Source: Acidobacteriota bacterium (GTDB lineage Bacteria; Acidobacteriota; Terriglobia; Acidiferrales; UBA7541). From it: DNA of 64,000 nt. The notes below the pieces were generated by a model. The model was not told the DNA's origin and did no database searches. It was given only the letters and a program-made list of their open reading frames with translations. The translations under genes and the position numbers were made by a program. This document shows positions 1 through 64,000 of this stretch, piece after piece (positions within the stretch are counted from its first letter, which is position 1; the number at the start of each line of letters is the position of its first letter). Location of the stretch: positions 62,001-126,000 of the forward strand of contig QHYK01000039.1 in assembly GCA_003224085.1 (NCBI GenBank), in the 5' to 3' direction.

Positions 1-864
1 CGCAAAGTGATTGACGATGCCGGCGGCTGGCAACACGATACGCTGACCGAAGACACGGACCTTTCTTATCGCGCGCAGCTCAAAGGCTGGAAATTCCTCT
101 ATCTGCCGCAAATTGAATGCGCCTCCGAGCTGCCCGTGGACATGAACGGCTTCAAATCGCAACAGGCGCGCTGGGCCAAAGGACTGATGCAAACGGCCAA
201 GAAAATCTTGCCAAAAGTTTTCCAGGCGGATGTACCGTGGCACGTAAAAGCCGAAGCCTTTTTTCACCTCACGGCCAACATCAGCTATCCGCTTATGATT
301 GTGCTCTCCACGATGCTGCTGCCGGTGATGATCGTGCGCTTTCAGCAAGGCTGGTTCCAGGTGCTGTTGGTAGACCTGCCGCTCTTTCTGGCGTCCACGT
401 GCTCGATTTCGAGCTTTTACCTGGTTGCGCAAAGGGAACTGCGGCCAAAAACATGGTGGCGCACATTCCTCTACATGCCTTTCGTAATGGCCACAGGCAT
501 CGGTATTTCCGTGCGCAACGCGCAAGCGGTGATCGAAGCTATCGTGGGGAAGCAAACTGAGTTTGCGCGCACCCCAAAGTTCAGGATTGAAGGAAAGAAA
601 GGCACGTTCGCGAAGAAATCCTACAAGAACAAGGCCGGCTGGATTCCGTACGCAGAAGTGGCGCTGGGAATTTACTTCGCGCTGACCGTGGTTTACGCCA
701 TCACCAACGATAATTACGGTACGGTGCCGTTTCTGCTGCTGTTCGTCTGGGGTTATCTCTACACCGGACTGATGTCGCTTGGGCAAACGTATTTCGCGCA
801 TTTGCGCTTCGGCGTGAATGCACCAGAGATGCGACCTGCTGCTTCCGGCGCTCCGGGGTTCTGA
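1..864 (+). CDS. Membrane glycosyltransferase family 2, C-terminal part (5' end outside window)
   Basis: The reading frame is open from the first base, so the gene begins upstream of the window and only about 287 residues are visible. The acceptor-side motif TEDTDLSYR near the start and the QQARWAKG motif (the QxxRW signature of processive GT2 enzymes) identify a cellulose-synthase-like family 2 glycosyltransferase. These are followed by about five hydrophobic segments, for example around residues 95-115, 118-140, 155-180, 218-235 and 240-260, so the enzyme should sit in the cytoplasmic membrane and polymerise or transfer sugars from nucleotide-sugar donors. The DXD-containing N-terminal half is not visible, so the substrate cannot be inferred. 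The C-terminal tail is short and has no extra domain. Confidence 0.85.
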   Translation, partial: RKVIDDAGGWQHDTLTEDTDLSYRAQLKGWKFLYLPQIECASELPVDMNGFKSQQARWAKGLMQTAKKILPKVFQADVPWHVKAEAFFHLTANISYPLMIVLSTMLLPVMIVRFQQGWFQVLLVDLPLFLASTCSISSFYLVAQRELRPKTWWRTFLYMPFVMATGIGISVRNAQAVIEAIVGKQTEFARTPKFRIEGKKGTFAKKSYKNKAGWIPYAEVALGIYFALTVVYAITNDNYGTVPFLLLFVWGYLYTGLMSLGQTYFAHLRFGVNAPEMRPAASGAPGF

Positions 865-935
865 TCCTCGATTTCTATTGGTAAGAAAGCTCCTTTTGTT
901 TTTACAGGGTAGACTGTCCCAACCGGAAGACTCCA

Positions 936-1784
936 GTGGATTCTGTCTATTTCCAGAATTCAACCGTCCGCATTCATGCTGTGGCTGCGGGACCGAGAGA
1001 CGGTCCCGTCATACTGCTTCTTCACGGCTTCCCTGAATTCTGGTACGGGTGGCGCAAGCAAATCGAGCCGCTGGCTACGGCTGGGTTTCGTGTCATCGCG
1101 CCCGACCAGCGCGGGTACAACCTGAGCAGCAAGCCGCGCGGCGTGGCTTCGTACGCTTTGACGGAGCTGGTCTCCGACGTCATCGCCATCGCTGATCAGC
1201 TTGGGCAGAAAAAAATTTTCCTCGCCGGTCACGATTGGGGTGCTGCAGTAGCTTGGAGCACGACTATGCTGCATCCCGAGCGCGCCGAGAAACTCGCCGT
1301 CCTTAACGTGCCGCATCCCTCCGTGATGCACCGTTTTCTTAATACGCGCATCGGGCAGATGAGGCGAAGCTGGTACATTCTCTTCTTTCAGATCCCGTGG
1401 CTGCCAGAAATGCTTTTTTCTGCATTCGACTTTCGTTTGGGGACGCGCGCGCTGGTCAATTCCAGCCGGCCTGGCACATTTTCTGCTGAGGACCTCGCGC
1501 AATACCGTGACGCCTGGTCGCAGACCGGCGCACTGACGGCCATGATCAACTGGTATCGCGCGGCCATACGCTATCGCACGCCATTCGCCGATCGCACTGT
1601 GCGCGTGCCCACGCGCATCCTGTGGGGCGAGCGCGACAAATTCCTGATTGCGGAAATGGCGCGCGAAAGCCTGCGCTATTGCACGAACAGGGAGCTCCTT
1701 ACCTTCGCGAACGCTAGCCATTGGCTCCAGCATGAGGAGCCGGAAAAAGTTTCAGAGCTGCTCATAAAGTTTTTTCAATCGTAA
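936..1784 (+). CDS. Alpha/beta hydrolase, epoxide-hydrolase-like
   Basis: A 282-residue soluble alpha/beta hydrolase. The oxyanion motif HGFPEFWYGW near residue 31 and DQRGYNLSSKP near residue 62 are those of soluble epoxide hydrolases. The nucleophile elbow GHDWGAAVAW carries Asp, as expected for epoxide hydrolases or haloalkane dehalogenases rather than a Ser esterase. Late motifs WGERDKF and ASHWLQHEEP supply the acid and the catalytic His. It likely opens an epoxide via a covalent Asp ester in the cytoplasm; the natural substrate is unknown. The start is GTG at 936, chosen because the family N-terminus (strand plus HGFP) fits. It lies 71 bases after the glycosyltransferase on the same strand, with no obvious functional link. 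Confidence 0.85.
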   Translation: MDSVYFQNSTVRIHAVAAGPRDGPVILLLHGFPEFWYGWRKQIEPLATAGFRVIAPDQRGYNLSSKPRGVASYALTELVSDVIAIADQLGQKKIFLAGHDWGAAVAWSTTMLHPERAEKLAVLNVPHPSVMHRFLNTRIGQMRRSWYILFFQIPWLPEMLFSAFDFRLGTRALVNSSRPGTFSAEDLAQYRDAWSQTGALTAMINWYRAAIRYRTPFADRTVRVPTRILWGERDKFLIAEMARESLRYCTNRELLTFANASHWLQHEEPEKVSELLIKFFQS

Positions 1785-1913
1785 GCGGCAATCTAACTTT
1801 CGTTCGGATACAATCACACATCTGCGACAAAATAGTTTTTCCATCAAGGCAGGTGGCAGCCCCATTGCCCATAGCGAGCAACAAGAAATTCAAGCAATAC
1901 TCGAGGTGAATCT

Positions 1914-3758
1914 ATGAGCGGTCGCCGGTGGTGGATTTTAACATTGGTGCTGGCCTTGTGTGTCATGGCGCGGCCAGCGAAAGCACAGCAGCGCCGCGAG
2001 CGTGAACCGAACAGCGTGTACGCCGAACGTCGCGCCAAGCTGGCTTCCCAAGTTGACGCGCCCATTATCTTGTGGGGCTTCACCGGAAGAGAAGAAGTCT
2101 CGCAGGACTATATCTTCGCGCAGGAAGAGCATTTTTATTATTTGACGGGGCACAACGAGGAAGGCGCCGGGCTGATTGTCCTTCCGGGGGCTCAAAACGA
2201 TCGAGGAACGGCGGCGGGTGCTTCCCGGAATGGGCCGCACGAAATCCTTTTTCTTCCGCCCAAAGACCCTGGCAAGGAAAAATGGAATGGCCTTCGCATG
2301 TCTCCTTCGGATCCTGGGATTGAGGCGCGAACGGGATTCGCCAGCGTAAAAACATTCCCTGAAATGCGCGCCACCGTCGAAAACCTCACCAAGTTCTATC
2401 CAGCTTTTTTTACGATTCTTCCTTACGAAAAAGAACTCGGCGGCTATCCTCATGAAAAGGCGGTCGTCGACTGGCTCCAGCTGGCCGCGCCAAAAACAAC
2501 GCTGAAAGATGCTCGCTCGCAGATCGCAGCGATGCGCCCCATCAAGTCCTCTGGTGAAATCGCCTTCCTGAAAGAAGCCATTGATCTATCCCTGGATGCG
2601 CAGCTGGAAGCAATGAAAATGATGCGCCCGGGCCTCTACGAATATCAGGTGGCCGCAAGAATGGTGGAAGTGCACGCCCTGGGCGGCTCCGAAACAGAAG
2701 GCTATGCGCCGATTGTCGGTGCGGGGCCGAATTCGACCGCGCTCCACTATGACAAACTGTCGCGCAAGATTCAGGATGGCGACATCGTAGTGCTTGACGT
2801 TGGCGCGCAGTATTCCGGTTACTCGGCGGACATCACGCGCACCCTTCCCGCTAATGGCAAGTTCACAGCGCGCCAGCGCGAAATCTACGAAATCGTTCTC
2901 GGCGCGCAAAACGAGGCGCTCGCGGCGATGAAGCCCGGCGCGCACTTCTCCTGCAAAGGCAAAAAAGACGGGCTGATGAATATCGCCTACGACTACATCA
3001 ATTCGCATGGAAAAGACCGCCAGGGCAGACCGCTTGGCCAATATTTCATTCACGGCCTGGGTCACCATATCGGGCTCAACGTGCACGATCCAGGCGACTA
3101 TTGCAGCCCGCTTCAGCCGGGAATGGTGGTCACGGTCGAGCCGGGCATTTACATCCCTGAAGAGAACCTGGGCGTGCGCATTGAAGACGACGTGCTGATC
3201 ACGGAGTCCGGCCACAAGCTGCTGAGCGAACGGCTTCCACGCAACCCCGACGAAATCGAGAAAATCATGGCGGACGCGACCAAGGAAGCAGTCTATCATG
3301 CTGGCAGTCCCGCCGGGAATGGCTCCAGCCCTTCTGGAAACGAAAAAGGCGAGGAAGAAATCAAAAGCCTGATTACGAAATATGCCCAGTCCGTCGACGA
3401 TGCGGATACGAACCTCGCCTCGCAGGTCTGGTGTAATTCCCCCGAGGCTTCGTTCATTCACCCTTTGGGCCACGAGCACGGCTTCGAGCAGATCAAAGAG
3501 AATGTGTACAACAAGTTGATGGGGGGCATGTTTTCTGAGCGAAAGCTCACCGCTCACGATGTCTCGGTGCAGGTTCTGGGGGACGCCGCTGTTGCCGAGT
3601 TTTACTGGGATTTTGTGGCCAAGTTCCGGAAAGATGGCTCTCCGATCTCCACGCACGGCCGGGAAACTCAGGTGTATCGCAAAACGTCGGACGGCTGGCG
3701 CCTGGTCCACGTGCACTATTCGGGAATGCCTGTCACGACGGAGCGGCGGGGGTTCTGA
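1914..3758 (+). CDS. Secreted Xaa-Pro aminopeptidase (M24) with C-terminal SnoaL-like domain
   Basis: A 614-residue protein with an N-terminal signal peptide (hydrophobic core WILTLVLALCVMA, cleavage likely after AKA near residue 24). Residues about 35-165 form an aminopeptidase-P N-terminal (AMP_N) domain and about 210-450 the M24 pita-bread domain. All five metal ligands are visible: the two Asp in LDVGAQYSGYSADITRT, His in GLGHHIGLNVHDPG, Glu in TVEPGIYIP and Glu in VRIEDDVLI. It should remove an N-terminal residue preceding proline, in the periplasm. After a low-complexity Gly/Ser linker near residues 462-476, about 125 residues form a SnoaL/DUF4440-like domain ending in TSDGWRLVHVHYSGMP. 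That fusion is unusual for this peptidase family. The start ATG at 1914 follows a GAGGTGA ribosome-binding stretch. Confidence 0.9.
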   Translation: MSGRRWWILTLVLALCVMARPAKAQQRREREPNSVYAERRAKLASQVDAPIILWGFTGREEVSQDYIFAQEEHFYYLTGHNEEGAGLIVLPGAQNDRGTAAGASRNGPHEILFLPPKDPGKEKWNGLRMSPSDPGIEARTGFASVKTFPEMRATVENLTKFYPAFFTILPYEKELGGYPHEKAVVDWLQLAAPKTTLKDARSQIAAMRPIKSSGEIAFLKEAIDLSLDAQLEAMKMMRPGLYEYQVAARMVEVHALGGSETEGYAPIVGAGPNSTALHYDKLSRKIQDGDIVVLDVGAQYSGYSADITRTLPANGKFTARQREIYEIVLGAQNEALAAMKPGAHFSCKGKKDGLMNIAYDYINSHGKDRQGRPLGQYFIHGLGHHIGLNVHDPGDYCSPLQPGMVVTVEPGIYIPEENLGVRIEDDVLITESGHKLLSERLPRNPDEIEKIMADATKEAVYHAGSPAGNGSSPSGNEKGEEEIKSLITKYAQSVDDADTNLASQVWCNSPEASFIHPLGHEHGFEQIKENVYNKLMGGMFSERKLTAHDVSVQVLGDAAVAEFYWDFVAKFRKDGSPISTHGRETQVYRKTSDGWRLVHVHYSGMPVTTERRGF

Positions 3759-3922
3759 GGGCCTAGAACGAAGGCGGCGATTGACCCGGTCGAATCAGCC
3801 CATTTATACTGTTTCTTCGCGTCGGCACCGAAAAACGTGCTGACCTACCTCGAGTCATTCCGGACGCGGCCACATTCCTGGCCCGCCTGAATTTCGGAAA
3901 TCGAAACTTCTCAAGGGAGAAT

Positions 3923-4489
3923 ATGAGCAGCGTCAAGGCCACACAACTTCGCCCGGGCATGGTCATCCAGCACGAGGGCCAGCTTTTCACCGTGTTCAGC
4001 ACGGAGCACCGCACGCCCGGCAACAAGCGCGGTTCCATGCAGACACGCATGAAGAACCTCAAAACCGGAGCGATTATTGATTACCGGTTCCGCGCCGAGG
4101 AGTTCATCGAGCGCGCGATTCTAGATGAAGTGGAATTCGAGTACCTCTACAACGATGGCGACAATTTCCACTTCATGAATACACAGACGTACGAACAAAT
4201 GCATCTTACGCGCGAACAACTCGGCGAGACGGTCTACTACCTGATTCCGAATACAGTTGTGAGCGTGGAATTCTTTGACACCAAGCCCATCGGCGTGGCT
4301 TTGCCGGACACCATGGATTTGAAAGTCACGCAGACAGAACCGACATTGCAAAAGGCCACCGCCAGCGCGGTCATGAAGCCCGCGACCCTGGAGACCGGGC
4401 TTGTGGTGCAAGTTCCGCCGTTCGTGAATGAAGGCGACAAGATTAAAGTGGATACTTCCGAAGCGCGCTACGTGCAGCGCGTGGAATAG
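3923..4489 (+). CDS. efp: Elongation factor P
   Basis: A 188-residue EF-P of the usual length, with the KOW-like domain I (residues 1-65), OB domain II and OB domain III ending in VDTSEARYVQRVE (compare the family signature VxTxxxxYxxR). It relieves ribosome stalling at polyproline stretches. The start ATG follows the strong AAGGGAGA ribosome-binding site. The loop that enters the peptidyl-transferase centre reads TPGNKRGSMQ, so the residue equivalent to E. coli Lys34 is Asn, with Lys and Arg directly after it. No EpmA/EpmB or EarP modification gene is nearby. The gene stands alone between the peptidase and a rho-independent terminator. Confidence 0.95.
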   Translation: MSSVKATQLRPGMVIQHEGQLFTVFSTEHRTPGNKRGSMQTRMKNLKTGAIIDYRFRAEEFIERAILDEVEFEYLYNDGDNFHFMNTQTYEQMHLTREQLGETVYYLIPNTVVSVEFFDTKPIGVALPDTMDLKVTQTEPTLQKATASAVMKPATLETGLVVQVPPFVNEGDKIKVDTSEARYVQRVE

Positions 4490-4552
4490 TTTCCCAGTTT
4501 TTCCGCCTCCGCAGCTAATTTCGGCGCAAGCAGGAATTAGAGGAGGTTGCAG

Positions 4553-4590
4553 GGCGTCCCGGCAAAACCGGGACGCCTTCTTTTCTTGCC
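4553..4590 (+). terminator. Rho-independent terminator of efp
   Basis: A perfect 10-bp GC-rich stem (GGCGTCCCGG at 4553-4562 pairing with CCGGGACGCC at 4568-4577, loop CAAAA) followed by TTCTTTTCTT. It lies 63 bases after the efp stop codon and ends that transcript just before the insertion sequence. Confidence 0.9.
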
Positions 4591-4607
4591 CCCTATTATA
4601 GCTGCTA

Positions 4608-4639
4608 AGCTATACATCCGCGCATAATTAACAGGACAT
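4608..4639 (+). repeat. Left terminal inverted repeat of the IS630 element
   Basis: Begins AGCTATACAT and ends AGGACAT. Aligned with the reverse complement of 5738-5769 it differs at only four positions. Confidence 0.85.
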
Positions 4640-4678
4640 AAGATAAGCACATCTGGCATACTCCTGGAAGGAGGTGCC

Positions 4679-5732
4679 ATGGTTCCGCGAATCCTGTACT
4701 TACACCCGAAAACTTATAAACGTTTAATCCGCTTGCGCAAACAAGCAGAACGGGACGGAGCCTACCGAGTTGCCAAAAGATTGCAAGCAGTGGTGCTGAA
4801 CTCGGAGGGACGGACCAGCGGTGAGCTGGCCCATCTACTCGGATCTCCACGCTCGAGGGTCTCGGAGTGGTTAGCACGTTACCAAACTTTTGGCGTGGAA
4901 GGACTGCTCGAAGGGCATCGTTCAGGCCGGCCATTGGAGCTGACATCGTCGCAACGGAAACAGCTCGACGACATTCTCGAAAGCGGCCCGGTAGCCTACG
5001 GCCTGGATACGGGCATCTGGACCTCTCCCATGATCGCCTGGGTCATCGAGGAGGAATTCGACATTCATTATCATCCGGGCCATGTGCGCAAGTTGCTCCA
5101 TCGTTTGGGCTTCTCGGTGCAGCGTCCGCGTCGCGTGCTGGCCCGAGCCAACGCGGACCAGCAAGATCGCTGGCAGCGGTACACCTATCCCAGTCTTAAA
5201 AAAAAGCGCAGCGGCAAAACTGGGCGTTGATCTTCACCGACGAAGCCAGCTTTCGCCAAGATTCTACCCTGCACGCCACCTGGAGCCGGATCGGTTGTCC
5301 TCCGGAAGTTCCCGTGACCGGACAGCGCAAGAGCGTGAAGATTTTTGGGGCCATTGAATTGAGGAAGACTCGTTTCCATTACCGGCAAGACACCGTCTTC
5401 AACGCTTCCACGTACTTCGCTTTCCTGCAACAACTGGCTCGCAGCTATCGACGGCAGGGAGCGGTGCTCAGGATAACGCGACGTATCACACAGACGGCGA
5501 CGTATGGGCTTGGTTCGATGCCAATCGCCATTGGCTGGAAGTTCATCAACTGCCTCCCTACTCACCGGCGTTGAATCCAACCGAGCGATTGTGGAGATAC
5601 ACGCGCCAAACGGGGACTCATAATCGATACTTTCCGGACGAGAAGGAATTGATCGGCACGCTGAGTCGCGTGTTCGGTGAGATGCAAACCTATCCGGAAC
5701 TCATCCGGCCCTATTTGCAATCTTTTTTGTAA
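4679..5732 (+). pseudogene. IS630-family transposase, split by a slippery site and a second frameshift
   Basis: The first frame (4679-5230) carries a helix-turn-helix with the SEWLARYQ and GVEGLLEGHRSGRP motifs of IS630 transposases. It runs into the heptamer A AAA AAG at 5200-5206, in the correct phase for -1 ribosomal slippage. Slippage would join it to ...AQRQNWALIFTDEASF, which carries the first catalytic Asp, so this first break may be programmed. A second frame change near 5464-5472 is different: the segment with the second Asp (QDNATYHTDGDVW) and the final Glu (PPYSPALNPTERLW) continues only in a third frame to the TAA at 5730-5732. This second shift has no slippery motif and separates the DDE residues, so the copy is probably inactive. 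Start ATG at 4679 follows AAGGAGGTG. Confidence 0.85.
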
Positions 5733-5737
5733 TCATC

Positions 5738-5769
5738 ATGTCCTTTTATTTATGCGCGTCTGTATAGCT
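5738..5769 (-). repeat. Right terminal inverted repeat of the IS630 element
   Basis: Reverse complement begins AGCTATACAGACGCG and ends AGGACAT, matching the left end at 28 of 32 positions. It starts six bases after the transposase stop codon. Confidence 0.85.
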
Positions 5770-5813
5770 TGCGTTGTTTCCGCTGGATTCTCGCACCTTC
5801 TGTTCTCTTGGAC

Positions 5814-7160
5814 TCAGTCTCTTCCGCCTGAGCTGGCGGCGGACTTTTCGCCGGGAGGATGCTGGCCAAACACACGATCGAAGATGGCGTCCACATAACG
5901 AAGCTGACGCTGCAGATCGAACGTGCGGGCTAGCGCCTTTGCGTCGAGATGTTTCGTGATTCGTTTGTCGACCGCGACGCGCTCGTGGAAGCTGGTGTCT
6001 GATTCCCAGGCGGACATGGCATTTTCCTGCACCACTTTGTAGGCGTCGTCGCGCGGCATACCGCTTTCCACCAGGTCTTGAAGCAACTGGCCGGAAAAAA
6101 CAAGACCGTGCGTGGATTCCAGATTGCGCAGCATACGTTCGGGAAACACGCGCATTTGGCCGACGATGGTAATCATTTTCGAGAGCATGTAATCCACAAG
6201 AATGGTGGAATCGGGAAGAATCACGCGCTCTACGGAGCTGTGCGAGATGTCGCGCTCGTGCCACAGCGCCACGTTTTCGAACGCTGCCAGCATATTCGAG
6301 CGTACCAGCCGCGCGAGGCCGCAGATTTGTTCGCACAGGACGGGATTGCGCTTGTGCGGCATTGCCGAGCTTCCGCGCTGCCCTTCGCTGAACGGTTCTT
6401 CGACTTCTCGGACTTCCGTACGTTGGAGGTGCCGGATTTCCAGCGCGATTCGCTCGAGCATCGTAGCGATGAGGGCCAAAACGCTGAGATACTGCGCGTG
6501 GCGATCGCGTTGAATTACCTGTGACGCTACGGGAGCGACTACTAGCCCAAGCCGTTTGCAGATGCGTTCTTCGATTTCCGTGCCAAGATGCGAGGCCGTG
6601 CCAACGGCCCCGGAAATTTTTCCCACCGCCATTTGCGCAGCGGTATCTCGGAAACGCTCGATGTTGCGCTGATTCTCAGAAAACCAGTTGGCGATTTTCA
6701 GTCCGAACGTGATAGGTTCCGCGTGGATGCCGTGCGTGCGGCCAATTTGCGGCGTGTGCCGGAACTCGTGCGCACGGAGATCGAGAATTTCTCCGAACAT
6801 CACCAGGTCGCGCTCAATTAACTTTGACGCATCGCGCACTTGAAGAGCCTGCGCAGTATCTACGACGTCGTTGGACGTCATGCCATAGTGCAGCCAGCGC
6901 GCGGCAGCAGGATCAGTAATCGATTCGCCGACGGCCATGGTAAACGCAATGACGTCGTGCTTCACTCGCGCTTCGAGTTCGTGAATGCGCGGGACATCCA
7001 CTTTGGCTCGCGCGCGAATCGCTGCGGCGGCTTCCTTCGGTACTTGGTCCGTTTCCGCGAGCGTTTCGGCGGCGGCAATTTCCACCTCCAGCCATTTCGC
7101 GAAGCGGTTGGCGTCGCTCCAGACGTGGCCCATCTCCGGGCGCGTGTAGCGTGGAATCAA
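5814..7160 (-). CDS. purB: Adenylosuccinate lyase
   Basis: A 448-residue member of the fumarase/aspartase superfamily, of normal length for the PurB class. It catalyses two fumarate-releasing steps: SAICAR to AICAR and adenylosuccinate to AMP. The superfamily signature GSSAMPHKRNPV is present near residue 265, with the catalytic Ser in the mobile loop. The N-terminal MIPRYTRPEMGHVWSD and the MTSNDVVDT motif are typical. The start is TTG at 7160, chosen because GGAGAGGGAA lies directly upstream and the family N-terminus (IPRY) starts here. The gene is alone; its 3' end is 45 bases from the IS630 right end. Confidence 0.96.
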   Translation of the reverse strand: MIPRYTRPEMGHVWSDANRFAKWLEVEIAAAETLAETDQVPKEAAAAIRARAKVDVPRIHELEARVKHDVIAFTMAVGESITDPAAARWLHYGMTSNDVVDTAQALQVRDASKLIERDLVMFGEILDLRAHEFRHTPQIGRTHGIHAEPITFGLKIANWFSENQRNIERFRDTAAQMAVGKISGAVGTASHLGTEIEERICKRLGLVVAPVASQVIQRDRHAQYLSVLALIATMLERIALEIRHLQRTEVREVEEPFSEGQRGSSAMPHKRNPVLCEQICGLARLVRSNMLAAFENVALWHERDISHSSVERVILPDSTILVDYMLSKMITIVGQMRVFPERMLRNLESTHGLVFSGQLLQDLVESGMPRDDAYKVVQENAMSAWESDTSFHERVAVDKRITKHLDAKALARTFDLQRQLRYVDAIFDRVFGQHPPGEKSAASSGGRD

Positions 7161-7528
7161 TTCCCTCTCCTAAACGGAAAAGCAAGAAATGTGGATGCCT
7201 ACGGAATTTCCAATACTCCATGATACCGCAGTTGGAGCGAGAGGCAGTGAAATCGACGGCAAATAGACGTCCGAAATTGGGACGGCAAGTTTCGCAAGCG
7301 GGGGTCCGGAAAACGAACAAGCAGCCCTGAGACCAACCAGGCCCCTGAATCCAAAGGACTTGTTGCCATATGGCCGGCGGCACTAGGGTTGCTCCACCAA
7401 AGGATGTAGAGTATCTACTGGCATGGGAGTAGAATGTCGACAGCCTTGGGTGACACAAAAGAGTTTCTGATGTCTGCTCCAGCATGAATGAAGAAATCGA
7501 CTCAGGCGATGGACAATCAGGATAAGAC
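7161..7528. other. Divergent intergenic region between purB and padR
   Basis: A 368-bp stretch without a convincing gene. It must hold the purB promoter (leftward) and the promoter of the PadR-permease pair (rightward). The only structure that stands out is the palindrome at 7406-7418 described separately; open frames crossing the region look like shadows. Confidence 0.6.
7406..7418. promoter_or_regulatory. Candidate PadR operator
   Basis: GTAGAGTATCTAC is an inverted repeat with 5-bp arms (GTAGA / TCTAC) around GTA. It lies 110 bases before the padR start and 12 bases upstream of a possible -10 hexamer TAGAAT at 7430-7435, so a bound repressor would cover the -35 region. PadR proteins usually repress their own operon from such a palindrome. 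Assignment to this PadR is inferred from position. Confidence 0.4.
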
Positions 7529-7885
7529 ATGGCGGAAAAGAAAGAGCGTTATCAAAACCGGATTGAGCTGCTGCAGGGAACACTGGATCTGTTGGTTTTA
7601 CAGACGCTGCAATGGGGGCCGCAGCACGGCTATGGCATCAGTATCGCCATTCGCAATCATTCTGGAGAAATTCTCCAGGTGGACACGGGTTCGCTCTACC
7701 CGGCGCTGCACCGCCTGGAGAAACAAAAACTGATCAAGGCGGAGTGGAAGGTTTCGGAAAACAAGCAGCGAGCGAAATATTACCAACTCACAGCGGCGGG
7801 CAAGAAACACTTGAGCAGAGAACGTTCGAAGTGGTCGCAGTTCTCGCAAGCGATTGCTGGCGTGCTGAACCCGGAACAGACGTAG
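7529..7885 (+). CDS. PadR-family transcriptional regulator
   Basis: A 118-residue winged-helix regulator of the short PadR type. LLQGTLDLLVLQTL at the N-terminus, HGYGISIAI and the wing sequence GSLYPALHRLEKQKLI are diagnostic, followed by a C-terminal dimerisation helix (LTAAGKKHLSRE). The gene is 45 bases upstream of the ADOP-type permease on the same strand, the standard acidobacterial arrangement. It most likely represses this pair until it binds an unknown ligand. A palindrome at 7406-7418 is a candidate operator. Confidence 0.95.
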   Translation: MAEKKERYQNRIELLQGTLDLLVLQTLQWGPQHGYGISIAIRNHSGEILQVDTGSLYPALHRLEKQKLIKAEWKVSENKQRAKYYQLTAAGKKHLSRERSKWSQFSQAIAGVLNPEQT

Positions 7886-7930
7886 CCAAGAGACCGGGAC
7901 GAGGAACTGAAAATACGGGGTGAGGAGTCT

Positions 7931-10585
7931 ATGACCTTCTGGCGGAGGGAAACACGCGAAGCCGAACTCGACGAAGAAGTGCGCACTCACTTGAACATGG
8001 CAGCACAAACGCTCACGGAGCGCGGCGTGGCTCAGAAAGAAGCAGAACGCGCAGCCAAGCGCGACTTTGGGAACGTAGAGCTGACGAAGGAAGTCACGCG
8101 CGACGCGTGGGGCGGGAGATGGCTGCAAGACTTAATCAGCGACGCGCGGTACGGCTTGCGGATGTTGTCGAAGAACCCAGGCTTCACCGCGATCGCCGTC
8201 CTCACACTGGCGCTGGGCATTGGCTCCAACAGCGCTGTTTTTTCGTTGATCGACGCCTTGTTGCTGCGGAGCCTCGACGTTCCGGCCCCCCGGGAGTTGG
8301 TCCGAATCACCTTCGGTCCGCCTGGAATCGACGGACCACTCTCCAGCCCGATGTTCGACCGCCTTCGCGAGCGGCAGAGGGTGTTCACAGACATTTTTGC
8401 CTGGACAAACGGCCCGATGGTTCTGAGCAACAAGGGCGTCGCTCGCCCCATCACGGGGGCTTACGCAACTGGCTCGGCCTTTCCCACTTTGAAGCTCAAG
8501 CCGCGCCTCGGCCGCCTGCTAACTTGGCAGGACGACGAACCGAGCGCACTCTCGAATGGAGTTGCTGCCGTGATCAGCGAGGACTTCTGGCTCGAGCATT
8601 TCGGGGGAGACCCCGGTGTTCTCGGGCAGCCCATCACGGTGGACGGAGGCACTGCGACCATCGTTGGCGTAATGCCAGGCTCGTTCAATGGTATTACTGT
8701 CGATTATTCGCCTCAGGTGGTGCTGCCCTTCATCTTCGATGTAGCACTTCACGGAAAGTCTTCTTGCCGCTTTCGATCCGACTGCACTTGGTTTTCTGCA
8801 ATGGCGCGCCTCGAACCCGGCGTCACTTTTGCCCAAGCCCAAGCGGACCTTGCCGCGATTGCGGGAGACGTCCTGAAGGAATTGCTCACAGAGGGCTATC
8901 AGAGAATAGATTATTTACGCAACGGAACGCTGTCGTTGATTCCGGGTCGTACCGGCAATTCCCCTTTGGGGAAGGTTTACGGCCGGGAACTCTGGACGTT
9001 GCAGACGCTCGTGGGGCTGCTGATGATCATTTGCTGCGCCAATTTGGCCAGTTTGCAACTTTCGCGCACGCTGAACCGTCAACACGAACTCGTTGTGAGG
9101 AGCGCGCTTGGGGCTGGGCGGCTGCGACTGGTTCGCCAGCTAGTTGTGGAGAGTATGCTGCTTTCCGCTTCAGGCGCAGCGGCAGGCATGCTGTTGTCAC
9201 AATGGATGAGCGGGCTGCTCGTCCGCTATGTGGAACAGTCAGATTTTCCGGTGTTCCTCGACTTGCGTCCCAATCTCACAATTCTTGCAGCAGTCATCGC
9301 CCTTGCAGCGCTCACGGTAATTCTTACTGGAGCTTTGCCGGCTCTCAACCTGACGCGCCTCGAAACGGAGGAGATGCTGCGCTCCGGAGCGCAGCGAGCT
9401 GTTGGCCGCAAAAGGCATCCGCTGGCTGCGCGACTTCTGCCGGGCCAGGTCGCACTTTCCCTGGTGCTCACATCACTTGCGCTACTGTTTGCGGTCAGTA
9501 CCGGAAGACTTTTGCGTGTGGATCCTGGCTTTCGCGTTAAGGGCATAACGTTCTTCGGAGTCGATTTCGAACGGCGTCCGGAAAAAGGAGAGGCGCGACT
9601 CGATCTGTATCGTAAGATGCTCGACGGCCTGCGGCGAGCCCCTGGTGTGGAAGCCGCTAGCGTAGTTGCCGTACGTCCGTTGGGAGAAGGGGGAATAGAT
9701 GAAAGCGCGGCCCCCGTGGAGGGACATGGGCCTGAGGACAAGCATTTGTTCGAAAATGTGGTTGGACCAGAATACTTCACGACGGCAGGGACAAAAATTC
9801 TTGCGGGCCGCGAAATTTCGAAATTCGACCGTTTCGGCGCGATTCCGGTATGCGTCCTGAATCAGGCTGCGGCAAACTTCTTCTTCCCGCAGCAAAGCCC
9901 GATTGGCAAGCACATTCGTTCCACGGAACCTAATCCTAAGCGTCCCAGCTGCGAAGTCGTTGGTGTCGTGACAGACGCCAAATATCTTTCCCTCCGTGAG
10001 TCAGCTCCTCCAACGATTTACTACCCCTACGAACAACTTCCAGACTTTAGGTGGGCAGGATTCATCACGCGAAGCCACCATACTTCCGCCGCAATTGCTG
10101 CCTTCAAGGATGCGTTGCGCCGTTATGCTCCGGACACGCCGTTCTTGCCACCCATGACCATGCAGCGACAGTTGGAGGATTCGATCGGCAAGGAGCGGTT
10201 GGTGGCTGTATTGTCGCTCTTCTTTGGAGGTTTGGCGTTGCTGTTGACCTCCATCGGGCTGTATGGCCTGGAAAGTCAGCGCGTGGAGCGGCGCACCCCA
10301 GAGATTGGCCTGCGCATGGCTTTGGGCGCGCAAAAGAGTGACATGCTCTGGTTCGTTCTTCGCGAAGCTACTTTCGTTTTCTTGATCGGTTTACCCCTTG
10401 GGCTGCTTTTGACGTTTGCCGCGTGCCGTTTCGTCGGCAGTTTGCTTTACGAAATGTCCCCGCTTGATCCGCGAATTCATCTGATTGCCGTTCTGTCATT
10501 AGTCGGCGCCGGATTGCTCGCGTCGTACGTGCCGGCACGCAGGGCGGTGAAGGTCGACCCCATGGCGGCCCTGAGATACGAGTGA
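7931..10585 (+). CDS. ADOP-type ABC transporter permease (duplicated FtsX/MacB)
   Basis: An 884-residue permease of the acidobacterial duplicated orphan permease family. The N-terminal ~80 residues are the family's soluble leader ([19 protein letters not shown]). Then come a first MacB-like periplasmic domain and FtsX unit (helix near residues 88-110, FtsX core near 355-480) and a second copy (helix near 500-520, periplasmic domain to about 750, FtsX core to the end). The terminal motif [18 protein letters not shown] is typical. No ATP-binding subunit is encoded next to it, which is characteristic of these orphan permeases. Substrate unknown; relatives of MacB move peptides, lipids or drugs or transmit mechanical signals. 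Start ATG follows GGTGAGGAG. Confidence 0.93.
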
Positions 10586-10674
10586 GAAAACAGTCATGCC
10601 GTCAGCGCTGGTTGGACGCTCTTGTTTCATTTCGGTATAACCCTTTTGCCGTTTACCAAAATCACCCTAAATCG

Positions 10675-10703
10675 TTGACAAAAAAGACTATTAGCTTTAC
10701 TAA
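10675..10703 (+). promoter_or_regulatory. Sigma-70-type promoter of the sigma factor operon
   Basis: A perfect TTGACA (10675-10680) is separated by 17 bases from TACTAA (10698-10703), 23 bases before the sigma factor start codon. The -35 box is ideal and the -10 box mediocre. Confidence 0.6.
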
Positions 10704-10726
10704 CCGCAAGGGTCGTTTCCTGTCTA

Positions 10727-11380
10727 ATGAATCGAATGCTGCCGAGCGTCGAGAACGCCCAGACCATCGCCGAGAGCGACGCCGTCGCCGTCGAACGAAC
10801 GCTGGCGGGCGACCGGGACGCCTTCCGCGTTCTCGTTGAGCGGCACAGCCACAATGTTTTCCGGCTGGCTTATCGCATGACCGGGAACCGGCCCGATGCG
10901 GAAGAGGTGGTCCAGGAGGCGTTTTTGCGCGCGTACCAAAAGCTCGGAAAGTTCGAGGCGCGAGCCAATTTTGGAACCTGGGTTTATCGCATCGCGGCCA
11001 ATTACGCGATTGACCGCATGAGGCAGCGCAAGAAAGAGGAGGCGCGAAAAGTCGAGCCAGTGATTCACGAAGAGGGAACGGAGAACGATCCCGTGACGCT
11101 GGTGCACGATGCCGCACCGACCCCGGAACGCTTGGCACACAACATGGAACTCCGGAAACAAATTGAGATCGCCCTCGCCGCGCTCTCTCATTCAGAAAGA
11201 ACCGCCTTCGTGATGCGGCACTGGGAGGGCTGCGCCATTGAGGAGATCGCCGCCGTCCTCAAATCAAGTTCCAGCGCGGCGAAGAATACGGTTTTTCGGG
11301 CCGTGCAGAAATTGCGCCTGGCCTTGCAACCCTTCGTGGTGAAAGGGACGCAGGTAAGGGCGATGGGAACTGAATCATGA
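10727..11380 (+). CDS. ECF-type RNA polymerase sigma factor (sigma-24 family)
   Basis: A 217-residue ECF sigma factor. Region 2 is seen at about residues 28-100 (DAFRVLVERHSHNVFRLAYR, DAEEVVQEAFLRAYQ, FGTWVYRIAANYAIDRMR), and region 4 at about 140-205 (ALAALSHSERTAFVMRHWEG, IEEIAAVLKSSSSAAKNTVF). It should direct RNA polymerase to a small regulon. It overlaps the anti-sigma gene by four bases (ATGA), so the two are translationally coupled and expected to be partners. Start ATG 10727 is preferred; an in-frame ATG at 10736 is possible. Confidence 0.95.
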   Translation: MNRMLPSVENAQTIAESDAVAVERTLAGDRDAFRVLVERHSHNVFRLAYRMTGNRPDAEEVVQEAFLRAYQKLGKFEARANFGTWVYRIAANYAIDRMRQRKKEEARKVEPVIHEEGTENDPVTLVHDAAPTPERLAHNMELRKQIEIALAALSHSERTAFVMRHWEGCAIEEIAAVLKSSSSAAKNTVFRAVQKLRLALQPFVVKGTQVRAMGTES

Positions 11381-12168
11381 AGCATATGACAGAAGAAGAG
11401 TTGATTGCTTACCGCGAAGGCGTGGCCGCCCAGCGCGCTGTAATTGCGAATCATCTGGCCGCTTGCGAAGAATGCCGCGCAGAACTCGAGCGTATCGAAG
11501 CCGTGCTCGCCGCGCTAGATACATTGCCGGTGCCGAACCCGGGCGACGATTATGGGCGGCGCGTATGGCGGCAGATTGCGCCGCGTTTGCCGGAGCGGCC
11601 TGCACGGTGGTGGCAGGCGTGGTTCGAACCGCAGCGATTGGGAGCGTTGGGAACTGTGGCCGCCTTGCTCGTTGTGGCGTTTCTTACCGGGCGAATGACA
11701 AAGCGCGGTCCTATTGGCAATGACGTTGCCAACAAGGAACAAATCCGCGAGCGCGTGCTGGTGGTGGCCGTGGGTGAGCATCTGGGGCGATCCGAGATGA
11801 TGCTTGTCGCGCTTTCGAACGCCGAGCCGCTCAACCCCGCGCAAAAGCAGGTGAACATTTCCGCGGAGCAGCATCGCGCGGAAGATTTGTTGGAAGAGAA
11901 TCGGCTCTATCGGCAGACGGTGCTCATGGAAGGCGATGCGAATCTGGCCAGCGTTCTGGATGAACTGGAGCGCGTGCTTCTGGACGTGGCGCACAGTCCG
12001 GAAGAAGTCACGCCGGCGCAACTGAAAAAGATTCGACAGAAAATCGAGGCGCGCGGAATTCTGTTCAAAGTTCGGGTGGTTGGCAGGGAGCTCCAGGAAC
12101 GGCAGAAAGCCACAAAGCCCGCTCCGGCGCAGAAAGACTCTGAGGAAAGCGAAAGGAACAAGGCATGA
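11377..12168 (+). CDS. Membrane anti-sigma factor with zinc-finger (zf-HC2) domain
   Basis: A 263-residue protein. The N-terminal ~45 residues contain the anti-sigma zinc-binding pattern His-x3-Cys-x2-Cys (NHLAACEECRAEL). A single transmembrane helix follows near residues 88-108 (LGALGTVAALLVVAFLTG), so residues 110 onward are outside the membrane. The C-terminal part is helical and charged, with no recognised domain. By position (ATGA overlap with the ECF sigma gene) it should hold the sigma factor at the membrane and release it on an envelope signal. It also overlaps the next gene by four bases. Confidence 0.85.
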   Translation: MKHMTEEELIAYREGVAAQRAVIANHLAACEECRAELERIEAVLAALDTLPVPNPGDDYGRRVWRQIAPRLPERPARWWQAWFEPQRLGALGTVAALLVVAFLTGRMTKRGPIGNDVANKEQIRERVLVVAVGEHLGRSEMMLVALSNAEPLNPAQKQVNISAEQHRAEDLLEENRLYRQTVLMEGDANLASVLDELERVLLDVAHSPEEVTPAQLKKIRQKIEARGILFKVRVVGRELQERQKATKPAPAQKDSEESERNKA

Positions 12169-13517
12169 CCCAGCGGAATGCAGTGCGTAGAACAAGTATG
12201 GTGTGGATCGCAATCGCGGCGCTGTTGCTGTTTCCCGCGGGGGCGCGGGGCGCACGGTTCGTGAGCAGCATTTTCTCGGCACGTGATTTTCTCCAAGACT
12301 CACAGGATGCGCAAGACAAAGAGCAGCAGCGGCGTGACCGCGAGCAAGAGGCGCGCGACAGGGAGCAGGAGAAACGCGACCGTGAACAGGAAAGAATCGA
12401 CCGCATGCAGGAGCGCTACGACGAAGGCCGCGAAGCGCTGGACGAAGAACGTTACGAGCAGGCCGAGGCAAAATTCGATCAGCTCGCGCAATCCAACGGC
12501 CCGCAAACCGACGCGGCGCTATATTGGAAAGCGTATGCGGAAAACAAGCTGGGCAAGCGCGAGGCGGCGTTGAACACCCTGGCGGACATGAAGAAACGGT
12601 TCCCGCAGAGCCGCTGGCAAAAAGACGGGGATGTCCTAGGGCTGGAAGTCAAGCAGTCCAACGGGCAGCCGGTAAAGCCTGCTGACCAAAGCGACGAGGA
12701 GCTGAAAATCCTGGCGATTCAAGGTCTCATGAACAGCGACCCGGAACGCGCCATGCCCCTGCTTGAAAAAGTGATCAACGGTTCCGGGTCGCCAAGAGAA
12801 AAGTCGCGGGCGTTGTTCGTTCTCGCGCAGAAAGGTTCCGCACTGGGTCGCGAGATTATTGGAAGAATTGCGAAAGGGCAAAGCAATCCGGAGCTGCAGC
12901 GCGAAGCGATCAAGTACCTCGGGCTTTTTGGTGGGGCGCAGTCGCGGCAAATTATGGCGGAAGTCTATGCTGCGAGCAGAGATGCCTCCGTGAAGCGCGC
13001 CATTCTTCGCGCCTACATGCTAGGAGGGGATCACGAGCGCCTGTTTGCCGCTGCCAAGAGTGAGAAAGACGAATCGCTCCGCCGCGAAGCCATCCGCCAG
13101 CTTGGATTGGTTCATGGAGTCAGTGAACTCGAACAGTTATACCAGGCGGAAACTTCAACGGACCTCCGCCGGGAAATCCTGCAGGCGTTTTTTCTTGCTG
13201 GCGAATCGGGAAAACTCGTTCAGGCGGCGGAGTCTGAGAAAGATCCCGAGTTGCGCAGGGCCGCAATTCGAAATCTTGGACTGATCCATTCCGATGATTC
13301 AGGAAAGGCGTTGCAGGCCATTTACAGCCGTGAAACCGACGGCGGGCTGAAGGAAGAGGTACTGAACGCGTATTTCCTCCAAGGAAATGCCGCGGCTCTT
13401 GTGGCCATTGCGCGCAACGAGAAAGACCCGGAACTGAAGAAAACCGCGGTTTCCAAACTCTCGTTGATGCACTCCAAGGAAGCAACCGACTATTTAATGG
13501 AACTTTTGCAAAAGTGA
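12165..13517 (+). CDS. Exported TPR-like/HEAT-repeat protein with charged coiled coil
   Basis: A 450-residue protein with an N-terminal signal or anchor helix (WIAIAALLLFPAGARGA, residues 13-29). Residues about 45-80 are an extremely charged repetitive helix (REQEARDREQEKRDREQE), probably a coiled coil. About 80-160 resembles a TPR-type unit (RYEQAEAKFDQLAQ, ALYWKAYAENKLGKREAAL). From about 180 to the end there are HEAT-like helical repeats (LQREAIKYLGLFGG, LRREAIRQLGLVHG, LRRAAIRNLGLIHS, ELKKTAVSKLSLMHS). It probably acts as an envelope scaffold, perhaps linked to the sigma/anti-sigma system with which it is translationally coupled. Function not known. Confidence 0.75.
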   Translation: MTQRNAVRRTSMVWIAIAALLLFPAGARGARFVSSIFSARDFLQDSQDAQDKEQQRRDREQEARDREQEKRDREQERIDRMQERYDEGREALDEERYEQAEAKFDQLAQSNGPQTDAALYWKAYAENKLGKREAALNTLADMKKRFPQSRWQKDGDVLGLEVKQSNGQPVKPADQSDEELKILAIQGLMNSDPERAMPLLEKVINGSGSPREKSRALFVLAQKGSALGREIIGRIAKGQSNPELQREAIKYLGLFGGAQSRQIMAEVYAASRDASVKRAILRAYMLGGDHERLFAAAKSEKDESLRREAIRQLGLVHGVSELEQLYQAETSTDLRREILQAFFLAGESGKLVQAAESEKDPELRRAAIRNLGLIHSDDSGKALQAIYSRETDGGLKEEVLNAYFLQGNAAALVAIARNEKDPELKKTAVSKLSLMHSKEATDYLMELLQK

Positions 13518-13525
13518 GGTGGCCG

Positions 13526-14716
13526 ATGAACGCGAAGATGAACGCGGAGGATAGCTTGTCAACCGTACGAAGAATTCTCGGATTGGCGATGATTCTCACG
13601 GGGATCATCGGGACGGTCGCGCAGTTCGCCAACGACGGTACCCTTCGAACGAGTTTCGCTCCAAGCCTGGCCTACGCCGCAACCGCACAAGCGGGCGTAG
13701 AGATGCCGCGTGTCGACAGCGCCAAAGCCGAAACGCAGGCCATCGCGGGAACCTTGGACGCCACCTTCCGCGGAATTCTCGCGCAGGCGGAAAAGCCCGA
13801 ATGGGTCGGCTACAGCGTCGATGAAATTACGGGCGAGCGCAGTATGTGCTGCGGCAATTTGAATGACGGGAGCGGGTGCGGAACCTGCCGCCTCGAGAAG
13901 GACCGTGACGCAACGGGCGGCACCACACACTCTGACGGAAGCATCCAGCTCGAAGGGGCGCGGCGGCTGGTCGTGCTCTTTCGGCTGGAAGCAAAGCAGG
14001 TGGGCCGCATTCGCGTCGCTTCAGAAGATTGCACGCTGGACGCGGGCGGGCTGCCGTTTGTTTGGCTCAACCGCGCAAAACCGGGGGAAAGTGTCGCGCT
14101 CCTCACAACCTATGTGCAAGGAGCGGAATTCGAGCGCCACGAGCATCACAACATTGGTAACGGCGCATTGACCGCGATTGCGTTGCACGCCGACGCTTCA
14201 GCGGACAGAGCAATGGAATCTTTCGTTTCGCCGGGACAGCGAGAAGAGCTACGCCGGCAGGCGGCCTTCTGGCTCGGTGCGGCGCGGGGAAAAGAGGGGC
14301 TGAAAACTTTGCAGCGCATGGCCAAGAACGATCCCAGTTCCGATGTGCGCGCGCATGTGACGTTTGCGTTGTCCGTCAGCCACGAACCAGGTGCCCTCGA
14401 GGAGATGATTCGCATGGCGCACGACGATTCCAGTTCCCACGTGCGCGGGCAGGCGCTTTTCTGGCTGGCGCAAAAAGCCGGCAAGAAAGCAGTGGGCGCG
14501 ATTACCGGTGCGATTGAAAACGATCCCGACACGGACGTGAAGAAAAAAGCCGTCTTTGCGCTGAGTCAGCTGCCGAAAGACGAAGGAGTACCGAAATTAA
14601 TTGAAGTGGCGCAGACCAACCGCAATCCCGAAGTGCGCAAGCAAGCCATGTTCTGGCTCGGACAATCCAACGACCCACGCGCCCTCCAGTTCTTCGAGCA
14701 GGTGCTCTTGAAGTGA
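13526..14716 (+). CDS. Exported HEAT-repeat protein with cysteine cluster
   Basis: A 396-residue protein. The N-terminal hydrophobic stretch ILGLAMILTGIIGTVAQF (residues 16-33) should export or anchor it. Residues about 95-125 hold an unusual cysteine group (MCCGN...GCGTC), a possible metal site. From about 230 to the end there are HEAT-like units with near-identical beginnings (LRRQAAFWLGAARG, VRGQALFWLAQKAG, VRKQAMFWLGQSND). ATG at 13526 is preferred over the in-frame GTG at 13514 because GAGGTGG sits just upstream of it. It is the last gene of the sigma factor cluster and may be a second product of the same regulon. No enzymatic function is evident. Confidence 0.7.
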   Translation: MNAKMNAEDSLSTVRRILGLAMILTGIIGTVAQFANDGTLRTSFAPSLAYAATAQAGVEMPRVDSAKAETQAIAGTLDATFRGILAQAEKPEWVGYSVDEITGERSMCCGNLNDGSGCGTCRLEKDRDATGGTTHSDGSIQLEGARRLVVLFRLEAKQVGRIRVASEDCTLDAGGLPFVWLNRAKPGESVALLTTYVQGAEFERHEHHNIGNGALTAIALHADASADRAMESFVSPGQREELRRQAAFWLGAARGKEGLKTLQRMAKNDPSSDVRAHVTFALSVSHEPGALEEMIRMAHDDSSSHVRGQALFWLAQKAGKKAVGAITGAIENDPDTDVKKKAVFALSQLPKDEGVPKLIEVAQTNRNPEVRKQAMFWLGQSNDPRALQFFEQVLLK

Positions 14717-14807
14717 TGTCCCCGCGGGCGAAAGGCTTGCTGAATTTGCAGAATGAGCGCGGAAATTGAACACCATCGGAGAGTATGAGAACATTGAGGA
14801 AAAGAGC

Positions 14808-15014
14808 ATGACTCCGAAACAGCGAAAACTTGCCTACGAATTGATCAGCAATCCTCCGCCTGGAAGCGCTATTGCCGCTGCCAAGGAATATGGAATTGAC
14901 TTGACGCTGCTGGTCGAGAATCTGGATTTGACCGTGACCCAACGCCTCCGCAAGCTTTATTCCGTCGCCTCCTTCTTGCAGAAAGTCCGGCAAGGCAACG
15001 GCGCCGGACGATGA
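14808..15014 (+). CDS. Small protein partnered with a nucleotidyltransferase (antitoxin-like)
   Basis: A 68-residue basic, helical protein (MTPKQRKLAYELISNPPPG...). The ATG follows GAGGAAAAG and is preferred over an upstream in-frame TTG at 14766. The C-terminal part (TVTQRLRKLYSVASFLQ) could form a helix-turn-helix-like or partner-binding helix. Its stop overlaps the next start by four bases (ATGA), so the two are co-translated. The layout matches two-gene nucleotidyltransferase modules; which protein would be toxin and which antidote cannot be told from sequence. Confidence 0.6.
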   Translation: MTPKQRKLAYELISNPPPGSAIAAAKEYGIDLTLLVENLDLTVTQRLRKLYSVASFLQKVRQGNGAGR

Positions 15015-15505
15015 TCCCGGATGCAGAGAAATTTCTAACCATTCTCAACAGGGAAGACGTGGAGTACGTGGTGATTGGCGGCGTCGCGATGGTGGCTCAC
15101 GGCTCTGCGAGAGCGACGTTCGATCTGGACGTGTGCTACAACCGCTCGAAACAAAACATTGAAAGGCTCTGTCGTGCTCTCCGGCCTCTTCATCCAAGAT
15201 TACGCGGCGCGCCAAAGAATTTGCCATTCCGGTTCGACGCCAGGACAGTGGCTGCCGGTCTGAACTTCACCTTGGCGACTGATTGGGGTGACTTCAATCT
15301 TCTTGGGGAAGTGGCTGGGCTGGGATTTTATGATGCCGTATACAAATCCTCAGCTTTGCAGCGCGTAGCGAAAATTTCGTGCCGCGTTTTGTCCCTCGAC
15401 GGACTCTATCGGGCAAAAACTGCCGCTGGGCGCGACAAAGATCTTGAGGCACTCAAAGAAATCAACGGCCTTAAAGACTTGAAAGAGCGCCTCGGTGAAG
15501 AGTGA
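15011..15505 (+). CDS. Nucleotidyltransferase-fold protein (AbiEii/MNT-like)
   Basis: A 164-residue protein with the minimal nucleotidyltransferase signature: VIGGVAMVAHGSARATFDLDV near residues 22-42, that is, the GG helix turn followed by the paired Asp of a metal site (TFDLDV). A further conserved-looking segment, LDGLYRAKTAAGRDKDLEAL, near the C-terminus matches the 'K...R.KD' element of AbiEii-type proteins. Such enzymes transfer NMP groups to protein or tRNA targets and occur in toxin-antitoxin or abortive-infection pairs. It is translationally coupled to the 68-residue gene upstream. Confidence 0.75.
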   Translation: MIPDAEKFLTILNREDVEYVVIGGVAMVAHGSARATFDLDVCYNRSKQNIERLCRALRPLHPRLRGAPKNLPFRFDARTVAAGLNFTLATDWGDFNLLGEVAGLGFYDAVYKSSALQRVAKISCRVLSLDGLYRAKTAAGRDKDLEALKEINGLKDLKERLGEE

Positions 15506-15566
15506 GTTCTGCTCAGGAACCAGTTGTTGGCTCTTACGGGCGAAAGACCCAACGACACACATCCAC

Positions 15567-16406
15567 TCACCGCAAGAGGTCTTCAAGCTGCACGCGCGCA
15601 TCCGTCTTGGCGTCACGGTACTTCACGATGACGGCCGCCTGGAGGGATAGACCCCACTTGGCGCCCACAGGATGCGACACGGCGCGCGACCCCGGAACGA
15701 CAAGGGCTTCTTCAGGAATAATAAGCGGCTCGGTATCCGTGGCAGTGTAAACGGCATCGCGCACTAGGTCGTAAACCGGGATGGAACGATTGAGTATCGT
15801 CCCTGTGCCTAAGACCGCGCGGCGCTTCACCACGGTTCCTTCATACACTCCGCAATTCCCGCCCACCAGCACTTCCTCTTCAATAATCACCGGCAGCGCG
15901 CCCGCGGGTTCGAGAACGCCACCAATTTGCGCGCCCGCGGAAATGTGGCAGTTCCTGCCCACCTGCGCGCAGCTGCCAACGAGCGCGTGCGAATCAATCA
16001 TCGTGCCTTCGCCCACGTACGCGCCCGCGTTCACGAACATCGGCGGCATGCAAATCACGCCGCGCCCGATGTAGGTTCCATCGCGAATGCTGGAGCCGCC
16101 CGGCACGATGCGCACTCCATCCGAAGCCGTGAACGTACGCACCGGATAAGTGGATTTGTCGAAGAACGGTTGCTTCGTAGCGTCGATGGACATGTCCGCG
16201 ATGGCGCCCATGCGAAAGCCCAGGAGAATTCCTTTCTTCACCCAGGCGTTCACGCGCCAGCCGGATTTTGCTCCCGGATCCTGCTCCGCAGCGCGAATTT
16301 CGCCGCGGTTCAGCGCCACCTTGAAATCGCGGAAAAGCCGGTGATGTTCTTCTTCGTAGTGCTTCGGCGCCTCGTCGAATAGTTTTTCAATGAGCGATGG
16401 CTGCAT
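15567..16406 (-). CDS. dapD: 2,3,4,5-tetrahydropyridine-2,6-dicarboxylate N-succinyltransferase
   Basis: A 279-residue left-handed beta-helix acyltransferase of normal DapD length, succinylating tetrahydrodipicolinate in the diaminopimelate/lysine pathway. Hexapeptide repeats run through the middle (GTYIGRGVICMPPMFVNAGA, GEGTMIDSHALVGSCAQVGR, CHISAGAQIGGVLEP). RVNAWVKKGILLGFR near residue 50 and the C-terminal DLLR are family-typical. Start ATG at 16406 (MQPSLIEKLF) is chosen over an ATG at 16424 because it gives the family N-terminus. It overlaps the 3' end of dapA by 20 bases, so it is the last gene of the operon. DapD implies the succinylase branch. Confidence 0.95.
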   Translation of the reverse strand: MQPSLIEKLFDEAPKHYEEEHHRLFRDFKVALNRGEIRAAEQDPGAKSGWRVNAWVKKGILLGFRMGAIADMSIDATKQPFFDKSTYPVRTFTASDGVRIVPGGSSIRDGTYIGRGVICMPPMFVNAGAYVGEGTMIDSHALVGSCAQVGRNCHISAGAQIGGVLEPAGALPVIIEEEVLVGGNCGVYEGTVVKRRAVLGTGTILNRSIPVYDLVRDAVYTATDTEPLIIPEEALVVPGSRAVSHPVGAKWGLSLQAAVIVKYRDAKTDARVQLEDLLR

Positions 16407-17331
16407 GCGATCTCTCGCGAGCATGCGTGGCGGCCTCGCGAGGGACGAGCCCCAGCGTTTCCAGCACCGCGCGGATGCGCGCTCGATTCTCCGCTTTCGG
16501 CGGCACCAGTGGCAAGCGCCACACCGGCTCGAGCAAATCCATTTCCGCCAGCGCGGCCTTCACTGGGATGGGATTCGATTCCACAAAGTTGATTTCCATT
16601 AGCGGATGGTAGCGCCGGTGAATTTCGCGCGCCCCCCTAAAATCTGCCTGCAACGCCAGCCGCGTGAGCTGCGTCATCTCCGCGGGAATCTCATTCGAAA
16701 CCACCGAGATAACCCCGCGCCCGCCCAGCGCAATCAGCGGGAGCGTGATGGCGTCGTCGCCGGAAAGAACCACAAAATCATCCGGAACAGTATTCAGAAT
16801 CGCCGCCATCTGCGAGATGTTGCCGGAAGCTTCTTTGATGCCCACGATGTTTTCGACTTCGGAGAGACGCTTCACGGTGGCCGGCTCAATGTTCACGCCC
16901 GTGCGGCCTTGCACGCTGTAAAGAATGATGGGCAGCGATACCGCTTCGGCGATGGCGCGAAAGTGCTGATAGAGCCCTTCCTGCGTCGGCTTGTTGTAGT
17001 ACGGCGTGACGGAAAGAATTCCGTCCGCGCCTAGGTCGGCAAGTTCGCGCGCGAGGGAAATCACCTCCGCCGTGTTGTATCCGCCCGCGCCGCCCAGGAC
17101 CGGGACTTTGCCCTTGGCAAGCCCCACGGCAATCTCGACGACGCGCAGATGCTCCTCGTGCGTAAGTGTCGGACTTTCTCCAGTGGTGCCGCAAGGAACC
17201 AGAAAATCGATTCCCGCCTCAATCTGACGCTTGATCAGCCCGTGCAGCGCCCTTTCGTCCAGCGATCCATCGCGCCGGAACGGTGTAACGAGCGCTGTGC
17301 CCGTGCCGGTAAAACGTGTTTCCGTAAACAT
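16387..17331 (-). CDS. dapA: 4-hydroxy-tetrahydrodipicolinate synthase
   Basis: A 314-residue TIM-barrel lyase that condenses pyruvate with aspartate semialdehyde. Family motifs are clear: LVPCGTTGESPTLTHEEH near residue 40, PYYNKPTQEGLYQHF, the catalytic Tyr in ILYSVQGRTG, and the Schiff-base Lys in VGIKEASGNI. The start ATG at 17331 is preceded by GGGGAGGAG; an in-frame start 24 bases upstream is less likely. The C-terminus has a short Ala/His/Arg-rich tail that overlaps dapD. It lies 73 bases downstream of dapB. Confidence 0.96.
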   Translation of the reverse strand: MFTETRFTGTGTALVTPFRRDGSLDERALHGLIKRQIEAGIDFLVPCGTTGESPTLTHEEHLRVVEIAVGLAKGKVPVLGGAGGYNTAEVISLARELADLGADGILSVTPYYNKPTQEGLYQHFRAIAEAVSLPIILYSVQGRTGVNIEPATVKRLSEVENIVGIKEASGNISQMAAILNTVPDDFVVLSGDDAITLPLIALGGRGVISVVSNEIPAEMTQLTRLALQADFRGAREIHRRYHPLMEINFVESNPIPVKAALAEMDLLEPVWRLPLVPPKAENRARIRAVLETLGLVPREAATHARERSHAAIAH

Positions 17332-17404
17332 GTTGCTCCTCCCCTGGGTTACCACCTGACTGCAGACTGGGCTTTTCGGCCTGGGATGCCGTTTCAGAGT
17401 CCAC

Positions 17405-18106
17405 TCAGTTCAATTCGCCGAGAATCTCTCGAAATTCGAAGACTCCTTGCTTGCCGGCGAGCCATCGCGCCGAGCGCAAGGCTCCCCGCGCAAAGCCTTC
17501 GCGGCTCCGCGCCGTGTGCCGCAGCGTGATGGTATCGGCGGCCGAATCAAAACCGATTTCATGTGTGCCGGGATGCGCGCCCGCGCGATTGGCTGTCAGC
17601 GTAAGCGTCCGGTTATAGCCGGACGCGCGGATTTCCTGCGCAAGCTTCTTGAGCGTTCCGGAAGGCGCATCCTTTTTCGCCGAGTGGTGAATCTCCCAGC
17701 CCCACGCCTCGTACTCTGGATACTTCGCCAAAAAGCACGCGGCGTGAGCTACCGCCTGAATAAACACGTTCACGCCAACGGAAAAATTCGGGCTGTAGAC
17801 AAGGCCGGTTCGCGCGGCAGCAACGGATTCGTGAATCGCAGGCAAATGCTCGTACCACCCCGTCGTTCCGCAGACGGTGTTTATACCAAGCGCCGCCAAT
17901 CGCCGCAAATTATCCGGCGCCGCTTCAGGCGTAGTGAATTCCACTGCCGCATCGATCCCGCGAAGGAATTCCGGCACGATTGCGCCATCACGCAGATTAT
18001 TTTCGCGCGTGAATTTTGCGCGCACGTCGAAGCCATACTCGCGCGCCAGTTCCGCGACCAGCCGCCCCATCTTTCCGCAACCGACAATGGCAAGCCCGAG
18101 GCTCAT
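17405..18106 (-). CDS. dapB: 4-hydroxy-tetrahydrodipicolinate reductase
   Basis: A 233-residue reductase, slightly shorter than E. coli DapB. It has the NAD(P)-binding motif AIVGCGKMGRLV, the TPEAA and VCGTTGW segments, the SPNFSVGVNVF motif, and the catalytic and substrate region EIHHSAKKDAPSGT with its paired His and Lys. It reduces the DapA product to tetrahydrodipicolinate. The ATG at 18106 overlaps the stop of the preceding M20 peptidase gene as ATGA, showing translational coupling. The longer frame upstream of this ATG is non-homologous shadow sequence. Confidence 0.94.
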   Translation of the reverse strand: MSLGLAIVGCGKMGRLVAELAREYGFDVRAKFTRENNLRDGAIVPEFLRGIDAAVEFTTPEAAPDNLRRLAALGINTVCGTTGWYEHLPAIHESVAAARTGLVYSPNFSVGVNVFIQAVAHAACFLAKYPEYEAWGWEIHHSAKKDAPSGTLKKLAQEIRASGYNRTLTLTANRAGAHPGTHEIGFDSAADTITLRHTARSREGFARGALRSARWLAGKQGVFEFREILGELN

Positions 18107-19125
18107 GCCGCGCTCCGCCCCGTGGCCAGCAACTGCGCGGTCATGCGCGTATAAATCTCTACCGCGTCGCACAATTCTTTCTTCGCAATGCGTTCTTCCG
18201 CGGTGTGCGCCACGTGAATGCTGCCCGGCCCAATGAGAAACGGCTCGCCCCACGCGCCGTTGAACGTGGGAATATCCGTCGTGAACGCGACCACGGTCGT
18301 CGGCAGCCCTTCGAATTTTCTCAACCGAATCGCGGGCGTATGCAGAACTTCGCGTGCTTCCGCGCGCCCGGCCGTCGCCGCAGCGACCGCTTGCCTCAAT
18401 GCCGTTGGATCGCCCACAGTCCGGAACATGACCTCGGCTTCTGCATGGTCTGCCACTACGTTCGGAGCGCGGCCGCCAATGATCGTGCCAATGTTCAACG
18501 TGCTGCGGCCGAGCAAGGGATCTTCCGGCAGTGTAATTTGCCGAATCTCCTGAAGAACATCGAGCAGCGTGTGGATTGCCGAATGCCCCAGTTCGGGATA
18601 CGCCGAATGCGCCAGCTTGCCCCGCGTGGTGATTTCGTAGCGCAACGCGCCTTTCGATCCGAGCGCGAGTTGGTTCTCCGTCGGCTCGCCGTTGATGAGA
18701 AAACGCGAACCGCGCGGCTGCACCGCGGCCACTTTGGCCCCAGCGCTATTGCGCTCTTCTCCAACCACAAACAGCAAGCCGAAATTGCGCGTGCCGCCCG
18801 CGAGCAGCTTTTCTGCGGCAGAAACCATGGCCGCGATGATGCCCTTGGCGTCGCAAGCCCCTCGCCCAAAAATGAATTGCTCGTCTTCGCTGGAGCCGAA
18901 ATACGGCGGAACCGTATCCATGTGCGTCGAAAGCGTGACCACTGGCTGGCCCCAAAAGGCAAAAAGATTGTCGCGATTCTGCTCGGCGGACATGCGCTGG
19001 ATCTGCCCGCCGCTGCGCGCTGTCAGCGCCGACAAATGCGCGAAAAGGTAGTCGCCCACGTTTTTCTCACGGTTCGTTGTGGACTCGATGTCCACAAGCG
19101 CGCGCGTCAATTCGAAAAGCTGCAT
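18103..19125 (-). CDS. M20 peptidase, probable succinyl-diaminopimelate desuccinylase (DapE-like)
   Basis: A 340-residue zinc-dependent M20 hydrolase. Metal-site motifs are THMDTVPPY (first ligand His with Asp), GRGACDAKG (bridging Asp) and VGEERNSAGA (catalytic Glu plus ligand). The late ligand region is GPGSIHVAHTAEERI. Since it heads the operon with dapB, dapA and dapD, removal of succinate from N-succinyl-diaminopimelate is the likely reaction. ArgE- or LysK-type deacylation cannot be excluded from sequence. ATG at 19125 (MQLFELTRALVDIEST) gives the family N-terminus; the longer upstream frame looks non-coding. Confidence 0.85.
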   Translation of the reverse strand: MQLFELTRALVDIESTTNREKNVGDYLFAHLSALTARSGGQIQRMSAEQNRDNLFAFWGQPVVTLSTHMDTVPPYFGSSEDEQFIFGRGACDAKGIIAAMVSAAEKLLAGGTRNFGLLFVVGEERNSAGAKVAAVQPRGSRFLINGEPTENQLALGSKGALRYEITTRGKLAHSAYPELGHSAIHTLLDVLQEIRQITLPEDPLLGRSTLNIGTIIGGRAPNVVADHAEAEVMFRTVGDPTALRQAVAAATAGRAEAREVLHTPAIRLRKFEGLPTTVVAFTTDIPTFNGAWGEPFLIGPGSIHVAHTAEERIAKKELCDAVEIYTRMTAQLLATGRSAA

Positions 19126-19508
19126 TCTCGTTTTCTCTGCCTGCTTTTTCTGCCCGTTTTTTTCGAGGAAGCGAAACGAAAGGAAGGAACCGCGAAGATA
19201 GCTCGGGGCTGCCGCCTCCCGATAGCGCTTCATCCGCTTTATAACGGACGACAGTGGACAGGCCTTAGACCTGCCCCCCAACCACGCGCCTCTCGCTCTC
19301 GCGTCGGTTTCGGCGGATAACTCAAACGAACAAGTCGCCCTCGACCTCATCGGTCGAAGAGGGCCCCTTTCGCTCAGGCGTCCGAAGCGGATCGGAACAG
19401 CGCGCCCGGCTACTCATGGCCTCCGCACCTCTACCAAGAAAATCCAGTCTAGGACAATGCGGTGGAAAATGCCAACAAAATATCAGATTTTCCAAATTGG
19501 AAAAATTG
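19126..19508. other. Intergenic region between MBL hydrolase and the dap operon
   Basis: 383 bp with no gene I can support. It should carry the dap operon promoter on the minus strand. Frames crossing it on both strands have no recognisable protein features. Confidence 0.5.
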
Positions 19509-20333
19509 CTAGAGTTCCAGCGGCTTAAGCGGCTTGTCCTGCAAGGCAACCAGAAGCTGGCCCGTAAACGGGCATTCCGCCGGCCGCCGGCCCAACGCTT
19601 CCTGGGCGCAAATTTCCGCCGTAAAAGGATTGTTGTTCTCTTCCGAAAGATGCGCGAGCACCAGGTAGCGTGCGGCGGCGTCAAAGCCGTCCGGGTCGGC
19701 AAGATATTCGCTCACCGCATGATTCGAAAGATGCCCGGTGCGGCTCAGGATGCGCTGCTTGACCACCCACGGATACGGACCGACCTTCAGCATTTCCAGA
19801 TCGTGATTCGATTCCAGGATCAGGCAGTCCGCGCCGCGCAGGTGCACTTTCACAAGCTCGGGCATGTAACCAAGATCCGTCACCAGCGCCACTTTCGTGC
19901 CGTTCGTTCGAAACGTGAAGCCGATGGGATCAGCCGCATCATGCGGAATGGCAAAAGCGTGTACCTCAATGTCGCCCAGCGCGAAATGCTGCCCCGCATG
20001 AATCCCCTCCACGCCGCGCAGGCGCTTAGTAAACGTCTCGGGAAGGATCCGCTGCATGGCGTCCATGGTCGGCTCGGTCACGTACAGAGGCGCCTTCCAC
20101 AGGCCCAGCATTTGCGGCAATCCGTTGCAATGATCGGTATGTTCGTGGGTGATCAGGATGCCGTCGATTTTTTTGACGTCACTTTCAACGGCCGCGAGCC
20201 TCGCCAGCGTCTCGCGCTTGCCGAGCCCGGCATCCACAAGGAGGCGGGTGCGCTCCGTCTCGAGCAAGGTGATATTGCCCGAGCTGCCGGACGCCAGAAT
20301 GGACACCCGCAAGCCGATCGTGTGGCTCCTCAA
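19509..20333 (-). CDS. MBL-fold metallo-hydrolase (YycJ/WalJ-like)
   Basis: A 274-residue metallo-beta-lactamase-fold enzyme. VSILASGSSGNITLLET at the N-terminus and ILITHEHTDHCNGLP (the HxHxDH zinc motif) are typical of the YycJ/WalJ subfamily of putative nucleases or phosphodiesterases. Later ligand segments are AIPHDAADPIGF, LILESNHD and YLVLAHLSEENNNP. The start is TTG at 20333 by extent. A GTG at 20306, immediately before the conserved N-terminus, is a reasonable alternative. Substrate unknown. Confidence 0.85.
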   Translation of the reverse strand: MRSHTIGLRVSILASGSSGNITLLETERTRLLVDAGLGKRETLARLAAVESDVKKIDGILITHEHTDHCNGLPQMLGLWKAPLYVTEPTMDAMQRILPETFTKRLRGVEGIHAGQHFALGDIEVHAFAIPHDAADPIGFTFRTNGTKVALVTDLGYMPELVKVHLRGADCLILESNHDLEMLKVGPYPWVVKQRILSRTGHLSNHAVSEYLADPDGFDAAARYLVLAHLSEENNNPFTAEICAQEALGRRPAECPFTGQLLVALQDKPLKPLEL

Positions 20334-20656
20334 ATCAACAGCTTCAACCTCAAGCCCTACCGCCCCATCGGGGTCAGCTCAGCTTGAGCGCAGCTCAAAA
20401 CAAATTTTCAGAATCATGGCAGAGCGTCGAGGTCTCGTCAACAGGAGTCCTTCTTAAGTTTGCACAACCATGTCGGCGAAATCCCCAACTCAGCTTCACC
20501 CACCGATGTCACGGCTCTTGCCGAAACCTGCCGTCACGAGCGTTCCCGCTGTCAGCCGCGTGAAACAGCCTTCCTGCGCGGTTCGAACAGCCAGAGCAGC
20601 TCACCTCAGGTGGAAGCGGCGAGGAACGCGACAATGGTATACTCGCGCCGCAAAAC
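20334..20656. other. Divergent intergenic region with a small palindrome
   Basis: 323 bp between the MBL hydrolase and the transhydrogenase-like gene, without a supportable gene. It contains the palindrome TTGAGCGCAGCTCAA (20384-20398), a possible regulatory site of unknown owner. Confidence 0.4.
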
Positions 20657-22039
20657 ATGGAAAAGTACGAGCTGATTGTCGTTGGTTCCGGCCCCGCCGG
20701 GCAGCGCGCCGCCATCCAAGCCGCAAAATTCGGCAAGCGCGCCGCTCTTATCGAGAAGCTCGAAGTTGTCGGCGGCACCGCAATTAATACTGGCACGATC
20801 CCCAGCAAAACCATCCGCGAAGCCGTGCTTCATCTTTCCGGATACCAATACCAGAGCATTTACGGCCTCAACTACCGCGTGAAGGATCCCATCACCATGG
20901 CGGACCTTTCCTTCCGGGCCCTTAACGTCATCAAAACCGAAATCGACGTCATCTGCGCACAGCTTTCACGCAACGGGATCGACGTCACCACCGGAATCGC
21001 GAGCTTTCTCGATCCCCATCGCGTCCAGGTGACCAGTTCTCGCGGCCAGCTGGAATTCCAATCCGACCACATCATCCTCGCCACCGGCACCAAGCCCGCT
21101 GTCTCCCCGCTCGTTCCGTTCAACAACAAAACCATCATAAACAGCGACCAAATCCTCAGCATGCCGGAAATTCCCAAAGCCATGATCGTCGTTGGCGGCG
21201 GCGTGATTGGCGTCGAGTACACCTGCATGTTCGCGACGCTCGGCGTGCGCGTCACGCTCATCGAGAAACGCCCGCGCTTGCTCGAATTTGCCGACCAGGA
21301 AATGGTTGAGGCGCTTTGCTATCACCTGCGCGACCGCCGTGTCACGCTGCGCCTCAATGAAGAAGTCGAAAGCGTGGAAGAAACCGCGGATCACAATGTC
21401 GTTGCCAATCTGAAGAGCAAGAAAAAAATCACCGGCGAAGCGCTTCTCTACGCCGTGGGGCGCCAGGGCAATATTGATGAACTGAATCTCGCCGCCGCCG
21501 GCCTCGAAGCCGACGCGCGCGGCCGCATCCATGTCGACGAGCAGTACCGCACCAAGCAGTCACACATTTTCGCCGTCGGTGACCTCATCGGGTTTCCCAG
21601 CCTTGGCTCCGTCTCCATGGAACAGGGCCGCATCGCCGCCGCAAACGCGTTCGGCATGCCCGTTCACTCGAACCCGGCAACGTATCCTTACGGGATTTAC
21701 ACGATTCCCGAAATGTCCTTCATCGGCAGAACCGAGGAGCAGCTCACCGACCAGGGCGTCCCCTACGAAGTCGGCATGGCCTATTTCCGCGAAATTGCCC
21801 GCGGCCAGATTCGCGGCGATACGACCGGCCGGTTGAAATTGCTCTTCGATCCCACGTCCAAGGAATTGCTTGGCGTGCACATCATTGGTGAAGGCGCTTC
21901 GGAACTGCTGCACATCGGACAAGCGGTTTTCGCGCTCAAAGGCACGGTCGAATATTTCGTGGATACGGTTTTCAATTATCCGACGCTGGCGGAGTGCTAC
22001 AAAGCCGCCGCGTTCAATGGGCTCAACAAACTTAAGTAA
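20657..22039 (+). CDS. sthA: Soluble pyridine nucleotide transhydrogenase-like flavoprotein (SthA family)
   Basis: A 460-residue FAD flavoprotein of the class I disulfide-reductase superfamily. It has the FAD-binding GSGPAGQRAA at the N-terminus, the NAD(P)-binding GGGVIGVEYTCMFA near residue 180, IFAVGDLIG and the C-terminal dimer-interface domain. In place of the redox CxxxxC or single-Cys motif the segment reads GGTAINTGTIPSKT, so the active-site cysteines are absent, as expected for a transhydrogenase rather than a disulfide reductase. It should exchange reducing equivalents between NADPH and NAD+. It is 90 bases upstream of the ROK gene on the same strand. Confidence 0.88.
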   Translation: MEKYELIVVGSGPAGQRAAIQAAKFGKRAALIEKLEVVGGTAINTGTIPSKTIREAVLHLSGYQYQSIYGLNYRVKDPITMADLSFRALNVIKTEIDVICAQLSRNGIDVTTGIASFLDPHRVQVTSSRGQLEFQSDHIILATGTKPAVSPLVPFNNKTIINSDQILSMPEIPKAMIVVGGGVIGVEYTCMFATLGVRVTLIEKRPRLLEFADQEMVEALCYHLRDRRVTLRLNEEVESVEETADHNVVANLKSKKKITGEALLYAVGRQGNIDELNLAAAGLEADARGRIHVDEQYRTKQSHIFAVGDLIGFPSLGSVSMEQGRIAAANAFGMPVHSNPATYPYGIYTIPEMSFIGRTEEQLTDQGVPYEVGMAYFREIARGQIRGDTTGRLKLLFDPTSKELLGVHIIGEGASELLHIGQAVFALKGTVEYFVDTVFNYPTLAECYKAAAFNGLNKLK

Positions 22040-22129
22040 GCGATTCGGTGTTTTCATGAACTGACACGGCCAAAGAGGGAATGAGATGATTTCAGCAAAT
22101 TTACATGGCACGAGATGGGCGGGCGAGCG

Positions 22130-23020
22130 ATGAGCAGGACAGTCGGCGTTTTGGTGATGGAACATATCGCGGCGGGCTTGGTGGAAGGCGACAAAGTCCA
22201 CGGGCCGCTCAAAATTTTTCCGGAATCGCCACCGTCGCTCGATCCCCTGCAGTCCATGCCGTCTAGCGACATCGCCGAATCCATTCGCGCGCTTGTCGAA
22301 AAAGTGGCGGGCGCGGAAAAAATCGAAGCCGTGGGCATCGGCTTCCCCGGAATCATTCGCAACGGCGCCGTCGAGGAATCCCCCAACTTGCAGCAGGTGA
22401 AGGGTTTCGCCCTACAAGCCGCCCTTTCCGCGTCGCTCCAAGGCAAAGCCGCGGGCGTTCCCGTGCGCGTTTTTAACGACGCCGATGCCATGGCCGCGGG
22501 GATCGCCGCGACGCATGGAAAATTGCACCAGCTCACGCGCGTCTGGACGCTGGGCAACGGCATCGGCTTCGGCCGGTATCCCGCGAGCGAGGGCGTGTGG
22601 GAGGGCGGCCACACCGTGGTTACGCTGGACCCGAAAGAAGGCTTCTGTGGCTGCGGCGGCAAAGGGCACCTCGAAGGAATTCTCGGCCGCCGCTCGATGC
22701 GCATGCGATTCCTCGATCTCGAACCCGAAGAAGTGTTTGAGAACGCGGCCGCCGGCGACGCCCGCTGCTCGGAATTTGTGACGCTGTGCCATCGCGCGCT
22801 CGCCGCCGCCACCGCCAACAGCATCCACATGGAAGGCCCCGGCGTCTTCTTCATCACCGGCCTCGACACCAAGTTCATTGATATCGGCGTGCTGTCCCGC
22901 CTGGTGCACGAAATGGTGAAAATGAGCCCGCTCCAGGGCAGCCGCTTTCAAGTCATCCCGCCCACGGACGAAATGGGCATCATCGGCGCCGCGGTCAACG
23001 CCTCCCACGCCGTGAAATAA
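22130..23020 (+). CDS. ROK-family protein (sugar kinase-like)
   Basis: A 296-residue member of the ROK family. GIGFPGIIRNGAV near residue 75, the catalytic-type NDADAMAAGIAA segment and the zinc-binding pattern FCGCGGKGHLE near residue 172 are visible. The last position, normally Cys-x-Glu, is His-Leu-Glu here, so the zinc site differs from canonical C-x-C-G-x-x-G-C-x-E. The N-terminus is divergent (VGVLVMEHIAAGLVEGD) and lacks an obvious phosphate-1 DxGGT motif, so sugar kinase activity is uncertain. ATG at 22130 is favoured; ATG at 22115 is also possible. Confidence 0.75.
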   Translation: MSRTVGVLVMEHIAAGLVEGDKVHGPLKIFPESPPSLDPLQSMPSSDIAESIRALVEKVAGAEKIEAVGIGFPGIIRNGAVEESPNLQQVKGFALQAALSASLQGKAAGVPVRVFNDADAMAAGIAATHGKLHQLTRVWTLGNGIGFGRYPASEGVWEGGHTVVTLDPKEGFCGCGGKGHLEGILGRRSMRMRFLDLEPEEVFENAAAGDARCSEFVTLCHRALAAATANSIHMEGPGVFFITGLDTKFIDIGVLSRLVHEMVKMSPLQGSRFQVIPPTDEMGIIGAAVNASHAVK

Positions 23021-23071
23021 TCATCCGTTGATGGTGGATGGTCCGAACGAGCGCCTTGGAAGACAATTTGC

Positions 23072-23451
23072 ATGCTGATTCTGGGTCTAGCAGTGATTAG
23101 CGCGGTGACGCTCCGGGCCGATGACAAGCCGACCAGCCTGGCGGATGCGCGGGGCGAGAAGCTGGGCAAGGAGTTCATGGAAAGCACCTGGCGACCATGA
23201 AGCAATGCAAACCGAGTGCCGGAAACGATTTAGAAAGCTTCTGGATCCTCATGAAGCTCGATAAAGATGGCGCGGTGAAGGAAGTCTTGCTCCATCCCGC
23301 GTCCAAGATGGATACCTGCACACGCGAAACGCTGCTGGAGAGCGCGTTCTCACCGCCGCCCAAGCCCGCTTATGGGGTTAGCGTCTACATGAAAATTAAC
23401 TCATTGAGTCCAACTGCTGTCACAGTCCTGCTGTTCCAGTCGCTCCGCTGA
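23072..23451 (+). pseudogene. Small exported protein gene, apparently split by a frameshift
   Basis: The first frame (23072-23200) starts like a secreted protein (MLILGLAVISAVTLRADDKP) and stops at TGA in the overlap ATGA. The second frame (23197-23451) continues with SFWILMKLDKDGAVKEVLLH, DTCTRETLLESAF and PPPKPAYGVSVYMKI. This reads as the second half of one protein: a small family with a conserved Cys and a terminal PPP..Y segment. I interpret this as one gene broken near 23195. A real two-gene translational coupling is the alternative. No function assigned. Confidence 0.45.
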
Positions 23452-23456
23452 TGCGG

Positions 23457-23842
23457 CTACGAAGATGAGTGCTGCGAGACACTCCAAACGTTGCCGTCCG
23501 GATCTTTAAACCACGCAACCTTGTCCCCGTGTGGCATGGTCCAGATTCCCAGTTCACGATCCTGCACAAAGGGGTACTTTCCCGTAGCAACCCCCCGTTC
23601 GCACAACCATTTCAAGACTGCAGCGATGTCCGATACTTCCCAGCCTAAGATGGTTCCTTGGAGCGGAGCAAAGTTTGGCAATTTTTTTTTGCAATTTAAA
23701 TTGTATGCTTACCCCCGGTTACGACCAGGGCATATTGGTCCAGGCTTACAAACTCAAATCCAAGCTTGCCTCCCTAGAAGGCTCGCCCCCTGTCGTAATC
23801 CTCGGTTGGGACCAATCCCATGATCTTGCCCGAAGCTAGCAT
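23457..23842 (-). pseudogene. Decayed VOC-family (glyoxalase-like) gene
   Basis: Read on the minus strand from an ATG at 23842, the sequence gives MLASGKIMGLVPTEDYDRGR, then a TAG stop, then KLGFEFVSLDQYALVV. It then meets a TAA and an A-rich frame change near 23680-23692, and resumes with the intact end: FAPLQGTILGWEV, KYPFVQDRELGIW and VAWFKDPDGNVWSVSQH. Together these cover a whole ~125-residue VOC (glyoxalase/bleomycin resistance) protein, so it is a pseudogene with at least two stops and one shift. Only the C-terminal 74 residues remain as an open frame. Confidence 0.8.
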
Positions 23843-23879
23843 GGTGACCTCTTGCATTCTCTAAGGTTGGAGAAATACG

Positions 23880-24110
23880 ATTTCTCTCGCAATGGTGACA
23901 AGAAATGTCGCATGGGTGCCAAAGCATCCCTTCGGGCTTCCAATGGCCGCTTGCTCGCTCAGGTCGCCAGCATATCCGCGGATTTCGCCGACGGTCACGT
24001 CATCCCCGAGCATTCCCATCCTGAAGAGACCAGCTTTTGTTTGCTTCCCAAGGAGTCATGACCCTTCGCACCAGGCAAGAAATTTGGCCGCGCTCGATTT
24101 TTCCCGAGAT
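23880..24110 (+). pseudogene. Remnant of an AraC-type regulator N-terminal (cupin) domain
   Basis: One frame contains FADGHVIPEHSHPE, the metal-site-like opening of the AraC ligand-binding cupin. About 15 residues later another frame continues with GVMTLRTRQEIW, which matches the next strand of the same domain. The reading frame is lost between them, and no AraC helix-turn-helix follows. It is therefore a small degenerate fragment. Recognition rests on these two short motifs only. Confidence 0.45.
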
Positions 24111-24143
24111 CTAATTCTGTAACGGCAAACGTTTCAACGGTTT

Positions 24144-24190
24144 ATCATCCCATTCGGATGATAGTCAAACAGTACTAAATAAGTTTAGTA
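24144..24190. promoter_or_regulatory. Two adjacent palindromes in AT-rich DNA, possible operator region
   Basis: ATCATCC / GGATGAT (24144-24150 and 24156-24162, loop CATTC) is followed by TACTAAA / TTTAGTA (24173-24179 and 24184-24190, spacer TAAG). The second has the size and symmetry of a TetR/MarR-type operator. The AT content is clearly above that of the neighbours. No intact gene starts downstream before the minus-strand gene ending at 24454, so this may be the leftover control region of a lost gene. Confidence 0.4.
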
Positions 24191-24453
24191 AACTATGCTA
24201 CCCTCCTTGCTTGAAATGGACGCCCCCAACCCGCCCCCTTTACCCTGCGGAACTCGCAACACCAGCCGAAGGAACATTTCGGCAGCCTCCGAAAGAACTT
24301 CACCGCCTGGAATCGAATCACCTCGATGAATGGCGATACCAACAGACAGGTATATTGCCTCGGCTTAAGTCCTTTATTTGCCGCTCTTACAAAAACTGCC
24401 GGGGTGTACCCTGTTTCTTCCCAAAATGGACCTGATCTAAGTCGGCACAGCTG

Positions 24454-25407
24454 CTAGGCAATGCGGACGGAGGCACGGGGCGCTTTTTCGAGGGCTTGCC
24501 GGTCCCAGTGGGCCAACTCCGCGCCGGCTTCGTAAGTGGACTGACAGAAATCAAGAAGCGTGGCGCAGGGAGACGGGGAGAGGCGGACGTCGTCATACAT
24601 CAGGATGAACTCGCTGAGCTGCGGGTGGTACTTCGCGGCTGGCGGACGAACGCTTGCATCGCGGAAGCCCGGCGGCTCGGGAGCCAGGTAGGAATAGAAG
24701 GCGGGCGCGTCGATGCCGCTGCCGGGCCAAAAGCCGACGCTGCTGGCCTCGTGGGAATAAGCTTCTCGGGTAATGGAATCGGCGCCGGAGCGGTCGGGAG
24801 CCCGCCGGCCTGAGAAACGGGTAACAGCATGGTCGAAGCTGCCCCAGAAAAAGTGCACCGGGCTGGATTTGCCCAGGAAACGCGAGCGGAACTCCTGGAA
24901 AACGCGATCCACGGAGACGAGGATTTGCCAGAACCGGCGCACCGATTCGGGATCGTAAGAGGAGTGAACCCGGTCCTGGTCAAAGGGAATGGGATTGGGA
25001 ATTTCGACCGGCATTTTCCAAATGCGGACCTCGATGCCCGCCGAATGCAACATGCTCATAAAGGCCTGGTAAAAATCAGCCACGGACCGGGGGAAGAGCG
25101 GGAGCGACTTGACCCGGCCGTCGCTGAGTTGCAGCACCAGTTCGTGAGTGAGGAAATCGAAGCGCAGCTCGAAGGTGCGCTCGGCGTAATGAATCGCAGA
25201 TGTAGTAAGGCCTCGGGCAGACAAGTACAAAGGAACATTCCACCAGTGGTTCAGCCGGGGAGTGAGAGCGAGGCGAACCTTGCCGACAATCTGCGTCCAC
25301 ATGTGTAGCGTGGCGTAGGTGTCCTTCCAGGAGTCGAAGGGGAGAGGTGGCCAGCAGTCCGGCAGGTCGCTCATGGCCGTTCGGGGGGATTCGGTCGCGT
25401 CGTGCAT
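24454..25407 (-). CDS. DUF5996-family protein
   Basis: A 317-residue soluble protein of an uncharacterised family recognised by WPPLPFDSWKDTYATLHMW at the N-terminus, HWWNVPLYLSARGL, and the His/Trp-rich VHFFWGSFDHAVTRFSGRRA segment. The final third has PAFYSYLAPEPPGF and the acidic FILMYDDVR. ATG at 25407 is chosen because GGAG lies eight bases upstream; an in-frame ATG at 25374 would also give the core domain. It follows the M16 peptidase gene by 38 bases on the same strand, so the two are probably co-transcribed. Function unknown. Confidence 0.8.
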   Translation of the reverse strand: MHDATESPRTAMSDLPDCWPPLPFDSWKDTYATLHMWTQIVGKVRLALTPRLNHWWNVPLYLSARGLTTSAIHYAERTFELRFDFLTHELVLQLSDGRVKSLPLFPRSVADFYQAFMSMLHSAGIEVRIWKMPVEIPNPIPFDQDRVHSSYDPESVRRFWQILVSVDRVFQEFRSRFLGKSSPVHFFWGSFDHAVTRFSGRRAPDRSGADSITREAYSHEASSVGFWPGSGIDAPAFYSYLAPEPPGFRDASVRPPAAKYHPQLSEFILMYDDVRLSPSPCATLLDFCQSTYEAGAELAHWDRQALEKAPRASVRIA

Positions 25408-25445
25408 GTTGCGTGCTCCGGGGAAGCCGCGCGTGCCATTCAAGG

Positions 25446-26723
25446 TTAGCAGGCCAGACGGGAGCGGTCGAGGGTGAAGCCGTTGATGGGCCCGAGAACG
25501 GTGACGGCGATCTGGTCGGTCTGGAAATAGCGGCGCGCGAGGGACTGCAGCTCCTCGGCGGTGACCGCTTCGATGGCAGCGAGGATTTCGTCAAGCGAGA
25601 AGAAGCGGCCGAAATACAGCTCCTGGCGCGCGAGATTGGACATGCGCGAGCTGGTGGATTCGAGCGAGAGCATCAGCGAGCCCTTGAGATGGTTTTTCGA
25701 CCGGCGGAGTTCTTCTTCGGTGACCAGCGTTTCTTTCAGGGAACGAAATTCCTGGATGGTCAGGTCGATAACCTGGCCGATGGCATCGGTTGCCGTTCCG
25801 GCGTAGACGGTCATCATGCCCGCGTCGGAGTAGGGCGTGAGTTCGCTGAAGACAGCGTAGGCGAGGCCGCGCTTTTCGCGAATGTTTTGGAAGAGGCGCG
25901 AAGACATGCCGCCGCCGAGCAGATTGTTGAGCACGGCGAAGCCGAAGCGGTCCTGGTGCGCGAGCGGAACCGAAGGCACGCCGATGCAAAGGTGCGCTTG
26001 CTCGAGGTCGCGCTTGCCTTCCAGAAGAATGGGCGCCTGCGTCCGAGGCGCGCCGCCGTCGTCCGCAGGCCCGGCCGGTTCGAGGGAGCCGTACTCGCGC
26101 TCGACCAGTTTCAGAACCTGGTCGTGGGTAACATTACCCGCAGCCGTAACAACCAAATGGTCGGGAGCGAACCAATTCTGGAAACGCGTGCGCAACGCAT
26201 CGCGATTGAATTTTTTCACCGTTTCCGGCGTGCCAAGAATCGGCCGTCCCAGCGGGTGCCCGGGCCAGAAACCGCGCGTAAAAATCTCGTGCAGCAGGTA
26301 TTCGGGATTGTCCAGGTCCATCTTGATTTCTTCGAGGACGACTTTGCGTTCCTTCTTCACGTCTTCGGAATCGAATTTCGGCCGCAGGACGAGATCGGCG
26401 ATCACGTCGAAGGCGATAGGGAGATGCTCGTCGAGGACTTTGGCGTTGAAGCAGATTTGCTCTTTGGAGGTGAAAGCGTCGAGCATGCCGCCGACGGAAT
26501 CCATTTCGCGGGCGATGGCTTCGGCGGAGCGGCGCTCCGTGCCCTTAAAAACCATATGTTCGATGAAGTGGGCGAGGCCGTTCTCTTCGGGGATTTCGCG
26601 GCGGGAGCCGTTGCGCACCCAGACGCCAACCGAGACCGAGCGGACGTGCGACATGGTCTCGGTAATGACCACCAAGCCATTCGGGAGGACCTGCTTCTGA
26701 ATGTCGCGGACTTCTGATGCCAT
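25446..26723 (-). CDS. M16-family zinc metallopeptidase (mitochondrial-processing-peptidase-like)
   Basis: A 425-residue single-unit insulinase/pitrilysin-family peptidase. The inverted zinc motif HFIEHMVFKGT (HxxEH) appears near residue 46, with the third ligand Glu in the downstream VLEEIKMDLDNPEY region. YFQTDQIAVTVLGPI closes the second half-domain. The length and single active site match YmxG/PqqL-like processing peptidases of bacteria. No signal peptide is apparent. ATG at 26723 (MASEVRDIQKQ) is preferred to the GTG at 26741. Substrate unknown. Confidence 0.93.
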   Translation of the reverse strand: MASEVRDIQKQVLPNGLVVITETMSHVRSVSVGVWVRNGSRREIPEENGLAHFIEHMVFKGTERRSAEAIAREMDSVGGMLDAFTSKEQICFNAKVLDEHLPIAFDVIADLVLRPKFDSEDVKKERKVVLEEIKMDLDNPEYLLHEIFTRGFWPGHPLGRPILGTPETVKKFNRDALRTRFQNWFAPDHLVVTAAGNVTHDQVLKLVEREYGSLEPAGPADDGGAPRTQAPILLEGKRDLEQAHLCIGVPSVPLAHQDRFGFAVLNNLLGGGMSSRLFQNIREKRGLAYAVFSELTPYSDAGMMTVYAGTATDAIGQVIDLTIQEFRSLKETLVTEEELRRSKNHLKGSLMLSLESTSSRMSNLARQELYFGRFFSLDEILAAIEAVTAEELQSLARRYFQTDQIAVTVLGPINGFTLDRSRLAC

Positions 26724-26850
26724 CCAGCCATTCTGACACACGGTGAGGTCGAAAGGAAAATGATAATAGTACCTACGCTAAAACCTGTGGAAGCAAGGGT
26801 TTGCGGTGTGAGGAGATGTGCCGAATGGACCCGGAGCTGAGCTCTTCGCT

Positions 26851-27447
26851 TTAGAGCAGTTTTTCCTGGGGATTGAGTTTGCCGTATTCGCTGGTGAAGA
26901 AGAGCGGCACGTCGGCGTATGCGCCCTTGTCGCGATAATAGACTTCGCAACTGTCAAAGGGCTTCGAATAGATGTGGATGCTGACGGCGGGCTGATTAAA
27001 TTCGGCGAGGTTCATCACTTCGTGGACCGGTTCTATGGGATTGACGTACGTTGGATGCGCGGCGTCGAGGTCATAGAGTTCAGTGGGAATGATGCGGCAG
27101 GTGCCTTTCGCGGCGTCGCGGTCGTCCACGCGGTAGTTCTGGATGCGCAGACGGCCGATGGGCGCGGACATCCAGCAATTCTGCCCGCGATGATTATGAA
27201 TGCGGCTGTGCTGGCCAATGTTCCAGCAGAGCGTCATGCATTCGAAAAGGTCGTTGCGAAAGATGAGATTCCGCGTGTAATTTCCCGTGGAGAAGAAGCA
27301 ATATTTTTGGAGGCTCTCGGGCCGCACGGAGTGGCGGATGACGTAGTCCTGAACGTTTTGCAACGAGAATTCAGATTCGGGGATGGCCGCGAGGCCTTTG
27401 ACCCAATCTTGAATGTTGAGTTTTTCCGTTGCGACGTATTGCGCCAT
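26851..27447 (-). CDS. cdo: Cysteine dioxygenase type I
   Basis: A 198-residue cupin enzyme oxidising cysteine to cysteine sulfinate with an Fe(II) centre. The three iron ligands are visible: the two His of SRIHNHRGQNCW near residue 95 and the His in EPVHEVMNL. The catalytic His-x-Tyr is in VSIHIYSKPFDSCEVYY. The Cys five positions after the second iron His (HRGQNC) and the Tyr of HIY are the pair that forms the thioether cofactor in mammalian CDO. Most bacterial CDOs have Gly at the Cys position. Start ATG at 27447 follows GGGAGG. Confidence 0.93.
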   Translation of the reverse strand: MAQYVATEKLNIQDWVKGLAAIPESEFSLQNVQDYVIRHSVRPESLQKYCFFSTGNYTRNLIFRNDLFECMTLCWNIGQHSRIHNHRGQNCWMSAPIGRLRIQNYRVDDRDAAKGTCRIIPTELYDLDAAHPTYVNPIEPVHEVMNLAEFNQPAVSIHIYSKPFDSCEVYYRDKGAYADVPLFFTSEYGKLNPQEKLL

Positions 27448-27651
27448 ACCATGCCTCCCAACCCTCGTTTGGGATTCGCGGGGATTGCTAAGGAATTATA
27501 ACGCAAGGCGACGGAGAGGTAGAAAAGGAAGCAGTTGAGGTAAAGGAGGTAAAGGGAACGAGCTCAGAGATCGTGCCCTACCCGATAACTTGGCGCTCAT
27601 GGAGCTGGGTGGGATGATGTAGAGAGAGGATACCAATCACTCAGGCGAAGC

Positions 27652-28899
27652 ATGGTTGAATTGCTAGGCAAATCGAAAGAGGAATTGCGGGCGTTCTGCG
27701 CGGGGCTAGGTGAGCCGGCCTACCGCGGCGAGCAGATTTATCACGCGCTGTTTGCAGAGAGAAAATTTTATTTTGCGCGGATGACGAATTTGCCGGCGGC
27801 GTTACGAGAACGGCTTGCAAAGGAAGCGCGGATCACTCTGCCGGAAGTGAAGCAGCGGTTTGTTTCGAGGGATGGATCAGTGCGGTATTTGTTTGGCCTA
27901 AGAACGGAGGAAAAGGGAATTGCCACAGAGGGCACAGAGAAGAATCAGAGAAAGCTAAGTCGCGAGCGGACGCCCGCTTTGGTCGAGGCGGTGTTCATGC
28001 CGAGCCAGGGGCGGCAGACGATCTGCATCTCAACGCAAGCGGGATGCGCCGTGGATTGCCACTTTTGCCTGACGGCGCAGCTCGGACTCATTCGAAATTT
28101 GACGGCGGGAGAAATCGTGGGGCAAGCCCTAGTGGCGCTGGAAGAGCACAAGGGCAAATCGATCACCGGAACGAGGGAAAATCATACCAACTGCGGACAG
28201 AAGGATGCCGGGCTGAAGCCCGGCGCTACACAAACCCTTGACGCCATTCCCTTCGAAGCTCAGGACAAGCAGACAAATGTGGTGCTGATGGGACAGGGAG
28301 AGCCGCTGTTGAATTTCGAGCCGGTGATGGCGGCGGTGTGGATCATGCTGGATCCTGAAGGCATCGGATTGTCGCCGAAACATGTAACGCTCTCGACGAG
28401 CGGGATCGTGCCGGGAATTGAGCGGTTGGCGCAGGAAAAAGTGCGACCCAGGCTGGCGATTTCGCTGAATGCTTCGAACGACGAGCAGCGCGACGCGCTG
28501 ATGCCGATCAACAAGAAATATTCACTCAAAGTGCTGATGGAGGCTTGCAAAACTTATCCGTTGCGGCCATGGGAGCATCTGACGTTCGAGTACGTGATGC
28601 TGGGAGGCGTGAACGACTCGCCGGAAGATGCGCGGCGTGTGGTGCGGCTGCTGGCACCTCTGAAGCGCGCGAAGGTCAATTTGATTCCGTGGAATCCGGG
28701 CGAACTTCCCTACCGCGAATCTTCACCGGAACGCATCGAAGAATTCAGGCGAATTCTAAATGACAAGGGCGTGCCCGCGTTTGTGCGCTATTCCCGCGGG
28801 CGTGATGTCATGGCGGCCTGCGGGCAGCTAGCATTGCTAGATGTTTCGGCGCGGAGTGGAGTAGTTTCTATTACATCTAAGTGGCGCTCGAGGTTGTGA
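27652..28899 (+). CDS. rlmN: 23S rRNA (adenine-2503-C2)-methyltransferase with in-frame repeat insertions
   Basis: A 415-residue radical SAM methyltransferase acting on 23S rRNA A2503 and certain tRNAs. It has the N-terminal helical RlmN domain, the radical SAM motif CAVDCHFC near residue 132, VVLMGQGEPLLN, LSTSGIVPGI, and the C-terminal methylatable Cys in VMAACGQL. It is longer than usual because two stretches interrupt otherwise conserved regions. One, near 27911-27955, carries the dispersed-repeat motif CACAGAGGGCACAGAGA. The other, near 28160-28255, contains a perfect GC hairpin of a dispersed palindrome. Both keep the frame. A short extra tail follows ALLD. Confidence 0.93.
   Translation: MVELLGKSKEELRAFCAGLGEPAYRGEQIYHALFAERKFYFARMTNLPAALRERLAKEARITLPEVKQRFVSRDGSVRYLFGLRTEEKGIATEGTEKNQRKLSRERTPALVEAVFMPSQGRQTICISTQAGCAVDCHFCLTAQLGLIRNLTAGEIVGQALVALEEHKGKSITGTRENHTNCGQKDAGLKPGATQTLDAIPFEAQDKQTNVVLMGQGEPLLNFEPVMAAVWIMLDPEGIGLSPKHVTLSTSGIVPGIERLAQEKVRPRLAISLNASNDEQRDALMPINKKYSLKVLMEACKTYPLRPWEHLTFEYVMLGGVNDSPEDARRVVRLLAPLKRAKVNLIPWNPGELPYRESSPERIEEFRRILNDKGVPAFVRYSRGRDVMAACGQLALLDVSARSGVVSITSKWRSRL
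28207..28224 (+). repeat. Palindromic repeat embedded in rlmN
   Basis: GCCGGGC-TGAA-GCCCGGC, a perfect 7-bp stem with a tetraloop, followed by GCTACA. This is the form of a dispersed hairpin element. It is translated as DAGLKPGATQT inside RlmN. Confidence 0.7.
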
Positions 28900-29061
28900 C
28901 TGGTCTTCCAAGGCCAAGCGGCGCCCGGAAGCTCCAACGCTGCGTATAAGTCTCAGAACCCAGAGAGGAGACACCGTCGCCCATGGATAGTAGAAAGTAT
29001 CAAAGCCCCGATGACTCCCTGAAGTCACAAAAGGTAGAGGGCGACCTCCACCGCCGCTTCC

Positions 29062-29931
29062 TTAGCCCCGATTGGACAACGAAAAGTTGGATTTGATGCC
29101 GATGACGGAGAGGAGGCGGCCGGTCGAGCCCTCTTTGCGGTAGCTGAAGAAAAGGTCGCGGCGGCAGGCGGTACACAGACCGCTGACAAAAATGTTTCGC
29201 GCGAGGACGCCGGCTTCCAGGAGCTGTGCGCGGTTGGCTTTGCGCAGTTCGAGAAGAACATTCTTCGGCGGAGGCTGATGGCCCGGCGGGGCCATATTGA
29301 GCCATTGCAGGGGATTGGGCTCGTCGCCGGTGCGAAGTTCGTCGAACCAATCCGAGGCGTTTGAGAATTGCGAGCGAAATTCCGCGGCGACTTCCGTGCC
29401 CACTTCGTAGCAGCAGCCGCCGATGGATGGGCCGATGGCGGCAAGCATGTCCGGGGGCTTGGTGCCGAATTGCATTTGCATTTTTCCGATGGCTTTTGCG
29501 ACGATGCGCTGCAGCGTGCCGCGCCATCCGGCATGAACCGCCGCGACCGCGCGCCCCCGGGGGTCAACCAGAAGAATCGGAACACAGTCCGCGGTCTGAA
29601 CGGCCAGGAGCAGGCCTGGTCGATGAGTTATGGAAGCGTCGCCGCAGTAGGGCGAGTCAGGGGCTTTTTCAAAGAGATGAACAGCGTCCGAATGAATCTG
29701 GCTGAGCCCGCAAAGCTTCATTTCTTCTGCGCCAAGGGCGGATTGGAAACGGCGACGGTTCTCAAGAACATTTTCTTTGGTGTCCCATTCGGCGAAGCCG
29801 AGATTCAGAACTTTTTCGCCCCCAAGGCCACTCACGCCACCGGGCCGCGTGCTGAAACCATGAACGAGCCAGGGGATTTTAGACAGCGTGGACGATTGAA
29901 AAATCCGCAGGCCGCCAGCTTTCCGCTCCAT
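29062..29931 (-). CDS. pgeF: PgeF/YfiH-family multicopper-oxidase-fold protein
   Basis: A 289-residue member of the DUF152/YfiH (laccase domain) family, linked in E. coli to peptidoglycan editing and elsewhere to purine nucleoside phosphorolysis. Conserved metal-site motifs are LSQIHSDAVH, QTADCVPILL (Cys ligand), AAVHAGWRGTL and the GPSIGGCCYEV segment, with CTACRRDLFFSYRKEG at the end. Start ATG at 29931 (MERKAGGLRIF) is chosen because earlier sequence is not family-like. It diverges from acpS with about 160 bases between. Confidence 0.92.
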   Translation of the reverse strand: MERKAGGLRIFQSSTLSKIPWLVHGFSTRPGGVSGLGGEKVLNLGFAEWDTKENVLENRRRFQSALGAEEMKLCGLSQIHSDAVHLFEKAPDSPYCGDASITHRPGLLLAVQTADCVPILLVDPRGRAVAAVHAGWRGTLQRIVAKAIGKMQMQFGTKPPDMLAAIGPSIGGCCYEVGTEVAAEFRSQFSNASDWFDELRTGDEPNPLQWLNMAPPGHQPPPKNVLLELRKANRAQLLEAGVLARNIFVSGLCTACRRDLFFSYRKEGSTGRLLSVIGIKSNFSLSNRG

Positions 29932-30091
29932 CCAATTTGAGGCAGGCGTTCGACCAGCCCCTTGGAGGCGGGCATGGCGGCGACTTTTTACGGCATTCGT
30001 AGGCATTGCAGCTCTACCAGTATAATCGGAGCGGCTTGGTCAGGGTCGCATGGGGGTGTAACTGGGCCAAACGCGGGCCGCTGGAGGCCTC

Positions 30092-30469
30092 TTGATTATC
30101 GGGATGGGCTTGGACATTGCCGAAGTGCACCGCATCCAGAAGGCCATTGAGCGGCACGGAGAAACGTTTCTGCGGCGGCTGTACACGCAGAAAGAGCGCG
30201 ACTACTGCGAACAATTCAAAAATAAATACGAACGCTACGCCGGGCGCTTTGCGGCAAAGGAAGCGGGAATGAAGGCGCTGGGAACCGGCTGGCGGCGCGG
30301 CGTGCGCTGGGTGGACCTGGAAGTGGTGCGGGAGATAAGCGGCCGGCCCACATTGAAGCTAGCCGGCGAAGCGGGAAAAATCGCGAAACAGCTTGGTGTG
30401 AAGCACATCACGTTGAGCATCACACATACCGAGCAGCAGGCACTGGCCCAGGTCATTTTCGAAGGTTGA
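30092..30469 (+). CDS. acpS: Holo-[acyl-carrier-protein] synthase
   Basis: A 125-residue AcpS of normal size, transferring 4'-phosphopantetheine from CoA to acyl carrier protein. MIIGMGLDIAEVHRI carries the first metal-binding Asp, and RYAGRFAAKEAGMKALGTGW holds the Glu/Lys of the active site. ITLSITHTEQQALAQVIFE closes the fold. The start is TTG at 30092, supported by GGAGG a few bases upstream and by the family N-terminus; an in-frame ATG lies four codons later. Confidence 0.95.
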   Translation: MIIGMGLDIAEVHRIQKAIERHGETFLRRLYTQKERDYCEQFKNKYERYAGRFAAKEAGMKALGTGWRRGVRWVDLEVVREISGRPTLKLAGEAGKIAKQLGVKHITLSITHTEQQALAQVIFEG

Positions 30470-30523
30470 TTGGAAACATCCGCCGCCACCGAGCCTTCGG
30501 CTGAACGCCCGACAGGCGGCACC

Positions 30524-31138
30524 TTAAGTCTGATCTACGCGCGCTCTTGCCAGCAGTTCAGTTTTCCAGCTTCGTGAAAGAGCATCTGTCTTAACGGCTC
30601 GCTCGAGCAGGTCCAGATGCTGGGTTGCGCCGAGGTAGAGATGGTGGTTCACAATTTCAATCTTCTGACCGGCACTCACTTCGCCCGGTTCGATCACGGA
30701 AAAGTAGAAACCACTGCGACCACTCGTCAAGAAGTGCTTGATCATGTCGTCGCCGTCAAAACGAAGTGCCAATTTATAACAAGGCATGCGCGGCTGCGTG
30801 ACCATAAGGACGGCAGAGCCGATTCTTACCTGGTCTCCAATGCAAAGACTGTCCTCGCGAAGGCCTTCGGTGGTGAGATTCTCGCCGAACATGCCCCAGG
30901 AAAACGGCGCATCGGGTAGCTCTTGCCGCCAGTAATCGTAGTACTCGGCAGGATAGGCACAAACCGCTTTTTCCTCTCCGCCATGTACCGTGAGGTCCGC
31001 CTGGCGGTCGCCCGTGAGATTCAGCTTGCCGATCCTCACGGGGCCGGGTACAGGCTCCTTGAAGATCGCAGTCTGGCCGGTCATGCCCTTCCAGAGAACC
31101 TCGCTGGGCATTCCAACGTTTACAGAAACGACTTTCAC
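30524..31138 (-). CDS. MOSC-domain protein (YiiM-like)
   Basis: A 204-residue protein with the molybdenum-cofactor sulfurase C-terminal fold. DRQADLTVHGGEEKAVCAYP, FGENLTTEGL and the conserved Cys motif VTQPRMPCYKL are characteristic. YiiM proteins reduce N-hydroxylated compounds using molybdenum cofactor. No partner ferredoxin domain is fused here. GTG start at 31138. It lies 63 bases downstream of the hydrolase gene on the same strand, so the two may be co-transcribed. Confidence 0.9.
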   Translation of the reverse strand: MKVVSVNVGMPSEVLWKGMTGQTAIFKEPVPGPVRIGKLNLTGDRQADLTVHGGEEKAVCAYPAEYYDYWRQELPDAPFSWGMFGENLTTEGLREDSLCIGDQVRIGSAVLMVTQPRMPCYKLALRFDGDDMIKHFLTSGRSGFYFSVIEPGEVSAGQKIEIVNHHLYLGATQHLDLLERAVKTDALSRSWKTELLARARVDQT

Positions 31139-31201
31139 GTTTACGCCTCTATCCCTCCCCCCGCGAAGAGGGCATCGGAAACTCGCTGGCCCATGATCGA
31201 C

Positions 31202-32074
31202 TTACGCGGCGGCCTTGGATCGAAGCTTGCGGCCGAGAAAATCGTGAATGGCGCCGGCGATTTCTTGATGGTGGGTTTCCAAGGCAAAATGGCCGGTGTC
31301 ATAAAAATGCACTTCGGCGTTGGGGTTGTCGCGCTTGAATGCTTCCGCGCCCGGGGGAAGAAAGAACGGATCGTTCTTGCCCCAGACCGCGAGCAGGGGA
31401 GGCTGGTTCTTGCAGAAATATTTCTGGAACTTCGGATAAAGCGCAACGTTGCTGGCGTAGTCCAGAAATAGGTCCAGTTGGATTTCGTGGTTGCCGGGAC
31501 GCGCCAGGAGCGCGGAGTCGAGTGTATAGGATTCCGGAGCGATGAGCGCCGCGTCCTGGACTCCGTGCGTGTATTGCCACCTGGTAGCTTCGGGCTTCAG
31601 GAAATCGCGCAGGGCTGCGCGATTGGCGGCGCTGGGCTCTTTCCAGTATTTCTGGATGGGATTCCATCCTTCGCTTAATCCTTCCTCATACGCATTGCCG
31701 TTCTGCGAGATGATGGCCGTGATGTGCTCCGGGTGAGCCAAAGCGAGCCGGAGTCCCACGGGCGCGCCGTAATCAAACACGTAAATGGCGAAGTTCTTGA
31801 GGCCAATCGACTGGGTGAAACGGCCGATGACCTTGGCCAAGTTTTCGAACGTGTAGCGAAACTGTTGCCGAGTCGGGACATCGGAAAAGCCGAAACCCGG
31901 CAGGTCGGGAGCAACTACGTGATAGCGCTCGGCCAATGCCGGAATCAGGTTGCGGAACATGTGCGAGGACGTCGGGAAGCCGTGGAGCAAGAGTATCGTT
32001 GGTGCGGTTTCGGGGCCAGCTTCGCGGTAGAAGATGTTGATTCCATCGACGGCGGCCTGTTTGTTGCGAATCAT
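31202..32074 (-). CDS. Alpha/beta hydrolase (haloalkane dehalogenase/epoxide hydrolase-like)
   Basis: A 290-residue alpha/beta hydrolase. LLLHGFPTSSHMFRNL is the oxyanion region and APDLPGFGFSD the next loop. The nucleophile elbow VFDYGAPVG has Asp where esterases have Ser. AVWGKNDPFF and FYDTGHFALETH give the acid and the catalytic His. Start ATG at 32074 follows GGAGACAC. It is divergently transcribed from a CGNR regulator, which may control it. Substrate unknown. Confidence 0.88.
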   Translation of the reverse strand: MIRNKQAAVDGINIFYREAGPETAPTILLLHGFPTSSHMFRNLIPALAERYHVVAPDLPGFGFSDVPTRQQFRYTFENLAKVIGRFTQSIGLKNFAIYVFDYGAPVGLRLALAHPEHITAIISQNGNAYEEGLSEGWNPIQKYWKEPSAANRAALRDFLKPEATRWQYTHGVQDAALIAPESYTLDSALLARPGNHEIQLDLFLDYASNVALYPKFQKYFCKNQPPLLAVWGKNDPFFLPPGAEAFKRDNPNAEVHFYDTGHFALETHHQEIAGAIHDFLGRKLRSKAAA

Positions 32075-32164
32075 TCGTGTCTCCTTCTGAGATTGGCAAG
32101 CGCGAGGGATTGCCGACGAACTTGCTGTTCAGCCAGGTCTGCGCTCCCCCGCCATTTGATCTGC

Positions 32165-32181
32165 TAACTGGTAAAAGGTTA
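32165..32181. promoter_or_regulatory. Candidate operator between hydrolase and CGNR regulator
   Basis: TAACTGGTAAAAGGTTA is an imperfect palindrome (TAAC...GTTA with symmetric inner T/A) in the 142-bp divergent gap, 36 bases before the regulator ATG. Position suggests a binding site for the adjacent CGNR regulator; this is inference. Confidence 0.35.
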
Positions 32182-32216
32182 CATTATCGGTGTTCTACTT
32201 TGGACGGAACACAACC

Positions 32217-32906
32217 ATGAGGAATACAGAACACAAGTCAAATCGCAGAAATGGCTTTTTCTTCCTCGGAAACCAACTGGCCCTGGACTTCCTGAATACC
32301 CTCCCGGTGCAGGACGGAAGGCAGTTGGAGCTGCTCCCAGATTTTGGGGCGTTGCTTGGGTGGTTCGAGGCAGCGGGCCTTCTGCAATCCCGGGAAGTCG
32401 CGGCCCTTAGGCAAAAATGGGATGGATCGAAGCGCGCCCAGCAGACGACGGCGGCCATGAGACAACTGCGTGAGAAACTGAGAGAACGGGTTGTTGCCTG
32501 GGAGAACGGCGGCAGTGTCCGGCGCTCAACGTTGCGCGAACTGAATCGCGTGATGGCCGCGCATCCCATGCGCACGCGGTTAAAGGCCGAAGGAAAATCG
32601 CTCTCGACAGAGCTGTGGTTCGAAGCGCGCGAGCCCGAAGACCTCTTTGCTCCGTTGGCACACAGCGCGGCGGCGTTGTTCGCGGCTACGGACCGTAATT
32701 GCGTCCGAAAGTGCGCGCAATGTGTGTTGCATTTCCAAGACACGAGCAAGAAGGGGACGCGACGTTGGTGCAGCATGCGGCTGTGCGGGAATCAATTGAA
32801 GGTTGCAGCCTACGCGGCACGGCGACGCCAGGAGCGCGCAGCAAGCCAAAGCTACTTAATAACGAAAAAATCACCGATGCCGAGCGCGTCGATGCCGGCA
32901 CAATAA
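32217..32906 (+). CDS. ABATE/CGNR zinc-finger transcriptional regulator
   Basis: A 229-residue protein of the CGNR family. The N-terminal ABATE domain opens with FFLGNQLALDFLNTLP. The C-terminal zinc finger reads RNCVRKCAQCVLHFQDTS then RRWCSMRLCGNQLKVAAYAA, giving the C-x3-C-x2-C and C-x4-CGN cysteine ligands and the DNA-binding helix. Family members act as ligand-responsive regulators. ATG at 32217 fits the conserved N-terminus better than an upstream in-frame start at 32190. Its tail overlaps the end of the convergent carbamoyltransferase gene by 55 bases. Confidence 0.9.
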   Translation: MRNTEHKSNRRNGFFFLGNQLALDFLNTLPVQDGRQLELLPDFGALLGWFEAAGLLQSREVAALRQKWDGSKRAQQTTAAMRQLREKLRERVVAWENGGSVRRSTLRELNRVMAAHPMRTRLKAEGKSLSTELWFEAREPEDLFAPLAHSAAALFAATDRNCVRKCAQCVLHFQDTSKKGTRRWCSMRLCGNQLKVAAYAARRRQERAASQSYLITKKSPMPSASMPAQ

Positions 32907-34537
32907 AAACTGCGAATGGCTTCGCGCGGATCACAGACCAGCGGCTCGCCAAAGAGGTTGAAGGAAGTATTGAAGAGCACGGGAGCGGGCGCGCGCTCGC
33001 CGAATTTATGGAGCAGGCGCCAGAAGCGCGGGTTGGCTTCGCGCTCGACGGCGTGAACGCGCACCTGGCCGCCCTCGAAGGAAAAGCGTTCGAGTTCCCG
33101 AGGGGCGTCAGATTTGAGCTTGCCGAGAGAGGCCATAAACCGGCAGTTTGCGGAACAATCGAAAAGGCGTGGAGCCACTTCGGCAGGCACGGAAAACGCA
33201 AAGGGATGAAAGTCCTCGCGATGCTTGATGTAGTGGTTCACGTTTTCGATGACGTACTCAGAAAAAGGAGAAGCGAGGATACTGCGGTTGCCGAGAGCGC
33301 GATGGCCAAACTCGGTGCGGCCCTGAAACCAAGCGACAATCTTGTCGCGCGAGAGCACCTGAGAGGCCTCCGCGAAAAGCTGTTCGTCGCCGGGGGGATA
33401 CTTGTAAATCATCTTGCAGTTGTCGAGAACGGCCTTGATTTCGCCGGAGGAGAAACCCGGGCCCAAATAGAGATGCTTTAGCGGCTGGCATGCTGGACGG
33501 CCGAGGCGCTTTCGGGCAAGGAGCGCGGCGCCCAGGGCGCCGCCGGAATTCCCGGCCACGGGCTGGACGTACACCTGCTGGAAGCCACTGCGCGTTTCCA
33601 GCGCACGAATCAGAAAGACGTTCAGGAACAAGCCGCCGGCCACGCACAGTGAGTCAATGGAATATTGCTTGCGATAGCGTTCAGCGATAGAGAGAACAAT
33701 TTCCTCGAGGACGTCTCGCGCGCTGCGCGCGAGTGAGGCGCGAAGCTGCAAGTCGGAGGCGACCGCGCGACGTTCGATCCCGAGATCGCCCAAAATCGCC
33801 TCTGTGAACGTGGCGTCTTCGTCTGCCCCGCCACCCAGGTAGCGTGTGTTCAGAACCGGCAGGCCATTGGCGTTGTAGCGAAACACCTTGCGAAGTGCAG
33901 CGGCGAAATCGGGGTGGCCGTCTTTGCTCAGCCATTGCACCTTGTGTTCATCGCGGCGCGGACGCAGGCCAAGCAAATGCGTGACGCGCGAGAAAAACCA
34001 GCCGAGGGAGTTGGGGAAACGAAGCGGGTGAAGCAGGCGAAGTTCCTCGCCTTCGGCGAGGTAAAGCGATCCTGAGCGCATATCGCCGCGTTCATCGAGA
34101 GTGAGAACCAGCGCGCGATCGAAGGGAGAAGTGTAATAGGCGCTGGCGGCATGGCAGAGATGATGGTCGAGAAATAAAAACGAACCGGAACCATCATAAA
34201 GGCCGCGAATCTGGCGAATTTGGGTCGCCTGGCGAAACGTCTGGCCGAGGGAATGAATCCAGGCCGAAGGGCCCGCGCCCGAAAGGCTCCTGTGGAAATG
34301 AAAGCCCGCCTCGCGCACCGCGGAAATACCGGGCCGGAAGGGAAAGCCGACAATCTGCACGTTCTCGATTTTTGCGTTTGCTTGTTCAAGGCAGCGGGCC
34401 ACCGCCAGACGCGGAATTCCGCCGGTGCCAGAAGCACGGCTGAGCTTTTCCTCTTCGATGGCAGCGATGATCGATGTTTCGTCCACCAAGACTGCGGAAG
34501 AGTCGCGACCGAAGGCCCAGATGCCGAGAGTAAGCAT
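32852..34537 (-). CDS. Carbamoyltransferase, NodU/CmcH family
   Basis: A 561-residue carbamoyltransferase with an N-terminal ASKHA-type kinase-like domain (LTLGIWAFGRDSSAVLVDE, FLDHHLCHAASAYYTSPF, LTLDERGD, CVAGGLFLNV). The C-terminal YrdC-like domain opens near residue 355 (KIVAWFQGRTEFGHRALGNR) and ends in TSFNLFGEPLVCDP. It should transfer carbamoyl from carbamoyl phosphate to a hydroxyl group of a sugar or secondary metabolite. ATG at 34537 is chosen for the family N-terminus. It follows mtaB by 22 bases, so the two form an operon although no functional link is evident. Confidence 0.92.
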   Translation of the reverse strand: MLTLGIWAFGRDSSAVLVDETSIIAAIEEEKLSRASGTGGIPRLAVARCLEQANAKIENVQIVGFPFRPGISAVREAGFHFHRSLSGAGPSAWIHSLGQTFRQATQIRQIRGLYDGSGSFLFLDHHLCHAASAYYTSPFDRALVLTLDERGDMRSGSLYLAEGEELRLLHPLRFPNSLGWFFSRVTHLLGLRPRRDEHKVQWLSKDGHPDFAAALRKVFRYNANGLPVLNTRYLGGGADEDATFTEAILGDLGIERRAVASDLQLRASLARSARDVLEEIVLSIAERYRKQYSIDSLCVAGGLFLNVFLIRALETRSGFQQVYVQPVAGNSGGALGAALLARKRLGRPACQPLKHLYLGPGFSSGEIKAVLDNCKMIYKYPPGDEQLFAEASQVLSRDKIVAWFQGRTEFGHRALGNRSILASPFSEYVIENVNHYIKHREDFHPFAFSVPAEVAPRLFDCSANCRFMASLGKLKSDAPRELERFSFEGGQVRVHAVEREANPRFWRLLHKFGERAPAPVLFNTSFNLFGEPLVCDPREAIRSFYCAGIDALGIGDFFVIK

Positions 34538-34559
34538 CGCCAAAGTTTGCCACGAGTTG

Positions 34560-35975
34560 CTAAATCCTTCGAGGCGAAGATGGCCCGAATTCTGCGTCAG
34601 CAACCTGTGCAGTTACCAAGGCTCCTTCGCGGCCGGTAGCTTTTACGTCCAGCCATTGATTTGAGGGGAAGGCGCCGTCAATGAAGAGCCGAAGATAGTT
34701 GCTCGAAAGCGCAGGCGTCCGGCTACTCGAGCTTTTGCCGGACGGATGAAGGGTGAGGACGCGAAGCTCCCTGCCGATTTGTGATTGGCGGAACGCAGCG
34801 GCTTTGCGTTCGGCGAGAGCGCGCAATTCGCGGGCGCGGCGCTTGAGGACAGTGCCGGGAACCTGATTGGTGAGAGACGCGGCTTTTGTGCCGGGGCGCT
34901 TCGAATAGGAAAAAATGTGAAGATAGGTGAACGGAAGCGCCTCGATGAAACCAAGCGTCGTGGCGTGGTCGTCTTCCGTCTCACCGGGAAAACCGGCAAT
35001 GACGTCGGCGCCGATGGCGGCATGCGGAAGCCGCTCGCGGATAAGTTCGACGCGGCGCGCGTAATGCCCGGCGCGATACCAACGGTGCATGGCAGCAAGG
35101 ATGCGATCGGAGCCGGATTGCAGCGGCATGTGGAAATGTTGCGCGAGGCGCTCGGTTGAAGCAAAAAGTTCGACTAGGTCTTGTGTGACATCCATCGGCT
35201 CGATGGAGCTGATGCGCAAACGCCCGACTGTCGTCTCATCTAGAATGCGGCGAAGCAGGTCTTCGAACTCCACGCACGGTGATAGGTCGCGGCCATAAGT
35301 GCCAAGGTTGATGCCGCTCAGGACGATTTCGCAATAGCCTGCATGGGAGAGCTTCCGGAGTTCGCGAATCACGGTGTTTGCCGGCAGGCTGCGGCTCTTC
35401 CCACGAACAAAAGGAATCACACAGAACGCACAGCGCGAATTGCAGCCATCCTGAATCTTGAGAGTTGGCCGCGTGTGATTCCCTTCCCCCCCGAAAACCG
35501 GAGTCGTGAGCAGCGTCTGCTGCGCGAAAATGTCGCCGATCAGAATTTCGGCTTGCGGCTCGGATGGCGATGAAGTCACAGGCGAGAGCACCGAGAGCGG
35601 CAAAAAACCATTCGCATGCGACGGTTCGCACCTCGAAGAAACCCTTTCAATCAACTCGGGGATTTGCGGCTTGTGCGAATTTCCCACGACCCACGCCACG
35701 CCGGGAAGCCGGCGCAACTCCTCGGGGGCGCGCTGCGCGTAGCAGCCAGTAACGATGACCCGAACACCGGGATTTGCGGCGTGCAGCCTGCGAATGGCGT
35801 CGCGGGCCTGGGCATCGGCCGAGGCCGTCACGGTGCAGGTGTTTACAACGACAATATCGGCGTCACGCGCTTCCCGCACTGAAGCACAGCCGCGCTCGAG
35901 CAGTTGCCGCTCGAGCGCGGCGCCATCGGCTTGAGTCGCGCGACAGCCAAACTGTTCGATGTAAAAGGTAGTCAA
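34560..35975 (-). CDS. mtaB: tRNA t6A37 methylthiotransferase MtaB
   Basis: A 471-residue methylthiotransferase converting t6A37 to ms2t6A37 in tRNA. The N-terminal UPF0004 domain has the three auxiliary-cluster cysteines (FGCRAT, VVNTCTVT, VTGCYAQ). The radical SAM motif is NSRCAFCVIPFVRG preceded by QDGC. FAGFPGETEDDH-type sequence (VIAGFPGETEDDHATTLGF) and a C-terminal TRAM-like region follow. The FGCRAT motif and overall layout fit the MtaB (YqeV) branch rather than MiaB or RimO. TTG start at 35975. Confidence 0.93.
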   Translation of the reverse strand: MTTFYIEQFGCRATQADGAALERQLLERGCASVREARDADIVVVNTCTVTASADAQARDAIRRLHAANPGVRVIVTGCYAQRAPEELRRLPGVAWVVGNSHKPQIPELIERVSSRCEPSHANGFLPLSVLSPVTSSPSEPQAEILIGDIFAQQTLLTTPVFGGEGNHTRPTLKIQDGCNSRCAFCVIPFVRGKSRSLPANTVIRELRKLSHAGYCEIVLSGINLGTYGRDLSPCVEFEDLLRRILDETTVGRLRISSIEPMDVTQDLVELFASTERLAQHFHMPLQSGSDRILAAMHRWYRAGHYARRVELIRERLPHAAIGADVIAGFPGETEDDHATTLGFIEALPFTYLHIFSYSKRPGTKAASLTNQVPGTVLKRRARELRALAERKAAAFRQSQIGRELRVLTLHPSGKSSSSRTPALSSNYLRLFIDGAFPSNQWLDVKATGREGALVTAQVADAEFGPSSPRRI

Positions 35976-36133
35976 CGGCCTGGTCTTCCTGAACCTTCTA
36001 TGTTCTCCAGGGTAGCAAGGACAAGGATATCGGCTTTCCCGGCGGCCGAGAAGTCCCCCGCGGGCAAATCTCTATTCGCGCCACGGGTTGCCTTTACTCA
36101 TCGGAGGCCGCGCCGCTACAATCTTCGGCGTCC

Positions 36134-36913
36134 ATGGCTTACCGACGAAATAATCCCACTGCGCTCACCAACCCAGTCGTCTCCATCGTAATTCCCGTTT
36201 ATAACGAACGGGCCACGGTCGAAGAGATCCTGCGGCGCGTTCTGGACGCGGATATGCGCAAGGAAATCATCGTGGTGGATGATTGCTCTACCGATGGGAC
36301 GCGCCAGATTCTGGAGAATATGGCCGCGCGCCAGGCGAACAACGAAAAATCTGTGCCGGCCCAAGACGGCGGCGAACCCATTGAGCTGCGCGACATGCGG
36401 TTCTTCTTTCAAACGCCGAACCAGGGCAAAGGGGCTGCGCTCCGACGCGGCTTTGCGGAAGTCACCGGTGACATTGTTCTGGTGCAGGATGCGGACCTCG
36501 AATACGACCCGCGCGATTATCCCGCGTTGCTCGAGCCTGTCATCGACGGTCGCGCCGACGTCGTCTACGGCTCGCGGTTTCTTGGCGGCCCTCAGCGCGT
36601 CCATTATTTCTGGCACTATGTCGCGAACCGCTGGCTCACTCTGCTTTCGGATATTGTCACAAACTTGAAGCTCACGGACATGGAGACCTGCTACAAGGTT
36701 TTCCGCAAGGAAGTTTTGAAAGGCATCACCATCAAATCCAAGGGCTTTGGATTCGATCCGGAGATTACCGCAAAAATCGCCAAGCATAACTGGCGCATCT
36801 ACGAAGTGCCGATTACCTACGCCGGGCGAACTTACGAAGAAGGGAAGAAGATTACCTGGAAGGACGGTGTTGCGGCCCTGTGGTGCATCATTCGCTTCCG
36901 CTTGGTCGATTAG
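36134..36913 (+). CDS. Glycosyltransferase family 2 (dolichyl-phosphate mannosyltransferase-like)
   Basis: A 259-residue soluble GT2 enzyme: [18 protein letters not shown] at the N-terminus, [24 protein letters not shown], and the metal-binding [16 protein letters not shown] (DxD). [12 protein letters not shown] and [13 protein letters not shown] are typical of the DPM1/GtrB group that transfers sugars to polyprenyl phosphate. No transmembrane segments are present. It runs convergently into galE with a four-base overlap. Confidence 0.92.
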
Positions 36914-37905
36914 GCCATGGCCTTCGCGTCTTCATACCCGCGCGGGTGTTTCCGCTTCCACTCCCAGGCAGATTGAATGATTTCTTCCAAAGAAGAATGA
37001 GTTGCTTCCCAGCCCAGCACGCGCTTGAGCTTTTCCTTGCTCGCGACCAACACCGCGGGGTCCCCGGGGCGCCGCGGGCCCAGTTTTCGGCGAATCTTGC
37101 GGCCCGTAACGCGTTCCGCCGCATCGATCACTTCCAGAATCGAGAAGCCGCGGCTATTGCCAACATTGAACGCTTCCCCGGACACGCGGTCGATCTCCAG
37201 CAGGGCGCGCACGTGGGAGTCCGCGATGTCCAGCACGTGGATGTAATCGCGAACGCAGGTGCCGTCCGGCGTGGGATAGTCCGTGCCAAAAACATCCACG
37301 TAGGGCAAGATGCCCGCGGCTGCATCCAGCACCCGAGGAATGAGGTGCGTTTCCACGCGATGATGTTCGCCGCGCTCCTTCGAGGCTCCCGCGGCATTGA
37401 AATAGCGAAGGCTCGCGTACTGAAGTCCCGCATAAGCCTTGTAATCGGCCAAAATGCCCTCGAAAACCAGCTTGGATTTTCCATAAGGATTGATGGGAGC
37501 TTTGCGATGATCCTCGGGGATGGGCACGGTTTCGGGCTCGCCATAAGTCGCCGCCGTGGAAGAAAAAATAAATTTTCGCACGCCGTGGCGCGTCATGGCA
37601 TCCAACAGATTTACTCCGCAAGCGACATTCGTCGCGTAAAAGACGCTCGGCTCTTTGACCGACTTGGCTACCAGCGCTTCGGCTGCAAAGTGCATCACCG
37701 CGTCAATCTTATGTTGTTTGAAAACGCTTTCGATCTGCCCGCGGTTTCCCAGATCTACATTGCAGAACTTCGCTCCCGGCGGCACGGCGGCCGAATGCCC
37801 TTCCAACAGATTGTCCAGCGCGATCACGTTCATCCCGCGCGAAAGCAAGACTTCAGCGCAGATGCTCCCGATGTACCCTGCCGCGCCGGTGACCAGAATG
37901 TTCAA
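36910..37905 (-). CDS. galE: UDP-glucose 4-epimerase
   Basis: A 331-residue extended short-chain dehydrogenase: NAD-binding [16 protein letters not shown], the catalytic Ser/Thr-Tyr-Lys in [10 protein letters not shown] and [27 protein letters not shown], and the C-terminal [12 protein letters not shown] motif typical of GalE. It interconverts UDP-glucose and UDP-galactose for polysaccharide synthesis. The start is TTG at 37905 with GGAG eight bases upstream. It ends four bases inside the converging GT2 gene. Confidence 0.94.
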
Positions 37906-37971
37906 GAGAGTCTACTCCGCGCTAGGATACCTCAGAAGAGGGACTTGAATAAGGCGGGTTGAAGGCGCAGA

Positions 37972-38646
37972 TTATGCCTGCGACAGCCGGCGCTGGAACG
38001 TCAGCAAAATCAGGTCCGCGCGGCGGCGTACGCCGAATTTGTTCAGCAAATTCGACACGTGAAACTTTACCGTGCGCTCCGCGATATTCAGCTTGCTGGC
38101 GATTTCTTTGTTCGAGAGATTTTCCAGCAGCGAATCCAGCACTTCCTGTTCGCGCCGGCTCAGGTTGGCCACGGAGTCCGTCTTCAACCGGCGCCCCTGG
38201 CTCGTCAGAATGGAATCCACGAATCCAGAGAGCAACTGCCGCGGCACCCAAAACCCGCCATTAGCAACCAGGGGCAGCGCGCGAATCAACTGCTCCCGCG
38301 CTTCCATGTAGGTGAGCAGCCCCTTCACGCCCAGGCGCAGCAGCGAAAAGCTGTTGGCTTCCGCGTGGTTTTCGCCGACGACAATTAGCCGCGATTCTGG
38401 ATACCGCTCGAGGATATTCGTGAGCAGCGCGCCAGTGGCCGGCTTTGCCGCATGCGCATCAATCACGTACACGTTGGCCTTGGGCGGCTCCAGGTGGCGC
38501 AAATCCGGCGCCAGCACGGATTCCAGTTGTTGCGCCACGACTTTGAAAGGCGCTTTCTCCAGAATCCGCTCGAATTCGCTCAGCACCAGCGGGTGCGGCG
38601 AGAGGATGCAAACGCTCAGTCTTGTGGACGCACGTTTATTGTTCAC
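37972..38646 (-). CDS. NarL/LuxR-type regulator with atypical receiver domain
   Basis: A 224-residue protein. The C-terminal LuxR helix-turn-helix is complete (LSRREQEVLDSLLENLSNKEIASKLNIAERTVKFH in two parts, then VSNLLNKFGVRRRADLILL). The N-terminal 130 residues have receiver-like secondary structure, with a possible phosphoacceptor Asp in YVIDAHA. The acidic pair that binds magnesium, normally at the end of strand 1, is replaced by Ser-Pro (SVCILSPHPLV). It may thus work without classical phosphorylation. GTG start at 38646. No cognate kinase is adjacent. Confidence 0.85.
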   Translation of the reverse strand: MNNKRASTRLSVCILSPHPLVLSEFERILEKAPFKVVAQQLESVLAPDLRHLEPPKANVYVIDAHAAKPATGALLTNILERYPESRLIVVGENHAEANSFSLLRLGVKGLLTYMEAREQLIRALPLVANGGFWVPRQLLSGFVDSILTSQGRRLKTDSVANLSRREQEVLDSLLENLSNKEIASKLNIAERTVKFHVSNLLNKFGVRRRADLILLTFQRRLSQA

Positions 38647-39134
38647 TTGTGCAAGCCTAAGAGAAAACTGGCCAAAGGGGCAAGTGCCTTTGGGCCGTAT
38701 GTTCCTGAACTGTTACTGATCATTAGGGTGCTTTTTTTTAGAGTGCTCTTTTGCGGGGCTGTAGCGGCTCAAAACCCCGCAAGTCGGCCGACCGTGATCG
38801 TCCCCCCGGAAGGAGGGATTCTGCCAGCTTTCTCCTGGTCTGCCAACCTCTCCCCCGCCGCGTCGGCATCTTAACAGGATCGGTCCCCGCTAGCGGCTGT
38901 TCCCGCTGGATTCGTCACCTAGCGGGTCCCTGAGTGTGTTTCGACTGCTTTAGTTTCCCATTCGGCCCTCAAAAACCTCATTTCCCTGCATCTGCTTTCC
39001 GTCTGGACGCGAACCTCGCGTAAAATAAAGGGTTAGCTATCTACGGCTTTTCTCAACGGTTGGCGTCGTTCCTCTGGGGACATGACTTTGCAGAACGCGC
39101 CTATGGCGTAACAAGGAGCCCGCCATTTGAGCCC
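38647..39134. other. Intergenic region upstream of metH with a hairpin repeat
   Basis: 488 bp between the LuxR-type regulator and metH with no supportable gene. It contains a stem TTGCGGGG / CCCCGCAA (38751-38758 and 38775-38782) with a 16-base loop, resembling the dispersed palindromes seen elsewhere. A possible -10 element TAAAAT lies at 39021-39026. I looked for SAM, SAH and cobalamin riboswitch cores, which often precede metH, and saw no convincing match. Confidence 0.5.
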
Positions 39135-42100
39135 ATGCGCAACTTGAACAAATCCGCTAAGGCGTTGCGCGAGCTGCTCTCGCAGCGAATCCTGGTGCTT
39201 GACGGTGCCATGGGTACCATGCTGCAGCAGCGCAATCTGAGTGCGGCGGACTTTGGCGGAGCCGCGCTCGAAGGCTGCAACGAAAATCTCGTTCGCACGC
39301 GCCCCGACGTAGTTCTCGACATTCACAGAAAATACCTGCAAGCCGGCGCAGACATTATCGAGACCAACAGCTTTGGCGGTACACCGATCGTTCTGGCAGA
39401 GTACGGCCTCGCGGCGGACGGACATCTTCTGAACAAGCGTTCTGCCGAACTTGCCCGGCAAGCCACTGACGAATTCAGCACGCCAGATAAGCCGCGATTC
39501 GTGGCTGGCTCCATGGGGCCAACCACGAAAGCCATCACCGTGACGGGTGGCGTCACGTTTCCGGAATTACGCGAAGCCTATTACACGCAGGCGAAGGGGC
39601 TTGTCGAGGGAGGCGCAGACCTCCTCCTCGTGGAGACTTGCCAAGATACCCGGAATATTAAAGCCGCGATTCTCGCTATTCGCCAGGTTTCCCGCGAAAT
39701 CGCCACGGAGATTCCCTTCATCATTTCGGTCACCATCGAAGCCATGGGGTCGATGCTCGCTGGCCAAACCATCGACGCAATGTGGGCTTCGCTGAAGTAT
39801 GCAAATCCGCTCGCCTTTGGCATGAACTGCGCCACCGGGCCGGAGTTCATGACCGATCACATCCGAACCCTGAGCCAGCTCACGAGCGAATTTGTCTCCT
39901 GCTATCCGAACGCCGGCCTGCCAGATGAAGAAGGCAAGTATCTGGAGACCCCAACTTCGCTGGCCACACAACTTGAGAAGTTTGTGGACCACGGCTGGCT
40001 GAACCTAGTCGGCGGCTGCTGCGGCACGACCGAACAGCACATTCACGCGATTGCGCAGATGGCCCAAGGCAAGAACCCGCGCCAGCGGCCGGCCGAGAGC
40101 CATCGCGCCATCTATACGGGAATCGAGGCCATTGAGGCGGAGGAGAGCACGCGCCCGTTGCTGGTCGGTGAACGCACGAACGTTATCGGCTCGCGCCTCT
40201 TCAAGAATCTCGTCGCCGAGGAGAAATGGGAGGAAGCCAGCGAGATTGCTCGGCGTCAGGTGCGCGGCGGCGCGCAGGTTGTGGACGTATGCCTGCAAAG
40301 CACTGAAAGGGACGAAAAGAAAGACATTCCTCTTTTCTACGAAAAGCTAATTCGCAAGGTGAAAGCCCCCGTGATGATCGATACCACCGATCCCGCGGCG
40401 ATCGAGCTGGCGCTCACCTATTGCCAGGGTAAATCCATCATCAACTCCATCAACCTCGAGGATGGCGAGGAGAAATTCCAGCGCACGGTGCCCATGGCCC
40501 ACGAGTACGGCGCCGCTGTTGTTGTCGGCTGCATTGACGAAGATCCCCTCCAGGCCCAGGCGTTCACGCGCGAACGCAAACTGGCGATAGCGCAGCGTTC
40601 TTATAAATTGCTCACGGAAAAGTATGGCCTAGCGCCCGAAGACATCATCTTCGATCCGCTGGTTTTTCCCTGTGCCACCGGCGACGAAAACTACATCGGC
40701 GGCGCGGTCGAAACCATGGAAGGTATTCGCCTCATCAAGCAGGCGTTGCCCGATGTGCGCACCATTCTTGGCATTTCGAATGTTTCTTTCGGCCTGCCGC
40801 CGGGCGCCCGCGAAGTGGTGAACTCGGTTTTCCTTTACTACTGCACCAAAGCCGGCCTGGATCTGGCGATCGTCAACACCGAGAAGATTGAGCGCTTTGC
40901 CTCTATCCCCGCTCAGGAACGCGAACTAGCGGAAAATCTGCTGTTTTCTCATTCGCCGAAGAACGTGCCCGCCGACCATCCGAATGCAAGCCACTTGCTC
41001 AACGCTCCCGCGGACTGGCGCCAGCAAAGCAAGAAACAGCGCGCCGCCGTCAATCAATTCTGGATTGCAGCCATCACCGGGCACTTCCGCACCGCAAAGA
41101 AAAAAGACAAAGCGCGCGGCGCCGATTTGCCGCTCGACGAACGCCTTGCGAATTACATCCTTGAAGGCACGCGCGACGGCCTGATTGCCGACCTGGACCG
41201 CAAGCGCGCCGAGGGCGCCACTCCGCTCGACATTATCAATGGTCCGCTGATGGCCGGCATGGCGGAAGTGGGCCGCCTCTTCAACGCCAACGAATTGATC
41301 GTCGCGGAAGTGTTGCAATCCGCGGAAGCGATGAAGGCTGCGGTGAGCCATCTCGAACAGTTCATGGAAAAAGCGGACTCCACGAGGCGCGGCAAAGTGG
41401 TTCTCGCTACCGTAAAGGGTGACGTCCATGACATTGGCAAAAACCTCGTCGAAATTATTTTCACAAATAACGGCTACGAAGTCGTGAATCTTGGCATCAA
41501 GGTGCCGCCGGAAGATTTGATCAAGGCATATCAGGAGCATCAGCCTGACGCCATCGGCTTATCCGGTTTGTTGGTGAAGAGCGCACAGCAGATGGTGACC
41601 ACCGCCAGTGATCTGAAGGACGCTGGAATCGAAATTCCCCTGCTCGTCGGGGGAGCGGCGCTCTCCGCAAAATTCACGCAGACCAAAATCGCGCCCAGCT
41701 ACGGCAAAGCCGTGTGCTACGCGAAGGACGCGATGACTGGCCTGCGCTTGATGAACCAACTGATGGACCCAGCCACGCGCGAAACCGTTTTGCGCGAACA
41801 CACGGCTTCGGGAAATGGCTTCAACGTTTCCACGACCGTCCGTGTCGCGCCGATGCCGAAGGTGACGCGCTCACCTCGCGTCCGTGCGGAGTTGCTCATT
41901 CCCGAGGTGCCGTATCTCGATCGCAAAGTTCGCCTCGTGCCAGACCTCCGCGAAGTCTGGAGCTATGTCAATCCCTACATGCTCTACGGGCGCCACCTCG
42001 GTTTCCGCGGCGACTTCGAGAAGCATCTCGGGGAACGCGATCCAAAAGCCATCGAACTGCTCGAAAACATGGAGGAAGTAAAGAAGGAAGCCGCGACGTT

Positions 42101-42704
42101 CATGAAGATTCGCGCGGTTTGGCAGTTTTTCGAAGCGGAGCCGGACGCGGAGTCGCTGCATCTTTTTGCGCCGGGCGCGAAAGAACCCTTGCACACCTTC
42201 CGTTTTGGCCGGCAGCATCAGGGCGATTTCCTCTGTCTCAGCGATTACGTCTTGCCTCCCCATAAAGGCAAGCGCGACCATCTCGCCCTCTTCGTTGTCA
42301 CCGCCGGCGAGGACGTTCGCCAGCGCTCGGAAAAGGCAAAAAACGAGGGCTACTATTTCTTAAGCCACGGCTTGCAGGCGCTCGCCATCGAAACCACGGA
42401 AGGCTGTGCCGAATGGCTGCACCGCCGCATTCGTGAAGACTGGGGCTTTCCTGATCCGCCGGAGATGACCATGGCGGCGCGGTTCACTTCGCGCTATCGG
42501 GGCAAGCGTTACAGTTTCGGCTATCCGGCTTGCCCCAACTTGGAAGATCAGGCTGGCATTTGGAAATTGCTCAAGCCTGAAGAAATCGGCGTGCAGCTTA
42601 CGGAAGGCTTCATGATGGACCCGGAAGCCAGCGTCAGCGCGCTGGTCTTCCACCATCCCGACTGCACCTATTTCTCGATAGGCGATCAAGATGCCTCTGC
42701 CTAG
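39135..42704 (+). CDS. metH: Cobalamin-dependent methionine synthase
   Basis: A 1189-residue full-length MetH transferring a methyl group from methyltetrahydrofolate to homocysteine. Domains in order: homocysteine-binding (residues ~10-310, zinc ligands in GMNCATGPE and VGGCCGTT), pterin-binding (~340-610, VGERTNVIGSRLF, DVCLQSTERDEK), the Cap domain (~650-745), the B12-binding Rossmann domain with the axial-His motif GDVHDIGKNL near residue 762, and the C-terminal activation domain (VNPYMLYGRHLGFRGDF, RYSFGYPACPNLEDQ). The presence of the activation domain means reductive reactivation with SAM is encoded in the same chain. ATG at 39135 is chosen since upstream sequence is not family-like. 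Confidence 0.96.
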   Translation: MRNLNKSAKALRELLSQRILVLDGAMGTMLQQRNLSAADFGGAALEGCNENLVRTRPDVVLDIHRKYLQAGADIIETNSFGGTPIVLAEYGLAADGHLLNKRSAELARQATDEFSTPDKPRFVAGSMGPTTKAITVTGGVTFPELREAYYTQAKGLVEGGADLLLVETCQDTRNIKAAILAIRQVSREIATEIPFIISVTIEAMGSMLAGQTIDAMWASLKYANPLAFGMNCATGPEFMTDHIRTLSQLTSEFVSCYPNAGLPDEEGKYLETPTSLATQLEKFVDHGWLNLVGGCCGTTEQHIHAIAQMAQGKNPRQRPAESHRAIYTGIEAIEAEESTRPLLVGERTNVIGSRLFKNLVAEEKWEEASEIARRQVRGGAQVVDVCLQSTERDEKKDIPLFYEKLIRKVKAPVMIDTTDPAAIELALTYCQGKSIINSINLEDGEEKFQRTVPMAHEYGAAVVVGCIDEDPLQAQAFTRERKLAIAQRSYKLLTEKYGLAPEDIIFDPLVFPCATGDENYIGGAVETMEGIRLIKQALPDVRTILGISNVSFGLPPGAREVVNSVFLYYCTKAGLDLAIVNTEKIERFASIPAQERELAENLLFSHSPKNVPADHPNASHLLNAPADWRQQSKKQRAAVNQFWIAAITGHFRTAKKKDKARGADLPLDERLANYILEGTRDGLIADLDRKRAEGATPLDIINGPLMAGMAEVGRLFNANELIVAEVLQSAEAMKAAVSHLEQFMEKADSTRRGKVVLATVKGDVHDIGKNLVEIIFTNNGYEVVNLGIKVPPEDLIKAYQEHQPDAIGLSGLLVKSAQQMVTTASDLKDAGIEIPLLVGGAALSAKFTQTKIAPSYGKAVCYAKDAMTGLRLMNQLMDPATRETVLREHTASGNGFNVSTTVRVAPMPKVTRSPRVRAELLIPEVPYLDRKVRLVPDLREVWSYVNPYMLYGRHLGFRGDFEKHLGERDPKAIELLENMEEVKKEAATFMKIRAVWQFFEAEPDAESLHLFAPGAKEPLHTFRFGRQHQGDFLCLSDYVLPPHKGKRDHLALFVVTAGEDVRQRSEKAKNEGYYFLSHGLQALAIETTEGCAEWLHRRIREDWGFPDPPEMTMAARFTSRYRGKRYSFGYPACPNLEDQAGIWKLLKPEEIGVQLTEGFMMDPEASVSALVFHHPDCTYFSIGDQDASA

Positions 42705-42940
42705 AACGGCTCTGTACGGCGGCCTCTTGGTTTTGCTTCTTGCAAGGGGGACAACTCAGCTTGACGACTCCCCACGCCTTACAGTGATTCTAAAGGCAAG
42801 GGGCTTTACGGCTCCCCTCGGTAAAGGTTCGGTTCGCTCTCCAGTGCCCGGTGACGAGGGCATTCAAGGGAATCCCCGATTCGAAATTCCGGGATAGGCT
42901 CGATACTCCTCCGCGGGCCGATGCCGGTAATAGTTCGGGA

Positions 42941-44269
42941 ATGCCTCGGTCCATTAGCGTTTTTGGGTTAGGTTACGTCGGCGCAGTCTCGTCCGTGTGT
43001 CTGGCGAACAAAGGCAATCGCGTCTTGGGAGTTGACCTGAATCCCCTGAAGGTGGAGCAGCTCGACGGCGGCCGGGCGCCAATTGTGGAAGCGCGCGTTG
43101 AGGAAATGGCTCGTGACGCGAACAAAGCATGCCGCTTGCACGCCACGACCGACCCGGTAGCCGCTGTCGCCGAGACGGAAATTTCCTTCATCTGCGTGGG
43201 AACTCCGAACCAACGTTGTGGAAAGCTGGATCTCAGCGGCGTGGAGCGGGTTTGCAAAGACATCGGAGCTGGCTTAAAGCAAAAAAAAGCGTTTCACTAC
43301 ATTGCGCTTCGCAGCACCGTGCTCCCGGGCACCACAGAAAGGGTTGTGATTCCGGCCCTGGAAGCAGCCAGCAACAAACGAGCCGGTGTCGACTTCGCCG
43401 TGTGTTTCCATCCCGAGTTTCTTCGGGAAGGCACAGCCGTTTCTGACTTCTTGGCTCCTCCGTTTACCGTCTTCGGTACTGCTCATCCGGAGCATCTAGC
43501 GCCCTTCCGAGAGCTCTATCGTTGGGCCAACGGCCCGATTTATGAAACTTCTCCTTCAACAGCGGAGATGGTGAAATACGCGTGCAATGCCTTCCATGGG
43601 CTCAAGGTCAGCTTTGCCAACGAAATTGGAACGCTCTGCAAAGCCATGGACGTCGATACCGAAATGGTCACACAGATATTCACTTCCGATGCGCACCTGA
43701 ATATCTCTCCTGCGTATCTTAGGCCCGGTTTTTCTTTCGGCGGTTCGTGTCTGCCGAAAGATCTTCGGGCGATCACCTATCGGGCCAAAGAGCTGGATTT
43801 GCGGCTGCCATTACTGGAATCAATCATGCCGAGCAACAACGAGCACATTGAGCGAACTGTCGAGGCGATTCTGCGCACCGGCAAGAGAAAAATCGGACTG
43901 CTGGGATTGAGCTTTAAAGCGGGCACGGATGACCTGCGCGAAAGCTCGTTGGTTAAGCTTGTGAAGCGCTTGCTCGGCGAAGGCTGCCAGTGCCGCATCT
44001 ACGACGAAGATGTCGTTTTGGGCAGACTTCTGGGGTCGAACCGGCAGTTCATTGAAGAGACCATTCCCCACATCGGGTCATTACTGAGCAGTGATCTGAA
44101 AGGGGTAATAGAAACCGCGGAGGTTTTGCTGATCGGTACGAAGGCCATCTCCAACGAAAAACTGAAGGCGCATCTGCGGCACGGAACAATCATTATTGAC
44201 CTGGTTCACCTCGAAAAGAGCCAGCGTATTAAGGACCATGCTCGGTATGAAGGGGTCTGCTGGCAATGA
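42941..44269 (+). CDS. UDP-glucose/GDP-mannose dehydrogenase family protein (AlgD-like)
   Basis: A 442-residue nucleotide-sugar dehydrogenase: NAD-binding ISVFGLGYVGAVSSVCLAN, ICVGTPNQRCGKLDL, LRSTVLPGTTE, and the catalytic Cys in SFGGSCLPKDLRAI. LLGLSFKAGTDDLRESSLV begins the C-terminal domain. The FGGSCLPKD form and PNQRCG segment resemble GDP-mannose 6-dehydrogenase, but UDP-glucose as substrate is not excluded. It makes a uronic acid donor for polysaccharide. ATG at 42941 follows GTTCGGGA. It converges with gmhB, at the edge of the polysaccharide island. Confidence 0.92.
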   Translation: MPRSISVFGLGYVGAVSSVCLANKGNRVLGVDLNPLKVEQLDGGRAPIVEARVEEMARDANKACRLHATTDPVAAVAETEISFICVGTPNQRCGKLDLSGVERVCKDIGAGLKQKKAFHYIALRSTVLPGTTERVVIPALEAASNKRAGVDFAVCFHPEFLREGTAVSDFLAPPFTVFGTAHPEHLAPFRELYRWANGPIYETSPSTAEMVKYACNAFHGLKVSFANEIGTLCKAMDVDTEMVTQIFTSDAHLNISPAYLRPGFSFGGSCLPKDLRAITYRAKELDLRLPLLESIMPSNNEHIERTVEAILRTGKRKIGLLGLSFKAGTDDLRESSLVKLVKRLLGEGCQCRIYDEDVVLGRLLGSNRQFIEETIPHIGSLLSSDLKGVIETAEVLLIGTKAISNEKLKAHLRHGTIIIDLVHLEKSQRIKDHARYEGVCWQ

Positions 44270-44457
44270 AAGATGCAATCCCGAAGGTCCTATCTGGTCC
44301 TTTCGCGGAGTGGTTCTAAGACTGAGTTAAGTTAGTTCCAGTCTCGTACGCCAGTTCGGCATTGGAACCGACGAACGAACCTGAACTCCGAACCTTACCG
44401 CGGGAAAAGAAACAGCGTTACGACCAAAAGCGCTTCGGCTTCCCAACCGCCAGAAGG

Positions 44458-45012
44458 CTAGGCCCCGCCCATGGGAGATGGGGATTTAAACTGAAGCAGC
44501 TTTCGAGCTGCATCCAGCAAATCTTTTGCGAATAAATCTGGTGGTGGGTTCGTAATGGCATCAACGTGTCCTATACGGACAGTCCTGCAGTGCGCCTTCA
44601 TGCCGGCTTGGATGTCAACGTCGGAATCGCCGATCATCCAGGAGCTTCGCAGATCGATTTCATAGTCGCGCGCTGCGGTCAGCAGCATGCCCGGATCGGG
44701 CTTGCGGCAACCACAGCAAGGCTGACTGTCGTGAGGACAATAATAAATCCTCGTAATGGTTGCGCCTTTGGCCGCAAGCTCTTTGCATAACCGTTCGTGG
44801 ATTGACTCCAGTTCGCTTAGCGTCAACAGTCCTTTCGCCACGCACCGCTGATTGCTCGCAGCCAGGACACAAAAGCCCGCCTGAGCAAGCAAACTGATCG
44901 CTTCTGCAACCCCCGGAAGAATCTCCACCTCTTCCCACCGGGTTATGTACTCGCCTTCTGGGGCACTGCGATTGATAACCCCGTCACGATCCAGAAACGC
45001 GGCTTTTTTCAT
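44458..45012 (-). CDS. gmhB: D-glycero-heptose-1,7-bisphosphate 7-phosphatase (HAD family)
   Basis: A 184-residue HAD-IIIA phosphatase. AAFLDRDGVINRS holds the nucleophile Asp and its partner, ASNQRCVAKGLL is motif II, and KPDPGML with MIGDSDVDIQAG provides motifs III and IV. The zinc loop YCPHDSQPCCGC is diagnostic for GmhB. It removes the C7 phosphate during ADP-heptose or GDP-heptose synthesis. The ATG at 45012 lies 29 bases inside the end of gmhA, indicating coupled expression. Confidence 0.92.
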   Translation of the reverse strand: MKKAAFLDRDGVINRSAPEGEYITRWEEVEILPGVAEAISLLAQAGFCVLAASNQRCVAKGLLTLSELESIHERLCKELAAKGATITRIYYCPHDSQPCCGCRKPDPGMLLTAARDYEIDLRSSWMIGDSDVDIQAGMKAHCRTVRIGHVDAITNPPPDLFAKDLLDAARKLLQFKSPSPMGGA

Positions 45013-45601
45013 GGAAGATTTCCCGTTCCACCAACTCGGAAATGATGTGCCCTATCAGGATATGACATTCCTGGATTCGGGGTGTTTCGTCTGACGGAAT
45101 ACAGATGCAATATTCCACGTTCCCACGGAGAGTCCCGCCGGTCCGGCCAGTCAAAGCGACTGTGCGCAATTTCATCGTTTTTGCCACAGCGAGGGCCATT
45201 GCCACGTTGGGCGATTTGCCGCTCGTTGAGATTCCAACGGCAATATCTCCTGGGCGGGCCAACGCCTCCAATTGCCGGGAGAAAACTTGGTCAAATCCAT
45301 AATCGTTCCCAATCGCGGTTACACACGACGTATTCACCGAGAGCGCCAGAGCAGGCAGCGCCGGACGTTCAAGAGCGAACCGGCCCACGAACTCTGCGGC
45401 AATATGCTGCGCGTCAGCCGCACTGCCTCCATTGCCGAAAAAAAACACCTTATTTCCTTCCAGCAAGGCCCTAGCTAGCAGTTCGCTCACTCGCGCGACC
45501 GTAGACAGGAGTTCAGGACTCTTCAATAGGGATTGCTTCGTAGCAATCGAGGCTTCGATGGAATTGCGTACGCTCTGCTCCAACTCATTGGCCTTCTTCA
45601 T
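44984..45601 (-). CDS. gmhA: Sedoheptulose-7-phosphate isomerase
   Basis: A 205-residue SIS-domain isomerase. VFFFGNGGSAADAQHIAAEF near residue 52 and GDIAVGISTSGKSPNV with SDETPRIQECHILIGHII are the GmhA signatures. It makes D-glycero-heptose 7-phosphate, the first step of heptose synthesis. ATG at 45601 is preceded by GGAGGTCGG. Overlap with gmhB defines a two-gene operon; a sigma-54-type box lies about 110 bases upstream. Confidence 0.94.
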   Translation of the reverse strand: MKKANELEQSVRNSIEASIATKQSLLKSPELLSTVARVSELLARALLEGNKVFFFGNGGSAADAQHIAAEFVGRFALERPALPALALSVNTSCVTAIGNDYGFDQVFSRQLEALARPGDIAVGISTSGKSPNVAMALAVAKTMKLRTVALTGRTGGTLRGNVEYCICIPSDETPRIQECHILIGHIISELVEREIFHEKSRVSGS

Positions 45602-46174
45602 CCGACCTCCGCCAGGCTAGCCAAAGTGGTCCGCCGTATTCAGTAATTCTCCGATTTCCCGTGTTTCGGCAGCGCAGAGATTATAAGCCTCACCGCGCTC
45701 CCTCTTCCGGGCAGCAAGATAGAAACCACGCCCAGTATCGTTGACCTCTAGAAACGCACGGCGCGGCTTCAAATTGCCCACCTCGATTACGGGAGGTTAC
45801 ATGCCTTTCTTGATTCGCACCAACTGCCTTACAAAATCAGAAGGGGCATGGTCTGTTTTTCCCGGACCGATAGTATTAAACAGCCGAGATTGATGGCAGG
45901 GGATTTTGTAATCCAGAAAGCATTCTCTTTCAAGGCAGAAGTACTTCTAATTCGGTGAAAATAAGATCGTTACATCGAAAGGACGGCCAACAAGGCCTGC
46001 CCCAACAGCGCTTGCCATTGTCTGGGTCCGGGCCGTGTGGAAAAGTCTTACCATCAATTGACCACCGCACTCCCTGTAAGTGACCCTTTTGCTGACGGAC
46101 ATGAGCATTTATTCACACACTGAAGGCCAAAGACAGGTTTTGACCAAGGCAACTTGGAAGCTCTGCCGACCAGG
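45602..46174. other. Intergenic region upstream of gmhA
   Basis: 573 bp without a recognisable gene, between the ExeA-like ATPase stop and gmhA. It contains the sigma-54-type box at 45713-45728 on the minus strand; nothing else stands out. Confidence 0.5.
45713..45728 (-). promoter_or_regulatory. Candidate sigma-54 promoter of gmhA-gmhB
   Basis: Read on the minus strand, TGGTTTCTATCTTGCT has GG and GC separated by exactly 10 bases and a perfect TTGCT -12 element. The -24 side (TGGTTTC) is weaker. It lies about 112 bases before the gmhA start codon. Confidence 0.4.
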
Positions 46175-47131
46175 TTACTTTCTGCCGCGCAGAGGTGGAT
46201 TCTGAGGGAACATCCGAAAGCGAAAGAGAGCCTCACCAAGATTTTGGATAAATGCTTCTGAATTATAAAGTTCTGCGCTGGTCTGCAGACTTTCCGGGGA
46301 AGCCGTCGGTTCAACCACATCCAACTGAAACTCGTGCGCAATGTCCTCAACGGTCTTCGGAAGAATCGGCCGTTCGTGCTCTACGTAGGCGTTAATCAGG
46401 GAATGCTCGCACAGCAGGTTCACTACTCGGGGAACTCCCAAAGAATAAAGGTGCACGGTGTCCATGGCCGCCTGGCTGAAAATCGGCTGGTTGCTCGGAC
46501 CAACTCCCGCGATTCTCAGTCTTTCGACAATATAGGCGTGCGTCTCTTCTTTCGTGAGGTGGTTGGTTTTGCAACGAATCATGATTCGCTGCCGGAACTG
46601 CCGGAGTTGCGGAAGGTTCAGTTTCTCCTCGAGCTCGGACTGACCTGAAACCACAATTTGCAGGAGTTTTTCCCCAGAAGTCTCCAGGTTGGTCAGTAAG
46701 CGGATTTCTTCCAGAACCGGGAAGGTGAGGTTTTGCGCTTCGTCAAGGATAAGCACGGCAGTTTCGCCGGCTCGGTATCGTTCCAAAAGCCAATGATTCA
46801 ATTTCATTAACTGCTGGCTCTTGGAACGCAACTCGCAGGGAATGTCAAATTCTGCCAGTACAAAATCAAAGAGTTGCGAAGAGTTCATCCGGGAATTGAA
46901 CAGAAACGCCGTTTTCGCTGCACGCTGGTTCAGCCAGTCCAAAACACGGTTTATGAGCGTAGTCTTTCCTGTCCCTACTTCTCCTGTAAGCGTAAGGATC
47001 CCTTTTCTTGTCTGAATGCCGTACATAAGGGCGGTCAAAGTCTCTTCAATCTGTTTCGTGAGAAACAGATAGCGGGGGTCCGGGCTAACGTTGAACGGGC
47101 TTTCTCTTAGTCCGAAGAATCTTTTATACAT
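46175..47131 (-). CDS. ExeA/GspA-like AAA ATPase of polysaccharide clusters
   Basis: A 318-residue AAA ATPase. MYKRFFGLRESPFNVSPDPR is the characteristic N-terminus of the ExeA-like family found in EPS/exosortase clusters. Walker A is LTGEVGTGKTTLINR, Walker B is AVLILDEAQNL, and QIVVSGQSELEEKLN with QRIMIRCKTNHLTKEET follow. PRVVNLLCEHSLINAY is the sensor region. It probably couples ATP hydrolysis to envelope or export assembly. No C-terminal peptidoglycan-binding domain is present. ATG at 47131 is chosen because it gives the family start. It is downstream of the export-protein gene on the same strand. Confidence 0.9.
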   Translation of the reverse strand: MYKRFFGLRESPFNVSPDPRYLFLTKQIEETLTALMYGIQTRKGILTLTGEVGTGKTTLINRVLDWLNQRAAKTAFLFNSRMNSSQLFDFVLAEFDIPCELRSKSQQLMKLNHWLLERYRAGETAVLILDEAQNLTFPVLEEIRLLTNLETSGEKLLQIVVSGQSELEEKLNLPQLRQFRQRIMIRCKTNHLTKEETHAYIVERLRIAGVGPSNQPIFSQAAMDTVHLYSLGVPRVVNLLCEHSLINAYVEHERPILPKTVEDIAHEFQLDVVEPTASPESLQTSAELYNSEAFIQNLGEALFRFRMFPQNPPLRGRK

Positions 47132-47278
47132 GGTCTCTTTTTCTGATCTAGCCGTTGCAAGCCTACAAAGTCTTCTCTTGTTGCTGTTCTTGGGCCCAGA
47201 GCGAGTGCGGACAAAGACCAAAGATCAGCGCCACCATGATTCCGCGGACCAGATGCCTCCAGGCTTTCATATTGATCC

Positions 47279-47918
47279 TCACGGCACAACAACCACGTCC
47301 TCGGGTTTTAGTTCAATGCGCTGCTCCGGATTCTTTCCAGCGATTGCTTCTTTGTAGTTGAATGGAATCTTTATCTGGCTTGCCGTTCTCGGTCCTCAGG
47401 GCGTAGATGCTCTTGATTCGCGCAAAGGCTGTAAATCCGCCGCTGCCTGAAAGGGCCTGCAACACGGTCATATCTGGAAGCAGCTGATAGGCGCCTGATT
47501 TGTTGACTTCCCCGCTTACATAGATCCGAAGGCTGTTTATTTCTGACACGCTCACGTTGACCTGGGGATTGGTCAAATACTTCTTTAATTCGTCGCGAAT
47601 GACCCCCGCCAACTCCATTGGAGTCAGCCCGGCGGCCTGAACATCATTCAAGAGCGGGAGGGTGATCTTCCCATCCGGGTGAACCGGAACCGTTCGCGTC
47701 AGTTGGTCTTCTCTCCAAACATCAAGTTTAATTACGTCCTGCGCTCCAATTTTATAGCCTGGGTCCGCTGTGCCCGTTTGTGCTGGACTCGCATTTGTCT
47801 GGCTTTTCAGTTCCCTTGATTCATCCTTCTTCTCTGGACCTGTGGATGTTTGCCCGTTTGCCGGGACACTCGCCGCAGCCAAAAACGCCGATAGGATAAT
47901 AGAACCGATATTTCGCAT
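47279..47918 (-). pseudogene. Wza-like polysaccharide export protein, 3' end frameshifted
   Basis: An outer-membrane polysaccharide export protein with a signal peptide (MRNIGSIILSAFLAAASVPA), a poly_export domain (YKIGAQDVIKLDVWREDQL, VHPDGKITLPLLNDVQAAG) and an SLBB unit (INSLRIYVSGEVNKSGAYQL). The open frame ends at 47313 with an unrelated tail. A +1 shift inside AAAGATT near 47366-47376 restores the family's C-terminus (IPFNYKEAIAGKNPEQ then LKPEDVVVVP) ending with TGA at 47279-47281. Removing one base joins the two exactly, so this is a single-base insertion or a sequencing error. It starts four bases after the stop of the upstream regulator gene. Confidence 0.85.
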
Positions 47919-47922
47919 TTCT

Positions 47923-48891
47923 TTATGTCACGCCCCGTTCCTTGTGCTTTTCTTCGAGACCGGTTTGTTTGATTTTGTAGAGCAAAGACTTGTAGCTGAT
48001 TTGAAGCTCCTTTGCCGCTCGCTTGCGGTTCCAGTGGGTTCGTTCAAGTGCCTTTGCGATCAGGTCGCGCTCTGCTCTCCGCGAGGCTGTTCGGGCAGCT
48101 ACCTTCAAAGAAGAACTCTGCGGCTCCTCTCGGCGGCCTGCTTCCTGTTTGGGAGTCGCGTCCAGCTCTTCGATCACTTTCCGGGAATCTCCAAGCAGCG
48201 CGATCCTTCTCGCGAGGTTTCCAAGCTCGCGCACGTTTCCCGGCCACTCATGCGTTATCAGGAATTGCTTTTCCTTTTCGCCGAGAACCACCGTCTCGCG
48301 CCCCAGTTCCGCAGAGTGTTTTGCAAGAAAATGCTCCATAAAAACGTGAATGTCTTCCTTTCTGTCCCTCAGAGGAGGGAGCCTAAGACAAACTCCGCTG
48401 ATTCGGAAATACAGCTCTTTGCGAAATCTCCCCGCTTCGATTTCTTTTTCCAAATTCTTTGAGGCCGAGGCAATAATCCGCAGGCTGTCGGAATTGTCCT
48501 CGTCTGCCTGACCGTCGGGCAAAATAGAAAGCAGTATCTTTTGGTTTTCCAAGTCCAACTCATCGATATCGTCCAGAAAGAGCGTTCCCGCTCTCCCATT
48601 GCAGCCCTCCCTGCGGTCTCTCAAGTCAGATTTCAAGGCAGCCAATTCTGCGAGCTCAACACCCCGGCAACTTACCCTTTTTAGAGGCATGTCGTGGCTC
48701 TTGGAGAGGCGATGAATCATCCGGCAGTAGACTTCCTTCCCGGTTCCGCTCTCCCCAATTAACAGCACCGGTACGTTTGTGCCGGCGATTCCCTCAACCA
48801 CGGAATTCAAGCTCTCGATAGCGGCCGATTGGCCCCGCACGAACCCACTATTTGAAGCAAAATGGACGGCTTCCCTAAGAAATAGGCTCAT
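47923..48891 (-). CDS. Sigma-54 activator-like AAA+ regulator lacking the GAFTGA loop
   Basis: A 322-residue protein with a bacterial enhancer-binding AAA+ domain and a Fis-type helix-turn-helix (NRKRAAKELQISYKSLLYKI), but no receiver domain. Walker A is LLIGESGTGKEVYCR, Walker B is GTLFLDDIDELD, and arginine-finger and sensor regions (FRKELYFRISGV, LPPLRDRKEDI) are present. Between the CRGVELAEL segment and Walker B the usual ESELFGxxxGAFTGA loop is missing, shortened by about 13 residues. GAFTGA contacts sigma-54, so it probably cannot open sigma-54 promoters itself. It may act like TyrR-type activators or as a modulator. ATG at 48891 is preferred to TTG at 48909. It abuts the export-protein gene. 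Confidence 0.88.
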   Translation of the reverse strand: MSLFLREAVHFASNSGFVRGQSAAIESLNSVVEGIAGTNVPVLLIGESGTGKEVYCRMIHRLSKSHDMPLKRVSCRGVELAELAALKSDLRDRREGCNGRAGTLFLDDIDELDLENQKILLSILPDGQADEDNSDSLRIIASASKNLEKEIEAGRFRKELYFRISGVCLRLPPLRDRKEDIHVFMEHFLAKHSAELGRETVVLGEKEKQFLITHEWPGNVRELGNLARRIALLGDSRKVIEELDATPKQEAGRREEPQSSSLKVAARTASRRAERDLIAKALERTHWNRKRAAKELQISYKSLLYKIKQTGLEEKHKERGVT

Positions 48892-48911
48892 AGTCCGATG
48901 AAGGTCCAAAA

Positions 48912-48927
48912 AGCAAATGCCTCGCCA
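48912..48927 (-). promoter_or_regulatory. Candidate sigma-54 promoter of the regulator-export operon
   Basis: The minus-strand sequence TGGCGAGGCATTTGCT matches the -24/-12 consensus closely: TGGC and TTGCT with GG and GC 10 bases apart. Predicted transcription start is near 48901, ten bases before the ATG at 48891. The short leader is a caveat. Confidence 0.55.
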
Positions 48928-49363
48928 CTAAGAAAAACCTCCCTGAGTTGCCAATTTCTTTGTAACCTATTGCAATATAAATGGGTTATAGGAATTCCGC
49001 AGCCTCGCAGGCCGGAGATACGGAAGGATCGAACCCTAATTTTGTGCCAAGAAGTTCCAAAACTTTCTCCTTTTTTGCTCTCCTTTCACCCCATGAACTT
49101 TGAGAAACTCGACAATGGCAACCGGAAGGCCTAGCTTAGCTATAGCCTTTAGCTAGATGGTTTCTTGGAACGAGGCGAGTCCCGGGCCGACGCGGCAACA
49201 CGCTCCTCTGCTCCTCTTAGAATTGCTTTGTGCCGTAGTTTGCAAACTTGATGGCGATTTCTCTTGCGCAGGTTACACTAGCGTAGCAACCCTCGCCGGC
49301 AACCGTAAGCTATGCGGTGGTTAAGGGGGTTAGTATGTTTTCTGCCTCTTCGCCGCCCGCCCT
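48928..49363. other. Intergenic region between tyrosine kinase and regulator genes
   Basis: 436 bp with no supportable gene, beginning just beyond the sigma-54-type box. It separates the Wzz-kinase pair from the regulator-export operon. No terminator hairpin with a T-run was evident. Confidence 0.5.
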
Positions 49364-50287
49364 TCAATCTCGGTCAGAGTGGTAATTCTGGTATTCCGCC
49401 CCATAAGAATCGCTTTTCTCGACTTGATTGAGTACTGCCCCAAGCAGATTCTTGTCTTGGAATTCGGAAGCTGTTCGCTCCACAATCTCTGCATGTGTCG
49501 AGCCTGCCCGGATTACAAACAATACCCCATCCACCAGGTCGGCTAGGATGCTTGCATCATGAACCGGCAGGGTTGGCGGGGCGTCCAGGATGATCCAATC
49601 GAATGCAGGCGAGACAACGTTGAGCAGGTGTTTCATCCTCTCGCTCAGCAGCAGCTCGCTCGGATTTGATACAAGATTTCCTCCAGGAATCAGGAAAAGG
49701 TTCTTGCTCATTCCTTTCTGAATTACCGCATACTCATCCGCATCCCCGCGTAGGTAATCGGACAGTCCTGGCCGGCCCTGCGTTCCAAACACTACGTGCA
49801 GTTGCGACGACCGCAAATCCGCGTCTATCAACAGAACTCGCAGTTCCGGTTGCTGCGCAATCGATTGGGCGAGATTGGATGCGACGAAGGTCTTTCCTTC
49901 ACTGGCAACACCGCTTGTGATAAGAACTCTCTTTAACTTCCGGGTCGTGGCGATTTTGTACAAGCGCAACCGCAGCGTGCGAAACCGTTCCGGCCCCTCC
50001 TCGCCTGGCTTCGAATTCAAAAACACGCTGTTGAGTGGATCAAGACGCCATTCTTTACGGGCACAACGTTTGTTGAGTTCTTCAAAGCTGAAACTCGCAA
50101 TTGTGCTGCTGTCGACGGCCTCAGTCCGAGTTGATGGCACAGGGGGAAGCAGGTCTATTCCTTGTGTGAGTGGGGACTCGGGTTCGGATCGGACCTCACC
50201 ATCTCCTTCACGGGGGTCGACATCAAACGTCAAGCGCGCGGCTCGTTCTTCAGCGGCCTTCTTTAAAGCTTCGTGGATGCGGCTCAT
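49364..50287 (-). CDS. CpsD/CapB-family protein tyrosine kinase
   Basis: A 307-residue bacterial tyrosine kinase. MSRIHEALKKAAEERAARL is the usual N-terminus in EPS clusters. After FRTLRLRLY come Walker A (SGVASEGKTFVASNLA), Walker A' (VLLIDADLRSSQLH) and Walker B (WIILDAPPTLPVHDA). The C-terminus has a small tyrosine cluster (DSYGAEYQNYHSDRD), the likely autophosphorylation sites. It controls chain length and export of polysaccharide with its membrane adaptor, the Wzz-like protein encoded 18 bases upstream. Confidence 0.93.
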   Translation of the reverse strand: MSRIHEALKKAAEERAARLTFDVDPREGDGEVRSEPESPLTQGIDLLPPVPSTRTEAVDSSTIASFSFEELNKRCARKEWRLDPLNSVFLNSKPGEEGPERFRTLRLRLYKIATTRKLKRVLITSGVASEGKTFVASNLAQSIAQQPELRVLLIDADLRSSQLHVVFGTQGRPGLSDYLRGDADEYAVIQKGMSKNLFLIPGGNLVSNPSELLLSERMKHLLNVVSPAFDWIILDAPPTLPVHDASILADLVDGVLFVIRAGSTHAEIVERTASEFQDKNLLGAVLNQVEKSDSYGAEYQNYHSDRD

Positions 50288-50305
50288 AGTTCCCTCAAGT
50301 ACTCC

Positions 50306-51673
50306 TCAGCGCAAATTCAATCCTTCAAAAATAGGCCGCTTAAGGAGCTTCGAGCTGCCAACTGCAGCTTCCAGAATAGGAACACTTACCAGAACGGGGA
50401 GTTTTAGATACGACTCAACTTCTCTCTCTGTGTGCAGAGTCTTGTCCATAGCCATCAGCACATATAGGATGATCAAAGCTAGGGCAGTTCCTCCTCCAAA
50501 CCCTCCGGCGACAAAATTAAACATCTTGGGGAACGATGGACTCCTAGGCAGGCTCGGTGGATCCAGCACACGAAATTGCTCACCTTCCTGCTGGTGAACC
50601 AAGTCGCTCGGCATCACCGAATTGTCCCGCTTTTTGAGCAATTGGTTGTAGAAGTCCAGGGCGCTCTGATAATTGCGTGTCAATTCTTTCACCTGCAAGT
50701 CCACCATCGGGCTAGCCTCGATGTGGCCCTCAAGCACTTTGATTTGTTCCTGGATCTTCCCCTGTCGCTTGAGTAAGTCCTGGTAGTTGAGCTCCTCTTG
50801 CTGTATTGTGGCTCGCAGCTGCTGCATCTGAGAGGGTTCGGCTGTTCTGCGGGCCGTCGAGGGCGCGCTCCGTTCCTCAAGGGTTTCGGGGTTCTGTCCT
50901 CCCTGGGACCCCTTCCAATTCGTTTCCTGCCTGCTTAGTAGAGTCTGGTTAAATGCCTTATCCTGCTGTGCACGGGTGAGCGCTTGTGTGGTCGCATCCA
51001 GCTCAGAATTGAGACTCCCTAACAAGCTGAGGTTGCTTTGGGTCTCTTCCGGCAGCAAACCAATGTATTGCCGCTTGAATTGGGCCAGTTTGGCATCTTG
51101 CTCATCCAGCTTCGCCTTTGCCTCATCCAATTGCTGACCGATAAGGGAAGTCCTCTGGCTGGCCTGCAGCTGCAAAGCCCGCTCATTTTGTTCCATGAAC
51201 ATCGAAGTTATTTCTGTGCAGATCTGTTGCGCCACTTGAGGGTTATTGAAAGTCACGTTCACTGAAAACCCGGGCAAATTTGGATACTGCGTGCCAGGCA
51301 TCGCCTCGAGGAGAGTGATCGTAACAGCCGCGCGCAGCCGATCAATTAAGTCCTCCCCGTGCACCTTGTTGCGGTCTTCGGCGTAAAGGTTGAATTTTTC
51401 GATGACCGGCTGAAGCCTGGAACGGCTCACAATCTGCTCCTTCATCGAGGCTAGCCTTTGGGTTAAGTCCTCTGTCACCACTGATTTTACGTAATCCTCC
51501 ACTGCGGGCCGAGCTACGAGAACCAGTGTTTGCGAGGTGTATTTCTTGGGAAGTCGCATTGCGACCAGGACACTGACTATCCCAAGCCCCGGGGCGCAGG
51601 CAGCGAGGACCCACCAATGTTTGCGCAAGACCCGCTTAATGTCAGCCATACTGAATTCGCCATTCCGAACCAT
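50306..51673 (-). CDS. Wzz/GumC-like polysaccharide chain-length protein
   Basis: A 455-residue membrane protein with one transmembrane helix near each end (HWWVLAACAPGLGIVSVLVA near residue 16; FNFVAGGFGGGTALALIILY near residue 385). A periplasmic region of long coiled-coil helices lies between (QLDEAKAKLDEQDAKLAQFK, IQEQIKVLEGHIEAS). This is the co-polymerase layout without a fused kinase. ATG at 51673 is preceded by AGAGGAGTGAGC, which decides the start over longer frames. It forms an operon with the kinase gene. A sigma-54-type box lies 36 bases upstream. Confidence 0.9.
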   Translation of the reverse strand: MVRNGEFSMADIKRVLRKHWWVLAACAPGLGIVSVLVAMRLPKKYTSQTLVLVARPAVEDYVKSVVTEDLTQRLASMKEQIVSRSRLQPVIEKFNLYAEDRNKVHGEDLIDRLRAAVTITLLEAMPGTQYPNLPGFSVNVTFNNPQVAQQICTEITSMFMEQNERALQLQASQRTSLIGQQLDEAKAKLDEQDAKLAQFKRQYIGLLPEETQSNLSLLGSLNSELDATTQALTRAQQDKAFNQTLLSRQETNWKGSQGGQNPETLEERSAPSTARRTAEPSQMQQLRATIQQEELNYQDLLKRQGKIQEQIKVLEGHIEASPMVDLQVKELTRNYQSALDFYNQLLKKRDNSVMPSDLVHQQEGEQFRVLDPPSLPRSPSFPKMFNFVAGGFGGGTALALIILYVLMAMDKTLHTEREVESYLKLPVLVSVPILEAAVGSSKLLKRPIFEGLNLR

Positions 51674-51708
51674 GCTCACTCCTCTCGCAGCAGGGGAAAC
51701 CTCGAAGC

Positions 51709-51724
51709 AGCACGCCAATGGCCA
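51709..51724 (-). promoter_or_regulatory. Candidate sigma-54 promoter of the Wzz-kinase operon
   Basis: Minus-strand TGGCCATTGGCGTGCT has TGGC at -24 and GTGCT at -12 with correct 10-base spacing. Predicted start near 51698 leaves a 25-base leader containing AGGAG, an ideal layout for the gene starting at 51673. Confidence 0.5.
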
Positions 51725-52306
51725 TGGAATTGTAGTTAGAGAAGCCTAGAAAGCCTCTAAGTAATTGTATTTAAACGGCCTACGACATGTCCGGCCCTGT
51801 AGATGTAAATGCTACGTCAAAACTCATGCGAGTCAATCGGAAAAGTGGAACTTTTGTAGCCACAATATCCCCAAAATTGTCATCCACTCTACTTTACTCT
51901 AGCGCGGCGGTGTCCTTTAGCCAAGACCAGGCAGCATAAGCCACTTCGCCGATGTCATGTTCTTTGTTTTCTTATGCTTGAAGTGCTTTCGGGCTGGGCT
52001 TTTCCCCGGCTGTCCGGGGAGCCAAAATTGCACCAGATTCCGAAACGCCTTCCTGTTTGGTTTTGCCTTTATCTGCGTGGTCCTGTCCGCGTGTTTCCGC
52101 GACCATAAGGCGAGAAAGCAAAGGTTCATGGCGGTGGAAGACGCAGGAAAAATTCGCTGAGGCCCTGCTCACCTGCGGTCGCGCTCTCCCGATTGACCAA
52201 AGGTCAGCGGAGATTCATTGCAAGGTCGCCAAGTGCCAACTCAGGTCCCTCTACGCAGCCGAACCCGCTGGCCTCTCCTTGCCTGATGGCGATGGGGTTT
52301 CCCTTC
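51725..52306. other. Intergenic region upstream of the Wzz-kinase operon
   Basis: 582 bp without a supportable gene. The segment around 52060-52140 (ATCTGCGTGGTCCTGTCCGC and following) resembles the short dispersed intergenic repeats common in these genomes. Confidence 0.45.
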
Positions 52307-53314
52307 TTAAGTAGTCAGGCCGGCTTCGCGAATCTTGTAAATGAGCAGCCTGTAACTGATTTTTAGCTGCTGTGCCGCCTTCCTGCGATTCCAGCGATTG
52401 GCGCGCAGCGCCGCAAGAATAATATTCTTCTCGCTTGCCCGAATCGCCTCTTTACAAAGACTCTTCAAGGGGACTACTCCATCCCCTCTGGAAACAGGCG
52501 GGAGTGTTGGAGTGACAGGCCTCGGGCCCTCCAAGACCGACGCCTCGGCACCGATGAGGACATGGCGGGCGATGCCGTTCGAAAGTTCGCGGATATTCCC
52601 CGGCCAGTCCATACACTGCATATAGTGGATTGTCTCTCTGGTGAGAGGCTCCGCCCGCGTCTGGAACTGCTGTTGGCAGCGCGCCAGAAAATACTCCGCC
52701 ATCGCAGGAATGTCTTCCCGGCGGTCGCGGAGCGCCGGCAGCTTCAGGCAGACCACATTAATGCGATAATATAAATCCCCGCGAAACTTTCCTTTCGCAA
52801 TCTCCTCTTGTAGATCTTTGTCAGTGGTGCAAATCAGCCGGGTTTCCACCGACCTCTCCAATTCATCGCCGATGCGCGAAAAACGGCCATCCTGGAGAAA
52901 CTGGAGGAGCTTGCTTTGCGAGCCCCAATCGAGATCAGCGATTCCGTCCAGAAACAGCGTGCCGTTGTGCGCAAGCTCCACTCTTCCGGGTTTTGTGGAA
53001 TGGGCCCCGGTAAAAGCTCCTCTTTCGAAACCAAAGAGCTCGCTTTCCAGCAGGGTCCCTGGAATCGCCGCGCAATTCACTTTAACGAACTGGCCGCTCG
53101 CCACTCCCGAGTGCTTGTGAATCCACCAGGCAAGAACCTCTTTGCCGCTCCCCTTTGGGCCGCACAGCAACACCGGAATGTTGGTTCCGGCCACTTTCCT
53201 AGCCCGCTTGCGCACCTCTTTCATGGCTTCCGAACGGCCAAACAGGATCTCTTCCGGCGGCAGGAGATTGGCCAGTTCGGAGCATGCAGTCTTTTTTTTC
53301 TTCTCGGCAGACAT
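52307..53314 (-). CDS. Sigma-54 activator-like regulator with altered Walker B
   Basis: A 335-residue protein with an AAA+ sigma-54 interaction domain and a Fis-type helix-turn-helix (NRRKAAQQLKISYRLLIYKI) but no receiver. Walker A is LCGPKGSGKEVLAWW, and the sigma-54 contact loop ELFGFERGAFTGAHS is intact. Walker B reads GTLFLDGIADLD, so the Glu that normally follows the Asp is Gly (codon GGA, one base from GAA). That Glu is needed for ATP hydrolysis in related proteins, so activity is doubtful. ATG at 53314 (MSAEKKKKTACSEL) is chosen over a longer frame. It lies upstream of the Wzz-kinase operon on the same strand. Confidence 0.88.
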   Translation of the reverse strand: MSAEKKKKTACSELANLLPPEEILFGRSEAMKEVRKRARKVAGTNIPVLLCGPKGSGKEVLAWWIHKHSGVASGQFVKVNCAAIPGTLLESELFGFERGAFTGAHSTKPGRVELAHNGTLFLDGIADLDWGSQSKLLQFLQDGRFSRIGDELERSVETRLICTTDKDLQEEIAKGKFRGDLYYRINVVCLKLPALRDRREDIPAMAEYFLARCQQQFQTRAEPLTRETIHYMQCMDWPGNIRELSNGIARHVLIGAEASVLEGPRPVTPTLPPVSRGDGVVPLKSLCKEAIRASEKNIILAALRANRWNRRKAAQQLKISYRLLIYKIREAGLTT

Positions 53315-53576
53315 ATTCCCGCTGATAGTTCGGGCGGGAAACAGAAAGCACATCGCAGTCCCATCAGGGAATCCTGATAAGACGGGGAACGTAGAGACGA
53401 ACAAATCAGCAACTACTTCATTTACAATGGCTTAGCAGAGACCAACCCGGGCCGGTTGTAGTACCCCGAGGTAAAAAGGCACTGTTTTCGAATATCACGA
53501 ATAGTAAAAACTTCTCCCACCTTCGAGACCATTTTTCTCTCTAGATGGGGGTGGTCTTAAGAAGGTTCGCGCCGTC

Positions 53577-54011
53577 TTATCTCTGCGGGAAAATGAAGGA
53601 TTCCAAGAGGTCCGCCCGGGCCTTCTCGTCCGAAGCCACCACCCGCAAAATGTCGCTCACGGAGAGCATCCCGCGGAACCCCTGCCGCTCATCAAGAACA
53701 ATGAGGTGAAAAATGGTGTTTTGATCCATCAACCTCAGGCAGTCTTCCAGTCTGATGTCCGAAGTTACTGTGACGAGATCACGCGTCATGATGTCGGAGG
53801 CTTTCATCCAGGCAGGGCACTTATTTTCTGCGGCTACCTTATCGGAGACATCGCTGTGCGAGATGACTCCGACAACTTTTCCGTTTGCATCCACCACGCC
53901 AACTGCACGCACCTGCTTCTCTCGCAGATATTGCGCGGCTTGATGAACGCTCGTTTCTTCGGTGATGGAGAAGACTTCTCTGCGGGACCCTATCAAGTCG
54001 GCAACCTTCAT
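53577..54011 (-). CDS. CBS-domain pair protein
   Basis: A 144-residue protein made of two CBS motifs. The first spans ~1-65 (MKVADLIGSRREVFSITEET, RAVGVVDANGKVVGVISHSD) and the second ~72-135 (ASDIMTRDLVTVTSDIRLED, FHLIVLDERQGFRGMLSVSD). Such pairs bind adenosine nucleotides and regulate partners. It has no fused effector. Start ATG follows GGGAGGGTCC. It sits between the two sigma-54-type regulator genes, so an energy-sensing role in polysaccharide control is possible but unproven. Confidence 0.9.
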   Translation of the reverse strand: MKVADLIGSRREVFSITEETSVHQAAQYLREKQVRAVGVVDANGKVVGVISHSDVSDKVAAENKCPAWMKASDIMTRDLVTVTSDIRLEDCLRLMDQNTIFHLIVLDERQGFRGMLSVSDILRVVASDEKARADLLESFIFPQR

Positions 54012-54172
54012 TGGACCCTCCCGAAGTTCATGGGCCGGATACTAGGCCTATTTCTTTCTGGATGCAAGATGCGTCCAAACCAAACCAGGCTCTCGAACAA
54101 CCCTTTTGGGAGCCGGGAAGGACCTCGTTCACGGGTTTCGAAGGTATTCTGTAGCGGGCCCAAAGGTTTACG

Positions 54173-54529
54173 TCACGGGCGCGCTTCGGCGCGGACAATG
54201 TCGTACCGCTCGATCACGGCGGCCACGCCCATGCGCGTATTGCCGTCCTCGATTCGAGGTTCCACACGGAGGACCTTACCAAAGGCATGTACCAGCACTT
54301 CTGTCCCGCCGGTTACTTCCGTCGGCAGCGTCAGGATTAGGTCAAGCTGAGAGTCGGCTTGAGGATCTTGATCCATTACGAAATACAGCCCGCGCGTTGA
54401 GATGTCGCGGGTCTTGCCCTTCAGGGAATCTATGGCTTTCTCTTTGGGAACGCGAACAAGAACCGGTAAAGTCAGATCGTACCGTCGCGTCGTGCGGCGT
54501 TCCGTGGTGCCCCCCATCCTTCGATTCAC
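54173..54529 (-). CDS. PilZ-domain protein
   Basis: A 118-residue single PilZ domain. ERRTTRRYDLTLPVLV carries the c-di-GMP-binding RxxxR-type arginines and TRDISTRGLYFVM the D/N-x-S-x-x-G motif, so binding of c-di-GMP is likely. GTG start at 54529, or ATG at 54517. Together with the GGDEF and second PilZ genes nearby it points to c-di-GMP control of polysaccharide output. Confidence 0.88.
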   Translation of the reverse strand: MNRRMGGTTERRTTRRYDLTLPVLVRVPKEKAIDSLKGKTRDISTRGLYFVMDQDPQADSQLDLILTLPTEVTGGTEVLVHAFGKVLRVEPRIEDGNTRMGVAAVIERYDIVRAEARP

Positions 54530-54670
54530 GCCCCGCGTCCGGTTTGTCCCGGCCGCATTCCCTTCTTTGAATTGAGCCTGAATATCGGATTCCGATTACA
54601 ACCTTGCTTGCCCCGGGAAGCAATTTAGACCTGTTAATTCAAATATGAATCAAACTTTGGCGCGCAGCAG

Positions 54671-54686
54671 GGCAACTCAAATGCCC
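54671..54686 (-). promoter_or_regulatory. Candidate sigma-54 promoter upstream of pilZ
   Basis: Minus-strand GGGCATTTGAGTTGCC has GG and GC 10 bases apart and TTGC at -12. It lies between the response regulator gene and the PilZ gene, about 140 bases before the latter. Confidence 0.35.
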
Positions 54687-54743
54687 GTACGAGTATACTT
54701 GCTATTGCCCGATCGAGCTAATTCCGTCTCCGCGAAAACCCGT

Positions 54744-56201
54744 TTATCCGTTTCTGGTTCCCACGGTAGAACCTTCTTCCGTCCCTGCAGTTGTCGCCGT
54801 TTTCCTTGTCCGCGGCGTATCCAAGTTGAACTGCCTCATCTTATACAGCAGGGCTTTATAACTGATGCCCAGCATCTTGGCCGCGTCCTTGCGGCACCAC
54901 CTCGTTTTTTCCAGCGCGTCGGAGATCGCTTCCATCTCTGCCTCGTCTTTCAAGCCGCGCACCAGCGCCTTCAGCCCTTGGTCTTTTGGCTGCGCCGCTT
55001 CTTCGCGCGGCGAAGTTCGCTGCCGCGAGGAAGACATCTCCACCAACTCGCGCAAGCTGCCTTCGTCATCCTCGAGAATGACGTAGCGCTTTACGAAGTT
55101 CTCTAGCTCGCGCAAGTTTCCGGGCCAGGGATAGTTCACTGCCGCATCCAGCAGGTGCTTGGAAGGAGGCTGTCCGGGCTTGCCATACTTCTCGCTGTAT
55201 TTTTGCAGGAAATGTTGAAACAGCAGCGGAATCTCGGTCGTGCGTTCCCGCAGCGGCGGCACGTTGATGGACAAAACGTTCAAACGGTAATACAAATCCT
55301 CGCGGAAACGTCCGGACTTCATGGCTTCCTGCACGTTCACATTGGTGGCCGCGAGCACGCGCACATCCGTTTCCACCAGGTGCCGCCCGCCCAATCGCGA
55401 GTACTGGTGATCTTGCAAGACGTGCAGCAGCTTGGCCTGCAAATGCGTGCTCATCTCTGCGATTTCGTCGAGGAAAATTGTGCCTTTGTTCGCCAGTTCG
55501 AACTTGCCCGGCTTGCTCCGCACCGCGCCGGTAAAAGCCCCTTGCTCGAATCCAAAAAGTTCCGACTCCAGCAGTTCCCCCGGCAATGCCGCGCAATTCA
55601 CTTTCACAAACGGCTGGTTGCGCCGTCTCGAGCGCAGATGGATCATCCGCGCTACAACTTCCTTGCCCACGCCGCTTTCCCCGCAGATAAACACCGGGAC
55701 GTCCACCGGCGCGATTTGCAGTAATTGCTGCCGGATTCGCACCATCTGTGGACTCGCAGCCAAAAAGCTCAAATCTTCGGTGACCTGGTCGCAATAATCC
55801 CGCAGCGCCTGGTTCTCCGTCGCCAACTGTTTCTTCTGGCGCGACTTCAACATCGCCGCATCCAGCTCTGTCTTTTCAAACGGCTTGGTTAGATAATCGT
55901 GCGCTCCGATCCGAATGGCCTCCACCACCGTCCCCACTTCATTCGAACAGGACAGCATGATCACATTCAGAGAGCGGTCGAGCCCCATCAGCTCTTTTAG
56001 CGTGTCAATGCCGTTCAGCTCCGGCATCAAAACGTCCAAGATGATGAAGTCCGGACGTTCGCCTTTCTTCACCTTGTTTAAAGCCTCTTTGCCCGAGCTG
56101 ACCGTCTCCACGTCGAACCCATCCACCTCCAAGAGGGTCTGCAAGTACTTTCGAATGCTCGGCTCGTCATCCACCACCAGGATTTTTTCTTTCTCCGCCA
56201 T
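54744..56201 (-). CDS. Sigma-54-dependent response regulator (NtrC family)
   Basis: A 485-residue NtrC-type regulator. Receiver at 1-120: ILVVDDEPSIRKYL with the acidic pair, FIILDVLMPELNG with the phosphoacceptor Asp, YLTKPFEKTEL with the conserved Lys. AAA+ domain at ~150-390: ICGESGVGKEVVARM, ELFGFEQGAFTGAV, GTIFLDEIAEMS, LPPLRERTTEIPLLF-like sensor region. C-terminal Fis helix-turn-helix (CRKDAAKMLGISYKALLYKM). All catalytic elements are present, so it can drive the sigma-54 promoters of this island. It follows the kinase gene by 35 bases. The layout resembles the PrsK/PrsR pairs of EPS clusters. Confidence 0.94.
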   Translation of the reverse strand: MAEKEKILVVDDEPSIRKYLQTLLEVDGFDVETVSSGKEALNKVKKGERPDFIILDVLMPELNGIDTLKELMGLDRSLNVIMLSCSNEVGTVVEAIRIGAHDYLTKPFEKTELDAAMLKSRQKKQLATENQALRDYCDQVTEDLSFLAASPQMVRIRQQLLQIAPVDVPVFICGESGVGKEVVARMIHLRSRRRNQPFVKVNCAALPGELLESELFGFEQGAFTGAVRSKPGKFELANKGTIFLDEIAEMSTHLQAKLLHVLQDHQYSRLGGRHLVETDVRVLAATNVNVQEAMKSGRFREDLYYRLNVLSINVPPLRERTTEIPLLFQHFLQKYSEKYGKPGQPPSKHLLDAAVNYPWPGNLRELENFVKRYVILEDDEGSLRELVEMSSSRQRTSPREEAAQPKDQGLKALVRGLKDEAEMEAISDALEKTRWCRKDAAKMLGISYKALLYKMRQFNLDTPRTRKTATTAGTEEGSTVGTRNG

Positions 56202-56236
56202 TGGCTCTTCCCCTTTTCCCGGAAATTTCTTCGACC

Positions 56237-57466
56237 TCAGCCTTGATCCATCGGCAACAGGAACGTGAATCGGCTCCCCGCGGTGGGATCACTTTCCACC
56301 CAGATCTTGCCGCGGTGCGCTTGAATAAGCCGCTTTGCAATCGCCAAACCCAGGCCCATCCCCGAAGTGTTCCTGTCGACTCGCACAAAATCTTCAAAGA
56401 TTTCTTGATGATGTTCGGCGGGAATGCCCGCGCCGGAGTCCCTCACGCTTACTTCCACGCTGTTGGGCCGCGGCAGGCGGAATCTTCGCCGTTCTTCCAG
56501 GGGTGCCATGGCAGCCACCCGGCGTTCCCAAAAATGAGGAGCCGCTCGCAGCACTACCGTGCCGCCGCTCGGCGTGTGCTTCAGCGCATTGTCGAGCAAG
56601 TTGGCCGCAACCTGCTGAACTTTCTGATAGTCGAATCGGAACGTCGGAATGGACGGGTCGATGTTCGCTTCCAATCGCACTCCTTTGCGCTGAAATGCTT
56701 CCGTCCACCGCTTGGAAAGTTCATCCAGGCAATCTCGCAGGTCATTCTCCCGAAGCTGCAAAACCAGTTTGCCGCTTTCCAGCGCCGAATAATTCAGGAA
56801 CATCGAAACCAGGCGCACCAGCCGTTCACAACTCTCTTTGGATTCTTCCAGAATGTCTCGCTGCTTGTCCGTCAGCCGCCCCAGCGAACCCGCGAGCAAC
56901 AAATCGTAATACCCTTTGATTACCGCTAGCGGCGTTTTCAATTCGTGCGCGGCAGAAGCAAGAAAAACCGTCTTCTGACGGTTCACCTCTTGCAATTTCA
57001 AATAGGCCGCAAGAAGGTTTCTGTAAGTGATTTCTCTTTCCTGAAGCAGCTCTTGCACCGTGAGCCGTGTTGCTGAATCGGCTCCGGCGTGCGCTTCTGC
57101 TTTGCCGTCGATTTCCACCACCAGCCAGTCGGATTCGGGCATCCATTGAAGCCGCGCACTTGTTTTTTTCTCCGCGCGCCCGATTTGCACTTTGATTTCG
57201 CGCTCGCCCTTCAAAACTTGCCCGAAAATGCTGGCCGAATCCAGCTTCAGCAGATCCACAAAAAGATTGGGCTCATCCGCTTCCTTGAACCCATAGGATT
57301 CCAGGCATTGGCGCGCCCGCGCATTCACCAAAATCAGGCTTCCGCCGCGATCGGCCACGAGTAACGATTTTTCAACGGTATCCAGCAGTTGCCTAACGGC
57401 TACTAAAGGAAGGGATCGGCGACTGCGGTCTTCCGCCACGGGCGGCATGGCTGTCCTTCCGGTCAT
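56237..57466 (-). CDS. Cytoplasmic PAS sensor histidine kinase
   Basis: A 409-residue histidine kinase with no transmembrane segment. An N-terminal PAS-like domain spans ~20-130 (LLDTVEKSLLVADRGGSLIL). Then come the HisKA helix with the phospho-His (FLASAAHELKTPLAVIKGYY, near residue 180) and the HATPase domain (QQVAANLLDNALKHTPSGG as N-box, VRDSGAGIPAEHHQEIFEDF as G1, SGMGLGLAIAKRLI as G2). It should phosphorylate the response regulator encoded immediately downstream in response to a soluble or redox/ligand signal. It is divergent from the second PilZ gene. Confidence 0.93.
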   Translation of the reverse strand: MTGRTAMPPVAEDRSRRSLPLVAVRQLLDTVEKSLLVADRGGSLILVNARARQCLESYGFKEADEPNLFVDLLKLDSASIFGQVLKGEREIKVQIGRAEKKTSARLQWMPESDWLVVEIDGKAEAHAGADSATRLTVQELLQEREITYRNLLAAYLKLQEVNRQKTVFLASAAHELKTPLAVIKGYYDLLLAGSLGRLTDKQRDILEESKESCERLVRLVSMFLNYSALESGKLVLQLRENDLRDCLDELSKRWTEAFQRKGVRLEANIDPSIPTFRFDYQKVQQVAANLLDNALKHTPSGGTVVLRAAPHFWERRVAAMAPLEERRRFRLPRPNSVEVSVRDSGAGIPAEHHQEIFEDFVRVDRNTSGMGLGLAIAKRLIQAHRGKIWVESDPTAGSRFTFLLPMDQG

Positions 57467-57695
57467 GTCCGGATTCTGTCCTTTTCAGGGAGGTGGTAAA
57501 TATTTTCCCTTGCCGGATGCTCATCCTTACAGAGTGTCTCTCGTTAAGTCAATGGTAAAAGCGTTCCATTTGCACTTTTGCGGAAATTTATTGGATTTCC
57601 AGGCCTCGGGCGGTAACGAAATCTTTTGCTCTCTGGCGGACGCCTGCGAACCTGTTCCCATTAAAAGAGTTATCGCGAGACTGGACAAGTTCATC

Positions 57696-57711
57696 TGGCA
57701 CCTAAGATGCT
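57696..57711 (+). promoter_or_regulatory. Sigma-54 promoter of the second pilZ gene
   Basis: TGGCACCTAAGATGCT carries the full TGGCAC -24 element and ATGCT at -12 with the required 10-base spacing between GG and GC. Predicted start near 57722 gives a 31-base leader with GGGGGA before the ATG at 57753. This is the best sigma-54 box in the window. Confidence 0.65.
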
Positions 57712-57752
57712 CACGTCTCGTACTATATCCGTTGTACTGTCCGGGGGATTCC

Positions 57753-58106
57753 ATGCTGCATCGCGTGATCGAGGAAAACAAAGCCTTGGAAGTTCGCCAG
57801 ACGAGGCGCTCGTCCCGTATTCGTCTGCAGATTCCGGTTTTTGTTCGCGGTACAGACACCTCTGGTTCTGCGTTTATCGAGCTCACTAAGACCCTTAATA
57901 TCAGCGCTTTCGGAGCCTGTATTGCCTCCCAGCATATGCTTCGATCCAATCAGACCGTTCACCTCACGATACCCGCCCCATCCCCGGCCAATCCCGGCCT
58001 CGTCCCCAGTGAAACCCCGCCGATTATTGCTCGTGTCTTGCGTCAGAACATGTTGGGGGAGACGCGCCTTTTCGGCCTGGAGTTCCTCTGCCCTCTCGAC
58101 GATTAG
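57753..58106 (+). CDS. PilZ-domain protein
   Basis: A 117-residue PilZ domain. RQTRRSSRIRLQIPVFVRG has the arginine motif and TLNISAFGACI the N-x-S-x-x-G motif, so c-di-GMP binding is expected. RVLRQNMLGETRLFGLEF closes the barrel. ATG at 57753 is chosen because of the preceding GGGGGATTCC and the PilZ boundaries; the longer upstream frame crosses the sigma-54 promoter. It is transcribed divergently from the histidine kinase. Confidence 0.85.
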   Translation: MLHRVIEENKALEVRQTRRSSRIRLQIPVFVRGTDTSGSAFIELTKTLNISAFGACIASQHMLRSNQTVHLTIPAPSPANPGLVPSETPPIIARVLRQNMLGETRLFGLEFLCPLDD

Positions 58107-58180
58107 TAGAAACCTCCGGTCTCTTCGTGCGGGCAGTTTTGTTACACAACGCCCAACATCATCCTCGTGAATTTGAGTTT

Positions 58181-58196
58181 TGGCTCGTTTTTCGCC
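58181..58196 (+). promoter_or_regulatory. Candidate sigma-54 box upstream of the GGDEF gene (distal)
   Basis: TGGCTCGTTTTTCGCC matches TGGCACG at six of seven positions, with GC 10 bases after GG, but has TCGC at -12. It lies 165 bases before the GGDEF start codon. Confidence 0.4.
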
Positions 58197-58267
58197 TGAT
58201 TTTGTATTAGGATGCTCGGCTTCTAAACGGTTCAGCTTGTTTGGAGGCTTCCAAGGCCCAGTACGAA

Positions 58268-58283
58268 TGGTCTCTTGGTTGCT
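58268..58283 (+). promoter_or_regulatory. Candidate sigma-54 box upstream of the GGDEF gene (proximal)
   Basis: TGGTCTCTTGGTTGCT has a perfect TTGCT -12 element and correct spacing, with a partial -24 element. Predicted start near 58294, 67 bases before the GGDEF gene. Confidence 0.45.
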
Positions 58284-58360
58284 CCACTATGGCTGTACAA
58301 CAATTCAAACGCTTGCCCCATACCCCGCGGGGATAGGCAGAGGTTAGGTTTATTCCGGAC

Positions 58361-59644
58361 ATGCCCAGCCCCGGCGCCCTTGCGCCCCCGCGTCTGCCTG
58401 CGGAGGATACGTATCTCGAGTTGCTTGCGGATACGCTCGAGAGCCTTGATCTCTCCGCACGCGGACAATTTCTTCAACGTTTCCTCCGGGCAATCTGTCA
58501 TGTTGATTTGCGCGAATCCGAGTGTGTTCAAGTTTGGGACGAAATGCTCGCTCACCGCCGCGTCTTAGTGGATCAAGCCGGCCGGCAGATTGCTCTCAAA
58601 GCTGCTCTCCTGGATGTGCTCGCGTCTCACGGCTTCCTTCGTGTGCCCATCATCATGGAATACGAGGATCTTAAGAAGCTCGAATTGAATGCCGTTACCG
58701 ATCCTCTGACCGGCCTCTATAATCGCAGGCTTTTTGGAGAGTCCTTCGAGAAGGAATTGAACCGCGCTCGGCGCTACACGCAACCGCTCAGCTTGGTCAT
58801 CCTGGATCTTCACCGCTTCAAGGAAGTGAATGACAAGCATGGCCATCCCCGCGGTGATGAAGTCTTGCGCGTAACCGCCGCAACGCTCAAGAAGGCATTG
58901 CGCACATCCGACTATGCTTTTCGAATCGGAGGCGACGAGTTTGCTTTGCTGCTTCCCCAGACCGATTCGCAGCAAGCTCTTGCTCTCAGCCGCCGCGTGG
59001 AAGCCGTCTTTTCAGAGATGCTCCGTCCCCTCCAGCTGGAAGTTGCCGTGAGCATGGACCATGGCATTGCTATCTTCCCGGAAGATGCCGAGCAGGCGGA
59101 TCAGCTTATTCGCATTGCTGACGAGCGCCTTTACCGCCAGAAGCACGACAACCACAAAAAAGCAGTCAACGGAGCCAACCGCATCGAACCTCGGCCGCCC
59201 ATCGAAACGTCTGCAGCTCCTACGGTTTCCGCCGAGGCGCCTGCTCCACTCCCTCCGCCGATTTCGGTTGAGACCAAACGTCCGCCGGATAAAGAAAACC
59301 ATCGTGATGGGCGGGCGTCCCTTGAGTCGGTTCCAGCCGCTGCGCAAGTCTTGCCCGCGCCGCCGCGCATATTTGCGGTCCAGCGCAAAGCCGATCGCGT
59401 CTCGATGGCCGGCACAAACGCTTATGCAGTTCTCGGCGAGCAGGGAACGAAACGCGCCCGCGTCCTCGACCTGGGTTTCGGCGGCGTGGCCATTGAGTTC
59501 GATGCGCAAGAAGAAGTTCCGGAGAATCTGTTTGCTGTTCTGCACGTGCCGATTCTTCCTCCCGTCCGCGTGAACCTGAAACCTGTCTGGAAGCAGCAAA
59601 CCGCAGCCGGCGGCACTCGCGTCGGCTGCTCCTTCGTTTCCTGA
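58361..59644 (+). CDS. Diguanylate cyclase with C-terminal PilZ-like domain
   Basis: A 427-residue protein. The N-terminal ~100 residues are helical with no known domain. A GGDEF domain follows (~105-265): DPLTGLYNRRLFGESF, SLVILDLHRFKEVNDKHGHP, and the active site YAFRIGGDEFALLLP. The RTSD five residues before GGDEF is an intact RxxD inhibitory site. A Pro-rich linker (~280-335) leads to a PilZ-like barrel (RVLDLGFGGVAIEF, VWKQQTAAGGTRVGCSFVS) with a weak arginine motif. It should make c-di-GMP and probably sense it, feeding the two PilZ proteins nearby. No membrane segment. Confidence 0.9.
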   Translation: MPSPGALAPPRLPAEDTYLELLADTLESLDLSARGQFLQRFLRAICHVDLRESECVQVWDEMLAHRRVLVDQAGRQIALKAALLDVLASHGFLRVPIIMEYEDLKKLELNAVTDPLTGLYNRRLFGESFEKELNRARRYTQPLSLVILDLHRFKEVNDKHGHPRGDEVLRVTAATLKKALRTSDYAFRIGGDEFALLLPQTDSQQALALSRRVEAVFSEMLRPLQLEVAVSMDHGIAIFPEDAEQADQLIRIADERLYRQKHDNHKKAVNGANRIEPRPPIETSAAPTVSAEAPAPLPPPISVETKRPPDKENHRDGRASLESVPAAAQVLPAPPRIFAVQRKADRVSMAGTNAYAVLGEQGTKRARVLDLGFGGVAIEFDAQEEVPENLFAVLHVPILPPVRVNLKPVWKQQTAAGGTRVGCSFVS

Positions 59645-59804
59645 ATCCGCCAAGGCAATCCGGTAGCCCGCCACATGCCACTAACTTCTCGCATTTTCTG
59701 ATAACCGTTCTCCGATCTCTGATCTCTGCTTTCTTAATTTGCTTCTGACTACTCGCCCGCCAGCTGCTACAATTCCGCAGTTTTCGCTTCTGAAAGGACT
59801 GGTC

Positions 59805-60311
59805 ATGCTTGCACCAAGAGTCAGTCGCCCCTACTGGCCCGACGCCCTGGCAAAACCTTCTGAAGACATTTCAGGCCTGAAACCATGGTCTTGGGCCTTA
59901 GAGCGCCTCGAACAGTCGCATAACTATTGGATAGCCACCACGCGGCCCGACCGTCGCCCGCACCTCATGTTGGTTTGGGGCATCTGGTGGCAGGATGCCT
60001 TCTGGTTCAGCACCGGTCCGCGCACGCGCAAGGCCAAAAACATCGCGTCTCTTCCCCAGGTGGTCATGGGGACCGAAAAAGCAGACGAGGCCGTAATCCT
60101 CGAAGGTACCGCCGAAGAAATCACTGATCGCACCGTTTGGAGGCAGCTCGCCAAAATTTACAATGCCAAATATGGTGGTGACGTCGAGCCGATCTTGATG
60201 GCTTCCGATGGCTGCGTTTTTCGGGTCCAGCCTCAGGTCGTCTTTGCGCAGGACGAACACGCGGAAAATTTCGCCGATGCCGTCACGCGCTGGCACTTTT
60301 CCGCGGATTAG
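59805..60311 (+). CDS. Pyridoxamine 5'-phosphate oxidase-fold protein
   Basis: A 168-residue split-barrel flavin-binding-type protein. LEQSHNYWIATTRPDRRPHL, VWGIWWQDAFWFSTGPRTRK and KNIASLPQVVMGTEKADEAV correspond to the FMN/F420-binding barrel strands. Family members are FMN or F420 oxidoreductases or heme-degradation-like proteins. ATG at 59805 follows GAAAGGA. No neighbour suggests a substrate. Confidence 0.85.
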   Translation: MLAPRVSRPYWPDALAKPSEDISGLKPWSWALERLEQSHNYWIATTRPDRRPHLMLVWGIWWQDAFWFSTGPRTRKAKNIASLPQVVMGTEKADEAVILEGTAEEITDRTVWRQLAKIYNAKYGGDVEPILMASDGCVFRVQPQVVFAQDEHAENFADAVTRWHFSAD

Positions 60312-60458
60312 CGTCCACAGCTCCAGGTTGCCTGCCAGCGCTCGAGATCGCAGTTCCCGTTTGACAAACCTCGTTCTCGGGCTTAGGCTTACGCGCATTC
60401 CACGCCGTCCCAAACCGGTGTCCCCATAGAGACCTTAAACCCGGCGTAAGGAGGTTCT

Positions 60459-61397
60459 ATGTGCCAGCTGCTTCTAACCGAACAACGCTTTCCATCTTCT
60501 CGGCATGTGCGCTTTTGGTTTGTGCCGCACATGCCCAGGGCCACTGACATCAGCGGTACCATTTCCGCGACGTTGACTATTCACGAGGACAGCGAACTTA
60601 CGGGCGATGTCACCTGTATGGTCGCGGGCGCGCCTTGCACCACGTTTGGCGCACCTGGCATTACGCTCCGGCTCAACGGCTTCACCATCGCGGGAACCGC
60701 CGACCACTTCACTGCCACTGGCTGTACCAGCACCACAACCTTTGCTGCGGAAGATGGAATTGAGGTGCTTCAGGACGGCGTGACCATTTTGGGACCTGGG
60801 CGAGTGCGGAACTTCCGGCGCTGGGGCATACTATATTCGGCTGCGGCGGGACTTGAATGGTCAGCAGCAATCGCAACCGAGTTCGGTTGAACACGTTCTA
60901 TGGAAATGGCTCAGTTCCCTTCACCACCAACCCCCCCAGGGCCGGGATTTGTAAGCAATAACTTTGGCCTCGGATTGTTTGGCACAAGCAGCGACAACCT
61001 GGTTGAGCAGAACAAGATCGGCGGAAACCTCAACGGCCTGTTGCTTGGTGGGGCAGCAGAGTGGTCGGCTGCTTGTTACATCCTGCATGTTTCGGCGACT
61101 ACCGCGCCATCTCACAGGGATTGCGGGGCAGCCTGCTTGCCTCGCGGTGTGCCTCTCGCTATCGCGACCGATGATGGGACTCTGTACTTTCCCGCCGACG
61201 GCAACGAACGGCTTAAGGGCCTGCTGAACGCGCGCGTCCGCGCCTCCGGCACTGTCGTCGAGAAGCATGACCCTATGGAGCTGAAAATGCCCGTCGGCGA
61301 TAAGAATCAAATGGCGGTGCGCGTCGAAGGCGGCTACAAACAGATCACCATTCAAACACTAGAGAAAATCTCCCCAGCCAAGCGCCGAGCTTCGTAA
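60459..61397 (+). pseudogene. Chimeric remnant: beta-helix protein joined to a small Cys/His protein
   Basis: The first half (60459-60890) encodes right-handed beta-helix-like sequence (SGTISATLTIHEDSELTGDV, GITLRLNGFTIAGT, GIEVLQDGVTILGPGRVRNF). It loses frame near 60840-60868: NRVRLNTFYGNGSV continues in another frame, and FGTSSDNLVEQNKIGGN returns to the first. Near 61050-61090 the beta-helix stops and the sequence changes to the end of a different protein (CYILHVSATTAPSHRDCGAA, IATDDGTLYFPADGN, ARVRASGTVVEKHDP). The region is best seen as two damaged genes joined by deletion. Neither function can be assigned. Confidence 0.6.
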
Positions 61398-61502
61398 TTG
61401 CCGGCCTTGAAGATTTCCGGGCGTACCCTATACCCTAACAGACGGCTTCGGCATCTGTTCTGCCGCAACGTTTGCGTGCGCCCGGGGGGCTTTTTCCATC
61501 CG

Positions 61503-61525
61503 GCTCACCGCGAAACGCGGTGAGC
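61503..61525. repeat. Perfect 10-bp hairpin
   Basis: GCTCACCGCG-AAA-CGCGGTGAGC, a perfect inverted repeat upstream of rpmE without a following T-run, so not a standard terminator. It may be a dispersed palindrome or a protein-binding site. Confidence 0.5.
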
Positions 61526-61615
61526 GCGATCCTGAGAAGCCTGCTACCCCATTTTGCGAAACTTGACACTTCGCGTATGATGGAGAAGTGCTCGCGACCT
61601 AGCGACGCGGCTGGG

Positions 61616-61632
61616 TGACCGTTCCTCGGTCA
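61616..61632 (+). promoter_or_regulatory. Hairpin in the probable rpmE leader
   Basis: TGACCG / CGGTCA (loop TTCCT) followed by TTTCTTTAATTT. A possible -10 element TATGAT lies upstream at 61576-61581, so the hairpin falls in the leader about 67 bases before rpmE. It could attenuate transcription or serve as an L31 control site. Confidence 0.35.
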
Positions 61633-61698
61633 TTTCTTTAATTTGACCCGGCTTTGACGGGTTGGCCGTGCAGACCGGACGCGACGAAAGGCAGCCCC

Positions 61699-61932
61699 AT
61701 GAAACCCGGTATTCATCCCGACTATCACACCGTGACCGTGCACTGCGCCTGCGGCAACGCGTTCCAAACACGCTCGACCATCAAGGGCGAAATGATGCGT
61801 GTGGAAATCTGCTCGAACTGTCACCCGTTCTTCACTGGCAAGCAGAAGCTCGTGGACACGGCCGGCCGTGTCGAGCGCTTCACCAAGAAATATGCCGACG
61901 CCGCCTCCAAAGCCGGTGCCGCCAAAAAGTAG
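61699..61932 (+). CDS. rpmE: 50S ribosomal protein bL31 (zinc-binding form)
   Basis: A 77-residue bL31. [20 protein letters not shown] starts the protein. The zinc-binding cysteines are in CACG and [14 protein letters not shown], so this is the C+ type. RVERFTKKY is the conserved C-terminal helix, followed by an Ala/Lys-rich tail. ATG at 61699 is used because it gives the family N-terminus. Confidence 0.96.
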
Positions 61933-62134
61933 CGAGCACGCTCGAAATTCGACATCCGAAACGCGAAATTCGCCGTCTCTCCTTCTCACATTCGACTGCC
62001 TTTTGCATTTGGATAAGGGCCTCTGTGCACCCCTCAGCGCTTTCTGCGTCTCTGCGTTGTTTTTTCCTTCCACTTTTTAACTTTCGACTTTCAACTTTTT
62101 TCTACTCTCCGCCCGTGTAAAATACATCCCCAAC

Positions 62135-63724
62135 GTGGCTACCCAATCTCGCATGTTCGACAGCTCGCGCCCCGGCGAGCTCGTCGAATCCGGCCCGCCT
62201 CGCATCACTCTCCGCAACGCTTTCGCGCATCCCTACGATTCCGCCATCGCCGCCGCGCGCACCTGCTACGCGCCGCGCCTCATCACTCCCGAGGAGATCA
62301 CAGACAAGCAGCGCCTCAACATTGGCGCCGCCACGTTTTACAGCGGGCACCACACCGTTTATCAGCACGCCCATTTTGAATTCGGCCTTGAAAATGTCAG
62401 CCGCCAGTTCGTATGGTCGTTCCTTCACGCGCATCCCTTCTATAATTCCGAGCAGCAGAGCCAGCGCTACGTCCGCCTCGATCGCGCCCAGGCCTACGTG
62501 CCACCTGTCTCGCTCTTCTTCGACGAAAAAAGCAAAGAACTTTACGAAAGCGCGATCGCTTGCGCCTGGAACTACTATCGTGAGCTTTCCGCTCTCCTGG
62601 TAGGCGACGCGCGCGAAATCCTCAACGACATCTGGCACGTCAGCCCCATGTCGCATCCCAAACGCCTGCAGAAAATCGAGCGCTCAGCCGAAAAGCGCGC
62701 CATCGAAATCGCCCGCTACGTTCTTCCCGTCGCCGCCTTCACCACCATGGTGCACACGCTCTCCGGCATCGTTCTTCACCGCCTCTGGCGCATGTGTTCT
62801 GCCTCCGACACGCCCAGCGAAGCGCGCGCGGTCGTTGGCGCCATGGTCGATGAAGTCAAGAAGACCGACCCGCAGTTTTTTGAACGCTTTGGAACCCAAC
62901 CACTCGAAGAATTACCCGAATGGAAGAATTCGCAACCAAGCGTTTCCGCTGGCGAATCTTTTGCCTGCGAATTCGACTCGAAGCTCAACGGAAAAACTTC
63001 CCGCCTCGTCGATTATTCTCCCAACGCTCTCCGCGTCGTCGCCGAATCCTACCGCGCCGTCGCCGGCGTCACCGCCTCGCAATGCTCCGACGCCGACGCG
63101 CTCGACCGCCTGCTAAATCCCGGCCGAAATCTCTATCGCCTGGAAACGCTCAACGTTGGCGTGCACGCACCGATGATGCGCGCGCTTCAGCACGCCAACT
63201 ACACCTTTGCCAAGAAAATCAGCCACACCGCCGACAGTCAGGACCAGCGCCACCGCATGGTTCCCGGCTCGCGCCCCCTTCTCACTCTCGCCGACACTCG
63301 CGACCCTGACTACATCACTCCCATGCTTCTCGCCGCCAACCCGCGCGCCAAGGAAACCTACGACCGCGCCATGCACGACGCCTGGTCCGCCAAGAATCAA
63401 CTCCTCGACCGGGGCGTCCCACTCGAAATCGCCCTCTACGTTCTGCCGAACGCCAAAGCCATCCGCCTCTACGAGTCCGGGTCGCTCCTGCATCTTCTCC
63501 ACAAATGGACCATGCGCACCTGCTTCAACGCGCAGGAAGAAATCTTTCAAGCCTCCCTGGACGAAATCGCGCAGCTCCGCGAAGTCCATCCTGACCTCGC
63601 GCGCTACATCGGACCGCCCTGCCACCTCCGCGCCGGCAACACGACGCCGATCTGCACTGAAGGCTCGCACTTCTGCGGTGTCAAAGTCTGGCTCGACTTC
63701 CCCAACACCCCCCGCCGCATTTAG
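62135..63724 (+). CDS. Two-domain ThyX-like (FAD-dependent thymidylate synthase) protein
   Basis: A 529-residue protein consisting of two ThyX-like units, against about 220-250 residues for canonical ThyX. The first unit (~25-260) has GHHTVYQHAHFEFGLENVSR, NSEQQSQRYVRL and EIARYVLPVAAFTTMVHTLS. The RHR triplet of the ThyX motif is replaced (FLHAHPFYNSEQQSQRY). The second (~305-520) has FAKKISHTADSQDQRHRM, GVPLEIALYVLPNAKAI and a Cys-containing end (CHLRAGNTTPICTEGSHFC). FAD-dependent dUMP methylation is the family activity, but both motifs deviate, so the actual reaction is uncertain. No thyA gene is visible here. Confidence 0.8.
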   Translation: MATQSRMFDSSRPGELVESGPPRITLRNAFAHPYDSAIAAARTCYAPRLITPEEITDKQRLNIGAATFYSGHHTVYQHAHFEFGLENVSRQFVWSFLHAHPFYNSEQQSQRYVRLDRAQAYVPPVSLFFDEKSKELYESAIACAWNYYRELSALLVGDAREILNDIWHVSPMSHPKRLQKIERSAEKRAIEIARYVLPVAAFTTMVHTLSGIVLHRLWRMCSASDTPSEARAVVGAMVDEVKKTDPQFFERFGTQPLEELPEWKNSQPSVSAGESFACEFDSKLNGKTSRLVDYSPNALRVVAESYRAVAGVTASQCSDADALDRLLNPGRNLYRLETLNVGVHAPMMRALQHANYTFAKKISHTADSQDQRHRMVPGSRPLLTLADTRDPDYITPMLLAANPRAKETYDRAMHDAWSAKNQLLDRGVPLEIALYVLPNAKAIRLYESGSLLHLLHKWTMRTCFNAQEEIFQASLDEIAQLREVHPDLARYIGPPCHLRAGNTTPICTEGSHFCGVKVWLDFPNTPRRI

Positions 63725-63813
63725 CGCCGCATTGCTTGGCATCCACACTCGGCTTCCGCTGGCACGCAACCGCGCTGGCACTTCATCCGTCTAATTTCCA
63801 AGTAGGAGGCTCC

Positions 63814-64000
63814 ATGCCCTCGTTCCTTCGCGCGGCCGCTGCGCTCCTCTCAGCAACATTGCTTCTCGTTCCGCCCTCCTTCGCTTTCAGCACGCCTCTC
63901 TCCGACCAAGCTGTCCGCGAGGCGTACTTCCTCGGGCAGCGCCGCGACGAATCCATGACCGCCTTCTTGAACAAATACACGAAGCTTCTTCCTCGCCCCA
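63814..64000 (+). CDS. Secreted protein of unknown function (3' end outside window)
   Basis: The first 62 residues are visible. ATG at 63814 follows AGGAGG. A clear signal peptide (FLRAAAALLSATLLLVPPSF, cleavage probably after AFA-like SFAFS near residue 25) is followed by a helical, charged segment (LSDQAVREAYFLGQRRDESM). The gene runs off the window, so no family is proposed. Confidence 0.75.
   Translation, partial: MPSFLRAAAALLSATLLLVPPSFAFSTPLSDQAVREAYFLGQRRDESMTAFLNKYTKLLPRP

Follow-up and report, generated by a model that had tools for sequence, protein, structure and literature searches.

A family of GAFTGA-less enhancer-binding proteins encoded behind predicted sigma-54 promoters, with a representative at an XrtA/PEP-CTERM-like polysaccharide locus

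EBPd, a protein of 322 aa encoded in the window (the whole 64-kb stretch of DNA that was analysed), is best explained as a sigma-54 activator paralogue that is functional, under selection and unable to remodel sigma-54 polymerase. It belongs to the superfamily of bacterial enhancer-binding proteins (bEBPs), since the Sigma54_activat-type AAA+ core, the AAA lid, the Fis-type HTH and the fold are all present (Pfam domains above cut-off: Sigma54_activ_2/Sigma54_activat, AAA_lid_14 and HTH_8). A sensor domain is absent from its N-terminus.

Loop loss and conservation of EBPd

The EBPd gene extends from an ATG at 48891 to a stop codon at 47923-47925 on the minus strand, as given in an earlier note on this DNA, and the ATG of the downstream gene follows at 47918; an ATG occurs at the matching alignment place in 15 of 25 orthologues (the window's own counted). 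The Walker A (GESGTGKE), Walker B (FLDDI) and arginine-finger (GRFRKELYFR) regions described in that note are kept, and its main observation, the loss of the ESELFG-GAFTGA loop, was borne out: the conserved Cys and the Walker B Asp are 32 residues apart, without anything resembling GAFTGA between them, and the two GAFTGA-bearing neighbours have 42 residues there. In an alignment with the two neighbouring EBPs, the ESELFG/GAFTGA stretch shows a net loss of 10 residues, the remainder being unrelated sequence. The predicted model (mean pLDDT 83.6) shows an ordinary AAA+ domain, in which a single helix (80-95) occupies the place of the L1 insertion. Its best structural match is NtrC1 (1ny5_B; Z 23.0, rmsd 2.3, 222 residues), and VpsR reaches Z 21.0, with many sigma-54 activators equally high. 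EBPd scores 117.1 bits against the TyrR family (NF008085) and 166.8 bits against the PrsR family (TIGR02915), i.e., below the curated cut-offs of 576 and 502.6, respectively.

A family search in 61 genomes (the window's own counted) retrieved 26 EBPd-family loci in 25 genomes; the first match below these was six orders of magnitude weaker and was an EBP2 bearing GAFTGA. Five further EBPd loci came from a phylum draw of 297 genomes. The orthologue alignment proposed in the earlier note (30 members, one per genome, window's own included) is devoid of the L1 loop with GAFTGA in 30/30 members, and so is a second copy in genome G032; with an intact GAFTGA in none of the 30, the deletion is not a local one. 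The members have 24-33 residues between Cys and Walker B Asp, compared with 42 in two canonical references and exactly 42 in 106/110 non-family EBPs used as control (110 of 128 with a literal WPGN, the 18 others being dropped). A single branch with an SH-aLRT of 100 separates all 30 from the remaining sequences in a quick tree calculated without bootstrap and with the loop columns excluded. In the contigs of named genomes, no loop-less EBP was present among the at least 80 loci listed, for which the best identity was 36 %. From its sequence, EBPd should be unable to touch sigma-54 in the usual manner, and loss of this contact is supported by the deletion being conserved.

Values of dN/dS ranged from 0.08 to 0.26 in the 7 resolvable of 9 pairs; these are rough, with dS above 1.6 in six of the seven and saturation in the two others. 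The gene is accordingly not decaying, since the loop loss is common to a one-branch family with such ratios. Each orthologue has an open frame of at least 301 codons (the one with 301 is clipped by a contig end), and the stops flagged in three matches lie beyond the C-terminal end of the protein.

Other motifs of the AAA+ core are retained: Walker A reads GE(S/T)G(T/S)GK in 27/30 members, with GK kept in the remaining three, the arginine-finger motifs FR and (Y/F)(Y/F)R are each found in 29/30, and WPGN of the sensor II region in 30/30. The HTH is likewise retained across the family. The position after the Walker B Asp, site of the catalytic Glu, is Asp in EBPd of the window. Glu is kept there in 9/30 orthologues and missing in 21/30 (14 have Gly), the substitutes being mostly Gly, Ala, Asn, Val or His; the non-family control has D-E in 107/110. 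Judging from these motifs, EBPd can probably bind ATP and assemble, and is probably a poor ATPase.

Genes neighbouring EBPd

The locus in the window is an XrtA/PEP-CTERM-like polysaccharide gene set (Table 1), with the minus-strand order histidine kinase (HK), RR-EBP, CBS protein, EBP2, Wzz, tyrosine autokinase, about 470 bp, EBPd, wza and XrtA-type ATPase. An export gene immediately downstream of EBPd, as reported in the earlier note, is indeed present (Poly_export/SLBB), but its reading frame is disrupted in the assembly (frameshift region 47172-47374, minus strand). The beta-barrel-like gene located between wza and the ATPase gene in locus L058 is a short weak remnant here. A wza match directly follows EBPd on the same strand in 23/25 contexts and in 5/5 contexts of the phylum draw, in addition to the window. 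L061 and L062 yielded no wza match and yet keep EBPd, which argues for a role of EBPd beyond wza expression.

By its domains and motifs, RR-EBP is the locus's one complete activator (receiver, GAFTGA, D-E). While both of the other two activators mentioned in the earlier note carry GAFTGA, EBP2 itself does not have the catalytic Glu. EBP2 of six close relatives (L060, L061, L062, L194, L197, L201) shares GPKG(S/T)GKE and DG, together with GAFTGA or GAFSGA; from these motifs, EBP2 looks like a second hydrolysis-poor EBP of the locus, by a different route.

The two-CBS-domain protein has matches at the corresponding place in L060, L061 and L062. A PilZ gene and a GGDEF diguanylate cyclase gene (57447-59644, plus strand) are divergent from the HK/RR-EBP operon, and since they adjoin it, cyclic-di-GMP may feed into the locus. 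In L203/L228 of genome G005, where EBPd was not found, the EBP upstream of wza has a full-length loop with ELFEGT replacing GAFTGA, possibly an independent loss of sigma-54 contact at the matching place as far as the sequence can tell. The genome of the window has a second XrtA-type locus (L227; autokinase, ATPase, Wzz, Wza), which shows no dyad of the kind described below and whose contig, G000:C22, is free of PF00158 matches.

Table 1 Genes and predicted regulatory sites at the EBPd locus of the window
Feature	Position	Strand	Remarks
XrtA/PEP-CTERM-associated ATPase	46175..47221	minus	TIGR03015-like, under its curated cut-off
wza-type polysaccharide export gene (Poly_export/SLBB)	47313..47918	minus	4 bp after EBPd; frameshifted near 3' end in assembly
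EBPd, GAFTGA-less bEBP, 322 aa	47923..48891	minus	AAA+ and Fis-type HTH only
Predicted sigma-54 -24/-12 element TGGCGAGGCATTTGCT	48912..48927	minus	directly 5' of EBPd
Upstream dyad GGAGAAAGTTTTGGAACTTCTTGG, putative enhancer site	49047..49070	minus	starts 143 bp 5' of -24/-12 element
Tyrosine autokinase, polysaccharide system	49364..50287	minus	
Wzz-type chain-length determinant (ORF)	50306..51718	minus	sigma-54-like element overlaps annotated 5' end
Sigma-54-like element before Wzz TGGCCATTGGCGTGCT	51709..51724	minus	score 14.7, weak alone
Dyad before Wzz	51843..51861	minus	starts 137 bp 5' of Wzz sigma-54-like element; score 12.7
EBP2	52307..53404	minus	GAFTGA kept; Walker A GPKGSGKE; Walker B DG, catalytic Glu lost
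Weak sigma-54-like element before EBP2 GGGACTGCGATGTGCT	53347..53362	minus	score 14.4
Weak dyad-like site before EBP2	53499..53517	minus	starts 155 bp 5' of EBP2 sigma-54-like element
Small two-CBS-domain protein	53577-54011	minus	between EBP2 and RR-EBP
RR-EBP	54744..56201	minus	receiver, canonical AAA+ with GAFTGA and D-E, HTH
Histidine kinase	56237..57466	minus	tandem with RR-EBP
Dyad GGGAAAATATTTACCACCT	57491..57509	minus	immediately before HK/RR-EBP operon

Predicted promoter of EBPd

The EBPd operon seems to be transcribed from a sigma-54 promoter predicted directly upstream of it, and rpoN is present in the genome of the window. An element of the type TGG-N8-(T/C/G)TGC on the coding strand is the top-scoring site in 25/25 loci (at most 175 nt upstream of the EBPd match; the 26th locus, L059, with 5 bp, was dropped); since the elements were chosen as best scores, their shared letters are partly there by construction. 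With a sigma-54 weight matrix written from recall, the 25 loci have a median score of 19.1, and 1000 pieces drawn at random from them one of 13.3 (p = 9e-14, too small a value because the loci are related), and 20/25 loci exceed the 90th and 13/25 the 95th percentile of this control, 5/25 not being above the 90th. Lone sigma-54-like matches are not significant (shuffled windows yield 544-607 at a score of at least 13), so that the weight lies only on the position-restricted score comparison and the fixed spacing to a dyad.

This dyad (GGnnAAAnnTTTnCCACTT, consensus GGATAAAAATTTGCCACTTTGTGG) starts 138-145 bp 5' of the -24/-12 element in 22/25 loci, or 23 if a weak one is counted. It totals 668 bits vs 243-261 in six shuffles, a control in which relatedness remains and which had fewer iterations and seeds than the real set. 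When the upstream regions are aligned on the sigma-54 element, the information content exceeds 0.6 only at this element, at -144, -137 and -135 and in one column at -44. Using a PWM that omits L055, L056 and L057 (dyads weak or differently placed), the EBPd dyad of the window scores 27.7, the runner-up across the 64 kb 9.4. Among the five loci of the phylum draw, dyads were read by eye in four (L188, L189, L190, L192), and the sigma-54 score is 17.3-21.6 in L188-L191 and 12.8 in L192.

A combined exact pattern of half-dyad and sigma-54 element gave 14 matches in 36 whole genomes of the genus, and EBPd promoters account for 12 of these (reversed pattern: 5 matches); the exact pattern is found in 11/21 EBPd-bearing genomes of the genus and misses the window's own site. 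The 24-base pattern of the window dyad, with 2 mismatches allowed, has 5 matches in the window's genome (control 2), is exact at the window site only and did not recover the Wzz and HK sites there. XrtA-type loci without EBPd showed no dyad in 11/12 cases (one locus from the window's genome), with top scores of 1.1-10.6, only six of the 12 having a wza match and several contigs being short. In the twelfth, L226, a dyad scoring 16.2 lies within an ORF of 224 aa, and its surroundings contain no EBP match.

Related dyads and a common recognition helix

Dyads resembling GGGAAAAnnTTTnCCAC precede the HK gene in 17/19 loci, starting 39-73 nt before the extrapolated HK start; some of their scores (12.6-13.3) are within the maximum (13.3) of 150 background pieces. 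In the window, the best sigma-54 score in the 200 nt after this dyad is only 10.3. The exact HK-dyad pattern has 22 matches in the 36 whole genomes (control 3), of which 17 lie about 1.8 kb from an RR-EBP AAA+ match on the same contig, the other five being unplaceable relative to RR-EBP. The HK dyad also occurs in L204, L207, L210 and L211, four genomes without a detected EBPd (two of the assemblies are 77 and 84 % complete). The reader of the dyad in these genomes is therefore probably a protein other than EBPd, most simply RR-EBP or EBP2.

A dyad located 135-141 bp before a sigma-54-like element is found at Wzz in the window, L058, L060, L061 and L062 (5/13 loci, all of the window's subclade); it was not seen in the other eight scored Wzz loci, in which Wzz is placed elsewhere in the gene order. 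Since the sigma-54-like element overlaps the annotated 5' end of Wzz in the window, the true start is probably further in.

Exactly three of the 20 EBPs of the window's genome, namely EBPd, EBP2 and RR-EBP, have the recognition helix ISY(K/R)xL(L/I)YK; the other 17 are without it. The HTH of EBPd is closest to those of EBP2 and RR-EBP (alignment scores 111 and 109; next 81). The EBPd, Wzz and HK dyads of this genome differ at several positions, so a single protein need not bind all of them. From sequence, RR-EBP or EBP2 could be the sole binders of the EBPd dyad, to the exclusion of EBPd, or the dyad could be a private site of EBPd.

Possible function of EBPd

Tentatively, and with a confidence somewhat short of even, EBPd may be regarded as a negative-feedback brake: a sigma-54-dependent operon would yield a dud activator that blocks the activator's site or poisons its ring. 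The linked histidine kinase would activate RR-EBP, which, perhaps together with EBP2, would bind the EBPd dyad and switch on the EBPd-wza operon. Having a similar recognition helix, EBPd could then occupy the same kind of dyad as an ATP-stabilised, hydrolysis-poor oligomer, or alternatively enter the ring of the activator without a sigma-54 loop. In either way it might dampen its own operon, possibly the HK/RR and Wzz operons too. EBPd would signal through its dose, which the sigma-54 promoter sets, and thereby brake exopolysaccharide export; control by dose fits a protein without an input domain. That EBPd acts as a brake rather than a boost we infer from logic alone. In the window's subclade EBP2 has likewise lost the catalytic Glu, and RR-EBP may therefore be the sole working engine of a mixed machine at this locus. 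One may speculate, a little more cautiously still, that the entire clade is a dedicated natural brake that still binds DNA and assembles rings, has given up sigma-54 contact and, for the most part, hydrolysis, and restrains its own sigma-54 promoter via enhancer competition or ring poisoning.

Among the three roles offered in the earlier note, repressor and anti-activator forming mixed hexamers are favoured by the predicted sigma-54 promoter with its dyad, the similar dyad of the HK/RR-EBP operon and the common recognition helix, while for a sigma-70 activator no sigma-70 target is indicated. A sigma-70-type regulator like TyrR, R. capsulatus NtrC or VpsR, i.e., a DNA-bound oligomer with ATP binding and little or no hydrolysis that activates or represses housekeeping promoters of polysaccharide genes, is nevertheless the more serious of the other readings, although an unlikely one. 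EBPd has the same GAFTGA loss as these proteins, and known GAFTGA-less bEBPs behave in this way, VpsR at polysaccharide genes, according to the accessible portions of PMC3162934 and PMC10274813. VpsR is also among the structural matches of EBPd (Z 21.0, many sigma-54 activators being equal), diguanylate cyclase and PilZ genes are close by, and the HK/RR dyad without a good sigma-54 element after it may mean that a sigma-70-type operator exists in the locus. However, the most conserved site adjoining EBPd keeps a constant distance to a sigma-54 element, the HK dyad is retained in genomes without detected EBPd, and a sigma-70 consensus scan of 47000-58400, which may not suit this phylum, gave 3 sites vs a shuffle mean of 5.2.

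It appears rather improbable that EBPd is instead a constructive partner, forming mixed rings with RR-EBP or EBP2 and aiding assembly or DNA sensing, with the loop loss tolerated since the partners bring loops. Such a role would agree with the nearly invariant arginine-finger motifs (each in 29/30), which act on the neighbour's ATP, with an EBP2 that kept GAFTGA or GAFSGA and lost the catalytic Glu in seven genomes (the window's and the six relatives named above), and with the presence of two half-defective proteins beside one complete RR-EBP. Yet EBP2 is not expected to supply hydrolysis in those seven genomes, so that RR-EBP would need to be the engine, and at least five genomes with RR-EBP and EBP2 (L204, L207, L208, L210, L211; some assemblies incomplete) gave no EBPd match, from which EBPd is not generally needed. 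Hardly any credence is left for a decaying activator gene with a local deletion, a reading to which the frameshifted downstream wza of the window's genome might lend itself: the loop is absent in every aligned orthologue, dN/dS is low, the frames are open and the promoter is conserved. A pseudogene was rejected in view of the family-wide loss and purifying selection.

Comparison with known systems

TyrR, DhaR, HupR, VpsR, YplP and NtrC of Rhodobacter and Caulobacter carry N-terminal sensor or receiver domains. EBPd differs from them in having neither, and forms a clade in the window's phylum separate from the known GAFTGA-less bEBPs. The latter are a recognised kind: TyrR, DhaR, HupR, VpsR and YplP are named in the available text of PMC3162934, and Caulobacter NtrC is described as GAFTGA-less in that of PMC10274813, where R. 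capsulatus NtrC and VpsR are cited as further cases. As far as these sources reach, all of them share with EBPd the descent from bEBPs, an L1 loop/GAFTGA lost or damaged and a sigma-54 contact that is not expected, and VpsR resembles EBPd further in serving a polysaccharide locus (PMC3162934, PMC10274813). A literature search, with subscription journals mostly outside it, revealed no GAFTGA-less bEBP behind a sigma-54 promoter with a dyad of a type it could itself recognise, and no paper was retrieved for Acidobacteria in combination with GAFTGA.

Individual GAFTGA-less bEBPs are thus already known, mostly as sigma-70 regulators; here the loss has become fixed throughout a clade, and the genes of that clade lie behind predicted sigma-54 promoters with a defined dyad. 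This combination makes enhancer competition vs ring poisoning directly testable, using a single promoter together with the canonical activator and the two defective paralogues. The locus may also represent a candidate regulon for exopolysaccharide export in a seemingly acidobacterial group, a placement derived from paralogues that cluster with named Acidobacteria in the tree. HrpR/HrpS are mixed activators, with more than one bEBP per operon, and both keep GAFTGA and activate. EBPd is without the loop; the likeness lies in several bEBPs acting on one operon.

A close parallel at the level of the locus may be PrsK-PrsR, for which the accessible part of PMC1569441 reports that PEP-CTERM genes preceded by an upstream motif and a -24/-12 motif are controlled by sigma-54 and PrsR; likewise, the PEP-CTERM gene pepA is RpoN-dependent according to the portion available of PMC9850573. 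Both PrsK-PrsR and the window locus combine a HK/RR-EBP pair at a PEP-CTERM/XrtA-type polysaccharide locus with upstream and -24/-12 motifs (PMC1569441, in the part available). RR-EBP scores 374.3 bits against TIGR02915, below the cut-off of 502.6. In contrast to the proteobacterial system, whose sites mainly precede PEP-CTERM genes in the text at hand, those of the window precede regulator, export and Wzz genes, and relative to PrsK-PrsR as described there the window locus adds a GAFTGA-less paralogue.
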